DNA from: Chromatiaceae bacterium
GTDB taxonomy: Bacteria > Pseudomonadota > Gammaproteobacteria > Chromatiales > Chromatiaceae
Direction of reading: 5' to 3'
Assembly: GCA_007693535.1 (NCBI GenBank)
Contig: REDK01000063.1
Span: 1-36,476, forward strand
DNA length: 36,476 nt
In this document: positions 1 to 36,476 of the stretch, one piece after another
How the letters are laid out: the number at the start of each line of letters is the position of its first letter
How positions within the stretch are numbered: position 1 is the first letter of the stretch
The notes under the pieces: generated by a model
Seen by the model: only the letters and a program-made list of their open reading frames with translations
Told to the model about the DNA's origin: nothing
Database searches by the model: none
Position numbers and translations under genes: made by a program

Positions 1-123
1 GCGCGGCTGCGCGCCGGGTCCGGTGGCGGCGGCGCGGCGCGGCACGATGCCGCTGTGGCCGCCCTGGCGCAATTGGCAGCCCTGTCGCCCGGTGCCCCGC
101 ATCATCCATCCAATCCCGGCTGA
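1..123 (+). CDS. C-terminal end of an upstream gene, possibly nagZ
   Basis: The frame beginning at base 1 stays open for 40 codons and ends at TGA 121-123. The fragment is Ala/Gly/Arg-rich and its middle (RHDAAVAALAQLAAL) looks like a C-terminal amphipathic helix. It ends 32 bases before hpt on the same strand. In many gammaproteobacteria nagZ (beta-N-acetylhexosaminidase) lies just upstream of the hpt-like phosphoribosyltransferase, so nagZ is my guess. No diagnostic motif is inside the window, and the fragment could be a chance open frame in GC-rich DNA. Confidence 0.4.
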   Translation, partial: ARLRAGSGGGGAARHDAAVAALAQLAALSPGAPHHPSNPG

Positions 124-155
124 CCCCAGGCCGGCCCAGCTGTCGAGAGGCGCAG

Positions 156-719
156 ATGAAACAGAAGCTGACCCCGGCCCAGTATCAGGCGATTGCCGGG
201 CGGACCGAACAACTGGTGACGCCGGCGGCGGTGGAGGCGGCCCTGGGGCGCATGGCGGCCGACATCGCGCTTAGCGTCGGTGATCGTGACCCGCTGGTGC
301 TCTGCGTGATGACCGGCGGCATCGTCGCCACCGGGCTGCTCTTGCCGCGCCTGCGATTCGCTCTACGCCTGGGCTATGTGCACGCGACCCGCTACCGCGG
401 GGCTACCAGCGGCGGGGCCATCGACTGGCTGCATCGGCCGAGCGCGGCGGTGGCCGGCGAGCATATCCTGCTGATCGATGACATCTTCGACGCGGGCCTG
501 ACCATGGAGGCGATCGCGGCCGCCTGTCGGGAAGATGGTGCCCTGAGCGTGACCAGCGCGGTGCTGGTAGAGAAGGAGCGGGCGCGCACTTGCGCTTATC
601 GGCCCGATATCATCGGGCTGACGGTGCCCGATCGCTACGTCATGGGCTACGGGCTGGACTACAAGGGCTATTTCCGCAACGCCGATGGCATCCTGGCGGC
701 GGCTGCGGATGACGTCTGA
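156..719 (+). CDS. hpt: Hypoxanthine-guanine phosphoribosyltransferase
   Basis: A 187-residue type I phosphoribosyltransferase of the purine salvage pathway. It should join hypoxanthine or guanine to PRPP to give IMP or GMP in the cytoplasm. The PRPP-binding signature is at residues 103-117 (HILLIDDIFDAGLTM), with the paired acidic residues followed by the G-x-T phosphate loop. An upstream loop VMTGG at 51-55 fits the pyrophosphate-binding loop. The C-terminal VPDRYVMGYGLDYKGYFRN is the usual HGPRT purine-binding end. Length is normal for the family. The start ATG is preceded by GAGAGGCG, an acceptable ribosome binding site. It lies 32 bases after the preceding frame, suggesting co-transcription. 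Family assignment is firm; base preference (hypoxanthine or guanine) cannot be read from sequence. Confidence 0.93.
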   Translation: MKQKLTPAQYQAIAGRTEQLVTPAAVEAALGRMAADIALSVGDRDPLVLCVMTGGIVATGLLLPRLRFALRLGYVHATRYRGATSGGAIDWLHRPSAAVAGEHILLIDDIFDAGLTMEAIAAACREDGALSVTSAVLVEKERARTCAYRPDIIGLTVPDRYVMGYGLDYKGYFRNADGILAAAADDV

Positions 720-812
720 GCCGTGCCTGTGGGAGCGCGCCGGTGCCGGCTCTGCGGCGGTCGCGCAACAGCGTCTCATACTCGACAAAAACCTAATATA
801 ATTAAGCACTTT

Positions 813-841
813 TTGACAGATGCCGATTCCTGGATTATAAG
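813..841 (+). promoter_or_regulatory. Near-consensus sigma-70 promoter
   Basis: TTGACA at 813-818, exactly 17 bases of spacer, then TATAAG at 836-841. The -35 box is perfect and the -10 matches 5 of 6. It sits in the most AT-rich patch of this part of the window. Predicted transcription start is about 848, leaving a leader of roughly 318 bases before the hemerythrin start codon at 1166. Confidence 0.7.
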
Positions 842-1020
842 ATAGCAGATGCGAAGCGGTCTTAGCACTGCTTCTCAGCGGCGCGCCGTGAATCATGAGA
901 CTCCGGCGCCGTGCGATCCCCCGGGTGCGCTTGCGGGTCATGCTCGGCTTCAGGTTCCAGAGCCCGGCGTGCGGGATCCAATCGAACGGGAGGCGGCGGC
1001 CGAATGCTGGCATCAGCTTC

Positions 1021-1095
1021 GATACCGGCTTGCCCCGACCGGCATTCGATGGCTCCCTACTCGCCTGTCTGCCCCCCGAGTCCGATGCCGGTATC
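1021..1095 (+). repeat. Inverted repeat in the hemerythrin leader
   Basis: GATACCGGC at 1021-1029 is exactly complementary to GCCGGTATC at 1087-1095. A separate tight hairpin CCGGC-AAA-GCCGG follows at 1108-1120, 46 bases before the start codon. Both would form in a transcript from the promoter at 813-841. Function unknown. Confidence 0.5.
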
Positions 1096-1165
1096 AGGCC
1101 GCTAGCGCCGGCAAAGCCGGTCTACCTGCCCGGGGTCGCGTTTATAAAGACGAGGAGGATGGTGT

Positions 1166-1609
1166 ATGCAAACGCTTGGTGGTTACGTGAGCAGTCACGC
1201 CGAGCTGCGGCAGATGATCGACGATCTGCGTTCGCTGATGACCCTCGATCAGCTGCGCATCCGGCCCAACGCAAAGACTGCGTACCAGTTGATGTGCGAG
1301 CTGGCCCAAAAGGTCAAGACCCATCTTGCCGAGGAGGACCGGCAACTCTACCCAAATCTGCTGATCCACGAGGACCCTAAGGTGAAATCCATCGCCTGGG
1401 GCTTCATCAGTGGCGAGAAGCCACTGCGCCGAACCTTCGAGGAATATCACAAGCGGTGGCTGCGCGACTGCGACTTCAACTTCACCGATGAGTTTCTGGA
1501 GGAGACCCGCGAGATCTTCGACATGCTCTCCTACCGCATCGATCGGGAAGAGCAGGTGCTGTTCCCGAAGCTAGTGGAAATCGGTCTGCTGGCCGAGCCG
1601 CGAGCCTGA
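1166..1609 (+). CDS. Hemerythrin HHE domain protein
   Basis: A 147-residue cytoplasmic protein with the four-helix HHE/hemerythrin pattern. Candidate iron ligands are H11 (SSHAELRQMIDDLR), H53 and E57 (HLAEEDRQLYP), H95 (EYHKRW) and the second acidic motif REEQVLFP (127-134). Proteins of this class bind a di-iron centre and are linked to oxygen or nitric oxide sensing, storage or repair of iron centres; which role applies here is not visible. The first motif of the C-terminal half has Tyr/Arg where many members carry His, so the site may be atypical. The start is supported by GAGGAGG about 8 bases upstream. The gene is monocistronic: strong promoter upstream at 813-841 and a strong terminator downstream at 1877-1908. 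Confidence 0.88.
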   Translation: MQTLGGYVSSHAELRQMIDDLRSLMTLDQLRIRPNAKTAYQLMCELAQKVKTHLAEEDRQLYPNLLIHEDPKVKSIAWGFISGEKPLRRTFEEYHKRWLRDCDFNFTDEFLEETREIFDMLSYRIDREEQVLFPKLVEIGLLAEPRA

Positions 1610-1690
1610 CATCGGCAGCCACTCGGCCCATCGTGAGCCCCGGCCGTCAAGTCCGGCCGTGAAAAATTTGGAGGAGAGAGCAGGCGTCTG

Positions 1691-1730
1691 AAAAAAAAGG
1701 CCGGGACAGTACCCTGAAGCAACGCTGAGC
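1691..1730 (-). terminator. Possible minus-strand terminator downstream of cobS
   Basis: Read on the minus strand, a weak stem (GGG-TACTGT-CCC, optionally extended by GGCCG/CGGCC) is followed by eight uninterrupted T residues (1698 down to 1691). It lies about 400 bases past the cobS stop codon, so it could end a cobS transcript that runs antisense to the hemerythrin terminator region. Confidence 0.35.
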
Positions 1731-1876
1731 GGCCGTCGGTCCAGGCCTTCCTGGCACCCGCGGCGGCCCCGACAGCGGCCCGCACTGGCCGGCCCCCAAA
1801 GCCCGGACCTTCGATGCCGGACCCCCGAACGGGGGGATTGTCGGCAAGCGGCATCTCGGCCCATAACGCTCGCGAA

Positions 1877-1908
1877 CCCGACGACGCGCAGTCGCCGGGT
1901 TTTTTTTT
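1877..1908 (+). terminator. Rho-independent terminator
   Basis: Stem CCCGACGAC (1877-1885) pairs with GTCGCCGGG (1891-1899) with one mismatch across a five-base loop, followed by nine T residues (1900-1908). It is the first strong plus-strand terminator after the hemerythrin gene, 268 bases past its stop codon. Confidence 0.8.
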
Positions 1909-2029
1909 GGCCTGGTTTTCGCCTGGCGATCATCCAGAGGGCACCGGTTGACCGCTGCGTGTGCATCGCACGTTTCACCGTTGGCTGATTCTGTGCCTGC
2001 CCCGGTATCCCCGCCCCAGCATCCTCGCC

Positions 2030-2073
2030 CCGGCCTCAACCCGGCCTCAACCCGGCCTCAACCCGGCCCAAAC
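2030..2073. repeat. 11-bp tandem repeat, four copies
   Basis: Unit CCGGCCTCAAC occurs three times exactly (2030-2040, 2041-2051, 2052-2062) and once with changes (CCGGCCCAAAC, 2063-2073). It is 38 bases beyond the cobS stop codon. Confidence 0.9.
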
Positions 2074-2111
2074 CCTGGCGCCCGCGACTTGCTCAGACGT
2101 CGCGGCCGGCA

Positions 2112-2915
2112 TCAGCCACCGGCGATTGCCAGCGCCAGCCCCAGCAGCAATGCCAGTTCGGTCAGCTCCACCAGGGCACCGGCCGTATCGCCGGTGAAGC
2201 CGCCCAGGCGCACGAGCATGCTCCGACGCCAGGTCAGCAGCACCGTCAGCGCCAATGCGCCGGCCAGCAGCCCGGCCGCGCCCAAAAGCGCCAGCGCCAG
2301 GCCCCACAGCAAGGCCAGCGTCCACCAGGCGCGCTGCCGCGGCAGGGTCTGGCGCAGCGCGGCGCCCATCCCGGTGGCGCGGGCGGCGGGCGTGGTCAGC
2401 GCCAGCAGCAGCAATTGGGCCCGGGCCAGCGCGGGCACCCAGATCAGCACCAGGGCCACCGGTGGTCGGGTAGTCGGTGCACTGCCGAACAGCGCCAGCA
2501 GCGCTGCCAACTTGATCAGCAAGGCCAGCACCAGGGCTACCACGCCCATCGCGCCGACATGGGGATCCGCGAGGATCTGAAAGGTTCGCTCGCGGCTCTC
2601 CAGTCCTCCGACCCAAGCATCGGCGCAATCGGCCAGGCCGTCCAGGTGCAGGGCGCCGGTGCCCCAGACCCACAGCCCCAGCAGCAGGGCTGCCAGTGCC
2701 GGCGTCGCCGGTCCCGTCGCTAGCCCGCCTAGGGCCAGCGCCAGCGTTGCCAGCAGTAACCCGAGTAGCAGACCGATCCAGGGATAGCAGAGGGCTGCGC
2801 GCCCGGGCTCGGTAGCCGCCAGGGGACCGGGGTCCGGCAGTGGCGCCCGGGTCAGGAAGCGCGCGGCGATCAGGCAAGCACGCCAGCCCGGGCGCCATGC
2901 GGCAGGTAAGGGCAT
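2112..2915 (-). CDS. cobS: Adenosylcobinamide-GDP ribazoletransferase (cobalamin synthase)
   Basis: A 267-residue polytopic inner-membrane protein. CobS joins adenosylcobinamide-GDP to alpha-ribazole in the last stage of cobalamin assembly. The family signature HLDGLADCADAW is at residues 90-101, giving the Asp cluster D92, D96 and D99 that binds Mg, and GGFTGDTAGA is at 238-247. At least five hydrophobic segments are visible. Length is in the usual range. It starts 15 bases after the DUF808 gene on the same strand, so the two are probably co-transcribed, although no functional link is known to me. No other cobalamin gene and no cobalamin riboswitch is in the window. Bacteriochlorophyll-making organisms need B12, which fits the proposed host but does not prove it. 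Confidence 0.95.
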   Translation of the reverse strand: MPLPAAWRPGWRACLIAARFLTRAPLPDPGPLAATEPGRAALCYPWIGLLLGLLLATLALALGGLATGPATPALAALLLGLWVWGTGALHLDGLADCADAWVGGLESRERTFQILADPHVGAMGVVALVLALLIKLAALLALFGSAPTTRPPVALVLIWVPALARAQLLLLALTTPAARATGMGAALRQTLPRQRAWWTLALLWGLALALLGAAGLLAGALALTVLLTWRRSMLVRLGGFTGDTAGALVELTELALLLGLALAIAGG

Positions 2916-2930
2916 CGGCCGTGACCGGGA

Positions 2931-3854
2931 TCAATGGGACGCCGGCTGGCGACGGTGCCACCAGTGCACCGTGGCCAGGGCCAGCAGCCCGGCCAGTACA
3001 CCGATCAGGGCATGGCCGAACAGGGTCGGCAGCAGCGCCCCGCCGGGGAAGCCCGGCAGCAGCCCGATCAGCCAGCCCAGACCATGCTCCAGACCCGGCA
3101 GCCCATGGGCGAGGATGCCGCCGCCGACCAGGAACATCGCCAGCGTCCCCAGCACCGCCAGGCCCCGCATCAGCACCGGCGCGGCACCGACCAGGCGGCG
3201 GCCCAGCCAGCGCCACGGCGCGGCCTGGTCGCCGGGCAGCCGGCTCAGGGCTAGTCCGAGGTCATCCAGCTTGACGATCCCGGCCACCAGGCCGTAGACC
3301 CCGACGGTCATGAGTAGGGCCACGATAGCCAGCACCAGGATCTGGGTCGGGAAAGCGACCCCGGCCACGCTGCCCAGGGTGATCACGACGATCTCGGCCG
3401 AGAGGACGAAATCGGTCCGGATGGCCCCGCGGATGCGCGCCTGTTCCAGCGCCGCGAGGTCGCCGTTCGTGGGGGCGTGCGGGCTGGACTCCGGCATGGC
3501 GTGCGGGCCGCCGCTGCGGTGGCGCCGATAGGCGTGCACCAGCTTCTCCGCCCCCTCGAAGCACAGATACAGGCCGCCGGCCATCAGTACCGGGTTGATC
3601 GCCCAGGGCGCAAGCAGGCTCAGCAGCAGGGCGGCCGGCACCAGGATCAGCTTGTTGAGCAGCGAGCCCTTGAACACCGCCCAGACCACCGGCAGCTCGC
3701 GGGTGGCCGCGAGCCCGGTCACCTGTTCGGCATTGACGGCCAGGTCATCGCCAAGCACGCCGGCGGTCTTGCGTGCCGCCAGCTTGGTCAGCAGCGCCAC
3801 ATCGTCGAGGGCGCTGGCGAGGTCGTCGAGCAGCACGAGCAGGCTGGTCGCCAT
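2931..3854 (-). CDS. DUF808 family inner-membrane protein (YedI-like)
   Basis: A 307-residue membrane protein of the DUF808 family, homologous to E. coli YedI. The family N-terminus is clear: LLDDLASALDDVALLTKLAARKT followed by AGVLGDDLAVNAEQV. I chose ATG 3854 because it aligns with the family start; an in-frame ATG at 3914 would add 20 residues of low-complexity sequence. Multiple hydrophobic segments follow (for example LILVPAALLLSLLAPWA, AEIVVITLGSVAGVAF, and the C-terminal ALIGVLAGLLALATVHWW). The charged loop HRRHRSGGPHAMPESSPH-like region carries several histidines. The biochemical role of this family is not established. cobS follows after 15 bases. Confidence 0.9.
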   Translation of the reverse strand: MATSLLVLLDDLASALDDVALLTKLAARKTAGVLGDDLAVNAEQVTGLAATRELPVVWAVFKGSLLNKLILVPAALLLSLLAPWAINPVLMAGGLYLCFEGAEKLVHAYRRHRSGGPHAMPESSPHAPTNGDLAALEQARIRGAIRTDFVLSAEIVVITLGSVAGVAFPTQILVLAIVALLMTVGVYGLVAGIVKLDDLGLALSRLPGDQAAPWRWLGRRLVGAAPVLMRGLAVLGTLAMFLVGGGILAHGLPGLEHGLGWLIGLLPGFPGGALLPTLFGHALIGVLAGLLALATVHWWHRRQPASH

Positions 3855-4009
3855 GGTCGGGTACCGGGTTGAAAGCGCGGCGGCCGGGGGCATTGGTTGG
3901 AGACAGCGCCGCATCCGCGGCGACGGCCCGGGGCGGGCGGTGCGCAGTGTACCGCAGGGTGCCGCGGGCCGGCACTTAGCCCGTCGCCACCCTCATCCGG
4001 AGCCCCAGT

Positions 4010-4564
4010 ATGAGTAACGATCCCCGCGACCTGGCCCGCGCCCGGGCCACCTGGACCTATCGCGGTCAGCAGCGGCCGCCGTTCGCGCGCCGACCCGGAC
4101 CCGGCCAGGAATCGGTCTGGGACTATCCGCGTCCCCCCGCCTATCGGCCCACCCACCGGCACATCGAGGTCTGGGCCGGCACCCGGCAACTGGCCAGCAG
4201 CGACGAGGCCATCCGGGTCTGCGAGACCGGCGGCCCGCCCGGCTTCTATCTGCCGCCGGCCGCGGTCGAGCCGAGTCTGCTGATCCCCTCAGCGCGGCGC
4301 ACCCACTGCGAATGGAAGGGACAGGCGGTCTATTTCCATGTCGAGGGTAGCGCCGGGCGCGTCGAGAACGCCGTCTGGTGCTATCCGGAGACCTATCCCG
4401 AGGCGGCCTCGATTGCCGGCTGGTATGCCTGCTATCCGTCGCTGCTGCGCTGCCTGGTGGATGGCGAACTGGTGCGCCCCCAGGGGGGCGGCTATTACGG
4501 CGGCTGGGTCACCGATGAGATTGTCGGGCCGTTCAAGGGCGAGCCGGGGGTGGCGAACCTGTAA
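4010..4564 (+). CDS. DUF427 domain protein
   Basis: A 184-residue soluble protein. The region from about residue 45 to 150 has the DUF427 pattern: HIEVWAGTRQLASSDEAIRVCETGGPPGFYLP, then the second half CEWKGQAVYFHVEG and the conserved AVWCYPETYPEAASIAGWYACYPS. DUF427 is a beta-tent fold of unknown biochemical role, found in bacteria and fungi. An N-terminal stretch of about 45 residues rich in Arg/Pro precedes the domain. The start ATG follows CCGGAGCCCCAGT, with GGAG about 10 bases upstream. The gene is single, divergent from DUF808 and convergent with the FkbM gene. Confidence 0.88.
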   Translation: MSNDPRDLARARATWTYRGQQRPPFARRPGPGQESVWDYPRPPAYRPTHRHIEVWAGTRQLASSDEAIRVCETGGPPGFYLPPAAVEPSLLIPSARRTHCEWKGQAVYFHVEGSAGRVENAVWCYPETYPEAASIAGWYACYPSLLRCLVDGELVRPQGGGYYGGWVTDEIVGPFKGEPGVANL

Positions 4565-4631
4565 GGCGAGGGCCAGCGGTCCCGCGGCGGGCTGCGGCCA
4601 CAGCCGGCCAGGCGGGCATCACGGGTGCGGG

Positions 4632-5378
4632 TCAGGGATTGATGCAGGCGTAGATGTCCCCGGAGTTGGCTCGCGCCGGCAGTGCTAGCAGCCAGGCGCG
4701 CAGCCGATCGGCATCGAGCCAGTCCCGATGTGCCAGGCATTGGCTCTCGCCGAGCGCCGCGTTGTAACGCCAGGTTCCGAGCCGCTCCAATTCTGCCAGG
4801 GCGGCCAGGGCGACCGCCCGCTGGATGGTCGTGAACTCGAAGGAGAGGGCCGGCAACGGTTGTGTCAGGCCGCGCAGGACCTGCGCCTCGAACCCCTCGA
4901 CATCGATCTTGCAGAAGTCCGGGCGGCCATGGCGGGCAATGAGATCGTCCAGCCGCAGCTGTGGCACCAGGATGCGCCGCTCCCAGCGCTGTCCGGCCCA
5001 GCCTGGAGCGCCATCGGCGGCGGCGATGAAGTCGGGCGATGCCGTGCTGACGGTGGGGTTAGCGATGTTCAGATAAAGCGGCACCTGCCCGTTGGTGGCA
5101 CCGACCGCGACCGCCTCGATGGTGACCGCGGGGTCACGGCCGTAGAGCAGGCGCAGGGTGCCGGCCAGTGCCGGCTGGGGCTCGCAGGCGACCACCCGCG
5201 CCCCGAGCCGGCGCAGGCTGGCGATGCGGTCGCCGACATGGGCACCGATGTCGAAGGCGAGTCCGCCAGCGCCGACGAAGCGGGCATGCATGCGGTCGAG
5301 CGCGGCGCGCCGGCCGGGTCGGTAATAGATCGCCAGGGAGCGGGCGATCCCGCGCAGTTGGCGCAGCCGCTGGCGCAC
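4632..5378 (-). CDS. FkbM family methyltransferase
   Basis: A 248-residue class I SAM-dependent methyltransferase of the FkbM type. Motif I is FDIGAHVGDR at 42-51, with the ribose-binding acidic residue E66 (ACEPQP). The FkbM hallmark KIDVEGFEAQVLRG follows at about 157-170. FkbM enzymes commonly O-methylate sugars or polyketides. It lies 38 bases downstream of the OpgH-type glucosyltransferase on the same strand, so it may modify that enzyme's product, which is inference from position only. The stop codon falls 67 bases from the convergent DUF427 stop. No signal peptide is visible, so it should act in the cytoplasm. Confidence 0.88.
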   Translation of the reverse strand: MRQRLRQLRGIARSLAIYYRPGRRAALDRMHARFVGAGGLAFDIGAHVGDRIASLRRLGARVVACEPQPALAGTLRLLYGRDPAVTIEAVAVGATNGQVPLYLNIANPTVSTASPDFIAAADGAPGWAGQRWERRILVPQLRLDDLIARHGRPDFCKIDVEGFEAQVLRGLTQPLPALSFEFTTIQRAVALAALAELERLGTWRYNAALGESQCLAHRDWLDADRLRAWLLALPARANSGDIYACINP

Positions 5379-5416
5379 TTGTGATTGGCAGCAGGTCGTG
5401 GTGACTCGCTGCGGTC

Positions 5417-7336
5417 TCAGCCGCTGGCGCGGGCCGCGGCGGGCGTCAACACCGGCTGCGGCCGCACCGGGCGCGGCGACGTCGCTGCCCCCGGCCCGCT
5501 CAGGGCGGCGACGATGGGTGCCGGGGCGGTCTCGTCGGGGGTGCGCCAGATGCCGCTTCGGCGCACCAGGCGGCCGAGCCCCGGCGCGGCCGTGACGACT
5601 GCCAGGGGGACGGCGAGCAGGGCGCCGACGAAGAAAGGCGAGAACAATGGCGCGCTACCGAGCCCGAAATGGGCCATCCAGGCGAAGGCGCCAACGCCGA
5701 CCAGGGTCTGAGGCCACAGCCGAGCCAGGGCCGGGCCCAGACGAATGCCATGGGCATCGCGTCGCTGTGCCGACCAGGTCACTGCTCGTCCGAACGGCAG
5801 GCCGGCCAGGAATAAGCTGTGGGCAATCGCCATCACCGGTGCCAGTAGGGTGGAGAAGACCACCTCGGTCAGGCTGCCGGCGAGCAGGCGCAGGCTGCCG
5901 CCGTACTGCCGCCGTGCCGCCGGTTGGGCGAGGGTGTCGATCAGGGTGGCCAGCTTGGGGGCGAAGATCATCAGCATCACGAGCAGGAACAGGGCCAACC
6001 CTGGACCAGGCAGATAGACCGGCCCCGGCTCGTCGAGCCCAACCCGCAGGATGCCGATGAGCATCACCGCGACCCAGGCTGGGGAGGCGATGAACATCAG
6101 GATCGCCAGCAACAGCTGGACCTGGCTGACCGGGTGCAGCCCCGGCAGCTGCAACAGCCGCAGATACTGCATGTTGCCCTGGCACCACCGCAGGTCGCGT
6201 CGAATAAACTCAAGCAGGGTGGGCGGGGTCTCCTCCCAGCTCCCGGTGGTGATTGGTGCCACCCGCACCTCGTAGCCGGCGCGACGCATCAGGGCCGCCT
6301 CGACCTGGTCGTGGCTCAGGACCCAACCGCTCAGCGGGCCCTGGCCGGGCAGCTGCGGCAGTTCGCAGTGGTCGCGGAAGGGGGCGATGCGCAGCAGGGC
6401 ATTGTGGCCCCAGTAGGGGCCGGCATCGGCCTGCCACCAGGCACTGCCGATGCTGTAGCTGCGCATCCCCAGTCGCATGCCAAACTGAAACGGACGGGCA
6501 AAGGCGCTGGTACTGGGCAGACCCGCCATCAGGGTCTGCAGGATGCCCAGATCCGGGTTGGCCTGCATGCAGCGGACCAGTTGCAGGATGGTGGTCGCCG
6601 ACATCAGGCTATCGGCATCGAGCACCAGGGCGAAGTCGTGTGCGTGTCCCCAGCGTGCGCAGAAGGCGCGGATGTTGCCCGCCTTGAAGCCGGCATTGTC
6701 GGTCCGGCGCCGATAGGTGAGTGGTAACGCGTGCTGCCAGCGCACCGCGAGTTGGCACATTGCGGCCTTCTCTGCGGCGATGTGCTCGGGCTGGGTGGAG
6801 TCGCTCAGCACATAGAGATGGAATCGCTCGCCCACCCCGGCGGCGGTCAATTCCCCGATCATCAAATCCAGATTTCGTGCCACCTGCTGCGCATCCTCAT
6901 TGCGGATGCAGCAGAGCAGGGCTGTACTGCTGGTGATCGTCGCATCTGGGGCGGGCACTGCCAGGGGCGGACAGACCGCGCACGCGGGATCGGCGCTGCG
7001 ACGCATGATCAGTAATCCAATCAGTGCATTCCAGAAGCCGATCGCGGTCCAAGGCAGGGTGAGCAGGAAGCCCAGTGCGAGTAGGCCGTCGAGCCAGCCA
7101 AGGCCGTTGCCGGACAGGGTCCACAACAGGAACGTCATCGCCACGAGGACGGTACCAATGACCAGGGCCAGAAACAGCCAGCGACGCCAGACCACGGGCA
7201 GGGCGAGGAGGCCGCCGCCAGTAGCGGTGAGCACGTTCGCCGACCCGAGCTGGGTGCAGCAGGTCATGCGGGCGGGCGTGCAAGCAGGCGCGTCGAGGGG
7301 ATCAGTCTGACCCCGGGCCGAAGGCATCTGGTACAT
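5417..7336 (-). CDS. opgH: OpgH-type glucans glucosyltransferase
   Basis: A 639-residue inner-membrane GT2 glycosyltransferase. Catalytic elements are in order: LSDST (177-181), DADS (240-243), SHDQVEAALMRRAGYEV (D343), and RRDLRWCQGN (379-388), the Q/R-x-x-RW signature. Hydrophobic segments lie at about 53-72, 83-110 and in three or more C-terminal spans. OpgH elongates the beta-glucan backbone of osmoregulated periplasmic glucans from UDP-glucose. It is shorter than E. coli OpgH (847 residues), lacking much of the N- and C-terminal cytoplasmic extensions. No opgG, which normally precedes it, is next to it. Starts at 7336 or 7327 are both possible. FkbM methyltransferase follows after 38 bases. 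Confidence 0.87.
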   Translation of the reverse strand: MYQMPSARGQTDPLDAPACTPARMTCCTQLGSANVLTATGGGLLALPVVWRRWLFLALVIGTVLVAMTFLLWTLSGNGLGWLDGLLALGFLLTLPWTAIGFWNALIGLLIMRRSADPACAVCPPLAVPAPDATITSSTALLCCIRNEDAQQVARNLDLMIGELTAAGVGERFHLYVLSDSTQPEHIAAEKAAMCQLAVRWQHALPLTYRRRTDNAGFKAGNIRAFCARWGHAHDFALVLDADSLMSATTILQLVRCMQANPDLGILQTLMAGLPSTSAFARPFQFGMRLGMRSYSIGSAWWQADAGPYWGHNALLRIAPFRDHCELPQLPGQGPLSGWVLSHDQVEAALMRRAGYEVRVAPITTGSWEETPPTLLEFIRRDLRWCQGNMQYLRLLQLPGLHPVSQVQLLLAILMFIASPAWVAVMLIGILRVGLDEPGPVYLPGPGLALFLLVMLMIFAPKLATLIDTLAQPAARRQYGGSLRLLAGSLTEVVFSTLLAPVMAIAHSLFLAGLPFGRAVTWSAQRRDAHGIRLGPALARLWPQTLVGVGAFAWMAHFGLGSAPLFSPFFVGALLAVPLAVVTAAPGLGRLVRRSGIWRTPDETAPAPIVAALSGPGAATSPRPVRPQPVLTPAAARASG

Positions 7337-7638
7337 GAGGAGATCCGGGCCGGAATCGGCGCTGTCGATGTTTTGAAATGATTTGACGCGGCTTTGTCCG
7401 GTCGATGTCGATATCTGGGCATTGGCGGCACCCGATGCAAGCGGCCGTCAACGTCGGTGCCAGGCGCGCACCCCATCCTGCCGAGGATGCGAACGGGATA
7501 AATTAAGAGTCAGCTAATATTAGCGGCAGTTGATGTCGTGGGCCCAGTTGGGCACTATCGTCGGCACCATACCTGGGCGAGGAACCGGGGCCGGCCGCCG
7601 GCCCCGCGCGAACCACAGAGAAGATCGGGAGCATTTCC
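7337..7638. other. 302-base divergent intergenic region
   Basis: It lies between opgH (minus) and the DUF1840 gene (plus) and must hold promoters for both. It has an AT-rich core at about 7498-7525 with a perfect 12-bp palindrome, GCTAATATTAGC (7513-7524). A weak plus-strand promoter candidate is TTGATG, 17 bases, CACTAT, starting near 7530. No gene is supportable. Confidence 0.55.
7513..7524. promoter_or_regulatory. 12-bp AT-rich palindrome, operator candidate
   Basis: GCTAATATTAGC is a perfect palindrome and the most AT-rich point between the divergent opgH and DUF1840 genes. Its position suits a repressor or activator site, but I do not recognise the binding protein. Confidence 0.35.
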
Positions 7639-7953
7639 ATGCTGATCACCTTTACTACGCCGGCCTATGCCAACATCACCATGTTCGGTGATGTGGGCAA
7701 GGCCCTGATCAAAATGATGGGGCACAGCGGCACTGTGCCCGGTGCCATCCTCGCAGAGGATGTGCCCGAGGCCCTGGAGCGCCTCAGGGCGGCAGTCTCG
7801 GCCAACCCGGAGGCACCCCTCAACCCCCGCCGGCACGATTTCGATGACGACGACGAGGTGGAAAGTGTCAGCCTCGGTCGCCGTGCGCTGCCGCTGATCG
7901 AACTGTTGACTGCCGCCGCGCGCGAGCGCAAGAACGTGATGTGGGACAACTGA
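7639..7953 (+). CDS. DUF1840 domain protein
   Basis: A 104-residue cytoplasmic protein matching the DUF1840 pattern over its whole length. It has the N-terminal MLITFTTPAYANITMFGDV, the central MMGHSGTVPGAI, an acidic patch at 68-74 (DFDDDDE), and the C-terminal helix LGRRALPLIELLTAAARERKNVMW. The biochemical function of the family is unknown. ATG 7639 is preceded by GATCGGGAGCATTTCC, with GGGAG about 8-12 bases upstream. It stands alone, divergent from opgH and convergent with the alpha/beta hydrolase gene. Confidence 0.9.
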   Translation: MLITFTTPAYANITMFGDVGKALIKMMGHSGTVPGAILAEDVPEALERLRAAVSANPEAPLNPRRHDFDDDDEVESVSLGRRALPLIELLTAAARERKNVMWDN

Positions 7954-8014
7954 GGCGGGGGTGCGGCAGCTGCCGGCGGAGGACGGACGGTTGTTGGTCG
8001 GTCCAGTGCTGGCT

Positions 8015-8926
8015 TCAGTCCGCGGTCGCCCAGAATTGCTCCAGCGCGGTGCAGGTCTCTGTCGGGCGTTCCCAATGCGGCAGGCCCAGGTGCGGCGCCA
8101 AGCGCTGATAAAGCCAGTTAGCACGGGTGGCGGCAAACGCCGGCAAGCGATCGAAATCGATGTAGGGGTCGCGGTCGGCGATGGCCAGCACTGGCAGTTC
8201 GGTCAGGTGCCTATAGAGGGTCTCGATGGCATCCGGGGTGAACAGTTGCATCGAGAGAAACGCCAGCGGTGCATGCCAGGCACCGGGTTGCCTCGCGGTC
8301 TCCCAGGCATAGTCCACCAGGTCGTCCGGAGCGCTGCCAGTGAAGGAGCGGTCGAGGAAGTAGCGGATGCTGCGGCGGGAGGCGAGCAGTCGGAACAGAC
8401 CGCTGCCGAGACCGGGCAGACGAAGCAGCCGGTGCATGCCGCGGCCGATGCGTGCCGATGGCAGTGGGCGGGCGCCAAACCCGGTCGGTGAGATCAGGGC
8501 CAGGGAGCGGACCAGTTCTGGGCGTGCCAGGTTGGCGCGGGCGGCAAACTCGGCGCTGAGCGAGAGCGCGATGACATCCGCTGGCGCGCCGGGCAGCGTG
8601 GCGAGGCAATCGACGATGGCCTCGGCGAACAGGTCGGCGCTGTAGACGCGCTGGGCGCGGTCGGACAGGCCGAAACCGGGCAGGTCCAGGCTATAGACCG
8701 GGCGCTCGTCTCGGTAGCGCTCGAACAGGGGCTTGACCTCGTAGCTGCTTGGGGCCGCGTTGATACTGTGAATCAGCAGCAGTGGCCGCCCCGGTGCCGC
8801 GGTCGCGGCGTAATAGACCATCCGCGCTCCACGGCGAGTAACGAGTTCGCCGCGCGGGGCGGCGAGGGCCGCGGGCAGGGTCGGGGTAGTGACACTCATG
8901 GACTGCGGGGGAACGGCTTGGTTCAT
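8015..8926 (-). CDS. Alpha/beta-fold hydrolase
   Basis: A 303-residue alpha/beta hydrolase. The oxyanion region is LLLIHSINAAPSSYE (49-63), then DLPGFGLSD (81-89). The nucleophile elbow is ALSLSAEFAARA with the likely nucleophile S124. Here the usual G-x-S-x-G is S-L-S-A-E, an atypical elbow. An acidic residue in ADRDPYIDFD and a late histidine (PHLGLPH) could complete a triad. Substrate unknown. Start choice is uncertain: ATG 8926 or ATG 8899, and neither has a strong ribosome binding site. A longer open frame reaches 9181 but the extension is low-complexity and overlaps the divergent aldolase gene. No signal peptide is evident. Confidence 0.8.
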   Translation of the reverse strand: MNQAVPPQSMSVTTPTLPAALAAPRGELVTRRGARMVYYAATAAPGRPLLLIHSINAAPSSYEVKPLFERYRDERPVYSLDLPGFGLSDRAQRVYSADLFAEAIVDCLATLPGAPADVIALSLSAEFAARANLARPELVRSLALISPTGFGARPLPSARIGRGMHRLLRLPGLGSGLFRLLASRRSIRYFLDRSFTGSAPDDLVDYAWETARQPGAWHAPLAFLSMQLFTPDAIETLYRHLTELPVLAIADRDPYIDFDRLPAFAATRANWLYQRLAPHLGLPHWERPTETCTALEQFWATAD

Positions 8927-9011
8927 CTGGGCTGGAGTCGGATGCGCTTGGTGCCGGGGTCCGGCGGGGATCGGGCAACGGACGCCGGAGTGTGGGGCGA
9001 GCGCGGGGACT

Positions 9012-9045
9012 GGGGTTGGGTAACGGGTTGGGCAAAAGGGTTGGG
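9012..9045 (+). repeat. GGGTTGGG triplicate with G-quadruplex potential
   Basis: Three copies of GGGTTGGG (9013-9020, 9025-9032, 9038-9045) are separated by TAAC and CAAAA. This gives six runs of three or more G with loops of 2-5 bases, satisfying the usual intrastrand G-quadruplex rule. It lies between the divergent hydrolase and aldolase genes, about 80 bases before the aldolase start. Confidence 0.75.
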
Positions 9046-9122
9046 TTTGCTGATCGACGGCAATGTAGCGGTCGGTCCGGGCCCGCGACAATGCCCGGTC
9101 TATCATCAGCGCGGAGAATGAT

Positions 9123-10106
9123 ATGTCTGATAAGGCCCCATGGATCACCTTCCGGCCCGAACTCAAGGTGCTCGACTGCACGATCCGCGACGGCGGGCTG
9201 GTGAATGCCCATCGCTTCGACGACCGTTTCGTCCGCGCCGTCTATGATGCCTGCGTCAGTGCTGGCATCGATTACATGGAGATCGGCTACAAAAACTCGA
9301 AGAAGACCTTCCCGGTCGACCGGTTCGGCCCCTGGCGCCACTGCGACGAGGCCGATCTGCAGCGGGTGGTGGGCGACCACGACGATGTCGTCACAGGGAT
9401 GCGGCTGGCGGCCATGGCCGATGCTGGCAAAAGCGACTGGGAGCTGGACATCGTACCGGCGGCCGAGAGCCCGCTGAGCATGATCCGTGTCGCCTTCTAT
9501 GCGCATCAGGTCTCCGAGGCGGTGGCTATGATCCGCCACGCCGCGGAACTCGGCTACGAGACCACCGCCAACCTGATGGCCATCTCCAACATCACTGAGA
9601 CCGAGATCGACACCGTGCTAGAGGCGATTGCCGATACCCCGGCGAGCACCATGGTCATCGTCGACAGCTTCGGCCATCTCTACCGCGAGCAGATCGACCG
9701 CCTCTATCACAAATATGCCGCCGCCCTGGCCGGTACCGGCAAGGAGGTCGGCATCCATGCGCATAATAATCTGCAACTGGCCTTTGCGAATACCATCGAG
9801 GCCATCATCCTCGGTTGCAATCGCGTGGATGCGACCATTTTCGGTTTTGGTCGCGGTGCCGGTAATTGTCATACCGAACTGCTGCTCGGGTTCCTGCGCA
9901 ATCCCAAGTTCGATGTCCGCCCCATTATCGAGGCGATCCAGCATCATATCTTGCCGCTACGCCAGCAGATCGAATGGGGGCCGATGATCCCGTACAACAT
10001 CACCGGCCAACTCAATCAGCATCCGCGGGCCGCCATCGAATGGCGTGAGGGTCCCACCCCGGACGATTTTCTTGCCTTCTACGATAAGGTCGTCTCCGAG
10101 TTCTGA
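9123..10106 (+). CDS. HMGL-like aldolase catalytic domain protein
   Basis: A 327-residue TIM-barrel protein of the HMG-CoA lyase/isopropylmalate synthase/4-hydroxy-2-oxovalerate aldolase superfamily. The N-terminal metal and catalytic motif is LDCTIRDGG (17-25), where most members have RDG. DSFGHLY is at 181-187 and the metal-binding HAHNN at 212-216. [12 protein letters not shown] follows at about 240-251. These support a divalent-metal aldol cleavage or condensation. The substrate is not apparent; there is no C-terminal LeuA regulatory domain. GGAG sits 7 bases before ATG 9123. moaC begins 61 bases after the stop codon, so the two may share a transcript, though no functional link is obvious. 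Confidence 0.85.
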
Positions 10107-10167
10107 TTCCGCCTCTGCCGCGTCCCCAGCCGGGTTTCCAGCCCCGCAAACCAATCCGAATGCCACC

Positions 10168-10692
10168 ATGGCCAAATTGACCCACTTCAACGCCGCGGGC
10201 GATGTGCACATGGTGGACGTAGGGGCGAAGGCCGCTACCAGCCGCCAGGCCATCGCGGCCGGGCAGATCGCCATGCAGCCGCCGACCCTGGCGATGATCC
10301 GCGCCGGCAGTCATGCCAAGGGCGATGTGCTCGGCATCGCCCGCATCGCCGCGATCATGGCCGCCAAGCGCACTGCCGACCTGATTCCGCTCTGTCATCC
10401 ATTGGCGCTGACCCATGTCGAGGTGGCCTTTACGCCGCTGAGCGAATCGGTGCTGGAGTGCCGTGCCATCGTGGAGACCCAAGGCCGAACCGGGGTGGAG
10501 ATGGAGGCGCTGTGCGCGGTGCAGCTGGGGCTGTTGACTGTTTACGATATGTGCAAGGCGGTCGACCGCAGCATGGTCATCGACGCGGTGCGCCTGCTGG
10601 AGAAGCGCGGTGGGCGCTCTGGCCACTGGCGGCGCGAAGAAGCATCGGTACCTGCCGGGAGTGAGGCCGGGAGTGACGTCGGGCGGTCCTGA
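10168..10692 (+). CDS. moaC: Cyclic pyranopterin monophosphate synthase MoaC
   Basis: A 174-residue protein that, with MoaA, converts GTP to cyclic pyranopterin monophosphate, the first step of molybdenum cofactor synthesis. Family motifs are clear: [16 protein letters not shown] (71-86), [11 protein letters not shown] (108-118) and YDMCKAVDR (126-134). I chose ATG 10168 because the family begins close to [18 protein letters not shown]; an in-frame start at 10045 would overlap the aldolase gene. The last 14 or so residues ([13 protein letters not shown]) are an unusual extension past the normal RSGHWRRE end and are encoded by a 12-bp tandem duplication. No moaA or other cofactor gene is nearby. 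Confidence 0.95.
10654..10677 (+). repeat. 12-bp tandem duplication at the moaC 3' end
   Basis: GCCGGGAGTGA plus one base occurs twice in a row (10654-10665, 10666-10677), in frame, encoding AGSE and AGSD just before the stop codon. Confidence 0.85.
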
Positions 10693-10733
10693 CGCCCATC
10701 GCGGACCCGGTGGTCTTCGCTGCCGACGGTCGG

Positions 10734-11384
10734 TTATCTCCGGGGCGGGTCTCGGGTCATATTCTGCACAGGCTTGCTGGCGACGGGTGCGCCAGCCAGG
10801 CCTAACCAGCTGGCGATATGCCCCTGCACCTGCTCTAGCCCCAGACGGCTGGTCGCCGAGAAGGCATGCACGACGATCGGCCCGGCACCGACGGCACGGC
10901 GTACCTGAGCCTCGGTCTGGCGGATGGCCCCGCGCCCGAGCTTGTCCGCCTTGGTCAGCAAAAGCAGCATCGGTAGTTCAGCTGCAGTGCCCCAGGTGAG
11001 CATCTGACGATCCGACTCGCCCAGCGGATGGCGGATGTCCATCACGATGACCAGTCCGCGCAGGGATTGACGTCGGGCTAGGTAGTGCGACATCAGCCGC
11101 TGCCAGCCCTGTTTCACGGCTACCGAGACGCGTGCGAACCCGTAGCCGGGCAGGTCTACCAGCCGGCGTTCGGCATCGATCTCGAAAAACACCAGTTGCT
11201 GCGTCCGGCCCGGGGTCTTGCTGGTGCGGGCTAGCCCGTGCTGATGACAGAGGGCATTGAGCGCACTGGACTTGCCGGCATTGGAGCGCCCGGCGAAGGC
11301 GACCTCCCGGCCCTGGTCCGGCGGTGTACCGGCCAGGGCCGCCGCCGCCGTCAGGAAATGTGCCCGCTGAAAGTCTGGATGCAT
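10734..11384 (-). CDS. engB: Ribosome biogenesis GTP-binding protein YihA/EngB
   Basis: A 216-residue TRAFAC-class GTPase needed for large ribosomal subunit assembly and usually essential. All G motifs are visible: G1 GRSNAGKSS (32-40), G2 TSKTPGRTQ (54-62), G3 DLPG (77-80) followed by YGFARV, G4 TKAD (144-147) and G5 SATS (176-179). Length is typical, with a C-terminal tail of about 15 residues rich in basic residues. It is convergent with moaC with 41 bases between stop codons. The DUF302 gene follows 68 bases downstream in the same direction. Confidence 0.96.
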   Translation of the reverse strand: MHPDFQRAHFLTAAAALAGTPPDQGREVAFAGRSNAGKSSALNALCHQHGLARTSKTPGRTQQLVFFEIDAERRLVDLPGYGFARVSVAVKQGWQRLMSHYLARRQSLRGLVIVMDIRHPLGESDRQMLTWGTAAELPMLLLLTKADKLGRGAIRQTEAQVRRAVGAGPIVVHAFSATSRLGLEQVQGHIASWLGLAGAPVASKPVQNMTRDPPRR

Positions 11385-11452
11385 GTTGGCGTTGCCGCGG
11401 CTGTCCTGGCGAAGATCTCCGATGCGCTAGCGGGATGGCCGCGGCGCCGAGT

Positions 11453-12043
11453 CTAGAACTCGCCGACGGCGGCGCCCTCCATGATCTTCAGGATGGTGTC
11501 GCGCACCCGGGTCGCCTCGGCCTTGAGGTCCGGTGGCAATCGCTTGCCGCCATGGATCATCAGGTCCAGGTTCATCGAATAGAGCCGCAGGTGGCCCGCG
11601 CGATCCTCGACCAGGGCGATCCGGCAGGGCATGAAGCCGCTGTAGTGATCGCGGTATTCGAGCATCATCCGGCCGACCCTGGCATCACAGAAGGATAGAA
11701 AATTAACGTAGCGATAGTCCTCGCCGGTGATGGCCTCGATCTGGCGGTAGAAGGGGGATTCGCCGACATAGAGCAGGTTGTGGGTGGTGGCGAGGCTCCT
11801 CATCGACTCGATCACTTCATCGACCGTGAGCCCCTCCTGCACCGGAACCTCCCACATCATCGCCACGCCCGGATCACCGCTGCTGAGCAGTTTGTCGGCG
11901 AATTCCGCATAGGCATCCACGAAGCCCGGATCGAAGCCGGCCAGGCGCGGGCCAATCATGATGGCGCCGACCAGCAGGGCGACCAGCGCGAGCAGGCCGA
12001 TAGCGGCGAGCAGGTTGCGAATCAAATTGATACCAATCTTCAC
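11453..12043 (-). CDS. DUF302 domain protein with N-terminal membrane anchor
   Basis: A 196-residue protein with one N-terminal hydrophobic span (about 7-31, LIRNLLAAIGLLALVALLVGA) and a DUF302-like domain behind it. The domain includes VDEVIESMRSLATTHNLLYVGESPFYRQIE, a short region with YVNFLSFCDARVGRMMLEYRDHYSGFMPCRIALVED, and LDLMIHGGKRLP. The family function is not settled; members occur in sulfur-oxidising and metal-handling bacteria. The orientation is probably anchor in the inner membrane with the domain in the periplasm. Two cysteines (in SFCDAR and MPCRI) could pair. It is preceded on its strand by the secreted repeat-protein gene, separated by 307 bases. Confidence 0.85.
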   Translation of the reverse strand: MKIGINLIRNLLAAIGLLALVALLVGAIMIGPRLAGFDPGFVDAYAEFADKLLSSGDPGVAMMWEVPVQEGLTVDEVIESMRSLATTHNLLYVGESPFYRQIEAITGEDYRYVNFLSFCDARVGRMMLEYRDHYSGFMPCRIALVEDRAGHLRLYSMNLDLMIHGGKRLPPDLKAEATRVRDTILKIMEGAAVGEF

Positions 12044-12350
12044 TGGGCCTCCGGGGCTGGCATTGGGCTAGCGGACCGCGGTGGGGCAGGGGAGAGAGCG
12101 CTGGCAACGGAGGCAGCGGCGGTCGGCGCTCCCGGCGAGCAGCCCGGGGCGGTCCGCTGCGGGTGATGACCGGCGGCGGTACCGCCCCTTGCCGTCCGCC
12201 TGATCCCGGTTGGTAGACGACAGGCGGGCTAGCCGTGGCTGCAAGGCCTCGGTTAGCCGGTCTCAGTCGGCCACCCAGGGTTGACCGATCTCACGATTGA
12301 CCGGTCTCAGGCGGACGGGGTGCCTCTGTTGGTCAGTTGGCCTCTGCTGG
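12044..12350. other. 307-base intergenic region
   Basis: It lies between the secreted repeat protein and the DUF302 gene, both on the minus strand. No gene is supportable. It contains a perfect 12-bp palindrome GGCGGTACCGCC (12175-12186), two related TTGACC(G)(A/G)TCTCA segments 17 bases apart (12281 and 12298), and an 18-bp tandem duplication that begins at 12323 and runs over the stop codon of the next gene. Confidence 0.55.
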
Positions 12351-12358
12351 TCAGTTGG
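12323..12358. repeat. 18-bp tandem duplication across a stop codon
   Basis: CCTCTGTTGGTCAGTTGG (12323-12340) is repeated with one change at 12341-12358. The second copy covers the stop codon (12351-12353) and the last codons of the secreted repeat-protein gene. Confidence 0.88.
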
Positions 12359-13082
12359 CAGGTGCCTCGGGTGCCGCCGGCGGCGTCGGCATGGACATGG
12401 GCGGCAACTCTGGCATGTCCATCATCCCTGGCATCGGGGGCATCTCGGGCATGTCAGGCATCTCTGGCCGCGACCAGGCGTCAGGTCCCATGCCCCAACC
12501 GTGATGTGGTCGGGGCCGCTGGCCGCGCGGTCCCCAGCCCATGCGCTGGCCGCAGTTGCCGAACAGGGCGGCGATCGCCTCCTTTTGCTCGTCGGTCATC
12601 GCCTCGATGATGTCGCGGTAGGCATTGTAGCGCTCCAGCAGTTCCTGGCGGCGCTGCGCGGCCAGCTCCCACGGCGGCGTCTCCGGCATTTCGTAACCCT
12701 GCTCGGCGGCGCGGGCACGCATGGCCTCCCAGCGCTGCTGCCGCAGCGCCTGCCATTCCTCCGGGGTGCTCGGGCGCTGCAGCGGTGGCGGCTCCGGTGG
12801 GGTCCAGCCGGGCTGTTCCCACGGCGGCAGTTCCGGCAGTTCCAGGCCCACCTCGGTGGCACGGGCACGCAGTTCGGCGTAGCGGGCGTTGCGCTCGGCG
12901 AGTGCCTCGGCGAAGCGGCGCTCCATCTCGGTGCGCAGCGGGTCGGCTGGTGCCGCGGGTGCTGCCGCCGGTTCGGCGGCCGCTTCGGCCGGTGCGGCGG
13001 TCTCTTCGGCCAAGGCCTGGCCCAGGGCCAGACTCAGCACCGCGGCGGATGCAAAGGCGACGATGGGGTGTCTTGGGATCAT
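12351..13082 (-). CDS. Secreted Ala/Pro/Met-rich protein with PPW repeats, function unknown
   Basis: A 243-residue protein that I do not recognise. Residues 1-26 form a signal peptide (IVAFASAAVLSLALGQALA, cleavage after ALA). An Ala/Pro/Glu-rich linker follows (27-48). Two copies of a charged 23-residue helix-plus-PPWE unit then occur at about 67-89 and 116-138 (RARATEVGLELPELPPWE and RARAAEQGYEMPETPPWE). An ELLERYNAYRDIIEAMTDEQKEAIAALFGN segment at about 147-175 looks like a related third helix unit. The tail is Gly/His/Trp (GWGPRG, PHHGWG) then a Met-Pro repeat (205-230). AGGAG lies 8 bases before ATG 13082, ruling out the longer frame. Methionine and histidine could bind copper or other metal, or the chain may be structural like sulfur globule proteins; both are guesses. 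Confidence 0.82.
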   Translation of the reverse strand: MIPRHPIVAFASAAVLSLALGQALAEETAAPAEAAAEPAAAPAAPADPLRTEMERRFAEALAERNARYAELRARATEVGLELPELPPWEQPGWTPPEPPPLQRPSTPEEWQALRQQRWEAMRARAAEQGYEMPETPPWELAAQRRQELLERYNAYRDIIEAMTDEQKEAIAALFGNCGQRMGWGPRGQRPRPHHGWGMGPDAWSRPEMPDMPEMPPMPGMMDMPELPPMSMPTPPAAPEAPAN

Positions 13083-13315
13083 TCGGACTGCTCCTGTACG
13101 AGATGACGTTGCAGTGGTGTGTTGCGCACGGCGGTATGTAGCTCGCCTGCTGCCGGGAGGTGGACGGGTGCCGTCGGCACCCGCGCGCGGCGCGAGACCG
13201 ACGACACCAATGACCTTAACACGGTTGCGGGGGCAAAAAAACGCGCGCTGTCCGGACCGAAGGGCTGTGTCAAGCGGGGCGCAGCGGGTCAGGCCCGTGG
13301 CGCGCGGCGCTGGCC

Positions 13316-13693
13316 TCATAACCCGAGCAGGTCATCGACCACCTGAAGCAGTTCCTCGCGCCGGACCGGCTTGGCCAAGAAGGTCTGGCCGGAGATTTCG
13401 GCGGTGCCGCGGCCGGTCTCGCGCTTGGTAACGATGGCGGTGAGAAAGACGTATTTGACTTGGCATAGGCGCGGGTCCTGCTCTAGGTGCTCGGCGATCT
13501 CATCGCCATCCATGCCGGGCATCATCACGTCCAGAAAGATCAGGTCCGGACGGAACTCGCGGGCGGTGGCCAGGGCGCGGGTGCTCTGGTTCTCCTCGCG
13601 GACCTCGAACCGGCCGGTCTGCTCCAGATTGAGCCGCAGCATGCGCGTCAGGGCCGGTTCGTCATCCACCAGCAGGATGCGTTTCTTCTCCAC
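13316..13693 (-). CDS. Single-domain response regulator
   Basis: A 125-residue receiver domain with no output domain. It has the acidic pair D10/D11 (ILLVDDE), phospho-acceptor D55 (LIFLDVMMPG), the conserved Thr in VFLTAI and K108 (FLAKPV). The start is GTG 13693, with GAGG about 7 bases upstream; no ATG start fits the receiver N-terminus. The gene overlaps the 3' end of the sensor kinase gene by 32 bases in another frame, so they are translationally coupled. It presumably acts as a phosphate relay or protein-interaction switch downstream of that kinase. Confidence 0.88.
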   Translation of the reverse strand: MEKKRILLVDDEPALTRMLRLNLEQTGRFEVREENQSTRALATAREFRPDLIFLDVMMPGMDGDEIAEHLEQDPRLCQVKYVFLTAIVTKRETGRGTAEISGQTFLAKPVRREELLQVVDDLLGL

Positions 13694-15443
13694 GGGGGAC
13701 CTCGGTTGGGGGGCTCGACACGGACTGCGCAGTCGCCGGGGCTGGCTCGCCAGCCACCGCGGCGGCGATCGATGTTGCACCATCCCGAGTGGGCGGCAGC
13801 GGGGCGGCATCGGCATGGAACAGCAACACGACCCGGGCGCCGCGCCCGCTGTCGCGGTTGCCGATGTCGATACTGCCGCGATGAAGGTTAACGATGTTGC
13901 GTGTGACCGACAATCCCAGACCGGTGCCCTCACCCATCGGCTTGGTGCTGAAGTAGGGATCGAACAGCCGGTCGAGGTGATCGGCGGCAATGCCGGGACC
14001 GCTGTCCTCGATCAGCAGCCGCAGGGCCAGATCGCCGCCGAGGAAGCCGGCCGCGCGCGCCTGCGGTCCCAGTTCCTCGTCGCGTAACCGGTGCAGGCCG
14101 GTGGCGATGCGCAGGGTGCCGTCGCGCTCCATCGCGTGCATCGCATTCATGAACAGGTTGAGCAGGACCTGCTGCATCTTATCGGCATCGAAGGGCTGCT
14201 CCGGCAGCGCTGAGGCCAGCTCGGTGATCACCTTGATATTGCGCTGCACCAGTTCATGGCGCACCAGCTGCAGGCTCACATTGATCAGGCGGTTGAGCGA
14301 GTCCGGGGTCAGATCGAGGCCGCGCTCGCGGGAAAAGTCGAGCAGTCCGCGTACCACGGTATCGGCGCGCAACAGGGCCTGTTGCATATCGGCGAAGACC
14401 GTGGCGCTGGTCTGATCCAGGGTCAGGGTCTGTTCGAGGAAGTCCATCCCGAGCTGGATGACTGCCAGCGGGTTCTTGACCTCATGCGCCACGCCGGCGG
14501 CCAACTGTCCGACGGTCTCCAGCTTGGCCGCTTGGATCAACTGCATCTGCGCCACCTTCAGCTCGCGATGGGACTGGCGCAACGCGTTGTTGGTCTCGGC
14601 CAAGGCGGCTGCCACCCGCTGGCGCTCGCGCAGATCGCGCACCACCAACACCGCTCCGCCGGCACCGGGCGCGTCTGCCGGATCATCGCCGCCGCCCGGA
14701 TGCGGCTGGCCGGCCGGGTCAGCGGGGGGGCGGGGGGACGCCGGTGCGGGTAGGGGCCGCGCATTGATGGCGGCAACGCGCAGTTCCACCGGCAGCGGGG
14801 CGGTGCCGGTTGCGGCCAGATCGAGTTCAGCGACGGTGAACTGGTCCTGCCCGCCCAGCACCCGACCCACCGTTTCTGACAGGTCTGGCGGCTGCCAGGC
14901 CGCCAGCGGCAGGTCCAGCATGGCGGCCCCCAGCAGCGCAGTGGCGGCCGGATTGGCGAACTCGACCTGACCCCCGGCGTCGAGGCCGACCACCCCCTCG
15001 GTCATCGAGCTAAGGATGCGGTCGCGCACTAGCTCCAACTGCCGGTTGCGACTGGCCAGCTCCCGATCCATTCGCAGGATGGTGCAATGGATGGCCACCC
15101 GCGCCGCTATCTCCTCGGGATGGAACGGCTTGGTGACATAGTCCACCCCGCCCAGGGCCAGCCCACGCACCTTGTCGGCGGCCGCATCGCGGGCTGACAG
15201 GAAGATCACGCCGATCGTCGCGGTGGCCGGATCGGCCTTGAGCTGGCGGCATACGTCGAAGCCGTCCAGGTCCGGCATCATCACATCGAGGAGCATCAGA
15301 TCGGGGTGTGATCGGCGGGCGATCTCCAGGGCCTGGGCGCCGCCATTGGCGATGAGCAGGCGATAGTCGCGCCCGTTGAGGCTCTCGTAGAGGATACGTA
15401 GGTTGGACGGGATGTCGTCCACCAGCAGGATGGATGGCGTCAT
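13662..15443 (-). CDS. Hybrid sensor histidine kinase (REC-PAS-HisKA-HATPase)
   Basis: A 593-residue cytoplasmic protein. The N-terminal receiver is at 3-120, with D53 (LMLLDVMMPD) and K105 (VTKPF). A PAS-like domain starts near 137 (ILSSMTEGVVGLDAGGQVEFANPAATALLG). A dimerisation/phosphotransfer helix carries H320 (AAGVAHEVKNPLAVIQ). The ATPase domain has its N box (NLFMNAMHAM), G1 (IEDSGPGIA), F box (FDPYFSTKP) and G2 (GEGTGLGLSV). There is no transmembrane segment, so the input is a partner kinase or a cytosolic signal. The PAS domain is interrupted at about 229-263 by a Pro/Gly/Asp-rich insertion. A C-terminal Ala/Pro-rich tail overlaps the response regulator gene. Confidence 0.92.
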   Translation of the reverse strand: MTPSILLVDDIPSNLRILYESLNGRDYRLLIANGGAQALEIARRSHPDLMLLDVMMPDLDGFDVCRQLKADPATATIGVIFLSARDAAADKVRGLALGGVDYVTKPFHPEEIAARVAIHCTILRMDRELASRNRQLELVRDRILSSMTEGVVGLDAGGQVEFANPAATALLGAAMLDLPLAAWQPPDLSETVGRVLGGQDQFTVAELDLAATGTAPLPVELRVAAINARPLPAPASPRPPADPAGQPHPGGGDDPADAPGAGGAVLVVRDLRERQRVAAALAETNNALRQSHRELKVAQMQLIQAAKLETVGQLAAGVAHEVKNPLAVIQLGMDFLEQTLTLDQTSATVFADMQQALLRADTVVRGLLDFSRERGLDLTPDSLNRLINVSLQLVRHELVQRNIKVITELASALPEQPFDADKMQQVLLNLFMNAMHAMERDGTLRIATGLHRLRDEELGPQARAAGFLGGDLALRLLIEDSGPGIAADHLDRLFDPYFSTKPMGEGTGLGLSVTRNIVNLHRGSIDIGNRDSGRGARVVLLFHADAAPLPPTRDGATSIAAAVAGEPAPATAQSVSSPPTEVPRGEETHPAGG

Positions 15444-15469
15444 ACCTTGCGTGGTCTACCTCGGTTAAA

Positions 15470-15493
15470 CCTGGGGTTGAGCCTGGGGTTTGC
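15470..15493. repeat. 12-bp tandem repeat, two copies
   Basis: CCTGGGGTTGAG (15470-15481) is followed by CCTGGGGTTTGC (15482-15493), 9 of 12 bases identical. It lies between the divergent kinase and phosphohexomutase genes. Confidence 0.6.
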
Positions 15494-15680
15494 TGGGAGC
15501 GGCCGGCGACGGGCGCCTGATTGAGCGCCAGTCGGGGTCCTGGACTATGATGGGGTGTCGATAGGCGGCTTTGGCTCCGGCGACCGTGGCTGGATGGACT
15601 GGCACTACTGGAGTGCGGCTTGGCTTGTGCTTGTTGTCGATACCCGGGTTGGTACGGGTTTGTTGCTTGACGGAGTCAGT

Positions 15681-17162
15681 ATGCTCATCGGCGATCTAAT
15701 GACGGCCAGCGGGGTGAGTTTCGGGACCAGTGGCGCTCGTGGCCTGGTGACCGCGATGACCGACCGCGTCTGCTACGCCTACACCCAGGGCTTCCTCAAG
15801 GCCTTGCTGGCCGATGGGCGTCTCGGCGCTGGCGCAGCCGTCGGCCTGGCCGCGGACCTACGCCCGAGCAGCCCGCGGATCCTCGCTGCCTGCGCCGAGG
15901 CGGTGCGCGCTGCTGGCTGCCAGCCTTGCTATTACGGGACGATTCCAACCCCGGCGCTGGCCAATTATGGTCTGCAGCAGGTCATGGCCACCCTGATGAT
16001 TACCGGCAGCCACATCCCGGATGACCGCAACGGTATCAAATTCAACCTGCCCAGCGGCGAGATCCTCAAGCACGACGAGGCCCTGATCCGCGCCCAGGAG
16101 GTCGCTCTGCCAGCGGCGCGCTTCGACGCGGATGGTGCCCTGCAGCCAGCCCCCGTGGCCCTGCCAGCACCGGACCCGGCCGCCTACCGGGCCTATGTCG
16201 AGCGCTACCTGGCGTTCTTCCGGCCCGACTGGTTGGCCGGTCTGCGGGTTGGCCTCTACCAACATTCCAGCGTTGCCAGTGCTGCCCTCTATGAAATACT
16301 CGTTGGCTTGGGCGCCGCGGTCGAGCGCTTGGCGCCCGCGAAGCAGTTCATTCCGGTCGATACTGAGGCAATCCGCTCCGAGGACATGACCCTGGCCCGC
16401 GGCTGGGCCGCCACCGGGCGCTTCGATGCCCTGGTCTCGACCGATGGCGATGGGGACCGGCCGCTGATCGGCGACGAACAGGGCACCTGGTTGCGCGGCG
16501 ACGTGGTCGGCATCCTCTGCGCGCGCGCCCTGGGCGCCCGCGTCGTGGTGACGCCGGTCAGTTCCAATACCGCTGTGGAGGCCTGCGGCTGGTTCCAGCA
16601 GGTGGTGCGCACCCGTATCGGTTCGCCCTACGTGATCGCTGGCATGCAGGCCGCGAGCGCACTCGGGCTGGCGCCGATCGTCGGCTACGAGGCCAACGGC
16701 GGCTTTCTGACCCAGACCCCCATCGAGCGCGACGGCCGCGTGTTGCCGGCCCTGCCGACGCGCGATGCTGTGCTGGTCGCGGTCAGCCTGCTCGGTGCTG
16801 CCCGTGCCGCCGGCCGGCCGCTGTCGGTGCTCGGCACGGAATTGCCGGCTCGCTACACCCACAGCGACCGCATCCGCAACTTCGCCGCCGCTCGCAGCGA
16901 GCGGCTACTGGCGACTTTCAGCAGCGGCGACGACGAGGACGACCGTGCTGCCCTGAACCAAGCCTTCGGCGCCAGCTTTGGCAGCGTCGTCAGCCTGGAT
17001 CGCACCGACGGGCTGCGCATCGGGTTTGCCAGCGGCGAGATCGTCCACCTGCGCCCGTCGGGCAATGCCCCGGAATTGCGCATCTATACCGAGGCCGCCA
17101 GCAGCGAGCGGGCGCGGGCGATGACGACAGCCTGCCTCGACCAACTGGCGGGCTGGAACTGA
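15681..17162 (+). CDS. Phosphomannomutase/phosphoglucomutase family enzyme
   Basis: A 493-residue alpha-D-phosphohexomutase that interconverts hexose 1- and 6-phosphates for sugar-nucleotide supply. Motifs: N-terminal FGTSGARG (14-21), active-site serine loop TGSHIPDDRNGIK (108-120, phosphoserine S110), metal loop DGDGDR (255-260), sugar-binding loop GYEANGG (335-341) and phosphate-binding RPSGNAPELR (458-467). The serine loop has TGSHIP rather than the common TASHNP, and the sugar loop has YEANGG rather than GE(M/E)SGH, so it belongs to a divergent subgroup and its sugar preference is uncertain. ATG 15681 has GGAG 6 bases upstream; an open frame back to 15555 is not needed. tcdA follows after 55 bases. 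Confidence 0.9.
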   Translation: MLIGDLMTASGVSFGTSGARGLVTAMTDRVCYAYTQGFLKALLADGRLGAGAAVGLAADLRPSSPRILAACAEAVRAAGCQPCYYGTIPTPALANYGLQQVMATLMITGSHIPDDRNGIKFNLPSGEILKHDEALIRAQEVALPAARFDADGALQPAPVALPAPDPAAYRAYVERYLAFFRPDWLAGLRVGLYQHSSVASAALYEILVGLGAAVERLAPAKQFIPVDTEAIRSEDMTLARGWAATGRFDALVSTDGDGDRPLIGDEQGTWLRGDVVGILCARALGARVVVTPVSSNTAVEACGWFQQVVRTRIGSPYVIAGMQAASALGLAPIVGYEANGGFLTQTPIERDGRVLPALPTRDAVLVAVSLLGAARAAGRPLSVLGTELPARYTHSDRIRNFAAARSERLLATFSSGDDEDDRAALNQAFGASFGSVVSLDRTDGLRIGFASGEIVHLRPSGNAPELRIYTEAASSERARAMTTACLDQLAGWN

Positions 17163-17217
17163 ACGCCGCGATTCGGGGGGCACCTCTGTCCCACCCGCAC
17201 CGGCGGCCGGGCTCGCA

Positions 17218-17961
17218 ATGACCGACACCGAGGAGGCGCTGTGGGCGCGGACCGGCATCCTCGTCGGTGCGACCGGTATCGCCCGCCTGCAGCGGGCGCG
17301 GGTGCTACTGGTAGGGCTGGGCGGGGTCGGCGGCCATGCCGCCGAGGCCCTGGCGCGGGCCGGCGTTGGTTCCCTCACCATCGTCGATGGCGACCTGGTT
17401 GCCCCCTCCAATCTCAACCGCCAGCTCGCGGCCCTGCACAGCACCGTCGGCCGACCCAAGACGGCGGTGATACAGGCGCGCATCGCCGACATCAATCCGC
17501 ACTGCGCGGTGGATGCCCGCACCGGCTTCCTCGCCGCTGAGGACATGCCGGCCCTGGTCGCCGATGGCTTCGATCAGATCGTCGATGCCATCGATAGCGT
17601 CAACAGCAAGGTAGCGCTGCTGGCGGCGGCCCTGGCGGCCGGTATCCCGGTGGCCAGCAGCATGGGGGCCGGCGGCCGACTCGACCCTGGCTGCCTGCAG
17701 ACCGGCGACCTGATGGACAGCGCCGGCTGTCCGCTGGCGCGAGTAATCCGCGCGCGTCTGCGCCGGCGCGGTCATGGGCGCGGCGTACTGGCGGTCTGGT
17801 CCGACGAGCCGCCCCGGCCGCCGCTGGCCCCGCAGCCGAGTGGTCGCGGGCGGCCGCGCGCGGTCAATGGCACCATCAGCTATCTACCCGGCCTATTCGG
17901 TTTGACCCTGGCCGGCCTGGTGATCCAGCGGATTCTCGCGTCCCCGCCGTCGGTCACTTGA
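17218..17961 (+). CDS. tcdA: tRNA threonylcarbamoyladenosine dehydratase TcdA
   Basis: A 247-residue E1/ThiF-like protein. TcdA uses ATP to cyclise N6-threonylcarbamoyladenosine at tRNA position 37 to ct6A. The nucleotide-binding fold is VLLVGLGGVGGHAAEALARAG (residues about 30-50), followed by IVDGDLVAPSNLNRQ with the adenylation Asp and the SNLNRQ motif, and VDAIDSVNSK. The segment MGAGGRLDPGCLQTGDLMDSAGCPLARVIRARLRRRG matches the family middle region. The C-terminal hydrophobic helix (YLPGLFGLTLAGLVIQRIL) is typical and may associate with membrane. It is convergent with nadB, 64 bases apart. Confidence 0.94.
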   Translation: MTDTEEALWARTGILVGATGIARLQRARVLLVGLGGVGGHAAEALARAGVGSLTIVDGDLVAPSNLNRQLAALHSTVGRPKTAVIQARIADINPHCAVDARTGFLAAEDMPALVADGFDQIVDAIDSVNSKVALLAAALAAGIPVASSMGAGGRLDPGCLQTGDLMDSAGCPLARVIRARLRRRGHGRGVLAVWSDEPPRPPLAPQPSGRGRPRAVNGTISYLPGLFGLTLAGLVIQRILASPPSVT

Positions 17962-17992
17962 GCTGGGGTGCCTGGAAAGCGGGTTTGTTTAG

Positions 17993-18004
17993 CGGACGCG
18001 TCCG
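17993..18004. repeat. Palindrome between convergent tcdA and nadB
   Basis: CGGACGCGTCCG is a perfect 12-bp palindrome in the 64-base gap between the two stop codons. It could contribute to bidirectional termination, but no T tract follows on either strand. Confidence 0.4.
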
Positions 18005-18025
18005 TGGGACCACAGGCCCGCCGGC

Positions 18026-19657
18026 TCAGGCCGACCAGCGCCGCCCGCGCGGGCGGTAGCGGTCCGGGATCAGCACCGTCGGGGCCAGTTGGTTCGCGTC
18101 TTGGAACGGGAAGTCCAGCGTGTAGTGCAGGCCCCGGCTCTCGCGCCGACGCTGTGCCGACTGCACGATGAGGTCGGCCACCTCCACCAGGTTGCGCAGT
18201 TCCAGCAGGTTCACATCGACGCGGAAGTTGCTGTAGTTCTCAATGATCTCTTGGCGCAGCAGGTCGAGGCGTCGCTTGGCCCGTTGTAGGCGCTTGGTGC
18301 TGCGCACAATGCCGACGTAGTCCCACATGAAGCGGCGCAGTTCCTCCCAGTTGTGCGAGATCACCACCTCCTCGTCCGGTTCGGTGGTGCGGCTTGCATC
18401 CCAGTCCGGCACTGCTGGCGGCGGTGCCCAGGCGGCGGCCAGGGCATCGATATCGGCGGCGGCCAGTTCCGCGAATACCAGGCATTCCAGCAGGGAGTTG
18501 CTGGCCATCCGATTGGCCCCGTGCAGCCCGGTGTAGGCGGCCTCGCCGATGGCGTAGAGGCCGGGCAGATCGGTGCGGGCGCGGGCATCGACGAGCACCC
18601 CGCCACAGGTGTAATGGGCGGCCGGGACCACCGGGATCGGTTCGCGGGTGATGTCGATCCCGAGTTCCAGGCAGCGGGCATGGATGGTCGGGAAGTGCGT
18701 GCGGATGAAATCGGCCGGCCGGTGTGAGATGTCCAGATGAACGAATTTGCTGCCGACCCGTTTCATCTCGTGGTCGATGGCGCGGGCGACGACGTCGCGT
18801 GGGGCCAGTTCGGCGCGCTGGTCGAAGCGGGGCATGAAGCGGTCGCCGTCCGGCAGCAGCAGCCGCGCGCCCTCGCCACGCAGGGCCTCGGTGACCAGGA
18901 ACGACTTGGCCTGTGGGTGATAGAGGCAGGTCGGATGGAACTGCATGAATTCCATGTTGGCGACCCGGCAGCCGGCGCGCCAGGCCATGGCGATACCGTC
19001 GCCGGTCGCCACATCCGGATTGCTGGTGTAGAGATAGACCTTGCTCGCCCCGCCGGTGGCAATGACGACGAAGCGGGCGAGGAAGCTCGCCACCTCGCCG
19101 CTGCGGCTGTCGAGCACGTAGGCGCCCAGGCAGCGGTTGTCGGCTGCGCCCAGTTTGGCCGCCGTGATCAGGTCGATGGCGGTATGATGTTCGAACAATG
19201 CCACATTGGGGCGGGCGCGCACCTGTGCCTCCAGGGTTTGCGCGACGGCGCGCCCGGTGGCGTCGGCGGCATGTATGACTCGGCGATGGCTGTGGCCGCC
19301 TTCGCGTGTGAGGTGATAGCCGTTGGAGTCGGTCGCAGCAGCGTCGCGGGTGAACTCGACCCCGGCCGCCAGTAGCCAGTGGATATTGCCTGGGCCGCGC
19401 TCGACCACCAGCCGAACGATGTCGGCCTCGCACAGCCCGGCGCCGGCCTTCAGGGTATCCTGCACATGGGCATCCACCGAGTCGGCAGCGTTGAGCACCG
19501 CGGAGATGCCGCCCTGGGCATACTGGGTGTTGCCCTCGCCGAGTTCCCGTTTGGAGACGACGGCTACGCTCAGGTCTGCCTGCAAACGCAGCGCGAGGCT
19601 GAGGCCGGCCGCGCCGCTGCCGATGATCACTGCGTCGAAACGGTGACTGCTGGTCAT
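18026..19657 (-). CDS. nadB: L-aspartate oxidase
   Basis: A 543-residue FAD enzyme that oxidises L-aspartate to iminoaspartate, the first step of NAD synthesis. It has the FAD dinucleotide fold [17 protein letters not shown] (7-23), the [16 protein letters not shown] segment, the active-site region [22 protein letters not shown], and the C-terminal [23 protein letters not shown] that closes the FAD site. Length is normal. ATG 19657 aligns with the family start; a longer frame to 19816 gives an Arg-rich leader with no family match. It is divergent from rpoE, the arrangement seen in many gammaproteobacteria. Confidence 0.96.
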
Positions 19658-19893
19658 GACGTGATTCCCGCGCTGGGTGACAGGCAGATGACGGCGCTGC
19701 CGGATGCCGGCAGTATGCCGCACCCGTGCCCGTGCGTCGCCCGTGTGCGCTACTGTCGGCCGCAGTCGCGGCCCTGGCGCCCGGCCCCAACCCGCGCGGG
19801 CCGTCTGGCTGGTCATCCGGTTGCCCCTTTTTGTGACCGGGAGTTATGGGGGTGTGCCGGGGGCCGGTCCCGGGCAGGCGTGGAGATACGCGG

Positions 19894-19930
19894 TATTGTC
19901 TAGCTATTGTCCAGGCCGCACCATGGACAA
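19894..19930. promoter_or_regulatory. Operator candidate: overlapping direct and inverted repeats
   Basis: TATTGTC occurs twice with one-helical-turn spacing (19894-19900 and 19905-19911). The second copy extends into TTGTCCA, which is exactly complementary to TGGACAA at 19924-19930. It lies in an AT-richer patch of the nadB-rpoE gap. The regulator is unknown. Confidence 0.35.
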
Positions 19931-19988
19931 ATCAGGCGGCGGCGTGGGCTGTCGGGATGCCGACCAGTCCCGCCCATGCCGCCGGTAA

Positions 19989-20016
19989 GAACTTTCCTCG
20001 TCAGGTGACTGTCAAT
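19989..20016 (+). promoter_or_regulatory. Probable sigma-E-type autoregulatory promoter
   Basis: GAACTT at 19989-19994, followed after 17 bases by TCAAT at 20012-20016. This approximates the RpoE/AlgU promoter (GAACTT, 16-17 bases, TC-rich -10). It sits 42-69 bases upstream of the rpoE start, where autoregulation by sigma-E is usual. The -35 match is exact; the -10 match is partial. Confidence 0.55.
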
Positions 20017-20057
20017 GCCAGCGGAACAAGACCCGCGTCATGTCGTCGGGGCGGCCC

Positions 20058-20636
20058 GTGTCTGACCGGGATGCGGATCAGATTCTGGTTGAGCGCGCCC
20101 AGCAGGGCGACAAGCGTGCCTTCGACCTGTTGGTGCTCAAGTACCAGCAAAAGGTGGCGGGGCTGATCGGGCGTTATATCCGTAACAGCGCAGAGGTGCT
20201 GGACGTGACCCAAGAGGCCTTCTTGAAGGCCTACCGCGCCTTGCCCGGCTTTCGTGGCGAATCGGCCTTCTATACCTGGCTCTATCGCATCGCGATCAAT
20301 ACGGTGAAGAACCATCTGGTGGCTGCGGGCCGACGCCCTCCGGTCGATGACGTAGACGCCGAATTGGCCGAGCAGCTAGACGTTGGCGCACGCCTTCGCG
20401 AGACCGCCACCCCGGAGCGCGAACTGTTGACCGACGAGATCGCTGCAACCGTGCAGCAGGCCCTCGACGCCCTCCCGCCTGATCTGCGCACCGCGATCGT
20501 CTTGCGGGAGTTCGAGGGGATGAGCTACGAGGAGATCGCAGCCGCGATGGAATGTCCGATTGGCACCGTGCGCTCGCGCATCTTTCGTGCCCGCGAGGCC
20601 ATCGACAAGCGGCTGCGGCCACTGTTGGAACCCTGA
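20058..20636 (+). CDS. rpoE: RNA polymerase sigma factor RpoE (AlgU)
   Basis: A 192-residue ECF sigma factor for envelope stress. Region 2 contains FDLLVLKYQQKVAGLIGRYI, DVTQEAFLKAYRALPGFRGESAFYTWLYRIAINTVKNHL. Region 4 contains ALDALPPDLRTAIVLREFEGMSYEEIAAAMECPIGTVRSRIFRAREAI. Both closely follow E. coli RpoE. I chose GTG 20058 because VSDRDADQILVERAQQGD then aligns residue by residue with the E. coli start; ATG 20040 would add six residues. It heads the rpoE-rseA-rseB-rseC cluster. Confidence 0.96.
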   Translation: MSDRDADQILVERAQQGDKRAFDLLVLKYQQKVAGLIGRYIRNSAEVLDVTQEAFLKAYRALPGFRGESAFYTWLYRIAINTVKNHLVAAGRRPPVDDVDAELAEQLDVGARLRETATPERELLTDEIAATVQQALDALPPDLRTAIVLREFEGMSYEEIAAAMECPIGTVRSRIFRAREAIDKRLRPLLEP

Positions 20637-20774
20637 TCCGGGATCGCGCCGCTAATGAGCGCCCGCACCCGTGACCCGCGGCCTCAGCCCCAAGGTTCGA
20701 GACCAAGGAACCGAGCCCCGTGACCAGAGCCCGAGGACCCGAGCGAATGTCCCTAACCCGACCAGGCCAATGCT

Positions 20775-21383
20775 ATGACCGATGAGCAACGACAACGCCT
20801 GTCCCTGCTGATGGATGGCGAATGCGGTCCGCTGGAGACGCGCCGGGCCATCGACGAGGCAAGCAATGATGCCCATCTGCGCGCTTGCTGGGAGCGCTAC
20901 CAGTTGATTGGTCAGGTCTTACGGGGGGAATCGGTCATCTTGCCTGCGCGCGGGATTGCGGCTGGGGTCGCGGCTGCCGTCGCCCGCGAGCCCACCCCAT
21001 TGCGACCACCCCGCCGGCGGCAGCCGCCAGCCGCTGGCGCCAGCGCACCGATCATTGGGGTGGCGCTAGCGGCCGGGCTGGTGCTGCTCGCAGTCGTGGT
21101 CGGGCCGCGGCTGGACGGTCCGCTCGCAAGACCGAACTTGCCCGGCAACGTACTAACGGAGACCGCGGTGGCTGCTACCTGGCAGACCTTCGGCGGCCTG
21201 GTCCAGAGCGGTGTCCAGGGCGGGCGGGCGGTGCCGGTGACCGACCACTGGCAGGTCGGCGAACCCGCCGTCGCCTCCCGCCTGAACGAATTGCTGGTCA
21301 ACCATCGCGAGCGGGCCGCCGTGACCAGCTTCACCGGCCCAATCCCCTTCGTGACCGTGGTTGGTCATGCCGGCGCCCGCTGA
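20775..21383 (+). CDS. rseA: Anti-sigma-E factor RseA (MucA)
   Basis: A 202-residue single-pass inner-membrane protein. The N-terminal cytoplasmic domain (1-75) starts with RQRLSLLMDGECGPLETRRAID, continues with RACWERYQLIGQVLRGE, and should hold RpoE inactive. A basic Pro-rich stretch (72-86) leads into the membrane span at about 91-110 (APIIGVALAAGLVLLAVVVG). The remaining periplasmic part would be bound by RseB and cut by DegS on stress. It starts 138 bases after rpoE; that gap is Pro-codon-like, degenerate low-complexity DNA. The stop codon overlaps the start of rseB. Confidence 0.93.
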   Translation: MTDEQRQRLSLLMDGECGPLETRRAIDEASNDAHLRACWERYQLIGQVLRGESVILPARGIAAGVAAAVAREPTPLRPPRRRQPPAAGASAPIIGVALAAGLVLLAVVVGPRLDGPLARPNLPGNVLTETAVAATWQTFGGLVQSGVQGGRAVPVTDHWQVGEPAVASRLNELLVNHRERAAVTSFTGPIPFVTVVGHAGAR

Positions 21384-22545
21384 CTCCCGTCGTCGTGATC
21401 CTGGGCGGGTGCGTCCAGGGCGGCGGGCACCGCTATCGATCTGGCCGGGCCTGGTGTGCATCGCCGTCGTGATCGCAGCTCCACCCTTTCGCGTCGCCGC
21501 GGCCCCGTCTGCAGGCCCCGCCAACGGCCCACTCGATGCCACCGAGATGGCGACGACCTTCGAGGCGATGGTCGAGCGACTTCGGCGCATGGCGGCGGCC
21601 CTGCGACAGGTCGAGTACGAAGGCACCCTGGTCTATCTCCACGATCGCCAGCTCAACAGCCTGCGGATCGCCCATCGTATTCACGGCGGCGAGTCCCGCG
21701 AGAGCGTGCTCGCCCTGAGCGGGCCGATCCGTGCCCTCAGCCGTACCCAGCGTGGCGTGACCTGCGTGCTGCCCGATGCGCGGGCGATCCAGGTCCAGCG
21801 CAGCGACGGTAGCGGTAGCCTGCAGCGCGGTGTGCCGGCCGATCCAGCGCGCCTTCAGCCGCATTACCTATTGCATCCGCTCGGTCAGTCACGGGTCGCG
21901 GGACGCACGACCGATGTGATCGGCATCATCCCGCGCGACGATTTCCGCTACGGCTATCGATTTCATGTGGATCGCGAGACCAGTCTGCCCCTGAAGACCG
22001 AATTGATGGATACTGCGGCGCAGCCCATCGAGCAGGTGATGTTCACCGATCTCAGACTGTTCGGTGCGGCCGCGGCCCCCGACCCGGCAGCCACCACGGG
22101 CCGAACTGAAGCCGAAACCAGTGGCAGTCCGAACGCCAGCGCTGCAACCAGCCCTCCCGTGGCCTTGGCAGAAGCCCCGGCGACGGTCAGCGACTGGGTG
22201 TTCAGCGGCCTACCCCCCGGCTTCGAGGTCGTGGCACGCAGCTTGGAACCGTCGTCCGACCCGGCTGCCGCGGCGCAGGCCGAGTCAACCCAGCCCGAGT
22301 CTGGTCGATCCCGATCCACCGGGCTGGCAGCGGGTGCCCAGGAGCATCTGCTGCTCAGCGATGGCCTGGCCTCGGTCTCGGTCTATATCGAGCCCGCCGC
22401 CAGCCCAGGTCTGGATGGTGAGACCAGAATGGGGGCGGTACACGCCGCCGGTCGCCGTCTGAAGGGGCATCGCATCACCGTGGTTGGCGAGGTGCCGGCG
22501 GTGACCGTCGCCGCCATCCTCGCTGGGATCAAACCGCGCCGATGA
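21367..22545 (+). CDS. rseB: Sigma-E regulatory protein RseB (MucB)
   Basis: A 392-residue periplasmic protein that binds RseA and senses lipoproteins or LPS intermediates. A signal peptide is visible (SIWPGLVCIAVVIAAPPFRVAAA). The MucB N-terminal domain has LRQVEYEGTLVYLHDRQLNSLRIAHR and DFRYGYRFHVDRETSLPLKTEL. The C-terminal domain has DWVFSGLPPGFEV, HLLLSDGLASVSVYIEP and the closing VTVVGEVPAVTVAAILAGIKP-like end. Two Ala/Pro/Ser-rich low-complexity linkers (at about 234-272 and 294-324) enlarge it beyond E. coli RseB. ATG 21367 overlaps rseA by 17 bases; TTG 21361 is also possible. Confidence 0.92.
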   Translation: MPAPADSRRRDPGRVRPGRRAPLSIWPGLVCIAVVIAAPPFRVAAAPSAGPANGPLDATEMATTFEAMVERLRRMAAALRQVEYEGTLVYLHDRQLNSLRIAHRIHGGESRESVLALSGPIRALSRTQRGVTCVLPDARAIQVQRSDGSGSLQRGVPADPARLQPHYLLHPLGQSRVAGRTTDVIGIIPRDDFRYGYRFHVDRETSLPLKTELMDTAAQPIEQVMFTDLRLFGAAAAPDPAATTGRTEAETSGSPNASAATSPPVALAEAPATVSDWVFSGLPPGFEVVARSLEPSSDPAAAAQAESTQPESGRSRSTGLAAGAQEHLLLSDGLASVSVYIEPAASPGLDGETRMGAVHAAGRRLKGHRITVVGEVPAVTVAAILAGIKPRR

Positions 22546-22694
22546 TGGCCTGATCCCGCGACCGCCATGCCGACCCCCCGATGTCCACTCTGGTACCCCG
22601 TTCCGGCGTCCGATCGGGCTGCCGCCGTCAGCCACCGGCCTGCCAGCGGCCGGCGCTGTGACCCATTCGCATGCTCAACTAGGCGCTTCCCCCA

Positions 22695-23192
22695 ATGATC
22701 GAACAACATGCGGTCGTTCTGTCCCTCTCCGCGGGCCTTGTCCCCGGTGACCCCGGCCTGGCCGAGGTGGAGGTCCAGCGCCAGACCAGTTGCGGTAGCT
22801 GCTCGGCGCAGACCGGCTGCGGCGTCTCGCTTCTGGATCGCCTGCTCGGGCGCCGGCCCCAGCGACTGCTGGTGGTCAATGGGGCCGGCGTGCGGGTCGG
22901 CGAGACCGTGGTGATCGGAGTGCCTGAAGGGGCCTTGCTGAAGGCTGCCGTGGCGGCCTACTTGGGGCCTTTGGCGGGACTGTTTGCCGGTGCCCTGCTG
23001 GTCGAGGGCTGGTTTGGTTCCGCGGCGCAGGGCCTGACCCTGGTCGGCGCCGCCGCTGGTTTCATCCTTGCGTTGCTCGGCTTGCAGCGCTACAGCCGCC
23101 GTCTGGCCAGCGATCCCCGCTATCGCGCCCGGCTGTTGCGGCGCGAATCAGTGCAGGTATCCGTGCCCTGGCTCGCCCGCCCGGGCGACTGA
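22695..23192 (+). CDS. rseC: SoxR-reducing system/sigma-E regulator RseC
   Basis: A 165-residue inner-membrane protein. The Cys-rich N-terminus has TSCGSCSAQTGCGV with C33, C36 and C42, likely a redox or iron-sulfur site. A cytoplasmic beta-rich domain follows (PQRLLVVNGAGVRVGETVVIGVPEGAL). Two membrane spans lie at about 81-103 and 110-130, then a basic C-terminal tail. RseC is the fourth gene of the classical sigma-E cluster and is also linked to SoxR reduction. It begins 149 bases after rseB and ends 7 bases from the convergent rlmKL stop codon. Confidence 0.92.
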   Translation: MIEQHAVVLSLSAGLVPGDPGLAEVEVQRQTSCGSCSAQTGCGVSLLDRLLGRRPQRLLVVNGAGVRVGETVVIGVPEGALLKAAVAAYLGPLAGLFAGALLVEGWFGSAAQGLTLVGAAAGFILALLGLQRYSRRLASDPRYRARLLRRESVQVSVPWLARPGD

Positions 23193-23199
23193 ACCGCTA

Positions 23200-25458
23200 T
23201 CAATCCCACCGCAGCAGCCAGCAGTGATGAATGCCGCGATGACGGGCGAAATCGCGTGGGATGCTGTGCGCGCTGATGTCCTCGATCACCAGCCGCCGGC
23301 GCCCCCGCGCGCCCTGGACAGCCGCTATGAGGGCTGCCTGATCGAGCCGGAAGCGGCGCAGGTTATTGGAGAACACCAGGGTGCCGTCGTCGGCGAGTAG
23401 GTCCAGGGTCTGGCGCAGCAGCGCTACCTGATCACGCTGAACATCGAAGGTGCCGCGCATGCGCTTGGAGGTCGAGAAGCTGGGCGGATCGAGGAAGATC
23501 AGCCCATAGCGGCCGCGTTCGTCGCGCGCCCGCGCCAGCCATTCCAGGCAATCGGCCTGCAGCAGGCGGTGTGCCGGGCCGGTAAACCCATTCAACGCCA
23601 GGTTGCGCCGCGCCCAATTCAGATAGGTGGCCGAGAGGTCCAGCGTGGTGGTGGACAAGGCCCCGCCGTGTGCGGCATGGACGGTCGCGCTGCCAGTGTA
23701 GCCGAACAGATTCAGCAGATGCTGGCCGGCGGCCAGGCGCCCCAGCAGCCGGCGCGTCTCCCGATGATCCAGGAACAGCCCGGTGTCCAGATAGTCCTCG
23801 AGATTGATCAGCAGGCGCACCCCATCCTCTGCCACCTCGAACAGCCGTCCGCGCGCGCCCAGGCGCTGATACTGGTCGCGGCCCTTCTGCGGGCGGCGCA
23901 CCTTGAAGAAGAGGTCGTCCGCGGCCAAGCTAAGGGTGTCGGCAATCACGCCCAGGGCCTCGCGCAGGCGCCGCCGTGCCGCGCGCGGATCGATGCTGTC
24001 CGGGGCGGCATATTCCTGCACATGGGCGAGCGGCCGCGGCGGCAGCGCGGTGCCGGCGGCGGTCAGCGGGGCGTCGGCCCGATGCTCGGCCAGCACCTGA
24101 TAAAGGTCCACGGCCAGCGCGTATTCGGGCAGGTCCGCGTCATACAGGCGGTAACAGGTGATTGCGTCGCTGCGCAGCCATTTGCCCAGGGCCTTTTGGT
24201 TCTTGCGTAGGCGATTGGCGAGCATCGCCGCGCCGGGGCCGCGCTCCGGCGCCGGAAGCGGCCGCGGTTGATCGGAGACATGGGCCGCCGGGCTGATCGC
24301 GAAGTGCAGCAGCCGGCACTCCAGCGGCCCGTTGTAGAGGGTGTGCAGGCGCTGCGCGCGCAGGCCCATGCGCTTGCCCAGGTCCGGATTGCCGGTCAGC
24401 ACCGCCGCCTGCCAGCCATCGAAATGGTTGCGCAGGGTCGCCCCCAGCTCGGCATAGAGGGCAGGCAGGTCGTCGCCAGCGCCCAGACGTTCTCCATAGG
24501 GGGGGTTGACCACCAGCAGGCCGGCGGCGTCCGCTGCCCCCGGACGGCAGTCGGCCAGTGCCCGCGATTCGATGGTCACATGCCCGGCGAGGCCGGCGTG
24601 GGACAGGTTGGCCAGCGCCGCGCGCACTGCGGCTGGGTCCTGATCAGAGCCGCGGATGCGCCCGGGTGTGCGCCCGAGCCGTGCCAGTCCCGCGGCCCGC
24701 CGCATCCGCGCTGCGGCCAGCAGGGCCTCCCAGGTCGGGCGCTCATGGCCGCGCCAGGCACTGAAACCCCAGTGTTGGCGCAGCAGCCCGGGGGCGATAT
24801 CGGCGGCAATCAGGGCCGCCTCGATGGGTAGCGTGCCGGCGCCGCACATCGGGTCCAACAAGGGCGCCCCGGCGGTGGCCAGGGCCGGCCAGCCGGCGCG
24901 CAGCAGTACCGCGGCGGCTAGGGTCTCCTTCAGCGGGGCGCTCGCACCGGCGGTGCGCCAGCCGCGCCGATGCAGCGCCGGCCCGGAGAGATCGAGCGCT
25001 AGGCTGGCCTGATCGCGGAACAACTGGCAGCGCAGGGCGATATCGGGCGCCTGGGTGCTGACGCTGGGGCGGGCACCGCCGCGCTCGCGGAACTGATCGA
25101 CGATGGCGTCCTTGATCCGCAGCGCCGCGAAATGGCTGTGGTCCAGGTGCGAGCGGACCGCATCCACCTGCACCGCCAGGGTTTGGGCGGGGGTGAAGTG
25201 GGCCGCCCAATCGATCTCTCGCACCCCGGCATAGAGGGCCGCGGCATCGGCGGCAGGAAAGCTCGCGAGCGGCAGCAGCACCCGGCTCGCGACGCGCGAC
25301 CAGAGGCAGACCCCATAGGCGTCGGCCAGGCTACCGGTCAGATGGACCCCGGCGCGGGTCTCGGTGACCTGCGCCGTGGGGGATTCCGTCAGCAGGTCGC
25401 GCAACTCCTCGGCGAGCAGGGTCTCCAGATAACGGGCAGCGGTGACAAAGAATTGCAA
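23200..25458 (-). CDS. rlmL: Bifunctional 23S rRNA methyltransferase RlmKL
   Basis: A fused enzyme of about 752 residues that makes m2G2445 (RlmL half) and m7G2069 (RlmK half) in 23S rRNA. The N-terminal THUMP region (FVTAARYLETLLAEELRDL ... WSRVASRVLLPL) is followed by the first methyltransferase domain with DPMCGAGTLPIEAA and catalytic NPPYGERLG. The second domain begins near RLRKNQKALGKW and has LNLFGYTGSATVHAAHGGA and LDPPSFSTSKRM. The order matches E. coli RlmKL closely. I chose TTG 25458, which aligns with the E. coli start; ATG 25512 would add 18 residues with a His-rich stretch. folD lies upstream on the same strand, 61-115 bases away depending on the start. Confidence 0.94.
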   Translation of the reverse strand: MQFFVTAARYLETLLAEELRDLLTESPTAQVTETRAGVHLTGSLADAYGVCLWSRVASRVLLPLASFPAADAAALYAGVREIDWAAHFTPAQTLAVQVDAVRSHLDHSHFAALRIKDAIVDQFRERGGARPSVSTQAPDIALRCQLFRDQASLALDLSGPALHRRGWRTAGASAPLKETLAAAVLLRAGWPALATAGAPLLDPMCGAGTLPIEAALIAADIAPGLLRQHWGFSAWRGHERPTWEALLAAARMRRAAGLARLGRTPGRIRGSDQDPAAVRAALANLSHAGLAGHVTIESRALADCRPGAADAAGLLVVNPPYGERLGAGDDLPALYAELGATLRNHFDGWQAAVLTGNPDLGKRMGLRAQRLHTLYNGPLECRLLHFAISPAAHVSDQPRPLPAPERGPGAAMLANRLRKNQKALGKWLRSDAITCYRLYDADLPEYALAVDLYQVLAEHRADAPLTAAGTALPPRPLAHVQEYAAPDSIDPRAARRRLREALGVIADTLSLAADDLFFKVRRPQKGRDQYQRLGARGRLFEVAEDGVRLLINLEDYLDTGLFLDHRETRRLLGRLAAGQHLLNLFGYTGSATVHAAHGGALSTTTLDLSATYLNWARRNLALNGFTGPAHRLLQADCLEWLARARDERGRYGLIFLDPPSFSTSKRMRGTFDVQRDQVALLRQTLDLLADDGTLVFSNNLRRFRLDQAALIAAVQGARGRRRLVIEDISAHSIPRDFARHRGIHHCWLLRWD

Positions 25459-25542
25459 GGTGGCTATCCCCGGGGCGGGGCGGTGGTGGTGCAAGCCTGA
25501 ACGTGACCGCACCGGTCGGCTGCGCGCGGCGGTAACCGGCCC

Positions 25543-25571
25543 AGCGGAAACCGCTAGCGGCCGGCGGTTTT
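25543..25571. terminator. Overlapping hairpins after folD
   Basis: AGCGG-AAA-CCGCT (25543-25555) overlaps a second stem AACCGC/GCGGTT (25549-25554, 25564-25569), immediately past the folD stop codon at 25574-25576. On the plus strand the second stem is followed by TT; on the minus strand there is no T tract. The structure is clear, its role as a terminator is weakly supported. Confidence 0.35.
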
Positions 25572-25573
25572 CC

Positions 25574-26437
25574 CTATCCGGCCGACGGTTGGTGCAGGGC
25601 CGCTGCCTGGAGGGTGTTTTCGAGTAGGCTGGCGATGGTCATTGGACCGACACCGCCGGGCACCGGGGTGATCCAGTCGGCCCGGGCGCGGGCGGCGTCG
25701 AAGTCGACATCGCCGCACAGGCGCCCGTCGCCATCGCGATTCATGCCGACATCGATCACCAGGGCGCCCGGCTTGATCCAGTCACCGGGCACGAAGCGGG
25801 CGCGCCCGATCGCCACCACCAGCACATCGGCAGCGCGCGCCTTGGCGGCCAGGTCCGCGGTGCGGCTGTGGCAGACGGTGATGGTACAGCGCGCGGCCAG
25901 CAGTTCCAGCGCCATCGGGCGGCCGACGATGTTGGACTGACCGATCACCACCGCGTCCAGACCCGCGAGGGGACGGCCGGTGTGGGCCAGCAGGGTCATC
26001 ACCCCCTTGGGGGTGCAGGGGCGCAGCAACGGCATGCGCAGCGCCAGGCGGCCCAGGTTGTAGGGATGGAAGCCATCCACGTCTTTGCTGGGCAGGATAC
26101 GCTCGATGACCGCGGCGGGGGCGATCTGGGGCGGCAGCGGCAATTGCACCAGGATGCCGTCGATCCGTGCATCCGCGTTCAGCGCGTCGATCAGGGCCAG
26201 CAGTTCGGCCTCGCTGCAGGACTCCGGTAAGGCGTGGACCTCGGAATGAAAACCGACCTCATGACAGGCATTGCTCTTGTTGCGGACATAGACCTGTGAG
26301 GCTGGATGCGCCCCGACCAACACCACCGCAAGCCCCGGCGGGCGCCGACCCGCCGCCCGTTCGCCCGCGACCCGCGCCGCCACCTCGGCGCGCACCGCCG
26401 CAGCGATCGCCTTACCGTCCAGGAGTTGTGCGCTCAT
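25574..26437 (-). CDS. folD: Methylene-tetrahydrofolate dehydrogenase/cyclohydrolase FolD
   Basis: A 287-residue bifunctional one-carbon enzyme. Catalytic Y50 and K54 lie in [38 protein letters not shown], the NADP-binding [18 protein letters not shown], and the C-terminal [20 protein letters not shown] are all present. Length is typical. ATG 26437 matches the family start ([13 protein letters not shown]); an open frame runs upstream to 26770 but crosses the tRNA-Pro gene and is not real coding. The gene is divergent from the tRNA cluster. Confidence 0.97.
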
Positions 26438-26692
26438 CCGCTCGAACCTCTTGTCGCGATCCTGCCGGAACTGCCAGGGCGCGATCTTAACCGGCGCCGG
26501 CGTCGATGCAAGCACCCGCAGAGGCTCCGGGCCGGCGGGCGGTCGTCCCAAGGCGTTGACGCTATCCGGCCGCACCGCTATCATCCCGGGTCTTGATCTC
26601 GCGAAGAGCGAACGGGCAATGCCCCATACCCAAGGCACGACCTGACCGCGCACGATGCGACCGCGAGCCGAGGTATCGCTCTCGCAGTCACC

Positions 26693-26769
<77 letters not shown>

Positions 26770-26889
26770 ATCTGCCCCGTCAGAATGGTCATCCTCGAGG
26801 GTGCGGCGGAACCTGCGGTTCGATCGGGATGCCGCCCTATTCAGGCTGCCGGGAGCACCAGGCTGCTGGGGGCAAAGGACAGGCGTATT

Positions 26890-26966
26890 GCCCCGATAGC
26901 TCAGGCGGATAGAGCAGGAGCCTTCTAAGCTCTTGGTCGGGGGTTCGAGTCCTCCTCGGGGCGCCA
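26890..26966 (+). tRNA. tRNA-Arg(TCT)
   Basis: Acceptor stem GCCCCGA pairs with TCGGGGC. The anticodon stem GGAGC/GCTCT encloses loop CTTCTAA, anticodon TCT. The T arm has GGTTCGAGTCC and CCA is encoded at 26964-26966. Confidence 0.96.
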
Positions 26967-27156
26967 AACCGGGACCAGGCCAGCGAAGGCCGCGGTTCAG
27001 GGCATGCCAGATGATGAAGGCCCCATGGCCCCATCGCGCAGTGTCATGGTAGGGGTTGATGCGCTGTCCAGATCGCGACCAGATGGGTCGGTCAGACTGC
27101 GCAGACCGCGTGCCGATCGGAGGCCGACAAGTCCCGATCGACACAAGAAAGTCAAT

Positions 27157-27233
27157 GGTGGACGTAGCTCAGTTGGTAGAGCACAGGATTGTGGCTCCTG
27201 TGGTCGTGGGTTCGATCCCCATCGTCCACCCCA
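27157..27233 (+). tRNA. tRNA-His(GTG)
   Basis: The encoded extra 5' G (27157) pairs opposite C73, the tRNA-His identity feature. Acceptor stem GTGGACG pairs with CGTCCAC; the anticodon loop is ATTGTGGC with anticodon GTG. CCA is encoded at 27231-27233. It closely resembles E. coli hisR. Confidence 0.97.
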
Positions 27234-27300
27234 TTCACCGGCCAGGTGCCGGATGCCACAGGGCGGCACGGTCCTCGCGGGGCCGGGTCGCAGACATGTC

Positions 27301-27376
27301 GGGCCGTTAGCTCAGCTGGTAGAGCAGTGGACTCTTAATCCATTGGTCCTAGGTTCGAATCCTAGACGGCCCACCA
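27301..27376 (+). tRNA. tRNA-Lys(CTT)
   Basis: Acceptor stem GGGCCGT pairs with ACGGCCC. The anticodon stem GTGGA/TCCAT encloses loop CTCTTAA, anticodon CTT. The T arm has GGTTCGAATCC and CCA is encoded at 27374-27376. Last gene of the cluster, followed 9 bases later by a terminator. Confidence 0.96.
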
Positions 27377-27384
27377 GCAGAAAC

Positions 27385-27419
27385 AGGGGCTTAACCGCAA
27401 GGTGAGGCCCCTTTTCTTT
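27385..27419 (+). terminator. Rho-independent terminator of the tRNA cluster
   Basis: Outer stem AGGGGC/GCCCCT and inner stem ACC/GGT capped by a GCAA tetraloop, followed by TTTTCTTT. Well formed and correctly placed after tRNA-Lys. Confidence 0.88.
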
Positions 27420-27557
27420 GCCTACGAGGCCCGCGTGGGCGCCCGTGATCGCCCCGGTAGCGTCTTGGCCGGCCTAGCCGGCGCCGGCCCCGCCGCCGGC
27501 CAGGTCGGCGGTCCTCCCGGGTGCCCGCGCCCGATGCCCACCCCTGGCAGCCTCCCC

Positions 27558-29102
27558 ATGAAGACCCTGCTTGCCTCCCTCGGTCGCCACTATTGGCGCG
27601 ACCTGCTCATCGTCACCCTGATCCTGCTGCTGGTGGCAGCGCCGTTCCTGGCCCTGTTCACCGTCGGGCTCGTCTTCTTCTGGCAGCAGGGCTGGTTCCT
27701 GTTTTGGTGGGTCGGCACCGCGGCGGCGCTGGGGTCGGCCTTTGCGCTACGTGCCCTGTGGCATCCCCGTACCCATCGCGCCGAGCCGCGCCCGGCCGAA
27801 CCGTCCGCCCCGCCGGCCGAACATCAGGCCCGCGCGGCGCTGGCGCGCCTGGCCACCGAGGTCAAGGCCGAGGACATGCAGGACGAGTTCGCTGCCTGGC
27901 GGCTCTTCCAGCGCACCGTGCAGGTGGTTGCCGCGGCCTATGCCCCGGATGACCATCTGGCGGTCTGGCGCTTCACCTTGCCCGAGGCGGCCCTGATGGC
28001 GGAGGACCTGACCCGACGGCTGCGTGCCAGCCTGGTGCAGGACTTCCCGGTCCTGCGCCAAGTGGAGATCGCCGCCCTGGTCGGCATCTACGAATTCACC
28101 CAGCCGGCCGGTAAGGTCTGGGGACTCTGGCGTGCCTTGCGCATCGCCGATCCGCTCGGTGCCCTGCGCGACGAGGCCAAGGGCTTGATCATGCGCCAGG
28201 TGATCACGCGCCTGGACCCGGTCGCGCGCGCCCAGGCCGCGGCGATCCTGGTGCAGGAGGCCGGCGAGGTGGCCATTCGGCTCTATGCCGGGCGCTATCG
28301 GCGCCGCTCGCAGGAGCTGCTGGCCACCGCCCCGGACCCGCTGCAGGCGGCCCCCCTGGACCCGGTCACGATCCTGCTGGCCGGCCAGCGCAATGCCGGC
28401 AAGTCGAGCCTACTCAATGCCCTGCTGGGAGCGGCGCGGGTGCCGGTGGGGCTGCTGACCGGCACCCCCGGGGCCTGTCGCGCCTATGCAGTCGACAGTG
28501 CCGCCGGGCGCGCGGACCTCGACCCGGCCGCGGCCGGGGAGACTGCCCGCGCCGGCGACCTGGTGCTGGTGGACAGCCCCGGGCTGAGCGGACGTGCCGA
28601 TGATCCCTGGCTACAACAGGCCCGTCACAGCGACCTGATCCTCTGGGTCGCCGCCGCCAACCGCGCCGACCGCGCCGCCGATCAGCGTGCCCTACAGGCA
28701 CTGGACGCCCTGACCGCCCCCGACCCGCGGCTGCGGGCGATCCCGCGGGTGCTGGTGCTGACCCATGCCGACCGCCTCGACCCGCCGCTGGAATGGGACC
28801 CGCCCTACGACCCCGAGGCCGGTGAGCGCCCCAAGGAGGTCAACATGCGCGCGGCGCAGTCGGTGGCCGCCGAGGCCCTCGGCATCCCCATCGGCTGCAC
28901 CCTGCTGGTGGCGCTGCCGCCGGATGCCGAGTTCTGGAACCTGGCCCCGCTGTGGGCGGCCATCCATGCCGCCTTGCCGGAGGCCAAGCAGAAGCAACTG
29001 GAGCGCGCCCTGCGCCAGGAGGGCTGGGTCAAAGGCGTCGTGGACGGCCTGCGCAGCGTCCCGCGCGCCCTGTCGCGGGGGATCGACTTGCTCATCCGCT
29101 GA
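27558..29102 (+). CDS. Membrane-anchored GTPase of unknown role
   Basis: A 514-residue protein. Two adjacent hydrophobic spans lie at about 14-41 and 44-66. An alpha-helical middle domain (about 90-255) has no family I can name. The GTPase domain has G1 GQRNAGKSS (276-284), G3 DSPG (339-342) and a non-standard G4, THAD (402-405), instead of NKxD; a G2 threonine is likely in TGTPGACR. The last 30 residues are basic and amphipathic. It resembles HSR1/Era-like GTPases with N-terminal membrane anchors seen in gammaproteobacteria; the substrate process is unknown. ATG 27558 is preceded by GGCAGCCTCCCC, a weak site; ATG 27534 is an alternative. It follows the tRNA cluster but has its own transcription unit past the terminator. 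Confidence 0.85.
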   Translation: MKTLLASLGRHYWRDLLIVTLILLLVAAPFLALFTVGLVFFWQQGWFLFWWVGTAAALGSAFALRALWHPRTHRAEPRPAEPSAPPAEHQARAALARLATEVKAEDMQDEFAAWRLFQRTVQVVAAAYAPDDHLAVWRFTLPEAALMAEDLTRRLRASLVQDFPVLRQVEIAALVGIYEFTQPAGKVWGLWRALRIADPLGALRDEAKGLIMRQVITRLDPVARAQAAAILVQEAGEVAIRLYAGRYRRRSQELLATAPDPLQAAPLDPVTILLAGQRNAGKSSLLNALLGAARVPVGLLTGTPGACRAYAVDSAAGRADLDPAAAGETARAGDLVLVDSPGLSGRADDPWLQQARHSDLILWVAAANRADRAADQRALQALDALTAPDPRLRAIPRVLVLTHADRLDPPLEWDPPYDPEAGERPKEVNMRAAQSVAAEALGIPIGCTLLVALPPDAEFWNLAPLWAAIHAALPEAKQKQLERALRQEGWVKGVVDGLRSVPRALSRGIDLLIR

Positions 29103-29555
29103 GGCAGACACCCCGGCCCGACCAACGCTGAGGGGCCATCAGACCACCCGGACTTCGCAACCGGGCTGCTCAAGGAGGGCATCGGGGCATCTCGCTGAAC
29201 CTGATCGACCCGACCTCGGTCGGGTGATCAGGCGCGCTGCGACGTGGCCGGGGCATGCGCCGGGGTTGGGGCGCGCCGCATCCCCCAACCGCTGGCACCA
29301 TGGCTGCCGTGTCGGCCCGCGTCGCTGTTCGTCTCTGGAGGGGGATGCGCTGCGCTTATCCCCCCGACGGGTGCACGTCGTGGCGGCAGTGACGATCGAG
29401 GCTCGGAAGCCGCCTGCTTGCAACCCGCGGGGGCACTGCCACCGGATGCCGTCGCCGCCATCATTGCCGAGCCGGCGCGGTCGCCTGCCATCAGGCCGTC
29501 ATAAGCGGTCGCTATACTGGTGGGACTGCTTCGTCACCAACGCCCCGCGGCCAGT
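29103..29555. other. 453-base intergenic region
   Basis: It lies between the GTPase and btaA, both plus strand. No gene is supportable on either strand. Features are a stable hairpin at 29200-29232 and a -10-like TATACT at 29513-29518, 38 bases before the btaA start, with no clear -35 element. Confidence 0.55.
29200..29232 (+). terminator. Stable hairpin after the GTPase gene
   Basis: CCTGATC pairs with GATCAGG and, inside it past one bulged G, ACCCGAC pairs with GTCGGGT, closed by a C-CTCG-G tip. It is 97 bases past the GTPase stop codon. No T tract follows, so it may stabilise or process the mRNA rather than terminate it by itself. Confidence 0.55.
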
Positions 29556-30773
29556 ATGGCAACACCGACGGCACTGACCCTGGCCGACCGCTTCGACCAG
29601 AAGGCCTTCGACGCGATCTACTCGCGGGCGCTGGTCTACAACACCTGCTGGGAGGATCCAGCGGTGGATCGCCTGGTGCTGTCCATCGCCCCGGACGATC
29701 GCATGCTGGTCATCACCAGTGCCGGCTGCAACGTGCTCGACTATGCCCTGGTCGGGCCGGATCATATCCACGCGGTGGACGCCAACCCGCGCCAGAACGC
29801 CCTGCTGGAACTCAAGCTCGCCGGTATCCGCCGCTTGCAGTTCGAGGACTTCTTCGCCGCCTTCGGGCACGGCTATCATCCGCGCTTCGAGACCCTCTAT
29901 CGCCAGGCCCTGCGCGCGGACCTCTCGGCGTTTGCCCGCGGGTTCTGGGACCGGCGCGTGCGCTGGTTCGGCAATCCGCACGGCAGTTTCTATTTCCACG
30001 GCCTCTCCGGCATCGTCGCGCGCGCCTTCCAGCACTATCTGCGGGTGCGCCCGCGCCTGGCCGCCAGCATCGCCGACCTGTTCGCCACCCGCAGCCTGGA
30101 GGATCAGCGCGCGGTCTACGATACCCGCGTGCAGCCACTGATCTGGACCCCGGAGATCAACTGGACCCTGTCGCGGCAATTGACCATGAGCCTGCTCGGC
30201 GTGCCCCATCCGCAGCGCAAGGAGGTCCAGGAGCAGCACGCCCGCGGCGTACCCGGCTTCGTGCGCGAGTGCATTGAATATGTGTTCCGGCAGTTGCCGG
30301 TCTGGACCAACTACTTCTGGACCGTCTATCTACGTGGGCGCTACAGCGCCGATTGCTGTCCAGAATACCTGCGGCCCGACAATTTCGCGCGTCTCAAGGG
30401 GCAGGGGCAGGGCGACGGCCTGGCCGCGCGCATCAGCCTGCACACGGCCACGGTCTCGGAGTTCCTGGCCGCGAGTGCGCAACCGATCTCCAAGTTCGTG
30501 CTGCTCGATCACATGGACTGGATGAGTTCTTATCATCCCCGGGCCTTGGCCGAGGAATGGTCCCTGATCTTGAAGCGCGCGCGTCCCGATGCGCGCATCA
30601 TCTTCCGCAGTGCGCATGCCGCCCCGGCCTATCTGGAGCGCCTGGAGATCGGCCCGCAGCGGACCCGTCTGCACGCCCGTCTGCGCTTTCATCCGGAACT
30701 GGCCGCGGCGGTGCAGCCACTGGACCGGGTGCACACCTACGCGGGTTTCCACATCGCCGACGTGCCGGCCTGA
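29556..30773 (+). CDS. btaA: SAM:diacylglycerol 3-amino-3-carboxypropyltransferase BtaA
   Basis: A 405-residue DUF3419/BtaA protein. BtaA moves the 3-amino-3-carboxypropyl group of SAM to diacylglycerol, making diacylglyceryl homoserine at the membrane. The family N-terminus is present (IYSRALVYNTCWEDPAVD), then the SAM-binding region MLVITSAGCNVLDYAL with acidic AVDANPRQNALLELKL. Later motifs are LPVWTNYFWTVYLRGRY, YLRPDNFARLKG and VLLDHMDWMSSYHP. The end is VHTYAGFHIADV, as in Rhodobacter BtaA. ATG 29556 is preferred over 29520, which adds 12 residues with no match. TGA overlaps the ATG of btaB (TGATG), so they are translationally coupled. Confidence 0.92.
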   Translation: MATPTALTLADRFDQKAFDAIYSRALVYNTCWEDPAVDRLVLSIAPDDRMLVITSAGCNVLDYALVGPDHIHAVDANPRQNALLELKLAGIRRLQFEDFFAAFGHGYHPRFETLYRQALRADLSAFARGFWDRRVRWFGNPHGSFYFHGLSGIVARAFQHYLRVRPRLAASIADLFATRSLEDQRAVYDTRVQPLIWTPEINWTLSRQLTMSLLGVPHPQRKEVQEQHARGVPGFVRECIEYVFRQLPVWTNYFWTVYLRGRYSADCCPEYLRPDNFARLKGQGQGDGLAARISLHTATVSEFLAASAQPISKFVLLDHMDWMSSYHPRALAEEWSLILKRARPDARIIFRSAHAAPAYLERLEIGPQRTRLHARLRFHPELAAAVQPLDRVHTYAGFHIADVPA

Positions 30774-31723
30774 TGGCGGCGCCGGTGCGCTCGTCCGCGG
30801 TGGCGTCTCCCCGCAACCGCCTGCGGACCTGGGCCGACGAGGCCCGGGTGCTCGCGGCCCTGCTGCGCGGGCAGCCGCGGCACGGCTCCCTGGCCGAGCG
30901 CCTGGATGCCTTCTATCGTCCGCAGGCGGGGCAATACGACCGCTTCCGCGAACGCCTGCTGCATGGGCGTCGCGAACTCATCGCCCGGCTGCAGGTACCG
31001 GCCGGCGGCCACCTGGTGGAGTTGGGGGCCGGGACCGGCCGCAACCTGCTGTTCTTTGTTGAGCTGGACCGGGCTGAGCCGGACAGGGCAGAACAGGGGA
31101 GGGATGAACAGGGGAGGGATGAACAGGGGAGAGATGAACTGGGAAGGGATGAACTGGGAAGGGATGAACTGGGAGCCGGGGAGGGGTCGCGTGCGGAGAC
31201 CGGGCAGGGGGGCGAGCGGCTCGCCGCCATGGGCCGGATCGATCTGGTCGACCTCTGCCCCGCGCTGCTGGCCGAGGCGCGCCGACGCACCGCCGGAATG
31301 GCCAATGTGCGGGTGATCGAGGCCGATGCCTGTACCTACCGACCGGACACCCCGGTCGATTGCGTCTATTTTGCCTACGCCCTGACCATGATCCCCGACT
31401 GGCGCGGGGCGATCGACAATGCCCTGGCCATGCTGCGCCCGGGCGGGCAATTGGGGGTGGTGGACTTCTACGTCTCGGCGGCGGACCCGCCGGCCGGCCT
31501 GGTGCGCCATGACCGGTTCACCCGCTGGTTTTGGCCGCGCTGGTTCGCCCACGATGGCGTCCATCCCGGCCCCGGTCCGCTGGCCTGGCTGCGCGAGTGT
31601 CTGCCGGTGCATGAACTGCAGGAACACCGCGCGCCGGTGCCCTATCTGCCGGGTCTGCGGGTACCCTATTACCTGTTCGTCGGGCGCAAGCCGCAGTCGT
31701 CGCGCATCAGTGGCGGGATCTGA
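30773..31723 (+). CDS. btaB: Diacylglyceryl-homoserine N-methyltransferase BtaB with repeat insertion
   Basis: A 316-residue class I SAM methyltransferase. BtaB trimethylates diacylglyceryl homoserine to the betaine lipid DGTS. Motif I is LVELGAGTGRN (81-91). The second strand (RIDLVDLCPALLAEARRR) does not appear until about 155-172, because some 50 residues of low-complexity sequence (97-151) are inserted between. That insert is encoded by eight copies of a 15-bp unit, reading mostly as EQGRD and ELGRD. Later motifs are CVYFAYALTMIPDW, ALAMLRPGGQLGVVDFYV and a C-terminal LPGLRVPYYLFVGRK that is usual for BtaB. The N-terminal 40 residues are basic. The pair btaA-btaB is the complete bacterial DGTS pathway. 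Confidence 0.9.
   Translation: MAAPVRSSAVASPRNRLRTWADEARVLAALLRGQPRHGSLAERLDAFYRPQAGQYDRFRERLLHGRRELIARLQVPAGGHLVELGAGTGRNLLFFVELDRAEPDRAEQGRDEQGRDEQGRDELGRDELGRDELGAGEGSRAETGQGGERLAAMGRIDLVDLCPALLAEARRRTAGMANVRVIEADACTYRPDTPVDCVYFAYALTMIPDWRGAIDNALAMLRPGGQLGVVDFYVSAADPPAGLVRHDRFTRWFWPRWFAHDGVHPGPGPLAWLRECLPVHELQEHRAPVPYLPGLRVPYYLFVGRKPQSSRISGGI
31061..31180 (+). repeat. 15-bp in-frame tandem repeat in btaB, eight copies
   Basis: Units begin at 31061, 31076, 31091, 31106, 31121, 31136, 31151 and 31166. Copies 3 and 4 (GAACAGGGGAGGGAT) are identical, and copies 6 and 7 (GAACTGGGAAGGGAT) are identical; copies 1, 2 and 8 are degenerate. They encode ELDRA, EPDRA, EQGRD x3, ELGRD x2 and ELGAG. 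Confidence 0.96.
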
Positions 31724-31783
31724 CCGCTAGCGCCGCGGGTCTGCCGGCAGCGCGGATCGCCACCGAGCGCGTCACGGGCGGGT

Positions 31784-31816
31784 GCGGCGACCGCCACTTC
31801 CCGCGGCGGTCGCCGC
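31784..31816. terminator. Perfect 12-bp inverted repeat between btaB and hemP
   Basis: GCGGCGACCGCC (31784-31795) is exactly complementary to GGCGGTCGCCGC (31805-31816) across a 9-base loop. It lies midway between the convergent btaB and hemP stop codons. There is no adjacent T tract on either strand, so it is a possible bidirectional terminator or mRNA 3' stabiliser. Confidence 0.55.
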
Positions 31817-31850
31817 CGATCAGGCCATGCGGGGACGCTCACCCGCCGTG

Positions 31851-31915
31851 CTGACTTCAGCCACTGACTTCAGCCACTGACTTCAGCCGCTTACTTCACC
31901 CGCTTACTTCACCAG
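31851..31915. repeat. 13-bp tandem repeat, five copies, running into hemP
   Basis: Units start at 31851, 31864, 31877, 31890 and 31903: CTGACTTCAGCCA twice, CTGACTTCAGCCG, CTTACTTCACCCG and CTTACTTCACCAG. The last copy contains the hemP stop codon and its final codons (VK). Confidence 0.93.
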
Positions 31916-32086
31916 GATCAGCTTGTCGTTGCGGGTCAGCAGCAGCGTATAGCTGGCGTCGCCGTGCTCGATGACCACGCGGCGTGCGCCCTGCAGCAGC
32001 TCCGTGCTGCGCATCCGCCGTGGCGGCGGTGCCCCAGCGCCCATGGTCTTGGGTTCGTGGGCGGGATTGATGATGGGTGGGGTCAT
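31904..32086 (-). CDS. hemP: Hemin uptake protein HemP
   Basis: A 60-residue protein with the HemP domain at its C-terminus: RRMRSTELLQGARRVVIEHGDASYTLLLTRNDKLILVK, the last residues being the family end. HemP is a small, commonly Fur-regulated protein near haem and iron uptake genes; in some bacteria it acts as an activator of haem receptor expression. ATG 32086 has a perfect AGGAGG 5 bases upstream, which excludes the longer frame to 32182. It follows the porin gene by 162 bases on the same strand and is probably co-transcribed from the Fur-box promoter at 33667-33696. The 3' end is made of repeat DNA (see the 13-bp repeat). Confidence 0.93.
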   Translation of the reverse strand: MTPPIINPAHEPKTMGAGAPPPRRMRSTELLQGARRVVIEHGDASYTLLLTRNDKLILVK

Positions 32087-32160
32087 GATGCCTCCTGATG
32101 AGTGCCGTTGGTTGCCAAGCGGTAGGGGCGCGTTGTCCCGGGGTGCCATGGCGGGATCAG

Positions 32161-32176
32161 GCGCCGCGAGCGGCGC
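32161..32176. repeat. Tight hairpin between porin and hemP
   Basis: GCGCCGC-GA-GCGGCGC is a near-perfect 16-bp palindrome 72 bases past the porin stop codon. It may set the ratio of porin to hemP message. Confidence 0.4.
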
Positions 32177-32248
32177 TCCCATGCCGCCCGGGCGCGGTGC
32201 CCGGATCTGTCCCGGCGCGGCCGGTCCTGCAACCGCGGCGGTGGCGGC

Positions 32249-33607
32249 TCAGAACATGGCCGTCAGCCGCAGCCCGAGCAGCCAGCCCTCGGGATCGCGC
32301 TGAGAGAGGTTTTCGCGGACCAGGTTGTCGCTCATGTATTGGACATTGGCGGTGACCGCCAGGAACTCGTTGACCTGGGCGCGGTAATAGCCCTCGAAGA
32401 CATTGGTGCGGCGCACGTCGGTATTGCCGCCGTCGAGATACGCATAGCCCAGGCCGATATTGTCATCGGGGCGCTGCCAGGGACCGCCGTTGATATTGAT
32501 GCCGCCGGAATACAGCGCCTGATAGTCGACGGCCGCATCTTCTCCCTGCCAGGCCAGGCGCAGAAACGCGCCGAAGACCGGGCCGAGTTCCTGGTCGAAG
32601 GACAGGCCCCAGGCGAGGCGGTTGTGTTTCTTCTCGCCGGCCGGGTCGAGGAACTGCTTGCCGGTGCCGGTGAGGACGAGCCGATAGTTGCCGGCGCCGA
32701 GGGCGAACTCGGGATGCCAGCCGGCCTGCACGCCCCAGAAATTGAAGTTGTTGCCGTCCTCGTTCTCGCCGACGTTCATGCCGACAGCGTGGAACGAGAA
32801 CGCTCCGGCGGCGAGTTCCAGCGCGGCACCGGCATCGTAGGCAGGCAGGTCATAGCTGTGGGCGTTGACGAACGCCTCGTTCATGAACTGGGTGAACTCA
32901 TCGGCAGCGAAGGCGTTGTCGTCCAGATAATCGGCGCTGTTGATGATGCCAAAGGTCGCCCCCAGGGCATTCTCCGCGGGCAGTTGAAACTCATGGCGGT
33001 ACCAGGCCAGCAGCAGATAGTCGCGCCCGCGGCCGTTGATGTCCTTTACATCGGCTTCCAAGTCCGCCGCCCAGGGGGCGAGGCGAAACGGCGAGACCGG
33101 GTTGAGACCGTTGTCCACGCCGAAGCCGACCAGAAAGAAGAACTCGTCTTGGGCGCTCGGGCGCAGGCTGACCTCCAATTGCACCGGGAGGCCGCCACGG
33201 CAGATGTTGCCAGAGTGTTCCAGCAGCGCGGGGTTGGAGAAGTCGTCGAGGCCGTTCCCATTGCCATTGCCGTTGCCGTTCTCGTTCCCATCGCCATAGT
33301 CATTGCCGTTGTACTCATCGCCATTGCCGGCGATGGGCAGGCGGGCATTGACCTGCTGGCATTGGCCGCCCGCGGCGATGAGGCCGCCGATACTGAGCCA
33401 GTCATTGACCTCCAGGCCCGCGGCCGCGCCGGGGAGGGCCAACAAGGCCGCGGCGGCGAACGGGCCTGATCGGATCGGGTTGCGGGTCAGGTTCCGCGCA
33501 TGGCCGCGCCCGTTGGCCGCGGCTCTGACGGTGCCAACGGTGCCAGCGGCGTTGCACCGGGCCACGCTGCTGCCTGCTGCGCCGGCGGGTGGGGTATGAC
33601 TCAACAT
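32249..33607 (-). CDS. Outer-membrane porin (OprB-like)
   Basis: A 452-residue predicted outer-membrane beta-barrel. The signal peptide is displaced: about 45 residues of Arg/Gly/Ala-rich sequence precede the hydrophobic core (PFAAAALLALPGAAAG), with cleavage near residue 64, just before LEVNDWLSIGG. The chain ends in aromatic Phe (LRLTAMF), the outer-membrane insertion signal, and shows amphipathic strands (YRLVLTGTGKQF, GLSFDQELGPVFGAFLRLAWQG, VFEGYYRAQVNEFLAVTANVQY). The pattern fits the carbohydrate-selective porin OprB superfamily; cyanobacterial relatives serve iron uptake. C83 and C136 flank an Asn/Gly/Asp expansion (94-119). ATG 33607 has GAGGAAAGCAGG upstream. A Fur box lies 71 bases before it. 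Confidence 0.85.
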   Translation of the reverse strand: MLSHTPPAGAAGSSVARCNAAGTVGTVRAAANGRGHARNLTRNPIRSGPFAAAALLALPGAAAGLEVNDWLSIGGLIAAGGQCQQVNARLPIAGNGDEYNGNDYGDGNENGNGNGNGNGLDDFSNPALLEHSGNICRGGLPVQLEVSLRPSAQDEFFFLVGFGVDNGLNPVSPFRLAPWAADLEADVKDINGRGRDYLLLAWYRHEFQLPAENALGATFGIINSADYLDDNAFAADEFTQFMNEAFVNAHSYDLPAYDAGAALELAAGAFSFHAVGMNVGENEDGNNFNFWGVQAGWHPEFALGAGNYRLVLTGTGKQFLDPAGEKKHNRLAWGLSFDQELGPVFGAFLRLAWQGEDAAVDYQALYSGGININGGPWQRPDDNIGLGYAYLDGGNTDVRRTNVFEGYYRAQVNEFLAVTANVQYMSDNLVRENLSQRDPEGWLLGLRLTAMF

Positions 33608-33914
33608 GCCTGCTTTCCTCGTCGTGTTAGGTGCGGCCTCAGGCCAGGGGCCGACGCCTGATTGTGATAATAGTACAAATGCGAACGATTCGCATTAAAA
33701 CTTTAAGACCGATTCCCTTGCTGTGCTTAGGGCAGTGCGCGGACCAGCAGTCGCCGATCCAGCTCGGCAGCGTGGCCACCAGGATGCCGCCGCACGGCAC
33801 CAACGGCGCGTGCGGGCCGGCGCAGGCTGGCAGAGGGAAACGCGGCGAGGTCGATCACCCCACCGCCAGACCGATGCGATGTCGGGCGTTGGCCCGTGCC
33901 AGGTCGTCGTCGGC
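33608..33914. other. 307-base region upstream of the porin
   Basis: It lies between the DUF4198 and porin genes, both minus strand. The AT-rich block 33660-33715 holds a -10 box and a Fur box for the porin. The rest (33720-33914) is GC-rich with no credible gene or terminator. Confidence 0.6.
33667..33696 (-). promoter_or_regulatory. Fur box and promoter of the porin-hemP unit
   Basis: AATGCGAACGATTCGCATT (33678-33696) is a perfect palindrome with 8-bp arms around CGA, the form of a proteobacterial Fur box. On the minus strand it is followed after 5 bases by TATTAT (33672 down to 33667), a 5-of-6 -10 box, so Fur would cover the spacer and -35. Predicted start is about 50 bases before the porin ATG. 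Confidence 0.75.
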
Positions 33915-34706
33915 TCAGTCGAGTTCGACCACGTTGATCCAGAGCACCGCGTCCTGCGACAGCTCCTTGCCTTCATGCTCGGTGACCGGGCCGGCCTCCA
34001 GGCAGGCAAAGCCCCAGATGCCCGGGCGCGGGATGCCAAAGGTGAAGACCCCGTTGGCATCGGTCATGGTGACGATGACGGTCTCCGGGGCGGTGATCAG
34101 GGTCTCTTTGCCAAAGGCATTGGCGGTGACGTCCACACTGGTGTTGATGAACTCCACCTCACATTCGATCCCGGCCGCCGGTTCGCCGTCGCTGAGGAGC
34201 TGCCCAGTGAAGGTGCTGCCGGCGAAGACCTGGTAGGGCTTGACCATCGGCACGATCTCGGTCGGCAGGCCGACCGGTTCGTACCAATCGGTCGGCAGAC
34301 CGCCGCGATTGATGATGGTCTTGCTGAATTGCTGGATGAACGTATTCTCACCGTCCTCCCAGTACGGCGCCGGCACTAGCACGAAGCTGTAGTCGCCCTG
34401 ACGCTGCGCCTTGAAGCTGGCGCCCAAGGCCTTGCCCGCGTTCTCGGCGCCTTGCCAGGTGATGGGCGTCAGGCTGTCCGCGAGGTCGGTCTGCTCGCCA
34501 CGGAAGCGCACGAAGAACCGCTCGGGCGCGGCCATGTCCATCACATGGCCATTGTCCAGCGGATGGCCGAAGACCATGCGCAGTTCGATGTCGGCCGGTT
34601 CCGGCAGTTGCATCTGCGGGGTATAGAGCAACTGGAAATGGGCCTGGGCCGCGCCGGCGGCGCTCAGGCTGGCTAGGGCGGCGAGGGTGGTTGGGATGAT
34701 ACGCAT
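33915..34706 (-). CDS. Periplasmic DUF4198 protein
   Basis: A 263-residue secreted protein. The signal peptide (1-22) ends in AQA and the mature chain would start HFQLLYTPQM, so histidine 23 becomes the N-terminus. The family pattern includes RMVFGHPLDNGHVMDMAAPERFFVRF, DYSFVLVPAPYWEDGENTFIQQFSKTIINRGG, then a beta-sandwich half with VFAGSTFTGQLLSDGEPAAGIECEVEFIN and FTFGIPRPGIWGFACLE. DUF4198 proteins are linked to nickel/cobalt and other metal uptake and often carry N-terminal His. A conserved HPLDNGHVMDM adds His and Met. It begins 63 bases after the small periplasmic gene and is probably in one operon with it. GGAGG is 7-11 bases before ATG 34706. Confidence 0.88.
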   Translation of the reverse strand: MRIIPTTLAALASLSAAGAAQAHFQLLYTPQMQLPEPADIELRMVFGHPLDNGHVMDMAAPERFFVRFRGEQTDLADSLTPITWQGAENAGKALGASFKAQRQGDYSFVLVPAPYWEDGENTFIQQFSKTIINRGGLPTDWYEPVGLPTEIVPMVKPYQVFAGSTFTGQLLSDGEPAAGIECEVEFINTSVDVTANAFGKETLITAPETVIVTMTDANGVFTFGIPRPGIWGFACLEAGPVTEHEGKELSQDAVLWINVVELD

Positions 34707-34769
34707 CTGCGGAGGCCTCCTGTTGCATGGCTGAAGGTGGGATGAAGCGGCGCCGCCGGGTGTGGCTGC

Positions 34770-35099
34770 TCAGTCGAAGATGTCGGCGCCATCGATCTCG
34801 ATGACATGCCCAGGACCGGCATCGAACACCACGCGATAATCGCCGTCGGGCTTCTCGAACTCGAATTCGCTGTTATCCGGCATGCTGGTCTCGACCAGCA
34901 CCTGGCCGGCGCCATCGAGGATGCGCAGGGCGATGCCGGCCGCGGAGGACCCATCGGAGAAGCCGCCTTCGCAGAACACGGTGTCATCCGGATTGCCATA
35001 GCAGGCAAACAACGGGGTATGGGCTTGGGCGCCGGCGGCAAAGAAGGCGCCGGCAAGCAGAATGGCCGGGGCGGCGGCCGTGCGGGAGGCTGGACGCAT
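34770..35099 (-). CDS. Small periplasmic protein with mature N-terminal His
   Basis: A 109-residue protein I cannot place in a named family. The signal peptide (1-26, PAILLAGAFFAAGAQA) ends AQA, so the mature protein starts with H27 (HTPLFACYGN). C33 and C43 (FACYGN, VFCEGG) could form a disulfide. The rest looks like a small transthyretin-like beta sandwich (GIALRILDGAGQVLVETSM, EFEFEKPDGDYRVVFDAG), similar in style to the C-terminal half of DUF4198 and to NikL-type proteins. The mature chain is acidic. GGAG lies 8 bases before ATG 35099. It heads the unit with the DUF4198 gene and lies opposite feoAB, with a Fur-box-like site between. Confidence 0.82.
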   Translation of the reverse strand: MRPASRTAAAPAILLAGAFFAAGAQAHTPLFACYGNPDDTVFCEGGFSDGSSAAGIALRILDGAGQVLVETSMPDNSEFEFEKPDGDYRVVFDAGPGHVIEIDGADIFD

Positions 35100-35264
35100 G
35101 ATGGTCTCCGGTGGGTGGTGGATGGGGCACGGTCGCCGCCCGGGGCGCGGCCCGATCAGGGCTGGATCTTTAGGACCCAACCGGCGCGCGGGGCCGGTCG
35201 AACCGGGCGTGCCAACCGCTGCCTGGCACGATGACCGCGCAGGCTATCAGGTCTTTCCGTAGTA

Positions 35265-35283
35265 AACAAGAAAGATTCGCATT
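35265..35283. promoter_or_regulatory. Fur-box-like site
   Basis: AACAAGAAAGATTCGCATT matches 15 of 19 bases of the perfect box at 33678-33696, including the whole right half. It lies between the divergent periplasmic-protein and feoAB genes and abuts the feoA -35 element. Confidence 0.6.
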
Positions 35284-35311
35284 TGCGATCCGGGCCGGTT
35301 CAGCGTAGATT
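35283..35311 (+). promoter_or_regulatory. Candidate feoA promoter
   Basis: TTGCGA (35283-35288), 17 bases, TAGATT (35306-35311), each matching 4 of 6 consensus bases. The Fur-box-like site ends inside the -35 element. It would give a leader of about 210 bases. Confidence 0.45.
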
Positions 35312-35527
35312 GTGGCCTTCGCGAAGGGCGGGAGACCCCGCGCTGCTGGGTTTCTTGCAGGCGCCCCGCGCCCGGGCTTCCCGCGTCCTGGCGCCCCGTT
35401 GGCCCCATTGATCCGCACCAGTGCCGCGCCCGTGGCGAACCGGTTGTGACCGGTTGCGGCCGGCGGCCCTGCCCCCGCCCGGCGCCTGTCTCTATCGTCC
35501 AGCTTCTGCCATCCAGCCCCCGCCGCC

Positions 35528-36022
35528 TTGCTGACCCTCAACGATATCCGTCCCGGCACCCGGGTCCGCATCAAGGCCCATCAGGCGCGCGGCGCCGTGC
35601 GCCAGCGACTCCTGGACCTGGGCCTGATGCCCAATGTGCTGGTCACCGTGGTGCGCAGCGCGCCCCTGAACGATCCCATCGAGATTCGCCTGGATGCCGC
35701 GAGCGTGACCCTACGCCGGCGCGAGGCGGCCAGTATCGAGGTAGTCCCGGCGCCGCCAGACCCGGCGTCAACCCCGCAACCGGCGCCGGCGGTGCGCACC
35801 CTCAACGATGTCCGCCCCGGCGGGCGCGTGCGCATCAAGGCCCATCGCGCCAGCGGCGCGGTGCGCCAGCGCCTGCTCGATCTGGGGCTGATGCCCAACG
35901 TAGAACTGACCGTGGTGCGCAGCGCGCCGTTGAACGACCCGATCGAGGTCCGGCTCGATGCCGCCAGTGTCACCCTGCGCCGCCGCGAGGCGGCGACCAT
36001 CGAGGTCTATGACGATGCCTAG
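35528..36022 (+). CDS. feoA: Tandem two-domain FeoA
   Basis: A 164-residue protein made of two nearly identical FeoA domains (about 2-73 and 89-160) joined by a Pro/Ala linker (PAPPDPASTPQPAPA). FeoA is a small SH3-like cytoplasmic partner of the ferrous iron transporter FeoB. Each copy has TLND(I/V)RPG, VRIKAH, GAVRQRLLDLGLMPN and SAPLNDPIE(I/V)RLDAASVTLRRREAA. Normal FeoA is a single domain of about 75-85 residues. No ATG fits, so TTG 35528 is the best start, with no strong ribosome binding site. The gene overlaps feoB by 8 bases and should be Fur-controlled. Confidence 0.9.
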   Translation: MLTLNDIRPGTRVRIKAHQARGAVRQRLLDLGLMPNVLVTVVRSAPLNDPIEIRLDAASVTLRRREAASIEVVPAPPDPASTPQPAPAVRTLNDVRPGGRVRIKAHRASGAVRQRLLDLGLMPNVELTVVRSAPLNDPIEVRLDAASVTLRRREAATIEVYDDA

Positions 36023-36476
36023 CCCAGCGCGGCTGATGGTGGCCCTGGCGGGCCAGCAGAACGCCGGCAAATCGACGCTGTTCAATGTCCTGACCGGCGC
36101 CCGCCAGCATGTCGCCAACTATCCTGGCGTGACCGTGGACAAGAAGTACGGCCAGTACCGGGACGCCCAGGGCCCGGTCCAGACCGTGGACCTGCCCGGG
36201 ACCTACAGCCTGACCTCCTTCTCGCTGGAGGAACGCGTGGCGCGCGACTTCCTGCTCGGCGAGCGCCCCGAGGTCACGGTCAACGTCGTGGATGCCTCCA
36301 ACCTGCGCCGCTCCCTGCACCTGACCCTGCAACTGCTGGAGATGGAACTGCCGACGCTGCTGGCGCTGAATATGATCGATGTCGCCGAGCGGCGCGGCAT
36401 CGGTCTGGACCGCGACGCGCTGGCGGCGCGGCTCGGTCTGCCGGTGGTGGCCACCATCGGCCGCAAGGGGGTGGGC
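36015..36476 (+). CDS. feoB: Ferrous iron transporter FeoB, N-terminal part
   Basis: The first 154 residues of FeoB, cut by the window edge. The G domain has G1 GQQNAGKS (13-20), G2 threonine in YPGVTVDKK (T40), G3 DLPG (59-62, then TYSL) and G4 NMID (119-122). FeoB is the inner-membrane Fe2+ transporter with this N-terminal GTPase. ATG 36015 is preferred because GAGG lies 9 bases upstream within feoA; ATG 36009 is in the same frame but too close. The overlap with feoA indicates coupled translation. Confidence 0.95.
   Translation, partial: MPSPARLMVALAGQQNAGKSTLFNVLTGARQHVANYPGVTVDKKYGQYRDAQGPVQTVDLPGTYSLTSFSLEERVARDFLLGERPEVTVNVVDASNLRRSLHLTLQLLEMELPTLLALNMIDVAERRGIGLDRDALAARLGLPVVATIGRKGVG

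Follow-up and report, generated by a model that had tools for sequence, protein, structure and literature searches.

The locus described here raises the question of whether ferrous iron is carried across the periplasm on its way to FeoB. FeoB systems have been regarded as lacking a periplasmic Fe(II) carrier; few studies address the route of Fe(II) across the periplasm to FeoB, and most schemes of Feo show no periplasmic component. The window, the whole stretch of DNA that was analysed, comprises 36,476 bases of contig C2 from a purple sulfur bacterium of the Chromatiaceae and stops within feoB. A preliminary description had listed hemP, an OprB-like porin, a DUF4198 protein, a small periplasmic protein, a double FeoA and FeoB, and all of these, FeoB as its 5' part, were recovered by profile searches and by reading of the sequence:

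31904..32086, minus strand: hemP, likely a 60-aa reading (listed ORF to 32182); PF10636, 54.1 bits (cut-off 25)
32249..33607, minus strand: OprB-family outer-membrane porin; PF04966, 30.1 bits (cut-off 22.9)
33678-33696, no strand: Fur-box-like palindrome AATGCGAACGATTCGCATT before porin-hemP; score 16.3 of 17.4
33915..34706, minus strand: NikK-like DUF4198 periplasmic protein; PF10670, 174.6 bits (cut-off 34)
34770..35099, minus strand: short NikL-like secreted protein; NF058648, E 5.6e-12, 46 bits (cut-off 100)
35265-35283, no strand: Fur-box-like site AACAAGAAAGATTCGCATT between the divergent nikL-like gene and feoA; score 14.1 of 17.4
35528..36022, plus strand: feoA, a single ORF with two fused FeoA domains; PF04023, 133 bits, two stretches
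36015..36476, plus strand: feoB, 5' part only (G domain); PF02421 (FeoB_N), about 198.6-198.9 bits

Gene starts were assigned by reading of the sequence. The more likely start of hemP is the ATG at 32086, with AGGAGG four bases ahead of it; that of the NikL-like gene is 35099; and that of feoB is the ATG at 36015, so that the gene shares 8 bases with feoA and has about its first 154 codons within the window. The FeoA and FeoB domains (PF04023 and PF02421, FeoB being read as its 5' part) identify a Feo transporter, and this feoB is the only strong FeoB match in its genome. The two domains of the fused feoA share 62 of 72 identical amino acids, and no double-domain ORF was found among the 72 FeoA-matching ORFs of 80 comparison loci (the best 80 of 119).

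For the two exported proteins, kinship with known metal-handling proteins could be established. The first had been called simply a small periplasmic protein, which overlooked its relationship to NikL (NF058648, E 5.6e-12). The match covers model positions 3-90 of 180 and, at 46 bits, lies below the curated 100 bits for NikL membership; no Pfam family was found above cut-off. As the match stops at position 90, the C-terminal half of the model, in which we take the membrane segment to be located, is absent from the window protein. At 109 residues the protein has no C-terminal membrane segment, whereas one was seen in the classical NikL of locus L036, and its predicted structure (mean pLDDT 89.9) contains only an N-terminal helix and strands, with a short helical turn (104-106) at the end. 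Fold matches to this model are generic beta-sandwiches, the best being an alpha-2-macroglobulin domain (Z 12.2 over 76 residues), and such matches to a predicted structure tell little on function. Kinship with CopC was rejected, as the profile gave only E 0.03. Across 80 related proteins from 79 loci (L098 supplying two and L095 none; best 80 of 119 loci), His27, Cys33, Cys43 and His98 are kept in every one; the histidine after the signal peptide is likewise present in 80 of 80, preceded by a strict A-x-A in 59. A search of viral contigs with the NikL-like protein gave no match, and a close relative was present in only 11 of the 96 genomes of a family sample. In E. coli, for example, FeoAB is known to work without a NikL-like protein of this kind.

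The second exported protein, previously named only as a DUF4198 protein, is NikK-like. Its likely mature N-terminus is His23, judged from the A-x-A motif, and His48 is the second candidate ligand. Both are invariant in 37 of 37 aligned rows, the same columns are kept in 74 of 74 NikK-like proteins, and all 74 have a histidine after the signal peptide; by its sequence, with this histidine and a second conserved one, the protein would class as a DUF4198 metal binder. For its AlphaFold model (mean pLDDT 91.9), the nearest solved folds are Zcp with Zn, Co or Cu (9mhi-9mhn, Z 18.7-19.6) and the Ni-bound DUF4198 protein 9gcb from Ideonella sakaiensis (Z 17.2 over 186 residues), whose residue 1 aligned to model residue 23, placing the N-terminal histidines in register. 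While the fold is common to these proteins, identity is 16-20%. In the solved DUF4198 protein, the ligands of Ni are reported to be the N-terminal His and His18, with a Kd of 18 nM, and the strongest stabilisation was by Ni(II), iron being absent from the four metals named in the portion of the paper available (PMC12537917).

The conserved histidine pair is identical in the alignable nickel-, zinc- and copper-linked relatives, a comparison that left out two more distant ZnuA-linked relatives (L144 and L145); the sequence therefore does not say iron. Two candidate marks of iron linkage were rejected. QQ[IF]TK versus HYTK in DUF4198 is no iron/nickel signature, since the NikM-linked L146-L148 have QQITK or QQIAK and the ZnuA-linked L220 has QQFTK. 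Nor is there a feo-only NikK clade: in a tree with 75 rows labelled feo (including L058, L081, L082 and L103, which lack adjacent feo, and leaving out L144, L145 and two duplicates), the feo rows need four changes and three NikMQO-linked rows branch inside.

Loci elsewhere were found by their NikL-like protein, and the best 80 of 119 confirmed were kept as named loci. These are not independent, as many come from Vibrionaceae and Chromatiaceae and some genomes repeat the 96-genome family sample. FeoA/FeoB adjoins the NikL-like gene in 75 of the 80 loci (best 80 of 119), in two phyla, so that the pair passed the check proposed in the preliminary description, namely whether the periplasmic genes lie near feoAB in other genomes. 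The arrangement is divergent in 45, has nikL(K) before feoAB in 20 and places the pair behind feoB in 10 (best 80 of 119); three gene orders in two phyla point to function rather than frozen synteny. A NikK-like gene adjoins the NikL-like gene in 76 of 80, and NikM or NikQ was detected in none of the 80 at profile E<=1e-5 (best 80 of 119). L091 and L120, both read well past the gene, have no adjacent NikK, so the two proteins need not act as a pair. Among the classical NikL genes compared, 11 of 12 distinct ones sit with NikM, the twelfth (L036) having NikK and no NikM/NikQ within the 18 kb read; with the feo-type profile all 12 reach only 18-27 bits, while the main copies of the 80 loci (best 80 of 119) score 124-203. 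The window pair itself is not encoded with NikM/NikQ, as a member of an ECF system would be, and a NikM-NikL-NikQ-NikO set lies elsewhere in its genome (L047, contig C17). The nikLK pair accompanies FeoAB widely, in many bacteria that are only distantly related, which suggests that a carrier step for iron has been overlooked.

For the scoring of Fur-box-like sites, a proteobacterial consensus was used with 500 first-order Markov shuffles per region. The two sites named in the preliminary description proved to be ranks 1 and 2 of all 19-mers in the window. With this consensus, none of 500 shuffles scored as high as the site at 33678-33696 before the porin, and about 1 of 500 as high as that at 35265-35283 (p about 0.002). 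The porin-hemP intergenic stretch held no outstanding site (p 0.69). A Fur-family protein is encoded in the genome (149.6 bits), and the upstream palindromes place the genes, as far as sequence goes, in a Fur regulon, with Fur presumably binding there in the cell. Within the best 80 of 119 loci, a Fur-like site at p<=0.05 was present in 40 of the 44 divergent loci scored (of 45; L057 was too short), in 8 of the 20 with nikL(K) before feoAB and in 0 of the 10 with the pair behind feoB, the last being expected if these form a single operon.

The locus is best explained, in our judgement, as a variant Feo locus, in which the N-terminal-histidine proteins probably catch periplasmic Fe(II) and pass it to FeoB. 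At low iron, Fur would release two promoter regions, a shared one from which feoA-feoB would be transcribed to the right and the genes of the NikL-like and NikK-like proteins to the left, and a second one for porin-hemP. Fe(II) would enter the periplasm passively through the OprB-type porin. Cleavage of the signal peptides would leave histidine as the first residue of both exported proteins, which would bind the metal in a histidine-brace-like site, formed by His23 and His48 in the NikK-like protein and by His27 and His98 in the NikL-like protein. Both may keep weakly bound Fe(II) close to FeoB, which would then receive it for import at the expense of GTP, a carrier role modelled on NikK/NikL, which are thought to do likewise for NikMQO.

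Of the earlier interpretation, a Fur-box-marked, envelope-spanning locus and a periplasmic pair that belongs with FeoAB were borne out; the porin and hemP as constant parts were not. Porins of two types only, OprB and LbtU, were sought in the 80 loci and were found together in 10: the same OprB type as in the window in 2 and LbtU, an unrelated porin family, in 8, one of them weak (best 80 of 119). For hemP, the sole match of its genome in the window, there was one weak match in the 80 (best 80 of 119); hemP and OprB were searched first with insensitive single-sequence profiles and then with profiles from several sequences. Porin and hemP could thus be adjoining genes under Fur control that have a task of their own, as a general or ligand porin and a haem-uptake regulator, in which case the system would consist of the nikLK-feoAB divergon alone. 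The OprB type is also accompanied by a Fur-like site of its own, both in the window and in five loci away from feo (L186, L188, L191, L197 and L198). We regard this separation, which is compatible with Fe(II) delivery to FeoB, as doubtful: two further lineages have the porin next to their nikLK-feo genes, and not on the same side (behind feoB in L059 and behind nikK in L129), the unrelated LbtU lies directly 3' of nikK in five loci and in one more cut by the contig end, and porin-DUF4198 pairs recur in L201-L203. The N-terminus of the window porin resembles a signal peptide, and around residues 95-125 the protein has an acidic insert rich in Asn and Gly; it matched no NCBIfam family at E<=1, LbtU (NF033652) included, and the LbtU profile had no match in the window genome, nor in the control genomes either. 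No TonB-dependent receptor was named in the eight proteins of 29520-36476, in line with the preliminary description, but this absence does not characterise the system and was rejected as a hallmark, as a receptor occurs in 5 of 80 loci (insensitive single-sequence profile; best 80 of 119) and the window genome has 8 Plug-domain matches elsewhere.

The nature of the cargo was considered in the same way. The pair might handle Ni, Co, Zn or Cu, or buffer stray metal against mis-loading of FeoB, being expressed at low iron without feeding the importer. The 18 nM nickel affinity of the solved protein (PMC12537917) would fit, as would relatives with the same metal-site histidines, where alignable, beside NikMQO, ZnuA and CopC/CopD (L216). 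This is nevertheless unlikely given feoAB next to 75 of 80 NikL-like genes and NikM/NikQ at none (best 80 of 119), the Fur-like sites at the shared promoter and the separate nickel-type locus L047. Very unlikely is a role in chelated or ferric iron, with a receptor or LbtU porin and an ABC-221aa-DUF4857 cassette, FeoB importing the reduced product. DUF4857 does occur in 25 of 80 loci (best 80 of 119), in two of them, L103 and L120, beside the NikL-like gene where Feo is not adjacent; LbtU, a siderophore-porin family, occurs in the 8 of 80 given above; and a DUF4857/hypothetical/ABC ATPase trio of B. thetaiotaomicron is reported up 36-65 fold without iron (PMC10434189). However, DUF4857 is missing from 55 of the 80 loci within the DNA examined (best 80 of 119) and from the window genome (a control match being obtained in 1 of 14 genomes), nor did any NCBIfam model, LbtU included, match the window porin.

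Taking Fe(II) carriage as the preferred reading, a broader view can be put forward tentatively: NikK/NikL-type N-terminal-histidine proteins may form an interchangeable periplasmic metal-relay module, whose metal is set by partner and regulator and not by the binding site. Its importers would be ECF NikMQO for nickel/cobalt, FeoAB for ferrous iron, ZnuA-type ABC transporters and CopC/CopD, and in the Feo branch the module would be the periplasmic Fe(II) carrier for FeoB. If so, annotating DUF4198/NikK-like proteins as 'nickel transport' can misname the metal, and there would be a possible explanation for orphan NikK/NikL genes left unassigned in a survey of 2009 (PMC2667541). Because the two proteins are small, soluble and easy to produce, their linkage to feoAB across two or more phyla offers a direct experimental handle on the periplasmic step.

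The preliminary description knew of no system of such composition. A literature search found no description of the NikLK-Feo link; a Fur-controlled OprB porin with feoAB, on the other hand, was proposed in 2004 and 2008 for Geobacter sulfurreducens and Acidithiobacillus (PMC545781, PMC2631029), and the porin half of the finding is therefore not new. FeoPABC of Acidithiobacillus and porin-feoA-feoA-feoB of G. sulfurreducens resemble the window, by description, in their OprB porin, Fur box and feoAB, while the accessible parts of these reports describe no NikK/NikL-like pair with feo (PMC2631029, PMC545781). The window porin matches the OprB profile (PF04966, FeoP-like) but, unlike theirs, lies on the minus strand, opposite feoAB, with its own Fur-like site; nikLK stands between it and feoA, whereas the FeoPABC porin precedes feoA in one gene order. 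In E. coli, OmpC/OmpF and FeoB were tested and placed in one Fe(II) path, with passive porin entry followed by FeoB as proposed here; these are general porins under EnvZ/OmpR, and no periplasmic carrier is described in the text available (PMC7315122). Francisella FupA, an outer-membrane Fe(II) protein, feeds FeoB in bacteria without TonB; FupA/FslE is a family unique to Francisella according to the review, whose available sections describe no NikLK-like proteins (PMC5378763). DUF4198 genes of Caulobacter, assigned to its Fur regulon by lacZ tests (PMC3751524), and of Alteromonas and Avibacterium are likewise induced without iron (PMC3751524, PMC7190382, PMC7970244), those of Caulobacter and Alteromonas being reported with TonB-dependent receptors or DUF2271 and not with FeoAB. 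Finally, NikK and NikL of the nickel/cobalt ECF transporter NikKMLQO are homologous to the window pair (PF10670, NF058648), with a histidine after the signal peptide in both; the feo-type NikL differs in being short, in having no C-terminal membrane segment, in an invariant Cys pair that is absent from the one classical NikL read (L036), and in adjoining feoAB rather than nikMQO.

The window was read over 29,000-36,476 and the ORFs of that stretch were catalogued. ORF and domain reading of the right end bore out the gene content given in the preliminary description, which is as follows.

31904-32086, minus strand: hemP
32249-33607, minus strand: OprB-family porin
33915-34706, minus strand: DUF4198 protein (NikK-like)
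34770-35099, minus strand: small secreted protein (NikL-like)
Plus strand: feoA, with two fused FeoA domains
Plus strand: feoB, start only, the gene being cut by the contig end

The two FeoA domains share 62 of 72 residues, and a double-domain FeoA was seen in none of the 72 FeoA-matching ORFs of 80 related loci. The genome holds one strong FeoB, one hemP, two Fur-family genes and two DUF4198 genes, the second of which lies on another contig (C67), near a Plug-domain match. At 29520-31723, a DUF3419 gene is followed by a methyltransferase gene, an order that we take to be the BtaA/BtaB arrangement of betaine lipid synthesis; the methyltransferase gene contains five and a half in-frame copies of a 15-base repeat (31091-31173). 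Nearly five copies of GCTGACTTCAGCC occupy 31850-31911, at and past the hemP 3' end, between converging genes.

The small protein matched no Pfam family above cut-off. The NCBIfam NikL model matched it with E 5.6e-12 and 46 bits (cut-off 100), the match ending at position 90 of 180 of the model; its AlphaFold model has a mean pLDDT of 89.9. A histidine follows the signal peptide in all 80 NikL-like proteins compared (strict A-x-A in 59), and His22, Cys28, Cys38 and His93 in family numbering are invariant (80/80), corresponding to His27, Cys33, Cys43 and His98 in the window; the cysteine pair may form a disulfide. The DUF4198 protein is NikK-like. The solved structures nearest to its AlphaFold model (mean pLDDT 91.9) were those of Zcp, in forms with Zn, Co or Cu (Z 18.7-19.6), and of the Ni-bound DUF4198 protein 9gcb (Z 17.2, 186 residues), with the next row only at Z 6.2. 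Residue 1 of 9gcb, described in PMC12537917 as an N-terminal metal-binding histidine, aligns with window residue 23, a histidine behind an A-x-A signal cleavage motif. A histidine in this position was found in 74 of 74 NikK-like relatives, all of which have His22, His47 and Met55 (window His23, His48 and Met56).

Matches to the small protein were collected at several taxonomic levels. Fifteen of 96 family genomes gave matches, 11 of them close (>120 bits) and the other four at 22-27 bits; feoA or feoB adjoins the pair in 9 of the 11 close members, the window counted, the exceptions being L036, lacking adjacent feo, and L040, with FeoA 5 kb off. Across 84,980 species genomes scanned, 119 relatives were confirmed, and among the best 80 of these FeoA or FeoB was adjacent in 75 (45 divergent, 20 with nikL(K) then feoAB, 10 with feoAB then nikL), all except L058, L081, L082 (contig edge), L103 and L120. 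A NikK-like gene was adjacent in 76 of the 80, absent from this position in L066 and L095 (contig edges), L091 and L120, and NikM or NikQ was found in none. By comparison, 11 of 12 distinct classical NikL genes had NikM alongside, and all 12 scored 18-27 bits against the feo-type profile; the classical NikL of L036 has NikK alongside and neither NikM nor NikQ within the 18 kb read. A NikM-NikL-NikQ-NikO set is also present in the window's own genome (contig C17, L047:5376-8236), where no NikK match was found within the 15 kb read; the feo-type search of this genome returned a NikK-like match only at the window gene. The genome that contains L041 has a second NikL-like gene beside feoB, at L042:7486-8556, its coding sequence broken over two frames.

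In the phylum sample, 18 of 398 genomes matched, the window genome counted, and FeoB or FeoAB adjoined both strong new matches (L132, L133). A middle group at 57-100 bits lacked any real Feo match within the 3.3 kb read; where its surroundings were followed further, in L220 and L221, its neighbours were ZnuA-like, DUF6162, DUF2271 or DUF4198 proteins. This middle clade is represented by L221:4455-9547, where DUF2271, DUF4198-like, DUF6162, ZnuA-like and ABC genes lie beside the NikL-like gene, and by L134-L145; of the members read as protein, L140 (partly read) and L145 have AHFPL behind the signal peptide, and L145 keeps a Cys pair.

In a tree of 90 NikK-like proteins, the feo group (75 rows, four lacking adjacent feo) was strongly clustered, with 4 changes vs 14.2 in shuffles. 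The nearest relative of the window protein was that of Thiocapsa imhoffii (support 83/63), both within a starred set of 21 feo-group rows. The group was not exclusive: the alphaproteobacterial feo rows were interspersed with three NikMQO-locus rows, and the desulfobacterial ones with a single ZnuA-linked row, which has a long branch. The NikK-like histidines were identical in all rows printed. The module therefore seems to have switched partner.

A proteobacterial Fur consensus was used to score Fur-like sites. The two Fur-box-like sites proposed earlier, before the porin and between the divergent units, proved to be the top two 19-mers of the entire window. Among 44 scorable divergent relatives, a site was found at p<=0.05 in 40 and at p<=0.01 in 29; the corresponding count (p<=0.05) was 8 of 20 where nikL(K) precedes feoAB, and unlinked loci had a site in 1 of 5. 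The 10 loci with the pair behind feoB had none, as co-transcription with feoB would predict. In alphaproteobacterial loci lacking sites, other regulators may act.

Seventeen of 106 family genomes and 18 of 274 class genomes (the latter mostly weak) have the porin type, the window genome counted in each, and part of these relatives have metal-related neighbours. In Thiocapsa imhoffii (L059) the porin gene comes immediately after feoB, and in a deltaproteobacterial MAG (L129) it comes after nikK; a Fur-like site stands at or just before the porin ORF 5' end in L186, L188, L191, L197 and L198. The porin precedes an imelysin gene in L185, a CbiM/NikM-NikQ-ATPase set in L184 and DUF4198 in L201-L203, in one of which CopC and CopD come next. 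By the profiles used, no metal-related neighbour was detected in L180-L183, L187, L189, L190, L192-L194, L196 and most of the weak L199-L212. Among the best 80 of the 119 relatives, OprB occurred in 2 loci and LbtU-type porins in 8 (one weak, one cut by a contig end), five directly behind nikK. Two settings were noted: a nickel/cobalt one at L184:5849-9886 (OprB-type porin, then CbiM/NikM-PDGLE, NikQ-like and ABC ATPase-like proteins) and a copper one at L216:6205-9733 (consecutive OprB-type porin, DUF4198, CopC and CopD). The window porin carries an acidic, Asn-Gly-rich insert encoded by short in-frame repeats (33251-33310), missing from all six aligned homologues.

Behind nikLK, a MamC-like protein and a P-type ATPase with an HMA_2 domain were seen at L058:11922-15099, L081:10083-13231 and L053:10402-14719, the MamC-like call being a below-cut-off NF038051 match scanned on L036 (same stretch as L058); these loci presumably resemble ferrosome (Fez) gene sets. 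An ABC ATPase, a membrane-like protein of ~221 aa and a DUF4857 protein lie behind feoB or beside nikL in many loci (e.g. L034:1593-4405). DUF4857 was found in 25 of the best 80 of 119 relatives (L052-L131) and had no match in the window genome; a DUF4857/hypothetical/ABC trio of B. thetaiotaomicron is reported to rise without iron (PMC10434189).

A Fur-controlled OprB porin was predicted before feoA-feoA-feoB of Geobacter sulfurreducens in a 2004 reconstruction, which also counted NikK and NikL as additional periplasmic components of NikMQO (PMC545781). The FeoPABC described for Acidithiobacillus includes a porin of the OprB family and has Fur boxes (PMC2631029), and a single Fe(II) path common to OmpC/OmpF and FeoB is described in E. 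coli (PMC7315122). DUF4198 genes belong to the Fur regulon of Caulobacter (PMC3751524) and are iron-responsive in Alteromonas and Avibacterium (PMC7190382, PMC7970244). Ni binding was shown in PMC12537917, in whose main text 'Feo' is absent. Orphan NikK/NikL genes were noted in a 2009 survey, which could not account for them by their neighbours and suggested nickel-independent roles (PMC2667541). In the limited collection of literature searched (DUF4198, NikK or NikL with Feo or iron) no description of a NikLK-Feo link was found. Fe(II) binding by the pair and hand-over are proposed roles. The general idea of a Fur-controlled iron uptake system of porin, periplasmic proteins and FeoAB is sound; the novelty claimed for it does not reside in the porin with FeoAB. 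It lies instead in the NikL/NikK-like pair, which accompanies FeoAB widely and has been overlooked in that setting.
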